DNA of 64,000 nucleotides from the NCBI GenBank assembly GCA_000697055.1, contig JNDT01002388.1:1-64000 (forward strand). Reading direction: 5' to 3'. A model generated the notes under the pieces. The model searched no databases, was not told the origin of the DNA, and saw only the letters and a program-made list of their open reading frames with translations. Position numbers and translations under genes: made by a program. The stretch is from Saksenaea vasiformis B4078. Taxonomy: Eukaryota > Mucoromycota > Mucoromycetes > Mucorales > Saksenaeaceae. Position 1 is the first letter of the stretch. Each line of letters starts with the position of its first letter. Positions 1 through 64,000 of the stretch are shown piece after piece.

Positions 1-1158
1 AATGCACAGATTCTATCTTTTTTTTTTTGGAAAATAGACTGTACCTCATCGGGTGAGGGTCTATTTTCTGGAGCAATGCCTGGGATACTCTACGATAATT
101 AGTGGTCTTGTGTATAAAGTGCCAGTTATATCCTTACTTGAGATCGACGGTTGTTGTACACGCTCCGGTTGAACTCGTACCATGGTTTGACAGACTTCAT
201 CAAATTATCAAATAGCAAATAGGCATCATGTTCGATATAGGTAGCATCCAAAACTTCCGCCATGGTTCTCGTGGTCGGACTAAAAATTCAGCAGCAGCGT
301 TTCCTCAATCACACAGAACTCTCTCAAATAGAGTGCTTACTCTGCCGCATCCAGTACTTGGTCCTTCTGATCCAGTGCGATGGCGTCAGTAGCTACAACC
401 AGGTACAAAGGTGCCAGAATTTCGTGCATGCCTTGTCGATAAGATACGTTTTGGTTCGTTTTACAATAGATAAATAAGATATCTGTCATCCGTTGTTGAA
501 CTTCCTCCGAACGAAAATATTCTACATCCGGAAATCTACGTGGATAGTATGAATTCAATCATCTTAATTGTACTTTGCCTTGAGCACTGTTACTAACGTT
601 CGTTCGACATCTTGCAAAATAACTTTTCGAAGATCAAGATCTGCAAAATATTGCTGCCATGGATTCTTCACAAGAAAGGTTTCAGTAACGAACTGAAATC
701 CTGCCATTTGTTAAACTTACATTATCATTCAGTGCCAAGGGGTTATTATCAGTCAAATCTTCTTCACCACCTCTCTTTCTTGTTTTCTCTGCAGGTTCAT
801 CAATATATGTCCTTTTCAAGTCAGCGTAACGTTGTCGCCGTTCGCTATGCTGTGCTGGCCAGGAGGTATTGTCGAGAGTCGGTGTATAGCCGAGGAATAT
901 CTAAGAAGTTGTGTGCTTCCCACTGAGAATGCAGCCATGCAGGAAAACGATGATTCAGCCAAACCTTCCAGCACACGGAGCGTAACCCTCGTTGACACAC
1001 GGTCCCGCTGATAGCTTGATGACGGAGAGAATCCACAGATGAATTCGGGTCACTGAATACATTGTCCCATCCCCGTCTAAGGGCACATTGTCAGCTTGCG
1101 CAAAATAAGTGGCCCCGTTATATGCAGATTACCTCCTAGACTGCAGTATACTTGTCAT
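1..1158 (-). CDS. TBC1D5-like Rab GTPase-activating protein (5' part, truncated by window edge)
   Basis: TBC-domain Rab-GAPs speed GTP hydrolysis by Rab proteins; TBC1D5 acts on Rab7 at retromer-coated endosomes (family knowledge). Translated exons on the minus strand give, in order, MTSILQSRRRGWDNVF (start at 1158), LRHQAISGTVCQRGLRSVCW, RRQRYADLKRTYIDEP, NPWQQYFADLDLRKVILQ, SYRQGMHEILAPLYLV and EVLDATYIEHDAYLLF, the conserved order of a TBC1D5-type TBC domain. At least five introns are implied (for example 1077-1132, and one whose 3' splice site lies just upstream of RRQRYAD). The first intron starts with gtaatc and ends cttag. The start is the only in-frame ATG in a short first exon. The C-terminal half lies beyond base 1. 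An ordinary TBC protein is the alternative, but the QGMHE and YIEHDAY blocks favour the TBC1D5 subgroup. Confidence 0.85.
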
Positions 1159-1562
1159 AGCTGTCGTTCGCAAAAGATAATGTGCGGCGGGCCTTGTTTT
1201 GTCTCGGGCTCACAGGCCAGCCAGCAGGATCTTCATATGGTAATTGAATCCCAGTTCAGCCAATGAAGGAAAAGTTGGTTCTCGTATCAGCTGGATGATT
1301 AGACCGTGCAAATGCACCATTGAAGAGGAGTAATGCATCTTTATTTATGATCACATCACTCGTTCGTCGGCTAGTACAAAGATGGCATTATTTGTTTTTC
1401 CTTCAGCATTTGCATGGACTACTTTCAGTTACTTACTCAAGTCGTAGGCGTTCTGAAGACACAGCGTAGCCAGGTGAGAATGAGCCACGATTCGCAAGCT
1501 GACGGTTTGGTCATGAGTCAAGAGGGATATGGCATTGCTTAGTCTGCATTAAAAATATATTT

Positions 1563-1840
1563 TTAGTAAACTTTTCTATCAACTAAATGTTGTTTTGCGC
1601 TCAGATCGAATATGTCTTGGGTTAGGAAGTGGTAAGTCTTTGCATGAGGCCATTTTACATCGATCCAAAAGGCTGCTGGTGCCTGGGTAATCTGAGACCT
1701 TTGTATTGAGGTTGCTCGGTGATGATTTCTCGGTATAACCCCTTTGCTGTTTCCCACCGCGTCAGATGCGGGCAGGCTGCCATCATGGGTTGCTCTGCTC
1801 TTCGGAGACGTAAGTAAATTGGTACCAAAGTATCTTCCAT
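1563..1840 (-). other. Unrecognised minus-strand open stretch, probably decayed coding sequence
   Basis: Two overlapping minus-strand frames carry protein-like sequence (WETAKGLYREIITEQPQ in one, AFWIDVKWPHAKTYHFL in the other), as if one reading frame were broken by an indel. No family was recognised. It lies just downstream of the decayed hypothetical gene at 1986-2880 and could be its tail or an unrelated relic. Confidence 0.2.
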
Positions 1841-1985
1841 TTACTAGCCATGAATGAGTTTTTTATGCTGCTTGAACAGATCGCGCATTTATCTGGGGAA
1901 CATATTGATATAAGTAGAGTATGATTTTATTGTCAATTCATGAACTAATGAGCATATATAGTAGGTATTCGATATAAGAGTATTT

Positions 1986-2880
1986 TTAGGGGAAAGAACG
2001 ATTTCGGTGGACATTTATGTTACAAGCTTCACTTGAGGGATATTCTCGATAGAGGAATAGGTTTCCCCGTCTACCAAGAATATCCTTGTGTCGAGTATCT
2101 ACTGTAACTTTTGATTTGCACAAGACTTTTGAGCGATCCTTATGGTATTTGGAGGTAGTTGCAATGCTCTTGGCAAATTCCCCGCTCACAACATCATACG
2201 TCTTGTCACCAATATTGGTACACGCCCGCACATCGACTTTGTATCCAACCACTTTGGCTATTTCATTCCGCGACTCCATTTTGGCTATTGTTGTGTGGGG
2301 TGGTACGGACTCTCCCCTACTCACCAGCTTAACGCCTTCCCAATGTAATAACTCGAAAATTTACCATTTCAGTTCGGTCTGAGATCTCTCGAAAACGAAA
2401 GCCCAGACTTTGGATATGTGGTCATATTCAGTAAGATGCTTATCACCATCGAAGATATTTGTTCCACGACACCCATAATGATAGACTGAAATGGAAAATA
2501 AGATACGTGTTGCATAGGAAATGTACTAATCCAGAAGTTGATCTTACAAGTGCGCGTATACTTGAAAAACTTTCTTCTTTTGGCCATCATCTGTTCTCGC
2601 TATGTACCTGTATGTCTTGTTGCGCGCTTGATGGACGTCTTGTGCCGCTATCTTCACCCGCATGTAGGATATTAACCATCATTTCCCGGGACATGTCACT
2701 GCTAGCAGAGTTTACCTCTTCGATTTCTTGCAGTTGTTTGACCAGCTTTTTGGGCAAGGTGTACCAATCATCTCTCTTTGGCTTGTATCTTTTCACCAAA
2801 CGATCCCAAGCAGCCTGCGAGAACAAATGACGTTGGCAGCTGTTGTCCCCAACATTTTGATTGGACATGTCTAGTACGCT
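1986..2880 (-). pseudogene. Copy 1 of a family-expanded hypothetical protein (probably degenerate)
   Basis: Minus-strand pieces read, in order, MSNQNVGDNSCQRHLF (start near 2880), LVKRYKPKRDDWYTLPKKL, a block EYDHISKVWAFVFERSQTEL, then ESRNEIAKVVGYKVDVRAC and YDVVSGEFAKS. The last blocks align by eye with the better-preserved copy at 39070-40443, which has SLDSWKDMSEGD, FKVDLRLVLVHG and HDVSNCEFAKSG at matching positions. That makes this a second member of one family, which I recall as expanded in Mucorales and of unknown function. The pieces lie in different frames and not all junctions have clear splice sites, so I call it a probable pseudogene. The neighbours are also decayed (gag relic upstream). 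Confidence 0.4.
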
Positions 2881-3117
2881 ATTCGTCCCTAAGCTGAAAT
2901 TAGGATGGTAAGTACAGTATAACAGGAACAAAACCCTCGCAACTCAAGAGCTTACTAGATCAAATTTTGCGTCCTCTGATCAAGATCGAAAAAGTTGCCT
3001 GCGTATCGACTTAATGCTGCTCGCTTCACAATTGTCCCAACGGGCAGACCGTTATCGCCTTCGAGATCGTCTATCTCGAAAAGCTGCTGGTGCTTTCAGA
3101 TCGATTATTACTCAGTG

Positions 3118-4680
3118 TCAAATCACGCGGGAATTTTCTTTAGCACTTATGTTGTCAGGACGTCTTGTTCGTTTATTGGCCGAGCGGGAAAGCGTGCTAG
3201 CGGCTTGTTTTGGACCTTGTTCGGCCTGTTGCTGAGTATGTTTCTCTTTTCTTAGGGGCCATACCAAAAGCCAGGCATTAGGAGCCATGCCAGATCTTCC
3301 GGCTCGGAGATCTATAACGTTTAAGGTAGTTTCGGCGGAAGTGCAGTCGTGCCAGGTATGGCTCCATGAAATCTGAGCGCATTTCATGAACTCTGATATA
3401 GCGACTGAGAAGCTTGTAGACAAAAAGAATCAGATAGATAAGTTCCTTGAGACTTGTGCTGTTGCCGCATCCTTTTTCATGGTCTTCCAGGTGTTACAGT
3501 CAAGTGTATTTGTGTGATCCCTTGGGATGTAACGGGCAATTTCCCTGGAAATACTTAGTTTCTTGTATTTGTGAGAGTCGTGGAGGCGTTTACCCTGAGA
3601 GCCACTGTTGCAGTGGCCGGTGTTCACCACAAATGGCCATTATGAGCTGGGCAGCTTTGTTCAGGTCGGTTGTAAGTTCCAACCCCCGTAGTGATTTGTC
3701 AATGCCGATCATGCCCTGGTTTTGATGGATGGTAGAAGTGACCAGACGAAGTTGTAGATCAATTCCTGGTCATTGGCTAGTTTGGCCTCGTAAGGGACTT
3801 CTCGGTCCCGAGTAGGAAACGTACGGGTGGACTCGCCAGGCCGTTGTGACAGGTGCTGGTGTTCATCTTTCTTTCTCCATACGTAGAGTCGGCTGCCATA
3901 TTCTGCTTTTAGTCGTGCAAATACTTGGTGCCACTTGAGGCCGCGGTTCGCCAGAGTCCTTGAGAACCACTGTATTTGGGTGTCATCGCAGGTGAGACAA
4001 AACAGTCTTTCCCAGTGATTGTCGAGGGGAACCAGGTTATAACCTCGCAATTGGGCTTCAAAAGCACAGATGAACGAGCGGACTGAATCATGGACTTTTT
4101 TCTTATCATCCCGGATGGGACCACCCTTGATTTGGAACGCTGGCATTTTTTTTGGTACCAATGTCATGATTCTGGCTGGTGTCGCTACCAGTTCATCGGT
4201 TTCTTCTTGTGCCGCCCTGGCCTCAATGCACTTTTTCCACGCGGACTTGGCTGCGTCCAAATTCCACTGAACTTCGTTTCTGACCACAGGACCCATACAT
4301 GAATCTGCCAAAACTTGCAAAAGTCGATCAGAGGCAGCTTTCTTATTGCGGTAGAAGTTTTCTTCCAGTTTCTCCAGATCTGCCACAGATGGTTGTTGCT
4401 GTTCACCGTTAGCTATGACAGTGCCTTCATGAATTTTGGCAACTTTGGTTTCTTGCTATAGAGCTGCGCTCTGTTCAGGGGAAATAGTACCAAAGGCAGG
4501 TGATTGGGAAGTTTCAATGTTTTGGATCATGTTAAATGAACTCAAAGGAAAAACCTGTGATATACACTCCCCGAAAGAAGATGTAGATGCACACAAACTA
4601 CCATAGATCATTGACTGCTGCTGTTCTGACAGTTTAGTTCTAGGTTTCATCACAGTATTGAAAATGTCTGTAGGCGTCAT
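3118..4680 (-). pseudogene. Ty3/gypsy-type gag relic
   Basis: The minus-strand frame opening at 4680 (MTPTDIFNTVMKPRTK) runs into a TAG near 4455 and continues in the same frame from 4386 (MADLEKLEENFYRNKK). It includes a retrotransposon gag-like helical core (SVRSFICAFEAQLRGYNLV, WFSRTLANRGLKWHQVFARL) typical of Ty3-type gag. After a frame change near 3720 it shows LRGLELTTDLNKAAQLIM and, after another, a zinc-knuckle-like block near 3500 (YHPKGSHKYT, then CNTWKTMKK). At least one in-frame stop and two frame changes make it non-functional. No protease, reverse transcriptase or integrase follows downstream, so only the gag end of the element remains. Confidence 0.55.
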
Positions 4681-4689
4681 AAGAAAAGT

Positions 4690-5900
4690 TTATAAAGGGA
4701 GAAAGGGAAAAGCGACAACAAAAGTTTTTAAAGATGCATTGTCGTAATTTTCGGAGTTTCCAAACTGCAGCTACGTTTCCTTTCAGGGAGTGTAGAAAGT
4801 GAGAATTCCATGCAGAAGATATTCCCTATACCACAATCTCTTACTTTCAAATACCTAGTGAGAAAGCACTTAACATGAACGTATTCTGTGTGAACTTACA
4901 GTGAATGCGCTTCTGGAGAGTTGCGTGCACCGTTTTCCCAAGGCTGAGCTTCCTTCCGACAACATCAGGTTATGAACGGCACCCACGATTTCACATTCGT
5001 ATTTATGCCAATTCTTGAAGTTTCTCATAGAGAACAATAGGCGAGAAACGGTCAACAAACTTTTCGCGAGTATACTGGTCGATCGCAATCATCGAGTTAG
5101 AAAGTAGGGAGCTGGAAAAAGGAATGCGGTAGCCTTTATGCAACGTATTGGACGTCACCAAAGTCCATGAATCGCTTCATAAATATCACGTCATGGATGA
5201 TAGATTCATTAACAAAATATCAAACGTCCATAATCGCATTGTGGAACAACGTTTTGGGGTCATTCTTTTTCCTGACACTTTAAAAACTATGCATCAGCTG
5301 TCTTACTGTCGCGCAGATAGTTGCGGACCGCAAAAGAAACATTGCATACAACCAAGATTCATGAGTAGAATTATGATAAATTGCAAAGAAAGGATAAACA
5401 AAGGCAGCAATGTTAATGTTTGTAGCTCTATTGATCGGGCAGCTTGCACAAGCAGATACGTACTTTGGTTGTCTGCTAATTCAGGCAATTAAATCCTCCA
5501 TCAAGCATGGACTATTGACAAGGCGCAATGATATGCATGTTTATGCCAAACATGTCCCTTGTACATGATCAAACGTATTCATCTCGCTCACTACATGATA
5601 CGCTGGAACATCGAACAGGACGACGCAGGTTCTCCGACCAAGATCATCATCCTGCTCCCGCGCTATTTCAAAAGTTCGCACTTGCTTATCGTTCACCAAA
5701 AATACCTCTCTTTTCCTAAAACACCAAGAGAAAAAGCTAAATGATGCAGGCTCACTTATGGGCTAAGGACGGTAAGTGGTTTTTGATGATCCCAACTGCT
5801 TCCAATTCCTAGGACAGTCACTAGCACTTCGGGGCGAGCGCTTGTCAAATTCGGGTCCAAACGCGGGGGGAAAGCAACGAACAACAAACGGGCATTTCTT
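4690..5900. other. Gene-poor spacer upstream of SURF1
   Basis: No open frame here shows recognisable family motifs, biased composition or splice-linked neighbours. The last 100 bases presumably hold the SURF1 promoter and 5' leader, but no specific motif can be named. Confidence 0.3.
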
Positions 5901-5905
5901 TCACC

Positions 5906-6937
5906 ATGTACAAACTCGTTCAGGCTGCGACTCGTCGATGCCCACGTACTTTACTTCAAGCACGATGCATGTCGACAGAGGCAACCACAACCACAACATC
6001 AGGGCACCAGTACCGAGCAAAACAGCACAAATTTGGATTCGGCACGGCATTGATTTGTACGGTCCCTTTTATTACGTTCGGTCTCGGTACTTGGCAAGTT
6101 CAGCGTTTGCGTTGGAAGGTCGACTTGATTAATAATCTTGAGGAACGCATGGACAAGCAAGCCATTCCTTTACCACGACGCATAAAGTACGAAAAAAGAA
6201 AAAACGAAGCATTATACGTGGATACTCATTGTTCGTAGTAAGGATGTCTTGGACGAGTACGAGTATCGACGTGTCGCCACAACGGGTAAATATCGTCATG
6301 ATCAAGAGATTACGGTGGGTCCTCGTACCCGAGGGGATGGTGAAGTGGGATACTTCTTGATCACGCCACTCGAGCGCGAGAATGGCTCGACGGGGTTGAT
6401 CAAGCGAGGCTGGGTCCACACGTCAAAACGTGATCAGAGCAGCCGACCAGAAAGTTTGGAACAAGGAGTTGTAGAAGTGGAGGGTCTGTTGCGCATGTCA
6501 GAACAGGTACACCTTTATTATCATCTTTTTGTGGATGATGATGGCTTACAAATGCTTCTTAGCGGAATGCGTTTACCCCCGATAACAATGCGGCTAAGAA
6601 TGAATGGTACTGGGTTGATGTGGATACTATCTCGAAATTGACGGGTGCAGAGCCATTGCTAGTAGAACGCGTTACCGGTACGTTTGCAATGACGAAGGAA
6701 GGAAGGGGACCCATGCAAAATTTGCTGACCTTTGCCGAATTAGACAAATCACCTTATGTGGAACATGACTTGATCCAAAAAGGTATCCCTGTAGGTCGAT
6801 CGCCCATGGTGGAGATTCGAAACAATCATATGCAGTATATCATTACATGGTATGCCTTGTCCATCGCAACCACAGGCATGTTGTGGAAATTACTACGAAA
6901 GCCGGTGAACAGGCCAATGAAGATTAAACGCAACTAG
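5906..6937 (+). CDS. SHY1: SURF1/Shy1 family cytochrome c oxidase assembly factor
   Basis: SURF1 is a mitochondrial inner-membrane protein that helps build and haem-load Cox1 of complex IV. The gene splices as 5906-6186, 6239-6506 and 6563-6937, giving 307 residues. The introns of 52 and 56 nt start gtacga and gtacac and end gtag and ttag. The N-terminus is rich in R and S like a mitochondrial presequence. A first membrane segment follows (TALICTVPFITFGLGTWQ), running into the family signature GTWQVQRLRWK. The middle contains EYEYRRVATTGKY, GYFLITPLER, GLIKRGWV and NEWYWVDVDTIS. The second membrane segment lies near the end (YIITWYALSIATTGMLW) before a basic tail. This two-helix topology with an intermembrane-space domain is the family's. 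All junctions keep frame, so the gene looks intact. Confidence 0.93.
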
Positions 6938-7016
6938 ATGTCTTTTTCTTTTTCTTTTGTTTTCCTTGTGTGTGTTTGTTTGTTTTCTTTTTTTGTTCTT
7001 TTAGATATGGGTTAAA

Positions 7017-9171
7017 TTATTGAGCTACAACAACAGGATTGTCGGCTACAGGGGTATCATCGTTTTTGTGACTGACGCAGGATGGAGTGGATGGTTCTGT
7101 TTCTAACTCCAAGTCGACTACTCTCCGGTCCAAGACTTGCTTCAATTCGTGCACCATTGTTTGTGTTTCCAGTCGACTAGCCCTGGACCGAGCCTAGGGA
7201 TTTTTTTTTTTGGATCAGCCCATGATAGGAGGGAGGGAAAAAAGAAAGTTTACCTCTTCTTCACGTTTGGCCTTCATCTCAGCAATACGCTCAGCCCGAC
7301 TTTTTCTGGGTCTCTCCATTGTATTTCGTTCGACAATGTCGGCAATCGCTTCGAAAACGGAGGCTTTTGCGGGAAGAGGTAGATCAAAGAGGCTTGCTGA
7401 CTCATCTGCGTCAAGTATTTTTTGGTCTGAACCGGCTTCAATGGTTGGTGAGGGAAGTGGGGAGGGTAGGACATTTTCTTGGGGGGATATCGGAGTCGGT
7501 GGTGGTTCGAGAAAGTTGTTCAGTGCATCGCGCCCTGATTCCCATTCCGCAGCCATCTGCGACAGATCTTGCTGGATGGATTCATATTCTTGTTTAAGAC
7601 GCTGACATGCTTCGTCTTTTTTTTTTTGAATCAAGAGAGGAATATGTTAGGCACACTATGTACGTTTCTACTCCGTTACTTTACCGGCATTCAGTTGTCG
7701 GACATCGTCGTTGCACAGGTAAACCTTGGCTCCTATCGTCCGAAGCTGTTGATCAAGCGACGCAAGGCGATGCACAAAGTTGCGTAATCGGATATCCTCT
7801 ACTGCAGGCGTAGAAAGACGATTAACCGGTGCAGGTTTATCTAAACAAAGAATAAAAGCACCGTTTAGTTTGTTTTGGTTTCTGCAGATAAAACGTACAA
7901 AATTCGGTATCCAGTGCCTCCAATACTTCTTTAAGGAATCCTGATGTTTCTGTTACCAATTTATCCAAAACAGCATTCACTGCACGCCAGCCATCTTCAT
8001 AATCTTTTCGTACTGAGTCGTGCTCTTCCGTCATGACATTAAGTGCTAGGAACTGCATCATACACTCTCGGCGTTTAGAATGCATCAGCTGAGCCAATCT
8101 TTTCAGGTACTCCAGCGAAACGGCTTCGTCCGCATCGATGCCATCAACCGCGGACAAGGAAGCAATCGAATTAACGTTGTACATGTCATGCAGCCTCGAA
8201 ACATTTCCGCTGTTCACATGCCCCACTAGATCAATGATACCTTCTTCATACACAATAAACGCCCGTCGGAGCACGTGGGCTAACTTGTTCCGCAAGATGG
8301 TGCAGCGCTTTGACTTTGATGTTTGTTCGATCCTCGAGATAGGTGACAGTGGCGTTGACAGCCTGTAACCGCGGGAAACAAGCTCAATTTCTTGGATCAT
8401 AATCAACGCTCGATGAACTTTGGTGTCGAACGTTTCACATTCCTCCGTTAGTTTTTGTAACCTTGACAGGGCGGTCTGGTAAAGTTGTCGGATCCAGGCC
8501 CGACGCTGAGAGAGAGACACATACATTATGAGCGGGGATGCATAAAACAAAATAAACAGGCGACGCATCCATAAGGATTCAACTTACCACATGGCGATAG
8601 ACAAAGAAAAAAGAGGCGCTACCTGCCAAAAGTAACGTGATTGGTAACAGGCGCGGCTGCATGACCTTTTCGACACCCAGCGCCAACAGTAATCCCGACA
8701 AGGTTGTTACCGTGCCTACCCTTCCAGGTCTTGCAGAAGAAGGGATGAAGGAAAATTCTGGATAGTCTTTCTTTGGGTGGACCGATAGAACTTCACTCAG
8801 AAGAGGAGAAGTAACGATAAGATATTTAAATTTCTCTTCAAATGCATTTTCTTCGGCAATAGGCAAGGAGACAGAGAAGGTGTCCTGTTCGACGATGAGA
8901 GCATGTTAACTGACAAGAAGGCACGGAATGAGTAGGTCAATTACGTGGAACACAGATCGCCGCCAGTAGTGATATATGGCGTCGGAGAAGCGAGGACGTT
9001 GGATAACCGGCTTTAGTGGTTTCCCTGTTTGAATAGGAGGTAGCTTTACAGCCGCTTCCGTGGTTTCAATGGCTATTATCCGTTCTGTTAGCGCTTTTAC
9101 ACATAGAACAGATACATACATTGCAAGTAATCGGCAAACGGAGTGTCTTCATAGACAACAAATTCTGACAT
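7017..9171 (-). CDS. Vezatin/Inp2-like myosin-binding membrane protein
   Basis: Vezatin-related fungal proteins such as yeast Inp2 link peroxisomes or other membranes to class V myosin (family knowledge). The first exon starts at 9171 with MSEFVVYEDTPFADYLQ. Later exons give EEKFKYLIVTSPLLSEVL, a double hydrophobic stretch (TLSGLLLALGV, LPITLLLAGSASFFFVYR), then the characteristic MIQEIELVSRGYRLSTPL and LSPISRIEQTSK block, a long helical region, a coiled segment (ACQRLKQEYESIQQDLS) and an acidic, proline-rich tail. The last exon ends VADNPVVVAQ with its stop at 7017-7019. About seven exons are needed; introns such as the one next to KREEE begin gtaaac and end cctag. It is convergent with SURF1, whose stop is only 80 bp away. 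The functional name rests on the SRGYRLS-PLSPISRIE block. Confidence 0.65.
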
Positions 9172-10515
9172 GAGAAGAACGGAGGACAAAAAAAGAAGAA
9201 AAAAAAAGGTTGGGTACCCAGAGACGGACCGTCTGTGACACCATTTCATACATTCCACTGGCACAACGTTTAAACGCGGAGATCGAATATTCACAGGAAA
9301 GAAATGTGGGATGTTATGGCCCAACTGTCTCACAATTCTTCTACACAGTCTATCACTAACTTCGGAATAGCATGTATCGTCATATTTATAAGTCTTCTAA
9401 GCAAACTGTCAAATTCGTCAAAAGCAAATGATTCCACAGACACATGCAGAGATTTTACGTATCCTTGGCCTGTACTCGAGCGACGAGACCTTCACCACGG
9501 ATAATGCTTCCCAAAGTCGTAAAAATCAAAGATGTCGTCCAACAGTACGAAGTCCATTTTAGAACGGAAACTGTACGATGATTACAAGCACGATGACGAC
9601 CGTGTCGCTGAGTAACCATACGTCCATTTACACCTAGTTACGTGTAGAACGTATCAGTCCAGCAGCAAATCCTTGATGATCATTTCCAGCAATAACATAG
9701 ATGCACTATGAAGTATGATGTAAGGGCGGAGTATATGGTGAACTTGACTGCAAGTATTTTTGTATTCGCGTGAACGTTTGTCATTGTTTTCTTGATCAAA
9801 GTACGGAGTCCCGCGTTTCAAGAGCTGTGGCAGCTGTTCAGAATGCAGTCCATATATCGGTAAATGGCTAGTAGTTTTTCCAGACTGCACTATCACGGCG
9901 ATGCAAGTTGAATGGAATATCTTTACAAACGTAAACGTTTGCATGAGAATCAGACACCATCTGAAGTGCTGATTGGAAGATAGTATGTTTAGATATTCTA
10001 CAAGATAGGGTCTTTTAGTACCTTGATGGCAACAGTTATCCTGACGTCTATGGCACCTAAATGGAGACAGGTGGGCAAGTTCCTGTCACACAACCAGGAT
10101 TTTGAAATGCAGACCATGACATGATTTAATCCTCAAAAGCAGCTGATTTCATGAACTTTTTCTTTAATCTACAAGATACGTGGTTCCACATCAATTTCTA
10201 TGATATGCGTTACTATTTATTGCATAGCAATTACGCTATTGTAGATAAATTCTCTATGCATGAAGGAACGAAATTTGCGTTGAGAGAGAAATAAAACTAT
10301 GCGTTGTTGGGATATCATTTATGAGAAAATATCTAAATAAAGAAGAAAACAGTTGCTAGACCGTTGTATAAAGAAAGTATTCTGAAACATGATCCCCAGT
10401 TCATTGAATCTTTCACACGCTGCGTATCAAAGACAGTGTCACCCAAGTATACAATTGGAGCGTATCATTGAATTCACGTATCGTTACAGGATGGTTTAAA
10501 AGGATAAAGTGACTG
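9172..10515. other. Intergenic region, no supported gene
   Basis: The region holds scattered short frames without family resemblance. The longest (minus, 9654-9944, 96 residues) has no recognisable motif and no splice partners. The first 100 bases presumably include the vezatin-like gene's promoter. Confidence 0.3.
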
Positions 10516-10815
10516 TTACCCAGGAAAAACATTATTCTCTAAATACCCATCACACCCTGAATCCATGATTTGGTATTGGATAAAAAGCTTGTCACTGGCA
10601 TTGCTGAATGAACACCATATGAAGTACTTGCGCAGATACGCAAGGTCTCCAATCAGATGCGCATTTTCATTCGGGCTGAGAGCGCGCAACCAAAGCTCGG
10701 TATGCGTAAATCGGCGCCCGTTAAACACGTCAAAAAGGGTAACGAGAAGGGGTCGATGTGATGGATAAATCCAGTATTTACATGTTCTTTTTGGATATTT
10801 TCTGTTATCGGTCAT
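10516..10815 (-). CDS. Short hypothetical frame directly after the DUF3020 gene
   Basis: This minus-strand frame of 99 residues has protein-like composition (RPLLVTLFDVFNGRRF, THTELWLRALSPNENAHL) and starts where the DUF3020 frame stops (ATG overlapping the TGA). In a eukaryote such an overlap more likely means that it is a further exon of that gene joined by an unseen splice. I found no GT..AG pair that joins the two in frame. No family was recognised. Confidence 0.25.
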   Translation of the reverse strand: MTDNRKYPKRTCKYWIYPSHRPLLVTLFDVFNGRRFTHTELWLRALSPNENAHLIGDLAYLRKYFIWCSFSNASDKLFIQYQIMDSGCDGYLENNVFPG

Positions 10816-11510
10816 CGGCAGTCCTCAGCAATATCCAGTACTAATCCCACAAACTCATCCAGTATTTTGGCGTGTTCCACGTACTTGATTTTACCAAGAC
10901 TAGAAGGGGATAAGCAAGGAGATGATGGCGTCTCCACACTATGGACGGATGGTAGATGACAATTGGCTGGGGTAGGCAGTACAAGTTTTCTTTGCGGTGC
11001 ATTGTAGAACGGTAGCTCCACTAAATCCAAGTTACCGGTTTGACTCAGCCGGCGGTCAATTTCGTAGCGAATGTAAGCCTGTTTTTGGGGCGAGTCCTGA
11101 TCACCATATTTTTGACGTGCCAGACGATATACACGACACCTGAGATCATTCTTTTTGTTTTTATCTTTGTTCTCAGCTCGCCATTTACGCATCCTGATCA
11201 ATTTAAGACATCGCTCTCCATAATCGATTTCTTTCTTGTTACCTTTGTGTAATCTCTTCCTTTGACGCCACCTTCTTCGCGTGATCTTTCCATCGCTTTT
11301 GGTCACGACTACGAACGTATGGAATGTTATGAATATTGGGGTTTTCCATATGTCGTTTTCTGAAAACAGGAAGATGTCAAAAAAAAACGAGAAGATGAAC
11401 TTATTTTTTTTAAGATCCCCTACAGGTTAGATCGTGTGGCGAAACCTAACGAATAACATAAACTTAGAAAAAGTGAAATCGAGAAGGAAAGGTACTTACG
11501 TTTTGGACAT
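10812..11510 (-). CDS. DUF3020-domain protein
   Basis: The gene splices as 11510-11500, 11359-11243 and 11193-10812. The introns (gtaagt..ttcag, and a 49-nt gtaaca..atcag) restore one frame: MSKTKRHMENPNIHNIP, RSRDQKRWKDHAKKVASKE, then RMRKWRAENKDKNKKNDLR and CRVYRLARQKYGDQ. The basic block RMRKWRAENKxKNKxNDLRCRV-RxARxxxG is the signature of DUF3020, a short basic domain of unknown role found in fungal nuclear proteins. The C-terminal part is serine/proline-rich and ends LDIAEDCR. The ATG at 11510 is chosen because it is the first in a short exon joined by clear splice sites. The function is unknown. Confidence 0.7.
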
Positions 11511-14500
11511 TGTGGGCACGTAAAGAGTCTCGTTACCATGACGTTTTGTTGCGGATAAAAGAGGAAGAAGGATTAAAAAAAAGTCGAAGTCATGTATAAG
11601 CCGCCAAGTAACATATTTATACTTCTGCGCTTTGCATACCTTCATGATCATGAATGTAGAAGTCATATAAACATACGCTGTTCCCCCCATTTTTGGCGGC
11701 AAAGGGGTTGATGTTAGGTACACAAGAAACCTTTCCTTTGAGATCATTGTACATCACTTAAATTTTCGAATCGCTTTGTAACAGGTTTCCTTTCTGTTAT
11801 TGTCGTTGTTGTTATATCATGAGAAAGTTATGCGTGATTGTAATTGCATGCGAATTGGACATAATCCTAATCCATAATCCCCCGCCTATTCATCCATGCA
11901 TGAAAGTAGATGTCTCTCGCTTGTTACCTTCTCCCATTCTTCTATTTTTCCCATGTATGTGATGAAGAAGTAAGAACAAATAAACATATCATGCTGCTGA
12001 ACAATGTAGTAAACACGTTGGGCCTTTAGTTTGCTCTGCACCTGATGCATGCATTATTTTGAGAAAAGTGAAAAACAGGGCTCTCTCTCGTAAGGTTCGG
12101 TCAATTTTCCGTTCTGCCGGGATCTTCTATCTGTTACTGCTTCATTCTTTCCCCCCTCGAATACATGCTTTCAGGACATCATAATTTTTGAATTATACAA
12201 GGAATCGTACGACATCTATCACAATACCAAACAATCCTGTATCTCTGTCTGCACATGAATCCGAGACAGTAAAGAAAAAAAAATGTAAACTAAAAACGAG
12301 AAAATACTAAAACTAACAATAAATAGAATCTATTTCTCGACATATGGTGTCATGGACTTAACGTCAAGTATAGCCGCAAGGATTATTCCTCTCCCACATA
12401 ACCTAACCATTTCTTATAAATCTTCCGTGGCGAACTTTTTTCTCCTATGTTTTGAACCTTTTTTTTTTCGGTAACTAACTGGACTAAATCAGCTTTCCTT
12501 TTTTCTCTCTTTCTTTGTTGGAACATACCCGCACTTACATATACGAACGCAGCAAGCATTCTGACATTTTCAGGAATGAGTCGCAATATAACCATTTTAG
12601 CTTCTATTTTTGCCTTTGATGGTAATGTGTTTATTCGTCTATGCCCCATCTAGAAAAGAAAGAGGGGATTGCATTGTCTGCAGAAAGAGATGCTTTCTCC
12701 CGTTTCATATAAGAAGGACATACAGATAGCTCACTTGTTTAATGACATTTATTTACTACCTTTCCGAGGTCTATTTTAAAGCAAGATAGAAAAATGAACC
12801 AAAGGCGTTAACTAAAGGGACGATACAAACAGTTGGGTATTTGTTTAGAGGCATATCATTTAATAAACTCCTCGTTACCAATGAGGACGGCCTCATATGC
12901 TGCAGCGACACTGATCTCTTTAAACTTCGTTTGGCCAGAAATAACCCAGTACCGATTTGAATGGCCAACCACCAGGACATGTCGTCATGCATGATACTAT
13001 TCGTCATTCCAAAGCTGGACAGTAGTAGCATCAATGAGTATATTTTAAATACTATGCCCAGGCGAAGGATTATGTTCAAAAATGGCAGACAACTTGATAC
13101 CACATCACTCCTTGCTCTTTTGCCTGGGTGGTATCGCGCTCAGAAACACCAGCGAACCAGCGTCGAGAGCCGCGAGTCGATGTATTACAAAATATCCTGT
13201 GAAATTCTCTAGCATATGTACTCGAACCGAGCTGAATAATCATAGAACATACGTTTACGTTGAGGCCACACGTTTCGGTAGTATCCCCGGTAACAGCCAT
13301 GCTGCAGTAAGGATAGCATAAGCCTATCGCTTAGCAGCGTTTCAAGCTGTGTTTGTTGTCAAGGTAACCACTAGCGTGTTTGCACTGTTTTAGCATATGC
13401 GTAATGAATGCCGCCAGCACTAGCTTGTCACAATTTCGCCCTACAGGTTGCAGACAATGACAAATTCTCAAGCCAGAATATGGAAAAGCCTCGCGACCAC
13501 ATGCCTGGGATGCATTCTCCCTGTCGGCATCTGTGGTTTGTAAGTTTGTAAGCTGCAATATGACTCTTCTGTGAGACGTGTTGTGACAGAGTTGTCAACT
13601 AATAAAATCAATGCGATGGTCGTTAACAAGGTGTCGTATAGGCTTGATATTGAAAGACAGCTGCAAAAATGAATCTCTCCCTCTCTCTCTATATTCCCTA
13701 CAAGCGCACTATTTGCATTAGATTTAACAGTCTACCTGGTAAATTGCATAGCAGCCAATTGTGGACTCTACGCAATGGCTCTTTACCAATAAGACGAAGA
13801 CGAAGCTGCCTAGGACTATAATGTACAATCAACTATTTACATTCCTCTTGGATAAGTAAATTCCGGGAGCGTAGTTATAACACAGAAAGATCTTGACTTC
13901 TGCGCACCACCACCTCAATAACACACTATGTTCATCACATTAAATTCTAATACAAATCCTAGTTGGTCCAGCTCCTTATTCTGTTGATTCTCGGACCAGC
14001 TTAACATGCTTTTTCTCATAAGTCGTGTAGAAGCAAACAGACGATTTATGGAGTTGCTTTTTCAATAAATTAGAACACGTCATGCTAAATTGTACTGACA
14101 AACTGGCAATAAGGAATGGACTGTATTCCCGTGCGCCATCCATGTCTGCTTTTGATTCCATATACTTCAACCAGTACAACCTTACTCATAACGAGGAATG
14201 TGCATCCGTCCATTATTATGTTAGCCCTTATGCATTATTTGCTTGCTAGTGGGACGCAAGACAACCTTTAAGTAGTTGCATACACAGCCGAGACCATCGA
14301 TGACAACAACTATGTAAGATAGAAAGTGGACAGAAAACAAAATTATACCTTACGTATTTGCGCGGGATGGTAGGCAAAGCAAAGCCCAAACATCTGTCAT
14401 TACAGAAACCTAAAACTGCGTCCATGGATTATCCTGAAGGTGTCACCTCTGCGCAGAAATTGGCATGAAAGACCTATCACCCCAGAAGAAATTTTGCACT

Positions 14501-15340
14501 TAGATGAATGCATACATCTACTATTCTTGCTTTCTTAAGGCTGCAGGTAACTGTGATACATCTGAAGTCTATTATGCATTCCGTGCGACTTTGCACAGTT
14601 TGACAATTTGTATAGCATTCGTTCAATCTCTCGCTTTGTTTGACAACGATTGTCATTGTAACAAACAACCTTACGCAAACTTAAAACGCGTGATCACCAA
14701 CAAAACGAAGCACCAGGGGGAAACTGGGACGTCAAAAAAAAAGGAATGATGTAACTCAAATCAAAAAATTTCGTCTTCTGAGAAAAGAAGGAAGCAATGC
14801 TGCACTTCAATCTGTTTTTGGATTGCAAGGGATTCTCTTGGCAAAGTTGCGTCCTGTCGAGACAGCAGCTTGCCGCAAAGTGCTTTACTTAAATGACCGT
14901 TGGACCCACGACTCCCTACTAGGGTACCTTGAAAGGTTGCTGCACATGTAAAAGAAATAATAAGCTCATCTAGACCATTGTGGGGTTAGATTTAGAGGAT
15001 GATATCATGTTTCTGCAAAAATGAGAAGCTATTGAAGGAAACAACAACAATACGACAAAGAGTTAAGTCTACTAAACGGATCTTCAGTAATCTTTATGAC
15101 TCTCCTGCCATTCGTCGTGGTGACCTTAGACTAAAATATGAACTAAGCTTTTCAGTTGCAATGGAACATACAGTACATTTGCAAGTATGGATTTTATTTA
15201 TATTTATGGATTCCGGTAGTCCAGATGGTAACTTGACAGACAGAGAAACCTTTGAGACTCTTCTTTATTTGGACATGAAAGTAAATGATGGTTACATATG
15301 TTTGCGCGTCTGTCCTTATTATTGTTCTATTCATTTAGAG
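11511..15340. other. Long gene-poor region
   Basis: Nearly 4 kb without a supportable gene. It contains AT-rich sequence, a short CT-rich run near 13677-13692 and several short frames of unremarkable composition. A minus-strand frame at 12383-12649 (88 residues, lysine-rich) and plus-strand frames around 14504 and 14999 were seen, but none shows a family motif or flanking splice sites. Confidence 0.3.
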
Positions 15341-15559
15341 ATTGTAATATTAACTCTGGCGGTGGATCTGAGTTCCTGAGTTGATATTGATGTTAGATAT
15401 GATGCCGATCTCTAGATGTGGATCTATGTCCTCATATGTGACAATATTGAACGTTGCAGTCGCAAGACTTTTGAGGCGAATGTTGTCAATCGTGTGGAAT
15501 AATTCTTCGATATGGGAACTTGGAGAGCAGGATAAGATTGGGGTACTAATGGGGTGTAC

Positions 15560-16200
15560 AACTACGGGGGATGACGTGCTAACGGGTGCAATGCCAGATG
15601 GTGATGGGCCGGCTTGGTAGCAGCAACGCCAGAAAATAAGGATGGCGCGCAATAGCGTGTGGAGGATTTCCAGCGTGATAAACGAGTGAAGGCAGGATAA
15701 TGTCTCAGGCGTGGATGATGGTGCCGATTTCCGTTATGGTACGGAAGGGGTTGTCGCTCCAGCAACACGAACAACGGTATAGTCCACCAATTCTCAGAAA
15801 GAACGGGGTGTTGTCTCGAGAAGCTTTTGATTTTGAGGAAGCTCGGGTGTCCTGTTGGAGTGTCACGTAGCGATTCCCCTGCTTCTGCAAACACGCAGTT
15901 ACTGAGACAGTCCATATCAGTTTGAAACCACTTTGTCACTCAAGTATGCCGATCGTCGATACTTTTCAGGACTGTTTCGTTCGACTGATTGTAAATTGGC
16001 TCACTCTTCTTGACGTTGATATCAGCAAACTGCTTCGTCAAACTTGTTATGATTTTGCCCAGGATTTTCATCGATCAAGTCAATCAAGTAATGGCTGGTG
16101 CTCTTTGATTAGGTTTGGTGGTCTTCCCATTGGCCTATCGCCACCCACATGCTTCATCATCGGATCTGTTGATACTTCTTGATGTTACTGAACCCAATAC
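15560..16200 (-). pseudogene. IS630/Tc1-mariner-type transposase relic
   Basis: Reading the minus strand from about 16180 gives VGGDRPMGRPPNLIKEHQ, then (other frames) SLTKQFADINVKKSE, RNSPEKYRRSAYLS and VTKWFQTDMDCLSNCVF. These match, in order, the helix-turn-helix segment and the first DDE strand of IS630/Tc1-like transposases common in Mucorales, where WVxKWxxTDMDxLxNCVFxDE carries the first catalytic aspartate. Here the residues after NCVF read AEAGES, so the first-aspartate region is altered, and several stops and frame changes interrupt the sequence. The C-terminal DDE motifs were not found. Clearly a dead copy. Confidence 0.55.
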
Positions 16201-18096
16201 TGCGCTGTTCGCGGTCTGATCCGAAGCTGCAGTGCCGCAGTTCGCATTGACATGCCTTTCTCATACACATCAAAAGAAAAAAAAAAGAGCTCCTATTTTC
16301 TAGCGTCCTTGTAATATTGATACGATCCACGATCCGGTGTTATGGATTCATTCAATTTCTCTTTATCTGATTGGATGTTCATGATGATTGTTCGTTCAAG
16401 CAGCTTCAAATCCATATAACAGCCCGTAATCTATGATCATTTTCACAGGAAACAAGTGACTGTCCCTCTCCTTCACAATAACAGCATTTCCATCTTCATC
16501 GATCATATTCCCTAGACTATCTTCGGGGATGAACTGAGGTCATCTTGATCAGGTACCGTAACAGAAAAAAATGGAGGAAACTACGACCACGACATACGCG
16601 ATTTATAAAAATTGTGGCGCACAAAGTCTTCTTTGACTGCTGGACAAATTTATTTTTAGAACGTGGCAAGATGGAAATGCAGAAAAGAGATTAGTTGATT
16701 CAGAAATCCTCCTTGCAGAAAAAAAGGTTCTCGGGAGATCTACGCTCTCTCTCTTTGGGACATACACCTGTATGTTGTCGCAGCTTTCTATGAGGGATCT
16801 ACAAACGTTACTCGTGTGTCACCCTGTACGACTATATAAAAAATCCGGGGGCGGGCATTTACCATTTTTGCCGCGAAAGATGATACAGTCACTGAGCCTG
16901 AAAGCTGATTAGACGGCTTGTATTACCGACTTAAACGCCGCCACCATTCCTCAACAGGGCAAGTCTAGATCAAAAAAACAGGTTAGATGACGGAACTCCT
17001 ACTATTTTGTGGTTTGTAGGGGAGCTAGAGCATGGTGTGCGACCTTAACTATTTATTAGTGCCAGCTACCTGCTTCCGTCCGGTAGGATGGTCTTCTCAG
17101 CCTGAGAAGAAGGATGTCCTTTTTCAAAGGGAAAATAATGGAACGACTCAACACGGGTACAATGTGCATTTGTGTCCAGACATTTACGTTTGGTGCAACA
17201 TGTTCGCTTTTTTCTTTCTTTCTTCTTTTTTTTCTTGCAGCGAGCTAATTGATGTATGACGCGAGAAGGGGTTATCAGCATTGTAAGGAGGGACCTGTAC
17301 ATGTGTTCGCGTGAGCGTAAGAAGGGGGGAGGGTGGAAAACTCGTAACACTTTGAAATAAGAGAAGGGCTGACTCCGCTTACCCGGTATTCCGGGGAACT
17401 ACTTGAGAATATCCTCGTCAAAAAACTACTTAGTGATGTGGAAGGGGGAAAGCGAAGTGTGTCTGCTATTTTCTCATCGGCTGTTTGTCTCAAACCTTAC
17501 AAGCCATTGACTATGTGGCACTGATATGGTATGGTGATATCCTCTCCAGACTAAACGGTCACGCTTTTCCCAGTACTTGTAAGAAGGAATCGAGAATGAG
17601 CATCCGTTGTACTGAGTATGAAGCTGCTTTCGAATAACACTGCAAAGGTCTTCTATTCGCTACTGCTAACAGCTATTCTCAGAAGTTAGAGCATTTTAAG
17701 CTAGTAACTAAAACTTGCTTCATTCATCCTCCGGTAAATAGGATAAAAAAAGTGTAAAACTTATTGTCTACACGACATTTTTCTCTTTGAGTACATATCG
17801 CCTCCATGGGTTCAAGGATATTGACAAAAGTTATTCCACATTTGCTTCTACCACATCGCCACCCATTAACATGCTTCGTGCACAAGAGATTTGAACATCC
17901 CCTCTTGTTCGTGGCATCTGTTTCTCTCAGCCACTCGACATCAGACGACCCACTGAAAGTCAAAGAATGATTGAAGATATTTTATTGGCCCAAAATCGCA
18001 CTCCCAAAGATGAAGCCCCGGACGCTAAATTTTTATAGTCTGTTTGTCTTTCCCGTTTCTCCGTCCTTTCATCATTACAACCTTGGGCTCTTCGGC
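16201..18096. other. Intergenic region, no supported gene
   Basis: No recognised coding sequence. Minus frames at 17066-17350 and 17275-17493 have low-complexity lysine runs or no motif and are judged chance. The last part presumably contains the promoter of the glycosyltransferase-like gene. Confidence 0.3.
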
Positions 18097-19659
18097 ATGA
18101 TGAAACTGGCCCTCTCCAAAAGAGCCATCACTGTGCTTGCATTATTGTCTATATCACTCTCGGTTGCATTCTTAATCTTCGTTACCTCAAACAATTTCCG
18201 TTCTGACTATGCAGATTGGATCCCTTCAAAAGGTGAATCGAGCATTACCTTAAAGAAAATGCCATCGTGCATGGCCAATACGGCTACGCGGGATCACATT
18301 ACGCTCACCAAGGAACAATGGGAGCAATGTCTTGATCCTGGCGAGGACCCAACACTTTACCTGTCTATTGTGTTGGTCACCCGAATGGATGATTACGCTG
18401 AGTAAATATCGAATTATATAAACAACTTTTTTTACTGCGTACAAAAAACTCGCGCGGTGGAAATTAAGTCAACGGCAACTCACCGATCACCTTCTTTTTT
18501 ATCTTAGAAATCAACATCACCGTTTGCAAAATTTCATTGACAGCAGTTATTTGCTGGCGGAGCACACCAAAGAAAAAATGGAAGTGTTGATCGTCGAATG
18601 GAATCCACCAAAAGATCGTCGGCGTGTGATCGATGCCCTTGTAAGTCCGCCACTAATGAAAAAAGGAAACCCAGACAAATGTCTCATGACACTCAAAAAT
18701 TTCCATTTCTCTAGCGATTCAGACGGTCTAATTACTTGACTTATCGTATCATTACTGTACCCAAAAACATCCATGATGCCTTACCCAACAGGGGCAATGC
18801 CCCATTGCATGAGTTTGAGGGTAAAAACGTAGGCATTCGTTTTGCCCGCGGTGAATTTATTCTGTGTACAAATCAAGGTAAGACAAAAAAAAAGAACAAA
18901 TCAGATCGTCTCATGTCACCGTAGATGATATTTGGTCCCATAATTTCCACAAGGCCATTAAGTCGCGTGTATTCAAGAAGGGCTACATCTATCTCCAACA
19001 TCAGGACCGTCATAATATGTAAGGATAGATCAGTCAACTGTTGGTATGATGAAGCCTTCTAAACCTTCTTCCAGTCAAACCAATCTTCCACCATCCATTG
19101 TTGATTTGCCTGCCTTTCCTGATGATGACATGCTCTACAATGCATGTCGCTTGGACAGTGCGGAGTATGGAGAGTTTGAGCTACCACCACCCGTCGATTT
19201 GCAACCGCACAACTACCTGGAAATAGGTGACCAAGCAGGAGACTTCACGATGGCCCATCGTGATACATGGAAGGTACCCAATGGTTATCGTGAAACAGGA
19301 GGCATTGCATGGTAAGATGAAGGAGAGAAATTAATACTTGTGTGTGCGTGGCGAACTGACTTCTTTTTTTTTGTGTTTGTGTCGATAGGGTGGACATCGA
19401 ATTTATTATCACAGCGGCCTGGACCTTCGATATCCCGGTCATCCACAGCCCTAGAGGATTCTCTTGCCATCAAAGACACAACAATGTCTGGGAAGACAAC
19501 AAAGAAAGCCACACGGACAACACTGGTATCAGCGCGTCAGAGATCCAGAAGAAAAACCAAAAGTTTTATAATGAGGATGGACAGTGGGGATTGCAGCAAA
19601 TGGATATTTGGAAGCATCAATTGGAGTGTTTTAGCTTCGGAGGAGGACTTTGTTGGTAG
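18097..19659 (+). CDS. Glycosyltransferase family 2-like type II membrane protein
   Basis: Six exons (18097-18401, 18508-18640, 18715-18877, 18925-19018, 19075-19311, 19389-19659) join in one frame to 400 residues; all introns are GT..AG and 47-106 nt. A single membrane anchor lies near the N-terminus (TVLALLSISLSVAFLIFVTS), as in Golgi glycosyltransferases. The catalytic-like region follows: LYLSIVLVTRMDDYAE, LIVEWNPPKDRRRV, YRIITVPKNIHDALPN, then GIRFARGEFILCTNQDDIW, where the DD after CTNQ sits where GT-A enzymes carry the metal-binding DXD. GDFTMAHRDTWKVPNGY and the ETGGIAWVD block resemble the acceptor-site part. The substrate is unknown. An in-frame ATG further upstream would lengthen the N-terminus, but the ATG at 18097 places the anchor in the usual position. 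Confidence 0.7.
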
Positions 19660-22373
19660 TTACCATCTTGTAGATAGAATGACGTATATAAGAAACATAA
19701 TCTTACACAAGCCAACCCTTCCCTTTTTTCTTTTTAATGAACAGTTGACTGTGCATAGTGTTCATTGACCAGTTGGTACTTGAATCCTCCAGCTCTTTCA
19801 CCTATCATAATAAGGGGAGGGGGGATTGACTGCGGCGACCATACGACGTTATCGTTCTACCCTTTTATGAGAGTTGTGATCGTGACTTTCGAAGTATCCA
19901 CGTATATGCTATTTCACTTGGTTTTCTTCTTTTTTTTTTTAAAAAAAAAGGATAGTGTGTATAAAAGGAAAAAAAGAGAAGTTGCTACAAGGAGTTGCAT
20001 TCATGATAACGTGGGTGAGGCTGTGTCTTCATTTTCACAGTGAGTGGCTTGTGAGTAGTTGGCGTAAATTAAAATCTTGGCACCGACACTAAACACACGA
20101 TGTGTCCATCATCCGTTACCAACAACAAACGATATCACAAGCAAGAAATGACCTGCTATCCCTTGAAATGACATGAAACTATTTTGTAATGATGCGCCCT
20201 TTTTTTTTCTTGCAGCGAGCGCCATTATGGCCAATTCCAGAAGCCAAAAGGCAAACAAAAGTCTACGGAGTGCTACCTCGAACCTTGCTCCTCTCCCGAT
20301 TTGGATAAGTGATCTACATGGTTCTGTTTGACGTTGATCGGCAATTTAATTTCGCCATTGGCTTGTTGCCCAAACTTTGACGACCTTCACGTTGTAGTAT
20401 CTGATAGTCCTTCAGTATCAAAGGGAGTAGGTGGTTACACATCATAACGCTGATGCATTCGCGGGATAAACATGATGTAGCTACATGATAACTTAAATCC
20501 CTACGGGCAACAAGTAACCAAGCTAATTTTCTGTTTTAGTTCGAGTATTTCCTGTTTTGCACCCCCACACGCTACGTAATATTGTCTTTATCAACATGCT
20601 GTTTCTTGCTCTTTGCTGGTTCACATATGTTCATATCATCGGCACGATCTAACATCAATTCTCTAGTGAACCACAGTATCACAAGGACACGCTAAAAACT
20701 GAAAGGAGTTACGAAAGTCACGCAGTTCTGCCCAAGGTGCAACCGGCGTAATACCTGCATTATCGTTGGCGTGTTGCATCACGATGCGCGCTGGTAGTCA
20801 AACCTGTCCATGGTTTTTCGTTGCTTCATAGAGATTATATCCCTACGAGCAAGTCATGAACAACGCGCTGACATTTCTTGATGTTGAAAACAGCTCATTA
20901 GATATTGTTTTCGAGTTCAAGAGACAAGAATATCAACAAACCCGGATTGAACGGGCTCTGCTAAACGAAGCATATCGATGGTTATTACGATTGAAATTAA
21001 AGGTTAGGAGGTCGAAGTTCAACATACTTGCAGATGTCATGCTGCAATTCTTTAGTGAGTTTAAGTACCAGGTCTTGTCCAAGTATTTATACTAGGTGAG
21101 GGTACATTCAACTGGCAGAATAACGCGAACAAAGTACAGCGTTTACTTTTGATAGCTGCAATATGCCTAGTTCGCATTCGACCGCATGCTCTATCTGTAC
21201 CATTTGCAGTTGTATCGTTCCTTTTCTATTGTGAAACTTTTTGTCACACTGGACTGTCCCCAAAAGAGTCCGTGCCTGATGTGATCAGTAGCATCATATC
21301 CTGTGGGCAATATGCCGAGTTATAGTTGTCTCATTGATCTCTAAATACACAGATGTGGTCATATGAGGACTATCAGGGATAAAACTGCGACGGTTATAAT
21401 CTTTCCTGTAGCCAGAGACCCACATTGGGTATGAACAAATAAATCAGATGATCAAAAACATGTGGGAAGTAGTAAGACTGCAGACTATAGGTTTAAGGAC
21501 AAAACAAGGAAAATAGAGAGAGAGAGAGACACGGAAACTTTGAAAATATTTCTTTGTTGTTAAAAAAAAGCGCTGTATAGACACAGCAATATCAATATCA
21601 GTGATACCCAACGTTTCTTTTTTTTTTTGTAGGTCTGTGCTTTACTTTTGAACCTGGGTGCCCTGCGCATAAAAGAAAAGTAGGCATTTCATTTTTCCGC
21701 AGGCGTTCATGGATTCTATAACTCCTTTTCTCACCATGCCTATGTGTGTGTGTAGTCTGAATGCGAAACATAAGTAATCGTGTGGCTCATGACTTAACAT
21801 TCGGTTTGAAATGTATGAACGTGACTATGGCTAAATCGTGGGTTTTGACAATCGCGTACCCCACACATTGCGGAATAACCGGGTTCTTTCACCCCACATG
21901 GTGGAGTTTTGTTTTGATAGTGTGTTAAAACCCGTCGTACTTCTTGTGTGACATTATCATGATAACGAGTGGTTGAAATTCAGACGCATTACTCGGATCA
22001 AGAGAAGAGCCGGGAGTAGCCCCATAATTGGATTCACCGCCGAAGTACAAGGTTAAACTATCGCCGGATATCTCCGCTAATGTACGCACACACACTTACT
22101 TCCCAAATTTACTTTGTCGCTAGGTAACCAAAAAGAAAGAAAGAAAGAAATTCAATGCATCTATCAGTAAATTATACATTTAAGGGGGGAAAGTGTGTAT
22201 ATGCAACGTTAACGTTGAATTTAGCGCGTAAGAAAGAAAAAAAAATAGAACAATCTTCTGTTTTGATTATATTTGGGTTCGTGAAAAAAAAATTTCTGTT
22301 TTTGTATAAAAGTCAAAAGACCCAAGTGTTTCCTTTCCTACTTTTTTTTTTTTTCGTTTTCTCACAAACAACG
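19660..22373. other. Intergenic region with simple repeats
   Basis: No supported gene. It includes poly-T/poly-A tracts near 19930, a GA microsatellite near 21515-21530 and an AAAG run near 22133-22150. A plus-strand 79-residue frame at 20856-21095 lacks recognisable motifs. The pyrimidine-rich stretch just before 22374 probably belongs to the leader of the acetate-transporter gene. Confidence 0.3.
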
Positions 22374-23111
22374 ATGTCTTCGAGTGACAACGCACCAGCC
22401 AATCACGATGTGGAGCACAAATATCAACAAGCTCCACCAACACCTATCTATGCTGCTCCTACCGTAGCAAATCCTGGTCCTTTGGGACTTTCTGCTTTTG
22501 CCCTCACAACCTTTGTTTTGTCTCTTCATAACGCTGGTGCTGGTGTTCCAGCCACTGGTCCTAACAACATCGTTGTTGGTTTGGCCTTTTTCTATGGAGG
22601 TATTACTCAGGTAAAGGAATCGATTCTTTTTTGACATCGAAAAAGTGTTTTCTGACTATGTTATCATTAGTTACTCGCTGGCATGTGGGAGTTCAAGACG
22701 GGTAATACCTTTGGTGCCACAGCGTTCTCAAGTTATGGTGGTTTCTGGTTATCCTATGCTATGATCTTTATTCCTGGAGCCAACATCTTGGGCGCGTACG
22801 AAGGTCCAAACGTTCCTGCCAACACACTCAAGCAATCGCTCGGCATCTATCTCATGTCGTGGGCTATCTTCACTGGTCTTATGCTCATTGCTTCCCACCG
22901 TTCCTCTGCTGGTCTCATGGCTTTGTTCTTCTTCCTATTCCTGACATTTATTCTATTGGCTGCAGGAGAATTTAATCACAGTGTCACCACACAGGTAGCA
23001 GGTGGTGCATTTGGCGTTATTACCGCCATCATAGCCTGGTATAATGCTCTCAGTGGTCTACTCACAAAGGAATCCTCTTACTTCTTGTTGCCAACTGGTC
23101 GTCTGGCTTAA
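22374..23111 (+). CDS. Acetate/succinate transporter, Ato (GPR1/FUN34/YaaH) family
   Basis: Ato proteins are six-helix plasma-membrane channels or symporters for acetate and related anions. Exons 22374-22610 and 22671-23111 join at CAG|TTA (intron 60 nt, gtaaag..attag) to give 225 residues. The hydrophilic N-terminus is followed by the family signature NPGPLGL at residues 33-39, then six hydrophobic segments, among them [78 protein letters not shown] and [17 protein letters not shown]. The length equals the family's usual size. The start at 22374 is preceded by a long pyrimidine tract and gives the N-terminus usual for the family. In-frame ATGs further upstream are less likely. Probably induced by acetate or poor carbon sources, judging by the family. 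Confidence 0.93.
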
Positions 23112-24573
23112 TACCTTTTTCTTATTCATGGAACATTATCATCACTTTTTCTTCTTTTTTTTTAATTATACTATTATTTTCGGTCGTGTAGTACTTGTGC
23201 CATAATACATGCAACTTTTTCTTTTAAAAGAGATGTTTCTTTTTTACTTTTGTACAACCTTATCGAGTCTGAAGTCCAAATGCAGCTTCAAGGTGTTTTT
23301 GGTTCAAATTAACCAAATCAGGGCAAATACACTCACACTCATCGTGTTGGCCCCGAGTTTGTCCAACGTAGATGCTACTGCAAGTAGGAATATACAACTG
23401 TACAACACATAAGACGCCGTGGCGTTCCATTATCCCTTTAAAAAAAAAGGTATAAGTCAGCGGAATTAAGCAGTGTCATGTAAAACTATCGTGTCTATCA
23501 ATCTGTATCTTAAGGCTGCACGCCGACGTAACACGTAATAAAACTGGTCTCCGACGAGGAACCGCGAATATTGTACTACGTCTAGCAGGACCAGATCAGA
23601 AAAAAAGATTCTTTTTTTCTATTTCTCACTTGTCAGCATTTTTTTAGCGTCTATTTGAACTCTGCGCTTTGAAGTACGTGGTTCTTCTGAAACAGAGCTT
23701 GTGTTCACCGGACAGTAAATCCATGCAAGCAAACACTTTATGAGAACGTAGTTTAAACATAGCGCAAAAAGCGCGAGCGTCCGTAGAGTATGTGCAATGC
23801 GAGATCCATGGAGAACAACGCTGGATGATGGTAGCGTTTATAGATTACCGGTTGCTGCTGTCTTCCTTCGCTCCAAGAGCAGCACTATTTCCTTACCGCA
23901 TGAGCTGACATTGATTGAGGCCCGTGTCCCAAATTATTAAGTTTTGTACTCAAGTTAATCAATCTCACCAAGTCGCGCTTCTTTATGACATCCGACAATG
24001 CTAGCAGCATATTTGCGATGTGGCCGCATAGTTGAGAAGGAAGTTTCAGCCCATATCTCATATATCGCACATGTTATGAACCTGTTTGTGCAATCAATTA
24101 TCGTGGATGGATTGGACGTTGTCATTCCTGAAATTGTATTAAAAGAAATCAACGAAAACGATCATACTAGTCAAAGTAACTACCTGACGTACAAGTATGA
24201 AGTTAATGATTAATACCGCACAGGAATTTCCGGTACTATCAAATGCAACTGAGCTGTCACAACGCCCGCTCAAGAAGTAATATTATCAGACAGACAAACC
24301 AACATACGCAATAACGATAGTATCGGATCCCTGTTTTCCAAGTTCCAGTGATGGAAGGATCAGGATTGGGGACACGATGTAATGGAGGAGCCAGTTCTGC
24401 AAGGCACAAAAATCTGGGTCAGACTCCAGTGGTGGAAAACCCAGGTTTGTCCCACTTGCCCTTGACGGCACAGTCAAACGATTCAAAGGCTCGCTCTTTA
24501 TCTCGTGCCCTCAAAATAAAAAGTTGGCAAGCATGTGGTCACTTAGGAAGAAGGCCGAGATAAATCTAATGTC
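23112..24573. other. Intergenic region, no supported gene
   Basis: Downstream of the transporter stop there is T-rich sequence that may serve as its 3' end. Short frames on both strands between 23885 and 24563 show no family motif. Confidence 0.3.
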
Positions 24574-24691
24574 TTATAATATACTTGGTGGCGGAGCCTG
24601 TGGAGATCCAGAAAAGTCGCTAGTGGAGCAGGAAGAGAAGAGATGAGGTTGCATTAAACTTCGCTTCACATTGATTAACAACCGCAGCTGT

Positions 24692-25102
24692 TTATTTGAT
24701 TTTCTCTGGGGTTTTATAAATCTCGGGCCAAGCTTCAGTAAGCTTGTCCCAGGTGTAGATAGGCCATGGTTCTTCTTCATATCCATAGTCGGACCAGAAA
24801 TGGACCTTATTACCAAAATGGGATCTTGCAATGGTAAAAACACGGCGTATATACGGCTCTGCTTGCGAACGCCCTGATATTTTGGAACTGAATCTTCTGA
24901 ATTGATGGCCTTTGTATGGAAGCGAAGGATGCTCGCCCACTTCGAAATTAATTCTGTCGGCACAATGGACTACCGCGCTATCATCCGCAAACGTCTGCTC
25001 GATATCGGTGATGAAAGCAGCCCAAATAGATTGGTCGTGTACGTTGCTTTTCAGGGGAGGAAAAAGATCAAAGCCAGCGTCAATGCCCATTATGAAGCGC
25101 AA
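24692..25102 (-). CDS. Hypothetical protein (136 aa)
   Basis: This minus-strand frame begins MRFIMGIDAGFDLFPPLKS and continues with INFEVGEHPSLPYKGHQFRR, FSSKISGRSQAEPYI and HFGNKVHFWSDYGYEEEPW. The composition is that of a soluble protein, and the GIDAGFDLFPPLK and GHQFRRFSSKISGR segments look conserved. I associate this type of protein with Mucorales genomes but know no function. No intron is needed. The frame is intact and isolated, with no clear neighbours. Confidence 0.5.
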   Translation of the reverse strand: MRFIMGIDAGFDLFPPLKSNVHDQSIWAAFITDIEQTFADDSAVVHCADRINFEVGEHPSLPYKGHQFRRFSSKISGRSQAEPYIRRVFTIARSHFGNKVHFWSDYGYEEEPWPIYTWDKLTEAWPEIYKTPEKIK

Positions 25103-26468
25103 AGTTTAGCACGGTAGAGATGAATAGTCCAGGATATTTGACAGCTTGAGCTAAGGCTATGTAAATTTCGAAATCATCACTTGTATACTTTGATAACAAA
25201 GGAGAGGCGACAGTATTGATGATTTCATTCAGTAACTTACCACTAAGGGACGTCTTTCGATGGCAGGACTAAGGAAAGACAGTGATGAGAAAAAATGCGG
25301 AGGTAAAGGAAACGGCAGTCCAAGTTTTTCTACATTTATCTGCAAAATGAGTGACATGTGCCTCTCCCGAATGGATTGTTTACAGTGGCTTTGAGTGGCC
25401 AGCAGGAAGGTTACTACATGATGTTGTGCGATAGCTGTTGGTGCAGGATGTGCTAGTTGCAAACGGCAATTGATAACAAAAGTCGATTGTAGAGTGCACC
25501 CTCTCTAACTTCAGAACCCAATTTTCTCAAGAAATTTCAGATCCACCGCCAGAAAACATCGTGTAAATTTTCAAATCCTCCGTAATATAAAGTTCAAGCC
25601 TGAAAAGGATGTTGAATCGCTTATCGGGGGGAAGATTTAGTGCTCAAAGGTTTATTAATCGCATTGATCCTTTGCAAAATAGGATGTAATATCTCCTCAT
25701 CAAGAAAGTCTATCATTGTGACAGTGTGAAAGAGTTGCTCTTTAAGTGAAATGCAACATTTCTCTTCTGCAGGTTGGGGTATGTCGTCATTTCCAATTTT
25801 CTCATCGTAATATCAGTGAATATGTCGTATTCAGTTCTTGGATGAACAGTATCTTCTTCTTTTCGGGAGCCACTCTCAAAATCGGATATTGTCATTGTGG
25901 TGCACTTGACAAGCTGAAGGTAATAATTCACGCTTGCCACAAGTTAATCCAGTACTGAGGTTGCCTCATCTCCATGAGCAGCTTTGTCCATGAGACTCGT
26001 CTTGCATTAGCATGTCCAACTAGAGCTTTATCCACCACATAGCTCTATTCATACTCAGAAGGCTTTGTAACACACCCTCTCTCAAAATCCGGAATCTTCA
26101 AGCATTTGCAAGAAGGATTTGGAGAACCTCTCAAATATTGCTGACTTGCACTTGTCATTCAAGGTGTGAAAAAATAGAACCCACGAGCAGGAGTTCTGGA
26201 GAAACGTGAAGTTGTCACAAGAGCGAGCAGAAGCTGAAAACACCCTCACAAAAAATGCATTACGATCCGTGAAGAATTTAGGCGATCAAGAGGAAATCCG
26301 GATTTGCCAAGAACCGTAGGTTGAAGCTGTGAGAAAGAGATATCGAAAGTAACATTGATACGAGTACTTTCTCTAGCAGAACTAATATGCTGTCCCAAAA
26401 ATCTCCTACTATGCAAGACATTCCCACTACGGATAATGCTTTCAGTACAAGTGGGACTACCAATCTGA
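25103..26468. other. Intergenic region left of the CACTA-like element
   Basis: No supported gene. Minus frames at 25229-25462 and 25713-25940 and a hydrophobic one at 26278-26463 carry no recognisable motif. Confidence 0.25.
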
Positions 26469-26480
26469 CACTACGGGAAA

Positions 26481-26535
26481 AATAAGGCTGAGAATCCTTG
26501 AATTAAAGGATTATTAAAGGATTCTCAGCCTTATT
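26481..26535. repeat. Perfect 19-bp inverted repeat at the left transposon end
   Basis: The sequence from 26481 (aataaggctgagaatcctt) recurs as its exact reverse complement at 26517-26535, separated by 17 nt. It lies 12 bp inside the CACTA-type terminus and could be a transposase-binding or hairpin structure. Confidence 0.85.
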
Positions 26536-27008
26536 CAAAGATCATTCTGTGATTCAAGGATAGTTCAGTCTTATTTAAGGAGCGATCCTTGAATCCCAAG
26601 TTTAGCGAAAAACAAGATAAACTGTAATTATAGTTTTATCTCAGGACAAAAATCAAGCGTTAATCAAGGATCCATCCTTGAATTATAGATTAGGAGCTCC
26701 AAACTGACATTCTAGTTTTGCTTTCTGAGTAAGTTTTGCTTTTGAGAATGCCTTTTTATCCTTTTATCTAGCGTAAGCATACAGCTATTTTAGTCATGGT
26801 GCGACTTACGGATTAAAATCGATTTCTATGTCGCTTTCTTGAGCTTTCATCGTTTTCAGGCGTCACAGCTACATCTTGCTCAGAACGCTCCGCAAAACTG
26901 ATGGATGTGGATATGTTTAACTTCTACTGCGCTAATCAGGGAATCAAAAAAGACATTACCTCCCATTCTCTTCGTCATCAATACTCTGCTATCGCGCTTT
27001 AATATATA

Positions 27009-27668
27009 TCAAGTATGATGATATCCGTACCTTTGCGCGCCTCTTACGGTATTGTTGAGCATTACCCCACTTGTATGGAGCAACCATTTGGCTGCCCATG
27101 AATTTTTACATTCGTTTAGTAGGATTCCCACACTTGCCACCTTATCCTCTAAGGTATGCACAGCATCCCGTTGACGAACGGCGGGGACCTCACTCCATGG
27201 GATTGAAAATTCCTCCAGTCCCAAGGAAATGCGCAAGTCGATCAATGTATCAGATGTCAGAGAGCGTAGATGAGCCATCGCTTCCGTAGTTGCTGACTCG
27301 TCTTGTCCGAAAAAGTTCTGGTGCATATAGGCCTCCAAATACTCCATCGACAGAGGGGTCACTTTGCTTTTGTTGTTGACGATGGTAACAGGGCGAGGAC
27401 GCGTTCTCTGTGCCGGCCTTACTTCGTTATCGGCGGCAACGGGGGACTCCCTGCTATCAGTCTCATTTTCTTTCAACTTATCGAGCTTTTCCGACATCGC
27501 ATGTATCTCGATATCTAGCAAGTCCATTCTCGTCTGGTGTTCAAGAACGAGTTGCTCTATCCTTTCCAGACGCTTCGAAACGCTTTCAACAGCATCAAGA
27601 ATATCTTTATTTGTGAAGTGGGTTGTGGCATGGTGAACAAAACCGAAAGATACAAAACGATCAACCAC
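27009..27668 (-). CDS. Coiled-coil hypothetical protein inside the CACTA-like element
   Basis: An intact 219-residue minus-strand frame opposite in direction to the transposase gene. The N-terminal half is a coiled-coil (DAVESVSKRLERIEQLVLEH, DIEIHAMSEKLDKLKENE). A charged linker (EVRPAQRTRPRPVT) follows, then a C-terminal helical block (MEYLEAYMHQNFFGQDESA, RSLTSDTLIDLRISLGLEEF, ILLNECKNSWAAKWLLH). No family is recognised. Its position inside the terminal repeats suggests an accessory protein of the element, for example a TNPA-like end-binding factor, but no DNA-binding motif can be named. A host gene overrun by the insertion is less likely given the divergent arrangement with the transposase. 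Confidence 0.45.
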   Translation of the reverse strand: MVDRFVSFGFVHHATTHFTNKDILDAVESVSKRLERIEQLVLEHQTRMDLLDIEIHAMSEKLDKLKENETDSRESPVAADNEVRPAQRTRPRPVTIVNNKSKVTPLSMEYLEAYMHQNFFGQDESATTEAMAHLRSLTSDTLIDLRISLGLEEFSIPWSEVPAVRQRDAVHTLEDKVASVGILLNECKNSWAAKWLLHTSGVMLNNTVRGAQRYGYHHT

Positions 27669-27771
27669 TCAGCTTATTGAAATAGTGTAACATGTCGCAC
27701 AAGATGACAGATCGTGACACATCGCCTGAAGGAGTCGACCGAACTTCTTTTTTCTTTTTGTAACGTCATCA

Positions 27772-27888
27772 TGAAAACTAATAATCGCGTTCAGAGAAAG
27801 CCTGCAAAAACCGGTCATATCCGATGCCGCAGGTGTAAGGGGAAAGTTCGAAAAACCTTTTCGAAACATGCCAAAGAATGTTTGCAGT
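27772..27888 (+). other. Zinc-finger-like fragment upstream of the transposase frame
   Basis: The plus-strand frame from 27772 reads MKTNNRVQRKPAKTGHIRC and then CRRCKGKVRKTFSKHAKEC, a C-x2-C..H-x3-C pattern such as is often found at the N-terminus of fungal CACTA transposases. It ends at a TGA. It may be the original first exon of the transposase at 28283-29521. An acidic D/Y-rich stretch at 28087-28165 in between may be part of the same N-terminal region. Confidence 0.4.
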
Positions 27889-28282
27889 GAATTCCCGGAG
27901 GTGCCCTCTTGCTGTAAGTCATGGGGAGAATCGCCGGCATGAAAGAATAACTGTTTAACGTATCGTTCAGTTCGACAGCTTCGCAAGCTACTGATGCTCA
28001 GGCCGCAGCTACCAGTAGCAGAAAAGTAGACTCTGCCACATGAGGAAAACTTGAACGAACTTCGCGGCGCAGATACTACTGTATTAATGTGCGGCGACGA
28101 TTACGATGATTATGATGGATACGATGGATACGACGGTTACACATGGACTTCCCCTGATTACAGCTAATGATGGTTGAAGATGTGACCAATGATGGAGATC
28201 ATGCAGCAACGGACTATGAATTTGAGACCGAGAATCATCGCGAAGATCCTGTTATGGACCAAAACGTGAAAATGATGCGGTC

Positions 28283-29521
28283 ATGATCAAGCACGGAATC
28301 TATGTGGCTGCGTACGAAGAAATCCTTCAAGTGGCTAACGAGACTATTTCACTAGCAAATCCAGGTATGTCTCGAATCCATCAAGACTTTTATAATAACT
28401 GCTGCGCAGAGCTCGAGCATCTGCTCTCGCCACATCGGTCCTACAAGGCTGCAGAGAAGATGTATCTAGTACAGCTGAAAAGTTATGCCATGTGCAAAAA
28501 TGGATGCAAACTGTACACTTCTGGGGGCCTCGACGAGATGCACTTGTTAGGGCATGGTGTGGCCCACCATGTCTTCTCCCTTATACAAGGCAAATACTCC
28601 TTGTCCGATCAACCGGGTCGATTTGACCTAGACATCGACGCTTTGCAGAATATTATGGATGATATGGAGGCTTCTCGCTCCGTTTCGTTATTTACACCAG
28701 TCCAGCACCACCTGTCCCATGTACCCGAAATCATTGGTAGACTCGGCCCATTGCGGTATTTTAGTGCCAGATGTCTGGAGAGAACGATCGGTCTGTACAG
28801 TCGCTTTATTAAGTCGAACAACGCCCCCGGGCCAAACGCAGCCAACGTTATGCAGAAACTCGCAATGTCACGCTACGTTGAACTCACTTTGTTTCCTTCC
28901 CCAACCGATATGTACAAGGAGAATGCAATGATGCCTGGGTTGAATCTCACCCGCTTTATGTACGACATAAACCCGACATTCATCCCTTTTATCACCGAAT
29001 CCATCTTCTTCGAAGCCGTGAGAGGACACATTGAAAGAGTCCTCGCATGTGGATACCGCGTCTACAACATGACATTTGTGTTCCGAGACGATCGCAACCA
29101 GTGCCACTGGCTCGCGTTTCCATCGGAGACAGACATCGAGCTCGGTATCCGTACATATGAAGAATCCAACTACTTGCGTATGTACGAGGATTCAGAGCGA
29201 GTGGTGATGATGTTGCGCCGTTCGATCCTCACGTACGAGATCTTCGACATCATGGCCGAGCTGATCGAAGGTGGTGCGTGCCCCTCTCGTCGACCTCGGT
29301 ATTACCGGACACGGACCGCACGTACTCGCGATGGGTGCCTAATATCGAGCGTGCGACACGTTGCCACTCGGAGAACACGTGCGCAAGATCGTCGAGTGCG
29401 CAGTGAGCTCGGTTTGAGGGATGTAGGGAAAGGAGCAGAGCCTGATTTGACTACTAGTCATATTACAGAGACCGCCATGGAACCAGAGCTACGAGGAAAG
29501 GCAAAAAAAAAGTCTCTCTAG
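28283..29521 (+). pseudogene. CACTA/TNP2-type transposase lacking its catalytic core
   Basis: The 412-residue frame begins with a segment common before the catalytic domain (SYAMCKNGCKLYTS, near residue 75) and passes at once into GLDEMHLLGHGVAHHVF and then the DUF4218-like region (HHLSHVPEIIGRLGPLRYFS, ARCLERTIGLYSRFIKSNN, GPNAANVMQKLAM). In related transposases the RNase H-like DDE domain, several hundred residues long, lies between these blocks. Here it is absent although the frame is open, as if an internal deletion kept frame. The tail is arginine-rich and ends KAKKKSL. The frame extends upstream without an obvious start (TKTENDAVMIKHGIYV), so an N-terminal exon is probably missing. Confidence 0.55.
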
Positions 29522-31400
29522 ATACTATCACAGGAGTTGGCGGCCTTAGCGCTCAGCTATTGGGAGTATCTGGTGTTACTGTGAAAGAATTTGCGTACGC
29601 TGCCAGCCTTTGGTAAAACCATCAAGTTTTTGGAAGCGTACTGCAACATTCGTCCCGCAATCGTGCTGCATACTTTGTGCGATTAAGCATAACTATTGAC
29701 AGGTAACTCATGTCGGTCTTCATGTCTCTAAATAATGTTCTATGATAGATACGCGAATTCAAGTCGCCCTTCACAGATGGAGACTAAGTATTTGGTAAAG
29801 TATACTTTTATATCCAACACACCTGCAATGGGCAAACGCGAGTGCTAGCGGTTGTTGATATCTCAAATGCGAGCCATGATTGATGAATATTTTGATCTCT
29901 TTGGTGACTATCATGGCTTTTTTTTTATCACACTTGGTACTGGTCTCAAGGCTTCTATCGAATCTCCTACTGGTTTATCAAACTGTTTTCCTGACTTGAG
30001 ATAGGATGTTTTGGATCCTTCTCAAAAATTACTTGGATCTCGGTTTTGAATTCGAACCTCGAACAACAGAAGACCTTACTGGAACTTGGCACACCAAATG
30101 TGGTTCTCTGTACCATGATGATCTGTTAAAAGGTCTATTTGGTAATTCAACCAGCCGTTCTGGGTATCGCCGTGACCGATTTAGCAACTATTCCTCTCTG
30201 GCTGGATTTGCACACTCAATTACTAGTGGATTCCTAGCTGGAAATGGACCCTTTCACTTGCATAAGATGCAAGCATATTCTAAAATTAAGTCGCTGTTTT
30301 ACCATCGCCAAAAGACTGGCAATCGCCATGGCAAAGGCTGGCATCCTGATGATATCTGGGAGTCTACTTCATTGCAAGATGCATGTAATCGATCCTTTGG
30401 AAATCGAATGGAATTTCGTTTTGCTTGGAGATACTTTGACAATAATTATACAAGACTGACAGAATATGTCCATTAAGTAATGTCGATTATTTTGATATAT
30501 TTTTAATGATATTTTATTTTTAGTAACCTTGATCCTTCATGGATACATTGGGAAAAGCCTACGACTATTCTCGGTGTTTGGTCAAAACAAGTCGATGCAG
30601 TAACTGCTGTCAGTCACCAACTTCAACAATTGCCACGTCAACGGCATGATCTTTCATTTATGTCACTGGCAGTATACATTGCGACTGTTGCTAATACATT
30701 GCGGCTGTTGCTAGTGCATTGACTTCTCGACCAAATGATCAAAAATTCCAAATGGACATTGATTTGGGAAGATCTTGAAAGATTTCGACATCGTGACTCC
30801 AAGCTCCTTTTGCTTCCAGATCTACTATATTTTAATAGTAGAAGCATTCTTGGTTGCAGGAGAGAAATTTCAGTAACCAACTTGCAACAAGTATTTTCAG
30901 CTGTTGCATGGCGTCATTATCTACAAGGGCCAAAACCTCGTCATCCAGATCAACTTACTATTGAACCTGCATTATGGGTACCAGCATCATCAACAATACA
31001 AGGCAAATTTTTTACTACTATATCACTTTTTTATATTCTAATATATCTAGCAGTTCCTCCTATTCAATATACAGCGTTTGGTGATATAACAACATCTTTA
31101 CATATGACAACCATTACACAAATGGTTCGACATTTTCAAGGTTCTGGTGTTTCAGTATCATTTGCACATCGTCTGTGTATACAATCCTGTCATTGACAGA
31201 GTATTCAGGAGCGTTTATTTCCGTCCGTCCGGGAGAGACAAGGTCATCATTGTCGATTCTTCTGACATAGATGATTTTGTTGGGATCTTAACGGAAAAAC
31301 TCTCTGGAACTCCTGTTGCGCGTTATGCCATATGGTCAAGAATGGTATCGGGAGACAGCAGCAATAGCATTGGAAACCTTCGTCTCATCTAGACCATCAA
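29522..31400 (+). other. Fragmented coding-like region in the right half of the CACTA-like element
   Basis: Several plus-strand frames follow one another: 30006-30476 (LLKNYLDLGFEFEPRTTEDL, GKGWHPDDIWESTSLQDAC), then an open stretch with SWIHWEKPTTILGVWSKQ and HQLQQLPRQRHDLSFMSL, then 30735-31196 (WTLIWEDLERFRHRDSK, VFSAVAWRHYLQGPKPRHP) and 31147-31392 (VYFRPSGRDKVIIVDSSD). They look like exons or frameshifted parts of one or two genes and have soluble-protein composition. No family was recognised. Confidence 0.3.
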
Positions 31401-31715
31401 GAGACCGGTAAGTATTCTGATTATCTGTTAGGATAGGATTTTCCACATGTTTTGTATCCAATAATGATTAACGGTACTGATCAGCGAGACTTTAATAAGT
31501 CATGAACAAGGCATGAATCTGCTAATAAAAATGTCGTTTATCTTTTAAAATAAGACATAAACAAGGGCAGAATCCCATGATACGATTGTTTTAATCCTTT
31601 AAATAAGACATGAATAAGAATGTGTTTAGGAAGGTTTCTGGCCCTATTCATGTCTTATTTTCAGGCCTTATTAAATGATGTATCCTTTGATTCAAGAATA
31701 ATTTTTCTCGTAGTG

Positions 31716-33763
31716 ATATAAATTCCAAGGAGACAAGCTGACATAATGAAGGCTGCGCATCCAGGAAACGTCATACCTGTATTCCCGTGCTTTTTGTTAT
31801 CAACTTATGTTAGGAGGTCATTGAATTCATCGATCGGCAGTTGAGGTACTGTGCTTGTGTTCGGCTATTGAAGATCGATTGGCCGCTACAATATTGATGG
31901 CGTTCTAATCTCGGATCGTGTCATCTTAGATTACTTTTACTGGTTAGAACATACGTATCTTTCAGACTACCATATAATCATAGAAATATCCAGCAAATCG
32001 CAATACATCTAAAATCGTGTCGATCTCTTACGTCTTCTTACATGTTTGACGGGTAACGATGATTTTCATGTAGACAACCCTTTGTATTCTGAGAGCAAGA
32101 CTACATCTATATCAGGCAACGCTACTTCCAGGTATGACAGTATCTTGGCTATGTCCGCTTATCATATACTGACAAAGTGCACAATACCTGAAGTGTCCGA
32201 CCGCTCCGAATGCGTTGAAGAGCCTCGCATGGAGAGATTCAGTAGTTGGCCTTGGCATATCGCGTCAAAAATTAGATCTACACCTTATTTTCGGGCTATC
32301 TTTTCCTTGACTTCACCACAAACCCTGCATGAGGAGGGAAAACGGCCATTGAAAACTAAAATTCACCACTAAGCCAACGTAGACCGGCTAAAGCACCCAC
32401 TACAAATCGTAGCTGTTAAGCATACCTTGCGGGTACAATATTTGCTCGGAAGCACGAACCAAACAAAGCCAAAGCCTCATTTCCTTTTTCTTTCTTGTTT
32501 GTCCTAACGACGCCCAAAAATTCCTATCTTTAGTACCTGAAAAAGGAAATTTTTCGCTTCGGAAAGACACTCTTTTCAAAACAAAATCCTTCCGCGGGAT
32601 ATACTCTCTTGCTTTTTTTTTTTTTTAAGTATGGCTCTGCCTCCGTAGATCGTATGTTCACCTAATTGGATATGATTCCCCATTTTGTGGTCGAACCTTC
32701 TTTCTTTTTTTTTCGCTCAGTGGTTCGGGTACCAAAGCTGGTACCATTCCTTAAAAAGTGATACTATATCACTTGCTCCCGAGATCAAAACTCTGCACAT
32801 TCTGTTACAAACGCTAGATTCAGCAAAGCAGTATGCCAAGTCGCAGTGTCTGTCTTTCATAAATGGGTCTATCCTGAATGGTCATCTCTAGATATTTATG
32901 TTCTGAAATGGGCAGTCTACTTTTCTTTTCCATAAAGTTGGACAGAACCATGATGATGAACGTGGCTACACAATGTATAGATTGACCAGGATAAGCTCAT
33001 ATTTTTCAATTTGATTTTGAGAAGTTTTCAATGTGTCACCTGCTACAAGGCAACTAGGAATACACATTCGAGCAGCACGATAATGGGTGTTACAATACAG
33101 AAATAGCACCGACAGGGCTTTCTAAAAAGCGTAAAAAACAGTTAGTCTTTCTGATACTCCCAATCCAAGTTATTTTAGGGTTAGCTAACGAGAACCCGTC
33201 TTGATCTTCCTGGAGTAACTGATGGAAGTAGCGCTCCAAGGATCTGAGCGACTCAAAGTACGCAAAGTGACGCTTTATTGGTTTGTGGAGAGTAGCTGCA
33301 GCTTGTCATTGAATAGCAGAGCTAAATCCAAGAGCATCTTATCTGGGTGTGCAGATGGGACATGACCGACATCGACTTGGTGTGCACGTCCCATATCAGC
33401 GTGAAATGCAGCAATCATAATCCGAGTAAAGAAAGAGAGCAAGTTCTTCTGAAGATGTCAGCAAACGTACTTTAACTAAACGTTACCAGAGCTACGGTGG
33501 ATAAGACACAAGGTTTGGTCTCTTTCCAGAAATCAAGAAAAGATTGGTATTATACTTGAGACAACGATAATCAAAGTGGGATCATTGGCCTGGTGGCTGG
33601 ATATGATAACATCGTTAAATGGATGTTCTGGTCACCGGCAGAATTGGGAGGGAGGAACTTGTGTGTATATGGTCAGTTATGCTAGATCAGAGGCGTCAAT
33701 GTGGGCAATCTCGTAGCGACGATCAGCTACATTTTACAGTATAAATTAAAAAATTCAAGTTTA
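31716..33763. other. Intergenic region right of the CACTA-like element
   Basis: No supported gene. A plus-strand frame at 32046-32372 (108 residues) and another at 32685-32891 show no motif or splice partners. Sequence near 33050-33700 is unstructured by eye. Confidence 0.25.
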
Positions 33764-35453
33764 TTATTCATTCTCGCTGTCTTCCTCTTCTGCAAAAAAT
33801 GTCTCACAAACCCAATCGACAAACGCTTCATCGAGCGTTTCGCTGTCTTCCGTTCCATTTCGAAACATCTCTTCATCACCACCCCGTTTAATCCATGTCT
33901 GGATAATCTTCATTGCTTCAGCCTTTTTTCCTGATGTTCCAACCCAGCTTTCCTGTGCCCAGGTGGCAAATGCCCAGCCAATCCAGCCGCTTGTAAGCAC
34001 CTCTTTGTTGATCTCGACAGCCTGCTTAAAGTAAAACTCGGCATTTTTCAATAGCTGAACCTTGTTTCGCTCGGCCACTGGCAATGGAAGCCGTGCGCGA
34101 GCAATACTAACGTCTCCCAGTTTGTTAAGAATGCTGAGATTTTTTGGCTCAATTGCCAAAGCCGATTGAAGCGATTTTGTCGCCTGTGCATACAATTGCC
34201 AAACCTCTTTGCCCGTGGTTTCTGGTACCAGAGGTGTGTTGGATTTGACGGAGAGATCCAGCAAAGCCTGTGCATAGGATGTCAATATGTCGCCACGATC
34301 ACACATGGCTTCAACGTGTTTGACATCAAATTGCTCTATCACTTCATCCAATCTTTCAATAGCCTGGCCAAACAAGGTATGATCTACCTGACCAGACGCT
34401 AAGAACGACCGATCAGCCATGGAAGCAAAGTTCTGTGCCTCTTTCAGATTGATCTGAATTCTGGCCTGCTTGTGATCTTTTCCCTCTGGAATACTCAGCA
34501 ACCACTTTTCTGCCAAAGAGAGTTTTGCACGTGCACGACTAAACAAATCCATCGATGTTTGGAAAGATGCAAGCATGGATGCCATCGTTGTCATTGTCTC
34601 AGCCGTCGAAACCAATGTATCCACGAGTGAGAAGGCTGTTGTTGGTTCCACCTCTGTAACCGTTGTATACTCTCCTTCCTCCCCTGACTGCTGCTCCTTG
34701 CCACCTTCCTCAGTTGATGGCGTCTTCTGTGTCTCTGTTGTGTCTGACCGGCATGCATTGTATTCTTTCTCTTGCAATTGGTATACATTTTCAAATAACG
34801 TAATAGCTTCCTGGAGGGCTAAGAAACGAGGGATAAGCATGCATACACGAACCTTCCGTGTCTATTACCGATCGCCGATTGATTGTAAGCATTATCAATC
34901 TCCGTGGTTTCTTGAAGCACTTCCGATCGCTGGTGTAATGCTTGACCAAGGTTAAATTGAGCATCGGTCTTATTCACGTCTAATTGAAGTGCCTTGCGGA
35001 ACTTGGCAATCGACATATCAAGGTGTTCTAATTTCTTCTCAGGTGCAGTGTATGCCGGCATAAAAAGCGTAGTTAACAAGAAGAGAACGCGACCCCTTTT
35101 TTCCAATAAAACAACAATGAATGGAGGAGCTTTTTTACCAAAAAAAAAAAAAATTGTTACCAGTTGTAGAGGCAATCGGCATCGGTTTCATTCAGATCAT
35201 GTGCCTTGCCATACATTTCAGCAGCGCGTTCATAGTTGCGCTGTGCACGTTCACCCGTAGCATACCGTTCACCTTGCTCCTCAAAGGCAACGCCCTCTAA
35301 TATAGAAGAAATAACACTCCGTTAGAGATCACATGGCGATTTCCGTGATCGGCATCCCCCTGCCATAAAATCCTCAAATGTCTCTGGCGCCTTTGATTTC
35401 TTTGACGCGGACGATTTGGGTTTCTGCGCTCGTTGACGTTGGAATCGACTCAT
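33764..35453 (-). CDS. Tetratricopeptide-repeat protein of unknown role
   Basis: The N-terminal exon starts at 35453 (MSRFQRQRAQKPKSSASKK). The following exons (about 35294-35161, 35095-34869, 34818-33764) give ERYATGERAQRNYERAAEMY, HDLNETDADCLYNWGRVLF, SIAKFRKALQLDVNKTDAQF and NLGQALHQRSE, all TPR-like helix pairs. An acidic spacer (EEGGKEQQSGEEGEY), further helical repeats (ATKSLQSALAIEPKNLSIL, NAEFYFKQAVEINKEVL) and a very acidic C-terminus ending FFAEEEDSENE follow. The TPR scaffold suggests a partner-binding role. Junctions of exons 2-4 are clean; the exon 1 donor is not a clear GT (see findings). It is divergent from COA8. The family name is not recognised with confidence. Confidence 0.7.
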
Positions 35454-35666
35454 AGCGAGAAAAGATTAGATATGCCGTCAAAGGCAAAACACAATGGGCA
35501 TGAAAATGGCATTGTGACTGCTCCTCCAATCTCGGGGTTTTTTTTTCACAAAAAAAAATCGCACCGCAAACGACGAGGGTTCCATCGTCGAAAGGGCAAC
35601 ATGAGCGTCATGGTAAAAGACAACAGCATTCCCGTACATGGATGGCATGGTTTTGACTTGATAATA

Positions 35667-36356
35667 ATGATAGCGATTTTGTCGTACACTACCATACCGC
35701 GGACAGCTACTATCACAACGCTATTTCGCTACCCGTATGTCACGAAATGTTATTTACCAGGGACACATGTCTTAACAACAGCCACGCATGTAGGTAGAGG
35801 ACAAAAGCAAGACTGGATGGAACAACCTGTGGCAGCTGATATGATTGGTACACCCGACCCTGTTTCCAATTTGCGACCTGTAAAGTACTATATTCCCCCC
35901 AACGAAACAGAAGAGGTACACAAAGACTTTCACCAAAAGAAGAGAAAAGAAAGAGCTCAATTCGATGCAGGAAAGGGAATGGCGATTGGCTCAACAAGAA
36001 GTGGATACGTTTAATGAAACATTTTGGTCAGCAAACAATGCATTATTTGCCAGGGCCAAGGCAGACTATGAACGTCAATGTAAGGCTTTTATGCATTGTT
36101 CTTAGCTACAACTGAAATTTCCTCGAAAAAAGTGCAAGAGCAAGGCGAGCCAGTAACAGCTGAAGCATTGTCTGTCTTTTACAAAGACTTTTTGAACAAG
36201 GCTTATGATCGACAAATGGAATATAACCGCCAATGGTGGAAGATGAATGTGGCCATGTTGGTACCGGGATGTAAAGTGGCGATCCGATCCTTTACTCGTA
36301 AAAGAGAAGTCGTACCACAAGGAACAGGATTTTGGGAAAAGAGTTTCGAGTCCTAA
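35667..36356 (+). CDS. COA8: COA8 (APOPT1)-like cytochrome c oxidase assembly protein
   Basis: COA8 is a mitochondrial matrix protein that protects complex IV assembly under oxidative stress. The N-terminus from 35667 (MIAILSYTTIPRTATITTLF) looks like a presequence. The family core follows: DWMEQPVAADMIGTPDPVSN and LRPVKYYIPPNETEE; then, in another frame, LAQQEVDTFNETFWSANN and ALFARAKADYERQ; then, after a putative 26-nt intron (36080-36105, gtaagg..cttag), AEALSVFYKDFLNKAYDRQM and EYNRQWWKMN. These match the human order PENES..WN.QFW.N.N..F..DFYKEFL..YNRDW. The frame changes near 35930-35950 within a purine-rich stretch: either a very short intron or a one-base indel. An in-frame upstream extension (from 35433) exists but would bury the presequence. 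Confidence 0.78.
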
Positions 36357-37012
36357 ATCATTGGCAGCAGTCCCTAGGGCATTCCTTCTTTCTTCATGAT
36401 TCCCTATTTTCCTTCTTTTACTCATGTAAATAGTATTCTCTAGAGATAAGCAACGGATCCGTTTGAGATCGAAAATAAAAAAAATGGCGTGCTATCCAAT
36501 CAGAGGTGGTTGTTTCTAAAGAGTGATCGAGCTGATAGTAGCACGGGTCGATTCCGATATTCGGCTGTGATTTGATTTTCTGCAAGTCCCAGGGATTCGC
36601 AACATCAAGTGTAGAGTAACACAAGTACGACAAATACATGGATCCTTTATTTGCCCTTTTGGATTAAAAGTGTCTTCTTTCAAAAGGAAGATAGCATAGA
36701 ATACAAACAGACAGCGTTGTGATCCGCAACAAAAGCATGATCCCTGAGATGCATAAGTGATCAGCCAAAAAAAAAAAAAAGATGTGAAAAAATTTTTAAG
36801 CGTTTCATGGAACATCGGGAAAAAATTTAGATGTACCCTGCCAGTTAAGGTGACTCTGTTTTACTGAAATTTTTGTGTTTGATTGGCCATTATTCTACTC
36901 AGATCACTGGAAGGGTACTCATCGCGAGGACCTCCACGGTCACTATAAAAACTATCTCCCTTTTTTCGTCTTTTTTCTTATCTTTACTGCTGTACATCAA
37001 ACAGATCATACT

Positions 37013-38370
37013 ATGCAAAAAATCTGGTGTATCTTGTTTGCACTTGCTACCCTGATTTATTTAGCCCAGGCACAACGTAAGTATATCAACCGTAAATCTG
37101 TCACTCTTTACTTATCATTTCATTTAGATTCGCATGCTGGACATGCCCACGGAGATGAAGCTAGTGCCGAAGAGGCTTGTGAAGCTGAACACGATCATGA
37201 ATACTCGCTTCCTATGCGTGTTGGTTCAATTTTCATTGTTTTGGGAACAAGCGCTATTGGTAATATATATAATTTTGTTTTCAAAAGAAAAACATTGACT
37301 CATTTACTTTTGATGATTAGGTATTTTTGGTCCCATCATTTTACATCGTATCAGCCCTTATTCTCAAGGTGGTATTCGCGACTGGATCTTGACCGTTGGC
37401 AAATTTTGTATGTTTCCTTCTTCAGTATTTTCTTCCAATGCCATCCTAATATCGTATGTCTCCTTGTAGTCGGTACCGGTGTCATCTTGGCTACAGCATT
37501 TGTTCATATGTTGCCTGAATCACTCGAACGTTTCGGTAGCCCTTGTCTCTCTCCAGGATGGCAAACATATCATGCCTTTGCCGGTGTCTTTTGCATGATT
37601 GCTTCCTTTGCATTGCAGTTGCTGGAACTGGGTGCTCTTTCTAACCTCGATCGAATTGCCCAAAAACGTCGTGAACGTGAGCTGGCTAACACGGCTTTGG
37701 AAGGCGGTTCCGACCACAAAGATCTTGCCAGAACTCATTCAGAAACATTGGCAAACGGTCATGACCACAAGGGATTTGCTGACGACGGTCATGTTCATTC
37801 TGCCGGTCTTTTTGAAGACGATCAGTCTGTCAAGAACATCGGTACTTTGATCCTCGAACTGGGTATTGTGATGCACTCTATTATCATTGGTATCACCTTG
37901 GGCACCATTCACACCGATGAATTCACAACCCTACTTATTGCTCTTGTATTCCATCAGGTAAGGAAATTGCACCTGAAGCCACGCAGAAAAAGCCTTACTG
38001 ACGATTTCACTTCTAGTTCTTTGAAGGTATCGCTTTGGGTACCCGAATCAATGATCTCAACTGCAAGTCCTGGTTGAAGCCGCTGGTAATGGGCTTCCTG
38101 TTTATTATCATGACACCTATTGGAATTGCTATCGGCGTTGGTATCCGCGAATCTTTCAACCCAACTTCAAGCTCGTCTGTTCTTGCCCAAGCTATTTTGG
38201 ACTCTCTCTCTGCTGGTATCCTTCTTTACAATGCCTATGTCTCGCTCATGAGCATTGAAATCAACCACAATGCCGGTTTCCGCCAGTCGTCCCTTGTCCG
38301 AAAGACTGTCTGTTTCCTATCCATGTATGTTGGCGCTGGTTTGATGGCTGTCATCGGAACCTGGGCTTAA
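37013..38370 (+). CDS. ZIP family zinc/iron permease
   Basis: ZIP transporters move zinc or iron into the cytoplasm across the plasma membrane or out of organelles. Exons 37013-37076, 37128-37259, 37321-37407, 37470-37957 and 38017-38370 join in frame to 374 residues; introns are 51-62 nt, GT..AG. A signal peptide opens the protein (MQKIWCILFALATLIYLAQA), followed by a His/Asp/Glu-rich external segment (HSHAGHAHGDEASAEEA). Membrane helices include SLPMRVGSIFIVLGTSAIG, GTGVILATAFVHMLPES and FALQLLELGAL. A large His-rich loop (NGHDHKGFADDGHVHSAG) precedes the metal-binding helices IVMHSIIIGITLGTIHTDEF and LIALVFHQFFEGIALGTRI, whose H and E residues are the ZIP signature. The end is AGLMAVIGTWA. 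Layout and length match fungal Zrt1/Zrt2-type proteins. Zinc starvation control is likely by family, but no site was identified. Confidence 0.94.
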
Positions 38371-39069
38371 GTCTATCTTGTACAATTTTACACCTTCTGG
38401 AGGGAAATAGAATTTTTCGTAGTTTACATTAGTTTATAGTATTCCTTTATCCATTCATATCCTTACCATCAATTAATCTCTCGCATAAAGCTCAAATTAC
38501 GTTTCAGATTGATAGCTTCTACGTGTTTCATTATTACTGCGATAGGCTGCCTGAGTTTTCGATCTTGTTAAATACGCGGCTTCAATAGCGATTGTTTAAC
38601 ACAGATTTCGGCTGTGATGGCGTTATAAGAAACGCCTTCCTATTTCTGCCTATCCTCCCTATATGTGGTGTGCTTCAACGCCCTAGATGGAGTTACCCTT
38701 TCAAAAAGGGAAAAAAGAAAGAGAGAAGAATATGTTTATCGATGTTTACGCTTCTTATCTTAAGCGCGTCGCATCATTTGCCTTTACGTGTTAATTTGTG
38801 GATCACATATGGACTAGGTTGCACTAATTCGAGCGGTTTTAGCTTCAAGATGTTTTATTCCAAGGAGAAAACCAAAACATCCCTACTTTTCTCTTCCCAT
38901 AACGTGCCAGATACACTGCGATGCAACAAGTCTGCAGACAGTAGCACAAACTCCGTAATTTTCAATTTGCTATGAATATTATACACTCCACATGCACTCG
39001 ATAAACCCCACTAACACTCTTTGAAATTAGCGGGTGACTCACTATAAACGCACAGAAGCATAGATGCGT
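38371..39069. other. Intergenic region with one copy of a dispersed 58-bp repeat
   Basis: No supported gene. Bases 38911-38968 (core caacaagtctgcagacagta) are about 75-80 percent identical, in the same orientation, to 42290-42347. Confidence 0.5.
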
Positions 39070-40443
39070 TTACTGGTGCACAGCTGGTAATGGAGGTATC
39101 GAGGATTGGCGAGCGGTCTTTGGTCCCATCCAGGTCTCCTTCAGAAAGTGTGGCTCTGGCAGTGGAGATTGACTACCAAACTCACTGTCATCAATGTTTA
39201 TGCCATCTCGCAATATGCGAGCATTTTTCTCAGCAACATCCTCCAACGATTTTGAGTAAAAGCCATCTATATAAGCCAACGATAGACACTTACCTTCAGA
39301 TGGTAAAGCTGGGGCAAGCCAATGTCAAAGAAACACTGGATATCTCTCAACGATAATGGGAACTTGATCGTCCGTCCAACTATCTGCGAGACATAACCTT
39401 CCCCATCCTTATCGAGTTTCAGGGCTATAAGCTGCGCTTTCAAACCTGTGTCAGACAGTTAACGACCAATTTTGTTTCCTTTTTGTTCTCTTTTTTAACT
39501 TACCGCAAGCTTGAAGATTGACAATTGTCAACTTCTTAGCTTGTTCGTGTTTAAGACGGCATTTCTGGATAATATGGTCTAAGATACATTTTGCTTCGAC
39601 GATCACCTTCACGTTATCAACCACCACCTTCCTTCTCAGATAACCAGACTTTGCAAACTCGCAGTTTGATACGTCGTGTTGCCTGAGACCATGAACAAGT
39701 ACTAGGCGCAAGTCAACTTTGAACGCACCACGAGTTAGACTTCCTTGATCTCGAAGAGCTTTTGCTTGAGTGCAGGCACTATTTTCCGTCTCGCCTCTGC
39801 AAAGAGCAGTTTTAAGGAAGTCACCAAACCAAATAGTTTTCTCCTGACTTACGCTCTGAGAGACACTGTCGAGCCCTCGAACACAATTGCAAATATTGGA
39901 CTGAAGAAAAGCCGGAAAATATCGCCCTCAGACATGTCTTTCCAGCTGTCTAACGAATCCTGTTGAAATGCGAAGATTGACAACCTAAAATAAAATAAAA
40001 AATTAATTACAAAGAAGTCTTTACTTACAAGTGAGAGTATATTCTGAATATACGAAGCTCGTCATCAGTTTTCGCCATCGGGAAAAGAGTACTGCAGCAA
40101 TTGCGGAACCGGTCAGCCAGGCGTTTCGACGTAGACTTACAGAAAAAGAAATTCGTCACAGCACTCACTTTTTTCTTTATCTTACTTCATGATCAAGATC
40201 CTCATATATGGTTTCCAAGCACATGGTGTGTCTTCTTACAAGTGAGACTGTTTCGAAACCATTCTGTTCTTGATACTTCTGCCATTTCTTCTTGTCGAAC
40301 TTGACGGTATTGTGATAATCCCAAGACAGATTAATAATAGAATTTAACGTGAGACTAGATACAAGTATTAGAAAGGATTGGAAAAATAACTCTCCTCGAG
40401 ACGCACTATACGAATGCCTTCTTAGCAACGGATAACGATCCAT
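39070..40443 (-). CDS. Copy 2 of a family-expanded hypothetical protein
   Basis: The minus-strand exons join as MAKTDDELRIFRIYSHL (ATG at 40078; an upstream exon from 40443 may precede), LSIFAFQQDSLDSWKDMSEG, DIFRLFFSPIFAIVFEGSTV, SLRAGETENSACTQAKAL, RGAFKVDLRLVLVHGLRQHD, VSNCEFAKSGYLRRKVVVDN, ILDHIIQKCRLKHEQAKKLT and LKAQLIALKLDKDGEGYVSQ. The tail has SLEDVAEKNARILRDGI and ends LPAVHQ. Introns such as gtaagt..tttgcag and gtaagt..acacag keep frame. The last junction needs an intron of only 23-27 nt. The block KVDLRLV..DVSNCEFAKS is shared with the broken copy at 1986-2880. I recall relatives in Mucorales, often many per genome, without a known function. Confidence 0.5.
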
Positions 40444-40944
40444 ATTTAGAATGATCTTTGGCAGCCTGCTCCCATGAGACAGCTAAGACAGACTACAAAG
40501 CTTTTAGCTTCAAGTATCCCAAGGCATGGTCTGATATAGTCGTAGTACTTTGCGATTTGCAGAGCTTCGGGTCACTATATACCTGGCAGATTCAGGGGAT
40601 TCAGCCTTGTCTGTCATCTCTTCATATTTCCGCTTGCGTCTCTGACTCAGCAGCAACTGCAACTGGCACTCTTCCTCCTCACGAGTCCGAACAAGATCTT
40701 CATAGTTTTTATGTGACCTAAACAGACTGTTATACGATCAAATCTTTAAGGATCGTAAGACTTACATGTCGCTATGCAACAACACCTGCTCCGCAGCAAC
40801 GCCGATTTATGCGCGGCGTTTCAATCATTGTTAACGCAAGCGCCGAAGGAATGTTTTAACCCGTTGCTTTCGTCATTCCCAACGTTACTATGTAATCTCC
40901 AATCACTACTCCATTTAATTATCCTAATTGTTGAAGATGATTCA
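40444..40944. other. Spacer between the hypothetical gene and the satellite array
   Basis: No supported gene; a plus-strand frame at 40458-40721 lacks motifs. A G+C-rich patch lies near 40790-40850. Confidence 0.3.
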
Positions 40945-41885
40945 TACGCTTGATACTAGAGGCAATAATGCGTGTGTCACCTGAGCTGATAGTATTAAGC
41001 GATAAAGCGCATGGAGAAGCAATCAATGTGCGTGTCGCCTGAGCTTTGAAATGTGTTTTGTTGGAACAGTCTGTTCTTGCTTTCACCTATGTACAGGTAA
41101 AGAACTGTAGCTGTTATTTCATATATTTTGAGTGCACTAATTCGACGCTCCTTTTTACTGAGGTTGCTTTATGCAGTCTCGTCAAATAGTCTTTTGCAGA
41201 CGACTATGTTCCTACGTTTGATACTAGAGGCAATAATGTGTGTGTCACCTGAGCTGATAGTATTAGGCGATAAAGCGCATGGAGAAGCAATCAATGTGCG
41301 TGTCGCCTGAGCTTTGAAATGTGTTTTGTTGGAACAGTCTGTTCTTGCTTTCACCTATGTACAGGTAAAGAACTGTAGCTGTTATTTCATATATTTTGAG
41401 TGCACTAATTCGACGCTCCTTTTTACTGAGGCTGCTTTATGCAGTCTCGTCAAATAGTCTTTTGCAGACGACTATGTTCCTACGTTTGATACTAGAGGCA
41501 ATAATGTGTGTGTCACCTGAGCTGATAGTATTAGGCGATAAAGCGCATGGAGAAGCAATCAATGTGCGTGTCGCCTGAGCTTTGAAATGTGTTTTGTTGG
41601 AACAGTCTGTTCTTGCTTTCATCTATGTACAGGTAAAGAACTGTAGTTGTTGTTTCATATATTTTGAGTGCACTAATTCGACGCTCCTTTTTACTGAGGC
41701 TGCTTTATGCAGTCTCGTCAAATAGTCTTTTGCAGACGACTATGTTCCTACGTTTGATACTAGAGGCAATAATGTGTGTGTCACCTGAGCTGATAGTATT
41801 AGGCGATAAAGCGCATGGAGAAGCAATCAATGTGCGTGTCGCCTGAGCTTTAAAATGTGCTTTGTTGGAACAGTCTGTTCTTGCC
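40945..41885 (+). repeat. 268-bp tandem satellite, about 3.5 copies
   Basis: Units begin acgtttgatactagaggc at about 40945, 41214, 41482 and 41750, so the period is 268-269 bp. The two middle spacings are exactly 268, and those copies differ at only a few bases. The last unit breaks off near 41885 after gttggaacagtctgttcttg. Within each unit a motif close to GTGYGTGTCRCCTGAGCT occurs twice, about 65 bp apart. Each copy holds the same 60-residue open frame (start MSALIRRSFLLRLLYAVSSN) on the plus strand and a 61-residue one on the minus strand, but these look like by-products of the repeat. Confidence 0.95.
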
Positions 41886-43024
41886 AGTATGACATGGGTC
41901 GCTATGCTGCGATCTGAAAAGCCGATCGAGTCACAGTCGTGGATACAAAACATTCATTGTTTGAACTCAGGGTGCCCACGTACGCAGATCAGAAGGTATG
42001 TGTTTATATCCTGATTTCCTCTAGAATATTTGATGCGGACTGATGAAGAAACTGATGCACACTTGTTTTGGGATCGGGTGAAAATGGATCGCGCCAAATT
42101 TGTGCGATAAGGCTCTTGAACCGTATGTCACTTTCTCAAAGTAGCGTGAATGGGGACAACTCCGTCCTTCTCGAAGCCCGTCCTTTCTTTTATTCGCTTT
42201 ACGTCAGTGGAAATCAGATGGCTAATTGAATTAACAATGCTGAATCAAGTTGGAACATGCAGCAATGAGGCAATTATTGAACATATACATACACTGCGGT
42301 AGAACAAGTCTATAGACAGTAGCGCAGATTCCGCAACTCTCGATTCGTATCTTAAAGTTCTTTGTCATTTCCTTCCCCTTTTCACCATAAATCTGCTGTT
42401 ATGTTACCCACAGATACCGTCTATTGAACGAATTTTTACGCTGCTCTATATAAATTTTGCGTCCATTCAAGAACCAGGTTTGCGCTAAGGAAGGGATGAA
42501 ATATGCGGTTATCAGTATATAAATTGGCGATAAAATAATACTCTACTTACATCAATTTGATCCCCAGATGGACGCAAAATTTATTCGAGCAGCATAAAAG
42601 TCCATTCACAGTAAATGGAAGATACTTTGATGCCAATCCACTTACCCCCGAAGGGCATACCTGCCCAAGAACAGCAGCTTGCCCCGCATCTGACGCGATG
42701 GGGGCAGCAGTAGAGATTATACTGACGCAAGCGCCAGCTTGGATGTTAACGCCGTGCAGAGGACCTGAAGCGATGCAACGTCTGGCGAGGTTCTGTCGTA
42801 CAAGTTGAGTGAGGCTGCGCGTGACAACATTTACTTACCTGGTGGTGAACAATGGGCTACATCACAGCCGAGACAGTTCGGGACAGAGGTCATGCAGGCT
42901 AAAGAATGGACATAAAAACATGAGGAATCCTGTATGTATATAAATTGACATCCTTGCCGGGGATGCCTTTTTGAAAATGATTTATGCATACCGTTAATAC
43001 TGCTCATTTTGGGTGGAACCTACC
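41886..43024. other. Spacer with dispersed repeat and foldback
   Basis: It holds the second copy of the 58-bp dispersed repeat (42290-42347), the foldback at 42441-42592 and an 83-residue plus-strand frame at 42557-42808 without recognisable motifs. Confidence 0.35.
42441..42592. repeat. Foldback with ~25-bp inverted arms
   Basis: Arm 42441-42466 contains ataaattttgcgtccat and arm 42568-42592 contains its reverse complement atggacgcaaaatttat. The arms continue outward (ctgctc / gagcag) with two or three mismatches. The span is about 150 bp with a loop near 100 bp, the size of a small MITE or a transcribed hairpin. No target duplication was identified. Confidence 0.75.
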
Positions 43025-43590
43025 CCTATCTTGAGACTTTTTACTGCTTCCGGCACGGTATTGGGAAATCGATAACTGAAGTACTTCAATGCAAAAATGA
43101 TGCTCTTCTTTCAACGGAACATTTTCCTTGAGACATTCTGACGCCATCCGAGAGTATACTAGAGCCATCACTGAAGTAGCTCAATACAGAAATAACGTTC
43201 TTGTTTCAATGGGACATTTTCCTTATCTCAAGACATTTTTACTGCTTCCGATGGGATACCGAGAAATCCATCACTGAACTACCTCAACGCAGCAACTATT
43301 TCTTGTTTCAATGAGACATTTTCCTTATCTTGAGGCATTTTCATGCCATCCGATGGGATACTGAAAACCCATCACTGAAGCATCTTAATGCAAAACGATG
43401 TTCAATGGAATACCTTCCTTATCTCGAGACATTTTCGTTGCGTCCGAATTAATACCGAGAAATAATCACTGAAGTGCCTCAATGCGAAGATGATATTCTG
43501 GTATCAATGAAGCCTCTCTGTATCTCGAGACATATTTACTCCTTCCGACAGGATATCGAGAAACTCATCACTGAAGCGACTTAACACAAG
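43025..43590. repeat. Degenerate ~97-bp tandem repeat, six copies
   Basis: The phrase (c)ttgagacattttt..ccgat..gggatac..gaaa..atcactgaag recurs with starts near 43030, 43128, 43226, 43329, 43422 and 43522, a period of 93-103 bp. Copies differ by roughly a quarter of their bases. No conserved open frame runs through all copies. Confidence 0.85.
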
Positions 43591-44149
43591 ACTCTGGCTA
43601 TCCAGGCGCGAACTATTCCTTGGATTAACGCAAAACGATCTACTTCCCAGCGCAAAGACGCATCACTTTCCAGTGCAAAAGTTATTCTGCTTGAATGTCT
43701 CATAATATTCATCTGACGCAAACGTTGATTCTAAATCCAGTATTTCAACACCATTTCAAAGTATAACTGTGAATTTCCAGAAGGGAACGGGCCATTATTA
43801 ATGGAGTAAAGCAGGACGGGAATGCCATATGTGCCATTACTAAAGCCAAAGGGTTTGGACGATTGATCGTGCATCGTATTGTAAAACATATCGACAATAC
43901 TAGTTGTGCCCGCTTCTAAACCAAGAGAAGGAAAGTCGGAGAAGATAACCAAACGATCGTGTCGAACCATTGAATGCAACATCCATCGCAGTCCTCGTGT
44001 ACCTCTGGAAGTTCATCACGCGAAGAAAAAAGACTCAAATGCCCGATAATAAGAACGGGAAACCTACGGACACGGGTATACTATACCATATATAGGCGTT
44101 CGGGACACGGGTTACACTATTTTTTGGTGATGTGTAACCAAAAGTCGAG

Positions 44150-44468
44150 TCCGTGTCTATTCGAATACAAACGGACACGGTTTTTTATTATTCGAATGCA
44201 AATGGACATGGTTTTTTACTATTCGAATACAAATGGACACGATTTTTCTATTCGAATACAAATGGACATGTTTTTTTCCTATTCGAATAGAGACGGACAT
44301 GGCATTAAAAATGAACGTGGTTTTTTTCTATTCGAATAAAGATTGACACGGTTTTTTTCATATTCGAATAGAGATAAACACGGTTTGTTCTTATTCGAAT
44401 ACAAAATAGCACGGTTCTTTATATTCGAATAAAGGTGAACACAGCTTCTTCTTATTCGAATAGATGCA
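44150..44468. repeat. 31-bp tandem repeat with TATTCGAATA core, about ten copies
   Basis: TATTCGAATA (or one-base variants) starts near 44158, 44188, 44219, 44249, 44280, 44329, 44361, 44392, 44422 and 44453. It is mostly followed by caaatggacacggttttttt-like sequence, so the unit is 30-32 bp. The core is palindromic (TTCGAA) and the rest holds ACGGACACGG, the same string as the element's terminus. Confidence 0.93.
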
Positions 44469-44690
44469 TATCCTGTCATTTGACTTTAGATATGCGCCAT
44501 TATACCTCTTTTTAAGCGACAAGAAGATATATTGGCGTCGCGCAATCTTATTCGACGAGAAAGACTGCTAATACTATTTAAATTTTAATCTTTTATTTCG
44601 CATCTTTCATTTCATTTCTAATCTTTTCCTTGTCGTTAACTATGCCGTATGTTATAAGTCTGCTACTATCATATCAGCTAGTAACATTTC

Positions 44691-45410
44691 ATGTGTAGTC
44701 GCTCAGCTTGCACTGAATGTCCAAAGACATATGCAAATAATAGTGCGCTCAATCTGCATATTCGTAATATACATAACCCGGATCTTAAGCACGGAAAGCC
44801 AGGACCAAAGCCCAAAGAAAGGACCAGTGACAGTGGGTACAAACGGAATCGGAAGCGAGAACTCGCTTATTACAAAAAGAATTCCGAGAAAATTAATGCT
44901 CGAGAACAGTGAAAAACGGATCCGACAAGCTCATGAATATCATCACCTCAAGCTGATTACTAAGAAAACTACTATTGAAGATCTCTATGGGAAAATTCTC
45001 CAGAATATATCAAACATTTTGGATCAATTTACTGATAAAGAATTTCCGGCACGCTACAGGTACGTCAGATCCTGCATATTCTAAATGTGCTAAATGAAGA
45101 AGAATAATAATAACACCAATAAAAAATTATGCGTTCGTTGAACACGTATATGAGACCGTTTTTCTAGGCGAAGTGCCCGAAGGACAATGGGGATAAAGAA
45201 AAAGAAGAGTGGGACAGCCTGTCTGTTCTAGTTCAGAAACAAGGAAGAGATTCTGTCAAGGATATCTTAAACAAATCTCAGGTCAAATCTATGATCACTC
45301 GAGTCTCATCTCTGTGGACGGCGATGGAAAGGTATGGAAGTCGTAACCGATAGCTCTGACGGTACCGAGGATGAACCTAGTGATCAAGAGGGTTAACGTT
45401 AAATAAATTC
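44691..45410 (+). pseudogene. C2H2 zinc-finger accessory gene in the MULE, frame-broken
   Basis: The first frame (44691-44912) has one finger, CTECPKTYANNSALNLHIRN followed by IH, which fits C-x2-C-x12-H-x4-H. A basic hinge follows (KHGKPGPKPKERTSDSGYKR, ELAYYKKNSEKINAREQ). The protein then continues one frame over (RIRQAHEYHHLKLITKKT, IEDLYGKILQNISNILDQ, FTDKEFPARYR), suggesting a single-base indel near 44910. A donor (gtacgt) and acceptor (tttctag) lead to KCPKDNGDKEKEEWDSLSVL, GRDSVKDILNKSQVKSM and an acidic end near 45400. Its place inside the MULE, convergent with the transposase, suggests a helper or DNA-binding protein. Whether the frame break is real or an assembly error cannot be told. 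Confidence 0.5.
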
Positions 45411-45566
45411 AGGCAAGGCCTCGTTAAATCAATGAAAAACTTTTGACAGTTTGTTATTGATACCCTGACTTCCAACCTAGTACATTGGAAAATTTGCTGC
45501 AATAGTTTGTTCTATCAATGTAGATATTCAGATAATGTATATTAAGAAAGATATTAAAAAAAAGCA

Positions 45567-45630
45567 CAAATAAAAAGAAAATAGAAGGAAAAAAAAGAAA
45601 GAAGAAAGAAAGATAGATAGATAGTTCAAA
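45567..45630. repeat. Purine-rich simple repeat (GAAA/GATA)
   Basis: A run of gaaag/aagaa units ends in gatagatagatag between the two convergent genes of the MULE. It probably lies in the shared 3' region. Confidence 0.8.
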
Positions 45631-45747
45631 AAATGTAGAAGCGGAAAAAAAATAGAGAAGTATAAAAAAGGCAGGTGATTTACAGCAACAAACTAGTAGA
45701 TTTATAGGTTAATAGGCGCCAATATATCAGACATTCTTACATTCCAG

Positions 45748-48700
45748 TTACGTGGAGTCGACTGTAATAGAACCTAAGCGTTGCAACTCTGCAGTCTTGT
45801 AGAACGAGAGATAGCGCTTCCAGTACTTCCGTAGACTGTCCTTGATGCCAAGCTCTCCGCAGACCCTGTTGTGAGCCACGTTGATCATTGGCCATCTTAT
45901 TTTGATGGCGCGCTTCAATGTTAACGTCTCCCAATGATTTCCATTGACGCGATGGAGCAGTACTGGAAAAGGTTGGTCCTTGTTGGTACGTGGACCATGT
46001 AGGGGCAGATACGTTTGTGGCAACTCTTTCGGGACTTGTATCGACTCGTGTTTGTCATTGATCACAGTTGCGCAACCTGCGTCAGAGTAGACTACAACCG
46101 GTCGTCGACAAGTGTCTGCTGCTAGCTGAAAGCACTCCGGACCTTGCCACCAGTCACTAACGTCTGCTGTTTTTTTTATCGCATGGTGCAGTGCGATCAT
46201 CGTCTTCTCCAGCGGACACTCTCTTCTCCAGATCTTTAACGTCATACCAGAGATGGTTGCGGTATATTTCTTTGTACGATTGTAGAGTCTCCAACATTTC
46301 TCTCTTCACCTCAGAGTAAACTTCTTCATCCCCTTTGATGTGCAAGGCCAGTGTGCGGAAACCGCAGTGTCCATCACCTCTAATCTTTACTGTTGTTTTC
46401 ACAGCTTCGATCGGGATAGCTGGATCAACAGCAAAGTGGAATGGCTCCAATTGTGGTTTGGCCCTGAAATATCTGTTTGAGTGCACGCTTTTACTTGCTA
46501 TTTTACCTTTTATTGGGTAGATATTCATCAAAATCTTCTCGCGGTCTTTTCGGCTCTTCTGGAAGGGTAGAGGTCGGTTGTTCTTTCGAATTCTAAGATT
46601 TCAACAGTTAATAATCATAAATGTATTCCAGTATTGCATACGGTAGCGTCTTCAGCGTCTTCTAGGTGTTGTTTGGAGAGTTGTTGGGGTTCTTTCCGCC
46701 ATTTTGCAACCTTTTGGAGGAGCCTTAATCGGCGTGATTTTAATTTTGTTGTAGGTCCAAAGGACAGGGGGATTCTTTTCAACTTTTTTGGGAATCCTGG
46801 CGTCTTGATGTCCTCATCCTTTGAGTTACGAATTTCGTCGTGTTTTGTGATGGGAGTCTCTGCCAGCGCCTTCAATTTTTCAAGTAGGGAATTCATCTGC
46901 TGTCTATCTTCACATGCCACAAACTTGGCGTCCAACATGTTCAGGTATTGCCTCCACGGCTGATCGTTTCGGCTCCCATCAACTGGGCCACTTTCCGGCA
47001 TGGAGGGCGATGGTCTTGCCGCATCCAAGTGCCATCTTCTAGGCAAGTTGTGCATCTCTATTGGACCTGTAGCCGGGATGCTGTGTTTGCAAGGTAAATG
47101 AAATACCAAGCGACATCTGCATCGACATTCGTCAGCTGCTACGCCAGTGACCACTTTGTCCATCTGCTCTTTGATCGTCAACAAGGCTCGTGAAGCAATT
47201 TTCCCGATAAGTGGGAGTAGCCTGCTGTGGTCTTTCTCTACGATGAAAGCATCGACAGTGACCATTTCCTTTGAACAAAGGAGATTCCATTCGTCATTCT
47301 AATACGTATACATAGGCTTATGAGATCTAAAATCCAACGCAACAGTGTACCTTCTCCATATAATGGCGGTGCATTTTTTCAAATGCTCTGTCAAGTCTGG
47401 TGGCTACTGTTATATCCTTCTTCAATGATGAGTGTGCGCTTTCAACTCGTTGGGTAGTTGTGCAGCCAAAATGACAGATTTTCTCCGTGATGAAGCCTGC
47501 CCATTTCTCTTTGCACTCAAGCCATCTATTTCGCAGAAGAAATGAACAAACTTTCTACTGCCTACATCTTACTTGTTCATGTACTTGATTACAGCGGCGA
47601 ACCATCCTTATTACAGCCAGAAGCAGCAGCTTCTCGAAAGTTATGCAAAGCTTCTGTAAACTTTTCCTCTGAACGATGATGGGCCATGGTTGACAATACA
47701 TTCATACATTTCTCGTAGTAATCAGCTACACCATGCTTAAAATAGCCCTTAATATTCGTTATAAAGTTTTGCATCATGTGCCACGTGCAAAGAAGCTTAG
47801 TGGCATCAGGAAACTCAGAGTTAATGGCATTGATTAGGGCAGAACATTGGTCAGTAACGAATACACCAGGTTTCGCGCTTCTGTACATAAGCGACTTCAG
47901 CTGCTGAAGCACCCAAATATAGGTGTCTTCGGGTTCGTCGCATACAAAAGCTCCTGCAATTGTAAACGTACGAAGATTTACACCTCCAAGGTTCCCAACA
48001 CCAACGAAATCAATGAATGGTAATTTCATGCTATTGTGTATTTTAAGCAGTGAATGAAATGATGATTAGGCTAAGGAGAAAAATAGTAATTAGAATGCTT
48101 AAAATACCTGTTGGTGTTATTGATTACATCAATAAGGACCACTTCAGGAAAAGCTTTCGCACGTGCAGCCATCGAAGGGTGAAAAAAGAACAAGCTACGC
48201 AGCTGGTTCCCATCGGTCAACTCGTAGCGGATCTCATACTTCTCTTCCACCATCTTCTTGATAGTCGCTGCTGCTGCCTCTGACATCTTCACGGATGCAG
48301 ATCTATCCTGCCAGTTACGCAAATCCCTCTGAACAACGGTGACAGCACGTGGATCATCTTCACCGTTGACGAGAGTACGAGCAACGACTTTTACAGATGC
48401 TCCAGCTTTGAACATCTCCTCGCTCAACCGCTTCTGTCTCGTAGAGAGTTGTCGATTCTCATGATAGGCACGAGGATCCACATTATCCAACGAATGATTG
48501 TGATAATCTTCTTCCTCATTTCCCGGCTTGCTCGCGTTAACTCTCCACTGTCCATTTTTCTGCATGGAAGCTCTGATGAGGTACGGGCAACCACAGCGCA
48601 TCGAAGTTGCCAATCTCTTGCGCTCATCCGGTTGCATACCTCGCGTGTTCCTGTACACACCTCCTTTCTTACACTTAATATGAAGCGATCCATCCTTAGA

Positions 48701-48925
48701 AAACTTTGTAACGATCGCAAAACCGTTACGTCTAGACATCTCCTTTGCTGCCTCCAACAACTGCTCCCGAGAATCGTACACATGACCGCTCAAAGTCTCA
48801 GGAACGGCATAATGAGCACTAATGGGAGAAACAACTATGTCGCGAACGATGTTTTCTGCAGGGATGGCGCGCATATTTGAATATAAAGAGCTACGGACAC
48901 GAATTCTTCTACCTTGGGCTGACAT
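45748..48925 (-). CDS. MULE transposase with SWIM zinc finger and C-terminal OTU protease domain
   Basis: Order of domains along the minus strand: N-terminal FAR1/FLYWCH-like DNA-binding region (SREQLLEAAKEMSRRNGFAI, ATSMRCGCPYLIRASM, EEDYHNHSLDNV); the DDE domain (FPEVVLIDVINNTN, then after an intron 48031-48107, KLPFIDFVGVGNLGG, GVFVTDQCSALINAINSEFP, LLCTWHMMQNFITNIKGYF); CHFGCTTTQRVESAHSSLKK; SWIM finger (ECRCRCRLVFHLPCKHSIP near 47110); and an OTU cysteine-protease domain with KIRGDGHCGFRTLALHIKG, GPECFQLAADTCRRPVVVYS and NGNHWETLTLK carrying the Cys and His of the active site. Such SWIM-then-OTU MULE proteins are known in eukaryotes. Most junctions are ordinary introns, but inside the OTU part (46160-46250) the frame changes without a plausible intron. 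An ATG at 48982 would add 19 residues; 48925 gives the more usual short N-terminus. Confidence 0.8.
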
Positions 48926-49009
48926 GAAGGTGATTTGAGATGCAAGTGAGAGAGAAGGGAACCTAACCCATTGTGAACACAAGAGCTATGCCTGTGTTAC
49001 CCGTGTCCG

Positions 49010-50460
49010 CAAGATCTAAATATGGTCTACCCAATCATTGCCGTAATAAGAATGGGGAAGATCATTTCGAATGCCGTCAATCTCTTTGCGTGGATACCGA
49101 GGAAAGGAATTTTCCCACGGTCTCACTGAATTTCGTCAGTGGAGATCCTTTCGTGATACCTGCCGGAATACAACTTTACATGGTTTTGCGTGTTGATTTG
49201 CGTCGATGGAATATAATTTTCGCGGTGACCAATCGAACAGGTTTGCGCTGGTTAGACCTTTTGCGTCATAGAAATTAACTTCAGTTAATGATGATCTAGC
49301 CTTTGACAATGATTACATGAAGCTGAAGCCGCTTCATTGGATATGAATGGAGTTACTTCGTTTGACATCAATATGTACGAGGAATGATGAACCAAATGGG
49401 TGGGCAGAATTGCCTCGTTCGTGTGCAGCTACTTTGCGTGACGGATGGTGGGAAAGAAATGGTAATGCAGATGTACAAACCTCGTTCACTTTCCAAACCG
49501 ACGAGAGTGTGAACAGGTAACTAAGCTAGGGCGAGAGGATCATACAGACGATAAACGCCGCGGTAAACAGGAAACTGTCTTATTTGGTGATTGAAGAACG
49601 ACGAACAACAAAAGAAGCAGCATTCATCACTGGGATAAATGTCCGAACCGCACAGCATTATATCAAAACGTACAATCGGGATGAAGAAAGACGTCTCCCT
49701 GGTATTCAGTGAAAGCCTTGTGCGACGTGTCCTTTTTTTGTTCGTGCTGGAGCTTGCCACCCAGAGGAAATACATTAGGCCTTCTGGTAAGCTGACTGAA
49801 GCTCACTCCTGCTTTCTGGTAGACCAGTTTGCATAAAACGTGACTTCTATCCTGATTGATATAAGGAGCAGGCTTTGTGAAGCTTTGCATAGATATCTGG
49901 TTAATTAATAAATGCGCTATAACTTTCAAAAAGTTGTAAAAGCTTCCTGCAGCAAGGAATTTGGTCGAGTCTTAGCATTACCGAAAAACGATACAAGAAC
50001 CGAGTTTCATTAAGCTATATCTATTTTCATATACAAAGAAGGACTGGTATTGACAAGGAAAGCATGCTACTTTCATGATCAGATTGCAAGGTGTGGATCG
50101 GCGTGGTACCGTATTCATTGCTGCTGTTTATTGTACGAGCAGGTCCAAAAATTGAAGTAGATCATTCTGAGCGTGAGATAAAGGGGAAGGCCAAGATTTG
50201 GAGTGTATTGCAATTTGGCTATCAAGGCCAATGACAGCTACAAAGGTCAGTAATCCTCTCCAAAGCTACATTGTGACCTCCAATCAATATTCTAATGTTG
50301 AAAAGTAAGCCTGTTAGCGGAGTCCATTCAAGTGGGAAGTCTCGACACATTGCAAAAGTTGTCAAAAGCGAAAAACAGTCTTCTCTTTTTTCCCTTCTTC
50401 TCACCTATCCTAACTTTACTCTATTCCCTTTGACGTCTTATATTCCCTCTTTCTTTTAAA
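49010..50460. other. Spacer between the MULE and the Fanzor gene
   Basis: No supported gene. A plus-strand frame at 48973-49278 overlaps the transposon end and has no motif. Bases 50380-50460 are pyrimidine-rich directly before the ATG at 50461, as in promoters or leaders of fungal genes. Confidence 0.35.
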
Positions 50461-53182
50461 ATGGAGCTTACCTTGACTGAAGTTATCTACATAGCACTCT
50501 GGTTAATCGTTCGCGTGGTTAACTTGTCGGTGCACTCCTTGATCACCTATAAAAAACATTTACGAATTTTGAAATTAAAAGCAGAAAAAGAAGAGCGAAC
50601 AAAAAGTACCTTTCACATTGATAGCGAGCTTAATCTTTCTGAACATCTCGATCTTAGTTGGCTGTAAGGACTGCAGCGGCCTTGGACATCCGAATAAGAG
50701 ATACAAGGTGTGCCCAAAAAATGCCAACCACGGAAGGATAACTGGTGATCATATTTAAAAGACTTCCTTTTGCTAAATAACAAACCTATAGTCAGTACGA
50801 AAAGGAAGTTGACCATCGAAGAACAAGCTGAATCATCCAAAGCAAAAAAACGGGGAAGGAACGCGAAAGCGTCTGCAAGCGCAAATGAAAACTTGCCTCC
50901 ACCGTCTTGCCCTGCCTGCGGCTCAAACGAGCATCGAAGTTCAAGGTCCTCGCAGTGCCCGAAGCATAAATTGACGATGAAACAGACTGTTTATGACAAG
51001 TTGGGAAAAGACAACGAAAAGTTTACCAGGAAATTACCGTTTGACAAGATCGTTCGTCTTGCATACCAACACGTACTCCACGAAAAGGTTACAAGATTAT
51101 GTAATCTGTCCAGAAATGTGATAACATGGGCACAGTTGTTCGTCAACTGGTATATCATCAAGAATGCTCGGGAAGAGATCGCTCCGTACCTCTTTACGCA
51201 AAATTTTTGGTATTCCATATGCCAACTAGTCCTTGGGAAGGAGATTACCAGCACTAATCACAAGCTGCCGAGCGATATTGTACAAAATTGGAGAACATTT
51301 TGTACCAACCACCCAAACAGCCTATACCTGTTAGCGCGGCAGGAACGCTGCAGCGACATACTTTCTGCCGCATGTGTGACGCTTGCCACAGCGTACTCGA
51401 ACCATGTCGTCGAGACATTTGAGAATCGAATATTCTTTTATGCCGTCTATCAATTGAGATTCCTTTTACCTGTACGTGCTCCACTTGTGCTATCTTTTTA
51501 CTCACATCATAATAGAACCGAAGCCATAAGCTAGCAAAAGAAATTTCCAATGACTATATCTTTGAACGGATTGCCTCGTTGGCCTCATTCTATTTCCGAG
51601 AATATTCCTGTCGATATCAAAACGGCGGTCGAAGCTGTATGCCAGGAGTTGGAAGAGATAGTCCCAAAACCAGCGACTAAAGAAGCGATATCTGCTTCTC
51701 CCGGGAAGTACATTCCAGCTTTACGGCAAATTCTGGAACTGTATGACAACATGCATCAGCAAGCGACCAAGTCTACGCAGTCGAAGGATTTACCACGTCT
51801 TTTTGGCCTGACACCAAGCGAATCGTTCCAGTGGCGGTTTATTACCATCGATGCCAAAACTCTCGGCAGCCTTGTATCTCGCAAGGCTGGGACCACTCAC
51901 GAGGATCATTTGAAACTGTTCTACGACGTTCTGGATTTCTCCAGATTAGGGTTTCAAAGGTAACGCTCATGTAAGGAAATGTCGCTGATTTTTTTTTCAC
52001 GTAGCATCGAATCCCTCCAAAATTCCGAAAAGTACATGTTCACCAATCAAATATTGACGCAGCGTACAAAGCTTTCTGTCGATGATTTCACACAAACAGA
52101 GGTCCAAAAACATTTCCGTCCGTGTGCTATAGATCCAGGGGTTAGCCAGGTCTTTACCGCATCATACGGCGAGGGAACCAACTCTCATGAAATTCGCCGT
52201 TGCTCGACAGCGGAGTATTATGCCTATACTGGAGCATTTCGACGTCAACGAGCGATGGATGCTGCAAAGAAGACTGGTCGCATCAAAGATATTGAAACGG
52301 AGATGCCTACAGGGAGGACGCAGCTTGAAGAGCGCTACAATGACCATATCCGTTATGTATACCAGCACTTGGAGCAGCTCTTTGGTTTTTACGGTCCATC
52401 GACGGCAGAAAGCCGATTCAGAGACTATCAGGGCAGACAGAGGGCCATGGAAGAAATGGTGAACATACTCGTCGATGGAGGGAAAAAGTATAATCGGCGA
52501 AAAAGAAAGAAGACAAAAGCGAATCGTAAGGAACGCAAGCGAAGGCGCAAGAAAAAGATGAAGAAGCTAGTCTTGGAGGTCGAAAAGTATGATGGAAGTT
52601 GTAAATGTATGAAAACTAATGAAATTCATAGGGGAAGAGTTCCAGCGCAGGTCATGTCAACAAAAAGATCTACCCTACGCCCAGGCAGTCGCCCAAAAAA
52701 AATGGAAGCAAACAGCGTTCCAGGAGACAACAAAAATGCCCCTCATCGTTTTCGGGGATGCGATGTTTGGCAATAAGATGACATACAAAGGAAAGCGCAA
52801 GAACGTAGTGAACAAGTGTTGGAAAGGGCTGAAGCGACGCGAACATAGAGGAGAACTACTAGCGGTGACAGTAGACGAATATCTGAGCTCTCAGGTAAGC
52901 TTAAGCAATTATTCCACTGTTGAGTATTCAAATGTTCTCTAGATTTGTAACAACTGCCACGGCAGATGCCTCGAAAAAATCACGACCAAGGATTTAATCT
53001 CACACCATGGTGTACTAGCTTGTAAACGCTGTAGAACACTTTGGCAACGGGATGTAAATGCTAGCAAGAACTTGTTTTGGATTGCCAACGACATCTGGAA
53101 GGGCTATGGTCGACCTACCGAGTTCTTGCGCACACAGACAACTATCGCCGGTACGAATCCGGTTTCCCTTTTAGGGATTTAG
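50461..53182 (+). CDS. Fanzor: eukaryotic TnpB-like RNA-guided endonuclease
   Basis: Fanzors are the eukaryotic relatives of TnpB/Cas12: a RuvC nuclease guided by an RNA made from the element's 3' region. Six exons (50461-50663, 50796-51471, 51535-51959, 52005-52600, 52632-52894, 52943-53182) join in one frame to 800 residues. An N-terminal zinc-finger-like block (CPACGSNEHRSSRSSQCPKH) precedes a helical part (DKIVRLAYQHVLHEKVTRL, ARQERCSDILSAACVTLA). RuvC-I is AIDPGVSQVFTASYGEG. A long insertion with a very basic segment (RRKRKKTKANRKERKRRRKK) follows, then MPLIVFGDAMFGN, RuvC-II (AVTVDEYLSSQ), a zinc ribbon (CNNCHGRC..CKRC) and RuvC-III (LWQRDVNASKNLF). All three acidic motifs are present. 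The first exon (hydrophobic, 67 residues) is joined by inference; translation could start later. The fourth intron is only 31 nt, with an actaat branch-like site. Confidence 0.85.
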
Positions 53183-53323
53183 ATTATTACGGTTAGTGAA
53201 ACGTCTTGTAATCCTTAACTTAGATCAGTTTTACTTATGCTTCCCTTTAGGTGTATTCATCGGTAAGTCCTCTTCCAGGTTGTTGAACAGTGTACTCATC
53301 AGAGAAACGTTTGCGACGCTGAA

Positions 53324-53448
53324 ATGCTCTTGTATCGCCAAAACCAAGTGGATAGGTAAGTACGCAGAGATCAACGGTAACGCTTTAATTTGATTAAATT
53401 TGGTTCATCATAGCATAAACTTGGTTTTAGGCGACCGCAAAAGAGCAT
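53324..53448. repeat. Inverted repeat 140 nt downstream of the Fanzor stop
   Basis: Arm 53324-53349 (atgctcttgtatcgccaaaa then ccaagt) pairs with 53419-53448 (acttggttttaggcgaccgc then aaaagagcat) apart from a bulge; the loop is about 69 nt. Both arm ends (ATGCTCTT, AAAACCAAGT) match exactly. It lies in the Fanzor 3' region, where guide RNAs of this family are encoded, and 170 nt before the RRP12 ATG. It could equally be a small MITE or a transposon end. Confidence 0.7.
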
Positions 53449-53618
53449 GATCAGCAACGCAAATGTTTCAAAACACAGTTTTGGAAGAGAAGAGTGGGCA
53501 GCGACGAAATCAACTCCGATGTCATTTTTGGAGTCACAAACAGTCCGCCTTCCCAGAAAAATTATTTTTTTTTCTCGGTATTGTTCAAGCAGCTTGCACT
53601 TTGGGAACCTACAAATCG

Positions 53619-56600
53619 ATGGAGGCGGCATTCGATAAAATCAGGAAACAGGCCAACTCCAAATTGGAGAACCAGAAACTGGTAAAATACCATGTCATGG
53701 CCTGTAATCGTCACTGATCACCGAATTTCTTTCAGTACGCTCAGACCTTGCTTGCCGTAGAAGAGGTACCCCTGAGAGACGCTACACCATTAGTATAGTA
53801 ACCTAACCATTTATTCTTCGTTAGACTATTCGAGAACAGAATGGCTCTCTTACAGCGACAGCATATTTTGCGGCTATGGTATGAGTACTTTAATCTTTTA
53901 ATGGATAGAAAGACCTCATACGTTCATATAGATGTCTACGTTACAATCTGTTCAAGGTTCCAACGAAGTGACTGGAGCTATTCTTTATCTGCTTGATGAA
54001 GTTTTCCCAAGGTAAAAATCGACTATCCTTATTGAGTTTATTAATCATCCATTGTTTAGCCTCCCACAATCAGTTCTTCGATCTAAATTCGGTGTTGTTA
54101 TGCCAATTCTTGAGAACACTTATGAACAACATCAAAACGAACAACCTGTTGTACGCTCAATCATTGGATGTCTGCAGGAACTATTAGCAGCCCAAGACAG
54201 TGCAACGTGGAGTATGCCAACTGTTAAAAAGGCATATCAGCTATTACTTATTTTGAGCGCTAATGCACAACCAAAGGTATTATAAATAGATGTAAGCGTA
54301 GACTAGCTAAAGCGAAAGAATATAGGCCCGCAAGAGAGCACAAGATGCAGTTCGCACCATTCTTTCGCGGCCACCGCCACCAGCTTTTGTTCATCCCGCT
54401 GCTGGCCTTACAGCAGAATTCACGTTACGCGTTTTGTACGAAACGACAAAGGCAGATCAACATGCAGCCCAACAAACTCTTGCACTACTTCAGTCGATTG
54501 TACCTTACTGGCCACCAAATGTATGTGATTCTCCAACACTTGAATTGGTCATTGACTCTTTATTTATCAATGCAGCAATTCGTGAATCTCTGTCAAGCAT
54601 TACTCCAACTACCAAAATTCAATAACATTTTCCTCACCAAGGCCGCTTTTGATGTATTCCAAACGCTGTTTGATGCTCAAGAAACGGACATTGACGAGGA
54701 AAAATTCGTTAGTCTCCTTTTGGTAAGTTGCGCATGTCACACAAACTGCATTGAAGATCCTGATCGGCTCTGTTTAGGCAATTTGCGAGCTTAAACCAGC
54801 TGCCATCGATGAGAGACTGTTGCCTACATGGTTGCTGATCGTCGGGAAAGCATACCCTGCCTACGCCAAGTAAGTATATCTCAAACCTTTTAGTCTGCTA
54901 TATTCACATCTGGACAGGTTAAATCCAGCTCATTGTGCTACTGAAGTGGTTGATGTCTTCCGCCTTATCTTCAACGACTTCCATCAAGAATCTCGATGTC
55001 ATCGTCAAATAGCAAACTGTCTGAGCACACTTGTAGACTATTGCATTACAATTGATATGGTGAACGAAGCAAGTGCGGGAAAAGCCAATGGTCTACTGCA
55101 AATCATTGAGTGTGCCGAAAGTGGACTGGGTGTTCATTACCAACCCGCATGGGTCCATGTCATGACAGTACACCAAGCCCTATTCCGAAAGTTACATCGT
55201 GCTGCCTCACCTTTAATGAATGGTTGTCTTGCGGCGTTGGGTGAACTTCGTCTTTCTTCTTCGGAAGCATACAAGGAACAATTGGACAAGACTCTGGGAG
55301 CTGCAATTGCAACCATGGGACCCGCGAACTTCTTGAATATTTTACCACTGAATTTGGAGACCCCCGCTTCTTCCTCCGATGTAGGCCGTGCCTTTCTCCT
55401 TCCGCTGCTTAAGACATATACCACCAACACATCATTGGCTTACTTTACAAACGTGATTATGCCTCTGGGAGATCGTCTCGCTCAAAAAGGACAGGACGCA
55501 GCGAATAAAGGTCTTGATTTGCAAGCCAAAGTGTATGAGACGCTGGTCAATCAGATTTGGAGTCTGGTACCTGGATTCTGCGATCTACCATATGATTTGA
55601 GAACTGCATTCACCGATGAAATTGCCGAACGATTCAGCTCTTTGCTTTATACACAGCCCGATTTACGTCCCACAATTGGTCAAGCCCTTCAACAACTCGT
55701 CGAAAAGAATCAGTCATTGGCCAAATCTGCAGCAGACGATGAGCATCTTCTAAAGGCGTACGCAATAACCAAAGCCGATGCTGCTCTCAATGTGGAATAC
55801 ATGAGTAAATTCGCTGTCAATTATTTGGCAGTGTTCTTCAACGTTTTCAGCCAAATTGCGCCTTCATTCCGCGGTTTCATGAGTGATGTTATCAAGTGTT
55901 ATCTTGGCATCACAACCGCACAGGTACAGTGAAAATCTGGGAAAGTGTAACGAGAGTGATTGATGCGCATAAATCGTTTAGGACGTAAATGCTACATTTA
56001 AAAAGGTTCTTGGATTATTGTCGCAAGCTTTGGAATCGTCAGGACCAGCTGCTCCTGTTAACGACCCATCAGCACCCGCACCAATGTCGCACACTATGTT
56101 GGATCTCTCTATCATTATGGTTCCTTTCTTGGATTTGGAGTCTGCGGAGTTATTATACAACGGAACAATCACCTCCTTAATTGGAAAAGAAGACGAGCCG
56201 ACGTTGCAGAAGAAGGGATACAAAATCTTAAATCATTTGATGGATTGTCCCAATGGTCGCCAGGTGGTACTGAAACATATCGATGATCTTCAGAACAGGC
56301 TTTTGGATGCCACTGCGTCCTGTACCGTGTCTGCTAAGAAGGACCGTGTCAAGACTCTGATGCATGTAGTACGCTTGCTCCCTTCCTCTGATCTCCACTT
56401 TGTTCCCGCCATCCTATCGGAGGCTGTCATTAGTGCTAAGGACAATAGCGAAAAGACTCGTGGCTTCGCTTTTACTCTCTTGGTCGAAATGGGTAACAGA
56501 ATGAAGGAAGGTGGTGTCGTGAAGAACAGCAAATTACAGGGAATGGATGAAAGCGTACCTGATGGTAAGACAGAGTGTCTACTGGTGTTACTTTTATTAA

Positions 56601-58078
56601 GCACGTATTACAGTTGCTGCAAGCATTAGCGAATATTTCACAATGGTTTCAGCTGGTTTGGCTGGTACGACTGCACATATGATTAGCGCAACCATCACAG
56701 CGTTATCACGTATCTTCTTCGAATTCAAGGGTAAGTTCTTGGGATAAAGTATATCTTCGGATCCTATACTAACGATGTTCCCAAGACGATTTGTCGGCAG
56801 AACTTGCGGGAGAGCTTCTTCAAGCAATCGTTGTCTTGGTTGGATCTAATAATCGAGAAATTGTCCGATCTGCACTTGGCTATGCCAAAGTCTGCGTCGT
56901 TGTGCTTGATGATATGACCCTCCAAGTCGAGCTACCTTCTCTTGTGGCCAATATGTTAAAGTGCAACCATCAACATCGAAGTCATTTTAAGGTCAAGGTT
57001 CGACATATTTTTGAGCGTTTGATTCGAAGATTTGGGTAAGAAGTTACAATTTACATTGTCGGAAACTTATAACTGGTTTCTAGATACGAATCAATTGCGC
57101 AGTTGATACCTGAAGATGATAAGAAGTTGATTTCCAATATTCAGAAGCGCCGTTTGCGTGCAAAGAGGAAGAAAGACACCGCAGCACAAGAAAGCGATGA
57201 AGAAGAAGACATGGAAAATAGCGGTCGACAGGCTGTTAATAAGATGGCAGGATTTAATGATGCATATGAAGAGGTGTTGTATGGCAGCGAAAGCGAATTG
57301 GAGGGATCCGATGATGATGAAGCACTGCAAGCTGTCAAGGCTGCATTGGCCAAAAACGATAAGAAGAAGAAGGTACTTTATATATACATGGTTACGAATT
57401 ATTCGACTGAATTATTTGTTTCAGAAGAAGCAAGCTGGAGGTGAAACATATCTTCGAGAAGATGAAGAAAGTGGTCCACTGGATTTCTTGGACCGTTCCG
57501 CATTGGGCCGTATTTCATGTAAGCTTCAGAATAATGTGAAAGCAACGCAAAGGTTTAACAATCAAGATAGCATCCAAACCAACGCAGCGTAAGGCAAAGA
57601 GCATCGCCAGCACAGCATCGTTCATGGAGGATGATGATGGTCGCATGGTGATCAATGAATCCGGAAGCGAAAAGGAAGAAGAAAGCGAAGCTGAGGAGGA
57701 CTACTACCTACAGGCACAGCGTAGTGCGGATGGTTTTGTGCGCGATAAACGCAACCGAATCAAATTCAAGAAGGGCAAGCAGGGCGAGGAAGACGCAATG
57801 GACGTCGATGATGGCGGAGCCGTGGACGCTAAGAGAAAGAAGGCGACTCAACCAAGATTTGAAAAAATTGGCAAGGAGTTCCGTGCAAAGGTAAGACAAA
57901 CGACGATAGGCAACTGATTGGCGTGTTAACTTTTTTTCAATTATTATAGAGAGCAAGTGGTGATGTGAAGGTCAAGGGTCAAGCCGATCCGTATGCCTAT
58001 GTACCATTGGGCAAGGTTATCAAGAAGAAGGGCAAGAAAGGACCACGTATGACCTTTACCGGCAGAGTCAGAAAATGA
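53619..58078 (+). CDS. RRP12: RRP12-like ribosome biogenesis/export protein (NUC173 domain)
   Basis: RRP12 is a nucleolar HEAT-repeat protein needed for rRNA processing and export of both ribosomal subunits. The start (MEAAFDKIRKQANSKLENQK at 53619) matches the family N-terminus. Short exons follow: YAQTLLAVEE, TIREQNGSLTATAYFAAM, STLQSVQGSNEVTGAILYLL, SLPQSVLRSKFGVVMPILEN, then ARKRAQDAVRTILSRPPPPA. A long uninterrupted exon (54946-55932) contains helical HEAT-like repeats and the NUC173-type region (LLPLLKTYTTNTSLAYFTN). Later exons give PNGRQVVLKHIDDLQNRLLD, HVVRLLPSSDLHFVPAILSE, HFKVKVRHIFERLIRRFG and FNDAYEEVLYGSESELEG. The C-terminus is acidic, then basic, ending VIKKKGKKGPRMTFTGRVRK with a stop at 58076-58078. 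Introns are numerous and mostly about 45-70 nt. The gene looks complete, well over a thousand residues. Confidence 0.93.
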
Positions 58079-58489
58079 AGAAAAAAAAGAAACAACAGCA
58101 TACAATCATTCATCCTTCTAATACATATTTTCCTCATTCCGTTATACAATGTGTGTATGAATGCATTCTTCTATTTACAAAAATAAACAACCCACTTGAA
58201 TTTCTTAAAAAAAAATAGAACTTGATCCATCCATCAATGCACTTTTACGGACGTCTCCAAAGAACCATGACAGATTGTTATTACAATGTTCGGACAGCTC
58301 CCAGCGTTGTAAGTAATACACTTGATTGGAATGATGACTGTTGTTATACGACAATACAAACGTTAATAAAGAAAAATACACGTTTTATTCAGAAAAAAAG
58401 TCATTTGAAGGAGATGATTCGTAACGCGCGAATATGCAGCATTTACTTAACGTTTGAGCGTCCTGGAAACCTTGATCATCCTCCGAATG

Positions 58490-58800
58490 GAAATTTGCCT
58501 CCTTCCTGAGCTCTCCACAAACAATCACCACTTCTTCCGGAAACTCTTTGATAACGAATACCATCCGCAGCTTGGTCCACCTCTTCCAAAGGTCTAAAAT
58601 GGACAATGCCTTGATTACTTACCGAGTTTCTTTCAATGTGCCTTGGTTGTCTACCGGGTCTACGAACCGCGAGCGTCTTTTAAGCACCTTCGACCTATTC
58701 CGATCTCAGAGAGAAAAAGTGCTTGAAAAAGAAAGCGGTAAAAGATAGAGAACGTAAAAGCAAAGGATACTTACAAAGACTGATACAGATGAAATATCCA
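58490..58800 (-). CDS. Possible 3' exons of an unrecognised minus-strand gene
   Basis: Two minus-strand segments splice cleanly (donor gtaagt, acceptor attttag near 58590-58620): VLKRRSRFVDPVDNQGTLKE then TRPLEEVDQAADGIRYQRVS and DCLWRAQEGGKFPFGG with a stop near 58490. A further donor after MDISSVSVF (58770) could join them to the upstream frame that contains the GKKRM repeats. No family is recognised. A different frame over the same bases (58385-58606) is the alternative. It would be convergent with RRP12. Confidence 0.3.
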
Positions 58801-58849
58801 TGTATTGTGTGGCCGACGTAGGATAGCTCCTCTTGTTCATCCTCTTCCT

Positions 58850-59085
58850 ACCCACCCACTTCCTAATCGTCCTGTTCTTACCCGTCCTCTTCCTACCCAT
58901 CCTCTTCCTACCCATCCTCTTCCTACCCATCCTCTTCCTACCCATCCTCTTCCTACCCATCCTCTTCTTACCCATCCTCTTCTTACCCATCCTCTTCTTA
59001 CCCATCCTCTTCTTACCCATCCTCTTCTTACCCATCCTCTTCTCACCCATCCTCTTCTTACCCATCCTCTTCTTGCTTATCTTAT
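58850..59085. repeat. 15-bp minisatellite (CCCATCCTCTTCYTA), about 15 copies
   Basis: The unit cccatcctcttccta/cccatcctcttctta repeats almost without change from about 58880 to 59080, with looser copies before and after. Because 15 is a multiple of three, all frames stay open: the minus strand gives repeated GKKRM, the plus strand repeated LPTHP or PILFL. This keeps a minus-strand frame open from 58706 to 59452. Confidence 0.95.
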
Positions 59086-59090
59086 TATTC

Positions 59091-60305
59091 CTGTTCTTGT
59101 TAGTCGGCTTTTTTTTGTTTCTTTGTTTCCGGGAAGAGGGGAAATCGCAACCCATGACAGGTTCGACGACTTCGCTGAAGAGAAAGTAGAGTGATACTCC
59201 GCTAAAACCCCTCTCCCGTTTGTGCTTGTCATTCCATCCGCCGGCATCGTCCCATCGCCGTGACATGGAGATGCATCCGCCGATGCATGGGTCGATCGTT
59301 TGCGAGATCAACCTACCTCCGGGATCCGACCCTCGATGGAGAGAGAGGATCGTACACCAGCTGAACCAGATGGACGCATCCAGCCCTGACAGACGAATGC
59401 TGTCAGGAACCGTGCCCGCCAGTTCCCGCCCCCCCGGAACCGACGAATACATCGACTTTAGACATTACTCTCTGGTGTCATGTAAACCAGTCGAACGAAT
59501 GTTCTAATAAAAAGCGCATGTCGGCTATCAAACCGGAGTGACAGCTATACGGACAGATTCAGTACCAGGAATCAGCCGAACCCGTAGATCAGATCCACAG
59601 GACAATGCGTTAACTGACCTCTGAGGCTGAGGCACAGCTAAAAGGGAGGTATTTTAAAGAATCGTCTCTGGGAACCTTCCAACCCCACAAGACCAAAGTC
59701 TTGAGACGTGCGCAGGCTAACTCAATGAAGGGAACTCAATGAAGAGAACCCAATGGAGAGAACTCAATGAAGAGAACTCAATGGAGAAAGCCGGTCAGGC
59801 GAATACCCCAAGAACAGTTACTCCGGACTGACTGTCCTCAGAACGCACGCTGCCACGTAGTTTAAGGATATCTCCCTGGGAACATGGCCGGCCCGCGCGT
59901 GTTGGCCAACTCCCTAAAGGTGAAAACCAGTCAGCTGAAGCTCCAATCCGGAAAAAAAAACCGGGAAGCCGATACCCGACCCAAAGGAGCCTGATCAATC
60001 CAATGGACACGCGAAATCCCATAATCATAATCGCCAAAGGATTGTGAAGTTTCATCCCGGGACAGGAATCCGCTAATCCTAAGACGATGCGCCAGATAAC
60101 CTCTCTCGAAGTTACCTACTGACCAGCTCCTCCTCCTCAGAAACCAGTTCAGCCAAAAGGACCAAGGTCCTAAGGGCGACTTTGGAAATTCGGCACGGTG
60201 ACGCATAACTTACTGGATGACGACCAATGGAGGACTGGCAGCATATAGATGGTGTAAAGCCACGGCCATGGGTTTGCATAGTCCCGAGTCTCTACAAAAA
60301 AAAGC
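59091..60305. other. Low-gene region with degenerate coding-like sequence
   Basis: A plus-strand frame at 59220-59507 (for example MHPPMHGSIVCEINLPPGSD) has protein-like composition, but the sequence after it is broken by many stops. It may be a decayed retroelement; no motif supports a family. The 14-bp repeats at 59719-59788 lie here. Confidence 0.25.
59719..59788. repeat. 14-bp tandem repeat (AACTCAATGAAGAG), five copies
   Basis: Five consecutive 14-base units, aactcaatgaaggg, aactcaatgaagag, aacccaatggagag, aactcaatgaagag and aactcaatggagaa, fill this interval. Confidence 0.95.
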
Positions 60306-62331
60306 ATGAACAAAGTACAGCGAGTTGTTATTAACTCGCCGTACCATGATCGAGAGCGTATACAAGTGGTTAATAAAAAAGAAAAAAAAGAAATTAAACA
60401 CAAGAAACATACCTTGAAAAGGAAGAACGATCGTGGAGACTCAGCAGACTATGCAAATTCTGACGCCAGAAGCGAAGCGGAAGGAGAGGATGGATGGATG
60501 GATGGTACCTGCCTCGGAGTCGTAAACTATAATAGTTGAGTTACACCGTGTGAAACAAATAGTACAAAAACGTACCTGATTTGATTCGGCATTGCGGTTT
60601 GCATAACACCGACGCGATCGTGAATGGTTGCAATGTGTAATTAACATGTCAATGAATGGAAAGGATCAATTCAATGCTACTTACTTCGACCAAGGTGGAA
60701 CGTTCAGGGCCCGACCGGTAAGTGGAGACTGTCAGCTTGAGAGTGCATGCGAAATCAGAAATGGAAGTTAATGAGAAAAGAATAAATGATCGACTGACTT
60801 ATAAAGCATACCTTGTTCAAGTAAACAGAAACGCGTCTAAAACACAAGATACGCATGTTTACGGGAACTAAGCAACATGTAAAAAAAACGATTTCTTTTG
60901 GAAGATGACTTACCGGGTTGCTGCGCCGCATCAAGTGAATAAGGAAATGAGGAAAGCAGTAATAAAGAGAAAAGAAGAAGAAGGAGATAAAAGATAATTT
61001 AAAAAAAAAGAATAAGAAATAAAAAAAGAGAGAAGTATAAAGAAAAGAAGTATAAAAAAGAAAAGCTCTTTTGTCGGCATCATCAGCAAAGAGTGGCCAG
61101 CTCTTTGCACCGTCTTGTATGTCTGGCCAGGACAACAAGAACGCATGATGATGATGTTGGCCTCCGACACTGAGCACAACAAGAAGTATAAAAAGGAAAA
61201 CTTACCAAAAGAAGATATAAACGAAAAGAGAAAAAAACACAAAATGGAAAAAAAACGCCTTTTTAAAGGCCTCTTGAGAAATCAACCCCAGCGCGTTATG
61301 TCACTCCCCAAAGATAATGCAGTGTTTCTGAGGAAAGAAAAAAAGGTGGGTGTATTGAAGTGATCTCTCATGTCGAAGGTTTGTTGCAAAGGGCATTAAC
61401 GCATTCGAATGTCATTTAGTTTGGTCATTTAGTTGGATGCGACGGGATCGCCGTTATAAAAATAGCAGCATATTATTTTACTGCGGATATTCATGCTAAG
61501 CGCATACAGAAATTGACCCGTTACTGCAGTCAGGTTTTCTTTAACAGAAGACAAGAAGGTTGTTTCGAGATCAGTTGCCGTTTCTCACTATTAAAGGTAC
61601 TGTCAAATCCGAAGTGCTTATAGTTGTCTGCAATAGGAAAGCGGATGCAGAGGGATATCCGTGTTTAATGTCAGTGCACGATGTATTTTGTTTTTGGAAG
61701 TATACCTAATGCCCCGGTGTATGTGATTAATTAAAGCATCTGTAGTTCAGGATCAACTGTCCTCTCATGGATCCTCGCTATTTTATTCATTTGTGCGACG
61801 CAAGAGAAGAGCTATCTGTACGGTTACGTTATGTAAAAGGAGCAGTTCTTTAAAAGAAAGACGTATGAAAGCGGAACCCGTATGGCAGTTTAAATGCCTT
61901 CTAGTTATTACAGCTGGAAAACTTTGATGTGGTTTCCATGCAAAGTATACTCCTGGGAAAATGAGATTTCAGAGCGTTTGGAGTGATAGACTGCGGAACT
62001 TATAAACCGTCGGTTCAACCAGTCTTGACGGATAAATAACTATATTTCACACTTCGTTAATCAAGAATGATTAACGCTTGGATTCTTTAGTAATCCGCTA
62101 TCTCAGGAATTCGCGTTCTCTTCTCCGTTAATGTATACTTAGATACGCAGAGATCCATGATAAAACTGCTACGCTAAAAGGTCTATCATCTTCCATCCGA
62201 TGTGGCAGTCAAAGATATAGTATGATCTTCTTAGTAAAAAGGAGATTTTATTTGTCTTCCAACTAGTAACATCCTGACAACGCTTTTCTTTGAAAGAGGT
62301 GGGCGATAAAACCAACGAAACAATCTGTTCA
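60306..62331. other. Region without a supported gene
   Basis: Short lysine- and glutamate-rich plus-strand frames (60306-60539 and 61115-61363) and hydrophobic minus-strand counterparts reflect purine-rich DNA rather than clear genes. A GGAT microsatellite lies near 60485-60505. From 61400 to 62330 no feature is evident. Confidence 0.25.
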
Positions 62332-63109
62332 TTATTTGCAGGAATTGTCCACCTTTAAGAACGGCGAATCTCCAATGTATGGAGCCGCTAATTTCTTGAG
62401 GGTTTTAAAGGTGTGCTCGTCTAACTTGGGGTTCCTGGTGTACAGAGAGGTGTAGACGGCGTCTGAGTCCCATTGACCTCCATCTGCCTTACCCTTCGGA
62501 ATATCCTTTCCGTCAATCCAGAGAACCACAGCATCCAGGTTATTATCATTGCTTGTTGAGAGGAATTTTCCGTGTGCTGGTACCTTCATAGGCACCGTAC
62601 CTGGAACGGTCATTGAGCCTGAACCATCAAGCGCGCTACGGGTGGGGAACAGATGCTTCCAGTCGGACTTCTTTGCGGTGAATTCAGCTATCATAATGTA
62701 AGTACAGAACATTTACCGATCCTTTATACTCACAGATAGTGTACATTACTTCGAACACGCCTTGATCATCAGGTTTACCCTGCATTCCGAAACTTCCCTC
62801 GGCGAAAGCATCTGCAAGAGCCTTCGAGTCACCCTTTTGTAAAGTAACCCTTTGCTTGATGCTGATCGACGACTTTGATGAACGAGAACTCTTGATCTCG
62901 TCACAAATCATTGACAGATCAGCCTTCGCAAGCTGACCGAAGAGGTGGTCATAGACATTCTTGGAGATACCGGTGACGTACCAAGAACCTTCGATAGTAC
63001 CGCCATTGCTGCCGTGGGATTTGGCCTGAGCGGTTACATCTGTAGGGGCAACAACACCGGCTGAAACGACACCAGATACGATAAGAGAAGCAAGCAAAGA
63101 GAGTTTCAT
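62332..63109 (-). CDS. Small secreted protein of unknown function
   Basis: Exons 63109-62734 and 62687-62332 join across a 46-nt intron (gtgagt..atgatag) to 243 residues. The N-terminus is a clear signal peptide (MKLSLLASLIVSGVVSAG). The mature part begins with an extended region (GGTIEGSWYVTGISKNVYDH) that resembles the GxW start of lipocalin-like folds. Later parts are SIKQRVTLQKGDSKALADAF, FGMQGKPDDQGVFEVMYTIS, WKHLFPTRSALDGSGSMTV, LDAVVLWIDGKDIPKGKADG and a single C-terminal Cys (KVDNSCK). Soluble, probably extracellular or cell-wall associated. The lipocalin comparison rests on the GSWYVTG motif and general pattern only; no family is claimed. Downstream to 64000 nothing supported is seen. 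Confidence 0.7.
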
Positions 63110-64000
63110 TGATAAGATAGGAAAATTTCACCAACGATCGGTAATTAGCCTACTTGGTTATAGTATTTATAATACAGGCATTTTCCTTTAGAACCGCCAA
63201 CCATAGTTGACATACCAACAAAGGTTACATCCCGTCGAACGTTATAATGTGTATACTGCGCATTCCTAAGATACACCCAAACATTCCTGCTAATGAGCTT
63301 ATGTGGTTCCAGACATTGGTCGCTTTTCCTATATCTCGTATGGTGCTGTCGGCACTGCCGGGTCGGCTTCCGAGAAACGGTCTTTCTGTTGTTCCAGACT
63401 GTCGGATTACTCCTACTAAGAGCGTGGATCTTCCAGGTACAACTTTTATTCAGCTAATGTGTAAAATTGTGGAGAGTCACTAATAAACATATGAACATTC
63501 CCAAAAGCTCGGTTATAAAGGACTTTGTTCTTTTTCCAATTAGTATTAAAGATTAGGGGTGTAAACCGGTAGACATCTGATTCCAAAGAGTATGTTCAAA
63601 TTAACGATGTAAACTGCATTAAAACGACAGCCTTAAAAGACCCTGACCAATTCTTCGCGGAAAATGTCCAACAACGAGTTATTCTAGTATCCGCGCAACG
63701 TCTCTTTGAGATTTCGAATTCGCCTCAGAACCAATGTCCCAGGCCGGCTTTCAATCCGAATTTTGGGGTCACAAACGTTCGCGACTTCTGTATGCCTCTG
63801 TTCGCGTCGAAGGCCGAGAAAACTTCCCATAGATGGACGACTGTATTTAGGTTGTTAAGTATTCAGGCAAATGTTGAAGGATTACACGATATATACATAT
63901 CTGCTGACGCTTTCTCCTCGAAGTGTAACAGACTGGAAAAAATTCGCATAATATCCGCGACACTTTCACAGAAAATTAACATAGAGAAGTTGCGCCCTGC
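63110..64000. other. Region upstream of the secreted-protein gene, right window edge
   Basis: The first ~100 bases are the likely promoter of the secreted-protein gene. A 78-residue plus-strand frame at 63247-63483 has no recognisable motif. The rest is AT-rich without evident features. Confidence 0.3.

What the first reader, a model, noticed from the sequence alone, without database searches (positions are those of the whole stretch)
50461..53182. Intact-looking Fanzor (eukaryotic RNA-guided nuclease) gene
Seen: six exons join in one frame, with RuvC-I (AIDPGVSQVF), RuvC-II (TVDEYLSSQ), RuvC-III (QRDVNASKN), a CxxC..CxxC zinc ribbon between II and III, and a Cys/His block near the N-terminus. 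Known: this motif order defines TnpB/Fanzor nucleases, which use a guide RNA from their own 3' region. Inference: an active or recently active programmable nuclease in this genome, with an unusually large basic insertion between RuvC-I and RuvC-II.
Basis: partly seen in the sequence, partly recalled or inferred. Interest (0 to 1): 0.92.

Follow-up and report, generated by a model that had tools for sequence, protein, structure and literature searches.

The report
Broken Fanzor copy in jumping DNA
This stretch of a mould genome holds a damaged copy of a jumping gene that likely once encoded Fanzor, an RNA-guided DNA cutter; at least one sister copy in the same genome still reads through, and the DNA beside the copies suggests which short signal the enzyme would need in order to cut.

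Summary
The Fanzor motifs are real, but the gene is not intact. Window 50461-53182 is one copy of a repeat (33 of 44 own-genome rows at 85% identity or more, on 29 contigs) inside a 4.3-kb Tc1/mariner-type element (about 49179-53478). Against its siblings the window copy lacks 11 bp in exon 4 (9 of 9 covering siblings have it) and 54 bp in exon 5 (12 of 13 have it), and differs in length at an A-run in exon 6 (12 of 15 are one base shorter). One of six full-length copies (contig C436) reads as seven GT-AG exons into 836 aa. That protein has the Fanzor signature and matches solved Fanzor1 chains; a relative's model does too. Variants shared between copies cluster at third codon positions, private ones much less so. 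New here: complete left ends of Fanzor-bearing copies are preceded by TTTA in 8 of 9, on that side only; another clade shows CT before TA in 6 of 6. This predicts clade-specific target motifs (TAMs). No guide-RNA structure was supported. A new member of a known kind.

The parts
49175..49178 (+). TTTA beside the left end: TA is the likely target-site duplication, and TTTA is the predicted target motif (TAM)
   Evidence: read; 8 of 9 complete left ends of Fanzor-bearing copies have TTTA; background of TT before TA is 0.091
49179..53478 (+). whole transposon copy (Tc1/mariner-type, about 4.3 kb)
   Evidence: left end shared with other elements; right end ...CAAAACACAG, 14 copies aligned, 12 of them followed by TA; in this copy the right-hand TA reads TT
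49315..49961 (+). remnant of the N-terminal (helix-turn-helix) half of a Tc1/mariner-type transposase, frame broken; the catalytic DDE half was not found in the element
   Evidence: DNA similarity of 68-76% in pieces to relative L091 (C606), whose downstream ORF hits DDE_3 with 75.3 bits; window piece 49530-49712 gives only a weak HTH_23 hit, 16.8 bits v cut-off 24.6
50461..50605 (+). Fanzor exon 1
50658..50744 (+). Fanzor exon 2 (first Cys/His knuckle)
50792..51471 (+). Fanzor exon 3 (second Cys/His knuckle; start of the WED/REC lobe, by alignment to the folded relative)
51516..51959 (+). Fanzor exon 4, broken by an 11-bp deletion near 51575 (frameshift)
   Evidence: 9 of 9 covering siblings have 11 more bases; the sibling acceptor at 51515 is supported by the Apophysomyces relative
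52005..52586 (+). Fanzor exon 5: RuvC-I Asp codon 52132-52134, basic insertion; 54-bp deletion near 52058 removes the conserved DGFAV-type strand before RuvC-I
   Evidence: 12 of 13 covering siblings have 54 more bases, the 13th has its own deletion; sibling residues 477-494, conserved in relatives and a strand in the folded one
52632..52894 (+). Fanzor exon 6: G in place of the canonical Glu (LIVFGDAMF); alternative Glu codon 52877-52879; length change at an A-run near 52695
52943..53182 (+). Fanzor exon 7: C4 zinc ribbon and RuvC-III Asp codon 53051-53053, stop TAG
   Evidence: (PF07282, 20.6 bits for this exon alone, below the cut-off)
53183..53478 (+). conserved non-coding right end, the expected source of the guide-RNA scaffold (unproven)
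   Evidence: mean pairwise identity 0.946-0.972 in five blocks, like the exons (0.944-0.968), and 0.885 in the last 47 nt; RNA folds no better than shuffles and 0 of 24 pairs covary

Best explanation
The window gene is a decayed copy of a spliced Fanzor1 gene carried by a Tc1/mariner-type transposon, and working members of its family would likely cut, under the guidance of an RNA from the element's right end, the empty site left after excision beside a predicted TTTA motif, so that the element is copied back in. Shown: repeat family, element ends, sibling exon structure, lesions, Fanzor signature, third-position bias of shared variants, left-flank bias. Inferred: splicing itself (from GT-AG sites and sibling frames); the element relies on a transposase made elsewhere, because its own DDE half was not found; the right end gives a guide RNA whose guide is the right flank; TTTA is the TAM; cleavage of the empty site selects for insertions that carry the TAM.
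Against: Five of five right-end sequences fold no better than shuffles (z -0.26 to 1.20), and 0 of 24 pairs covary. No transcript data. The ends match only imperfectly as inverted repeats. The flank bias could be a target preference of the transposase. The window copy has TT, not TA, at its right end. The open copy C436 has lost the first bases of its own left end, so it may not move. The RuvC half of the relative's model is low confidence (mean pLDDT 56.7), so the catalytic site was placed by sequence only. The Mucor relative alone matched no Fanzor in the PDB by sequence. One of six full-length copies is open, so present activity is unproven.
Confidence: 0.72

Rival explanations
1. The window copy is a working Fanzor that uses different splice sites from its siblings.
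For: A stop-free 800-aa frame exists with shifted acceptors at the exon 3/4 and 5/6 junctions, and the D, E and D residues and zinc ribbon survive.
Against: The shifted frame drops the segment ending in DYIFERIAGGE and the DGFAV strand; siblings carry both, and three Mucorales relatives carry similar segments. Splice choice rescues such frames easily, 10 and 25 ways. Private variants of this copy show no third-position bias (6/2/3; small numbers).
Confidence: 0.05
2. The TTTA beside the left end reflects an asymmetric target preference of the trans-acting transposase rather than a Fanzor target motif.
For: The two ends of the element differ, so an oriented preference is conceivable. Tc1/mariner elements insert at TA (established knowledge, recalled). 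The CATA elements (C606, C380, C287) and C23, C143 and C572 show no Fanzor row nearby (54 of 788 candidates scored), so their motifs are not tied to a seen Fanzor.
Against: Elements with left ends alike over about 40-55 bp (about 87-93%) have different flanks: CT before TA in 6 of 6 of one clade, [CT]GTA in 4 of 4 of another. In element C184 the left kilobase is 91-92% identical to C606, C380 and C439 (flanks CATA, CATA, CGTA) but its right part is 93% identical to C23 and C143 (CTA), and its flank is CTA. That is one recombinant only, grouped after the fact.
Confidence: 0.3
3. The lesions are assembly errors and the copy is intact.
For: Repeats assemble badly; many sibling copies end at contig ends. 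The A-run length varies among siblings.
Against: Deletions of 11 and 54 bp, absent from the covering siblings, are not typical short-read errors (general knowledge). The window contig runs on through both flanks. No reads were available to check.
Confidence: 0.05

Closest known systems
SpuFz1 / Spu-1 element of Spizellomyces punctatus (Fanzor1; PDB 8gkh)
   Different: Spu-1 encodes one uninterrupted ORF of 633 aa and has 33-bp inverted repeats (PMC3627910, passages seen); here seven exons, 836 aa in the open sibling, imperfect ends, TT instead of CA before the TA, an N-terminal pair of Cys/His knuckles
PpFz1 of Parasitella parasitica (PDB 9cf0, 9cf1)
   Different: The PpFz1 insertion (FRI) is a folded domain of about 100 aa that binds cyclophilin (PMC11423790, passages seen); here it is 61 aa with 28 Lys/Arg, and PpFz1 was not among the sequence matches at E 10 or less
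Fanzor1 in Tc/mariner elements (PGv-1, PUl-1 and others; Bao and Jurka 2013, PMC3627910)
   Same: Fanzor1 joined to a mariner-type transposase region, chimeric halves, TA duplications (passages seen)
   Different: Here only the N-terminal half of the transposase is recognisable. The MuDr-type Fanzor1 elements that paper reports from Rhizopus, Phycomyces and Mucor have 9-bp duplications

Membership tests
Fanzor1 nuclease | RuvC-I DPG motif | tested here: met
   AIDPG in window exon 5 and in the open sibling
Fanzor1 nuclease | Alternative RuvC-II Glu six residues before the zinc ribbon | tested here: met
   E752-YLSSQI-C in the sibling, same in the window; the canonical position reads G (LIVFGDAMF). 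The D-to-E spacing is 233, longer than the 120-160 in the regular expression of PMC10711439, so I widened it
Fanzor1 nuclease | C4 zinc ribbon followed by RD | tested here: met
   CNNC-x21-CKRC-x6-D; the 21-residue gap is longer than the 12-18 of the regular expression in PMC10711439, so I widened it to 25. The Bao and Jurka motif of PMC3627910 is met with D-X(125,275). PF07282 31.7 bits, cut-off 26.3
Fanzor1 nuclease | WED/REC lobe of Fanzor1 | tested here: met
Fanzor1 nuclease | Uninterrupted coding sequence in the window copy | tested here: not met
   11-bp and 54-bp deletions and an A-run length change
Fanzor1 nuclease | Structured guide RNA from the right end | tested here: inconclusive
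   z-scores -0.26 to 1.20 in 5 of 5 sequences; 0 of 24 pairs covary among 12 closely similar copies
Fanzor1 nuclease | RNA-guided DNA cleavage | not testable with these tools
   needs biochemistry
Tc1/mariner element | TA target-site duplication | tested here: met
   TA at 9 of 9 complete left ends and 12 of 14 right ends; both sides TA in 3 of the 4 copies with both ends (C637, C560, C344), the window copy being the exception
Tc1/mariner element | DDE transposase in the element | tested here: not met
   only the N-terminal half is recognisable; the DDE half is seen in a related element (C606, DDE_3, 75.3 bits)
Tc1/mariner element | Terminal inverted repeats | tested here: inconclusive
   imperfect resemblance of about 28 bp, read by eye; automatic searches found no clear pair
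Fanzor2 / IS607 | Closest to TnpB or Fanzor2 | tested here: inconclusive

The most novel reading that the evidence does not exclude
One mould genome carries several diverged Fanzor1 clades on transposons with almost the same left end, and each clade's insertions keep their own oriented motif (TTTA in one, CTA in another, [CT]GTA in a third). The motif follows the Fanzor-bearing right half of the element, not the left transposon end. This would be a readable genomic record that RNA-guided cutting, not the transposase, decides which insertions of a eukaryotic cut-and-paste transposon survive, and it would let TAMs be read from genome sequence alone.
Probability: 0.35. Interest if true: 0.75.

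Novelty: new member of a known kind. Interest (0 to 1): 0.42.

Why it matters
What Fanzors do for their transposons is open (PMC10432273 discussion, passages seen). A genome with several Fanzor clades on related elements, each with its own flank motif, makes the copy-back idea directly testable: clone an open-copy protein, screen for its TAM, and see whether it matches the flank read from the genome.

Tried and rejected
Intact gene in the window: rejected on sibling comparison. MULE origin of the element: rejected; the FAR1-like ORF 48071-48985 lies in a separate repeat whose matches end by 48987. Known RNA families: none at the gathering threshold in the window; no tRNA by ARAGORN. Guide-RNA structure: unsupported. 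Fanzor-less 'ghost' elements: one candidate (C484, locus L101) aligns to the right end with score 23, inside the range of the other loci tested on that strand (19-28), so not claimed. Homology of the basic insertion with the FRI domain of PpFz1: no sequence match, left open. Sequence searches of the PDB with the Parasitella protein P0074 and the Mucor protein P0002 alone found no Fanzor. A profile search of the protein database added three proteins, two of them used only as alignment rows for the fold. The 2-kb or shorter pieces fetched of 14 related elements hold no Fanzor exons at a useful E-value. Empty sites in other strains: not tested, only one genome is held.

Full report
What is in the window. 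The quoted motifs are present and in the quoted order. The host is a Mucorales fungus: a conserved window gene (33764-34840, minus strand) is 80-82% identical to Apophysomyces proteins and about 64% or less to the other named genera listed. The genome held is 38.7 Mb in 666 contigs, and the window is part of contig C648.

The gene is a repeat. A DNA search of its own genome gave 44 match rows, 33 of them at 85% identity or more, on 29 contigs including the window's (40 of 49 candidates scored, some rows are pieces of one copy, some stop at contig ends, so copy number is approximate). Similarity runs beyond the gene, from the left end near 49179 to the right end at 53478. The left 500 bp of the window copy belong to a related left-end subfamily, so this copy is a mosaic.

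The copy is broken. I aligned 22 sibling sequences (complete and partial) with the window copy. The window copy alone lacks 11 bp near 51575 (9 of 9 covering siblings have it). It lacks 54 bp near 52058 (12 of 13 have it; the 13th, C198, has its own deletion there). In an A-run near 52695, 12 of 15 covering siblings are one base shorter and three are of equal or greater length. With the sibling splice sites, one of six full-length copies (C436) gives an open frame: seven exons, six GT..AG introns of 44-52 nt, 836 aa. The window copy and the other four (C560, C637, C344, C198) are interrupted. C436 itself has lost the first bases of its left end. The 54-bp gap removes sibling residues 477-494 (DGFAVDLQFAR...); the relatives read HGFAVDFQFAR (Apophysomyces), DGFAVDFIFNR (Mucor) and DGFGVCFAFAR (Rhizopus). 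In the folded Mucor relative this is residues 443-453, a strand (446-454) some 30 residues before the RuvC-I motif.

Selection history. Over the coding columns, variants shared by two or more copies fall 34/28/100 on codon positions 1/2/3, private ones 98/72/110 (chi-square P 3e-5; C198 left out because of large insertions). The reading is that the family evolved as a protein-coding gene and single copies decay after insertion. The window copy's own private changes are 6/2/3.

The element. Upstream of the gene lies the N-terminal half of a Tc1/mariner-type transposase, out of frame. The relative in C606 carries the DDE half (DDE_3, 75.3 bits); none was recognised in the Fanzor element. TA follows 12 of 14 right ends and precedes the element at 9 of 9 complete left ends (four further rows there, C436, C397, C310 and C137, lack the left end and are not counted).

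Left flanks. TTTA precedes 8 of 9 complete left ends of Fanzor-bearing copies (the ninth, C458, has TGTA); TT before TA has frequency 0.091 in the window (P 4e-8). TAAA follows 1 of 12 right ends, so the bias is one-sided. One search read 33 further left ends. Three of the same left-end type (C159, C484, C312; Fanzor not tested) gave TTTA twice and CTTA once. Ten of the window's left-end subfamily (Fanzor not tested) gave TTTA in 6, TATA in 2, two unclear. Related types show other motifs: CT before TA (TG in one) in 6 of 6 of a clade of C184, C651, C486, C23, C143 and C572; [CT]GTA in 4 of 4 (C582, C315, C252, C34); CATA in C606, C380 and C287; CGTA in C439. The other six (C390, C502, C629, C651 near 120 kb, C523, C26) were truncated, unclear or unassigned; C629 reads ACTA. 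Diverged Fanzors lie within about 1.7-4.1 kb of the left end in C184, C651 and C486 (38-39% identical in the N-terminal part), C439 (46%) and C582 (45%); no Fanzor row lies near the others (54 of 788 candidates scored). The groups were formed after seeing the flanks, by DNA similarity of the elements. In C184 the left kilobase resembles the CATA/CGTA elements (91-92%) and the right part the CTA elements (93%), and its flank is CTA. S. punctatus Fanzor loci have a conserved CA before the left repeat, and the measured TAM is CATA (PMC10432273, passages seen). By analogy TTTA is the predicted TAM.

What is missing. The right end is conserved like the exons except in its last 47 nt but shows no RNA structure signal. 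No transcript data were available. Literature: searches for Fanzor with Mucoromycota, Fanzor with Saksenaea, and RNA-guided/endonuclease/Mucorales/TnpB gave 0, 0 and 1 papers, the one being PMC11423790; Fanzor with TAM and target site duplication gave 5, of which I looked at passages of two. Fanzor1 elements in Rhizopus, Phycomyces and Mucor were already listed in 2013 (PMC3627910, passages seen), so presence in Mucorales is not new.

Noticed in passing
genome G000, many contigs: 137 matches of the Cas12f1-like zinc-ribbon family PF07282 at E 0.001 or less (150 of 388 candidates scored, a lower bound), some inside long open frames such as C419:64464 (772 aa open frame).
   Followed up: partly
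window 53478-53619: The element's right end lies 140 bp upstream of the likely start codon (53619) of the ribosome-biogenesis gene RRP12 (RRP12_HEAT, 308.7 bits at 54874-55932), so it may touch that promoter.
   Followed up: no
window 48071-48985 (minus strand): Fragment of a Mutator-like transposase with a FAR1-like domain (24.8 bits, under the cut-off of 28.1), in a separate repeat next to the Fanzor element.
   Followed up: partly
window 53356-53413: An intron-like GTAAGT...CATAG stretch of 58 nt in the conserved non-coding right end; the supposed guide RNA, or an extended 3' UTR, might be spliced.
   Followed up: no
C184 element, loci L089 and L102: Apparent natural recombinant between two related element lineages; its flank motif goes with the right half.
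   Followed up: partly
window 50658-50960: Two Cys/His knuckle-like motifs at the N-terminus, also seen in whole or in part in the Mucor and Rhizopus relatives; no Pfam zinc-knuckle hit in the sibling protein.
   Followed up: no
window 58706-59452 (minus strand): ORF of 248 aa with a long run of KKRMG-type repeats.
   Followed up: no
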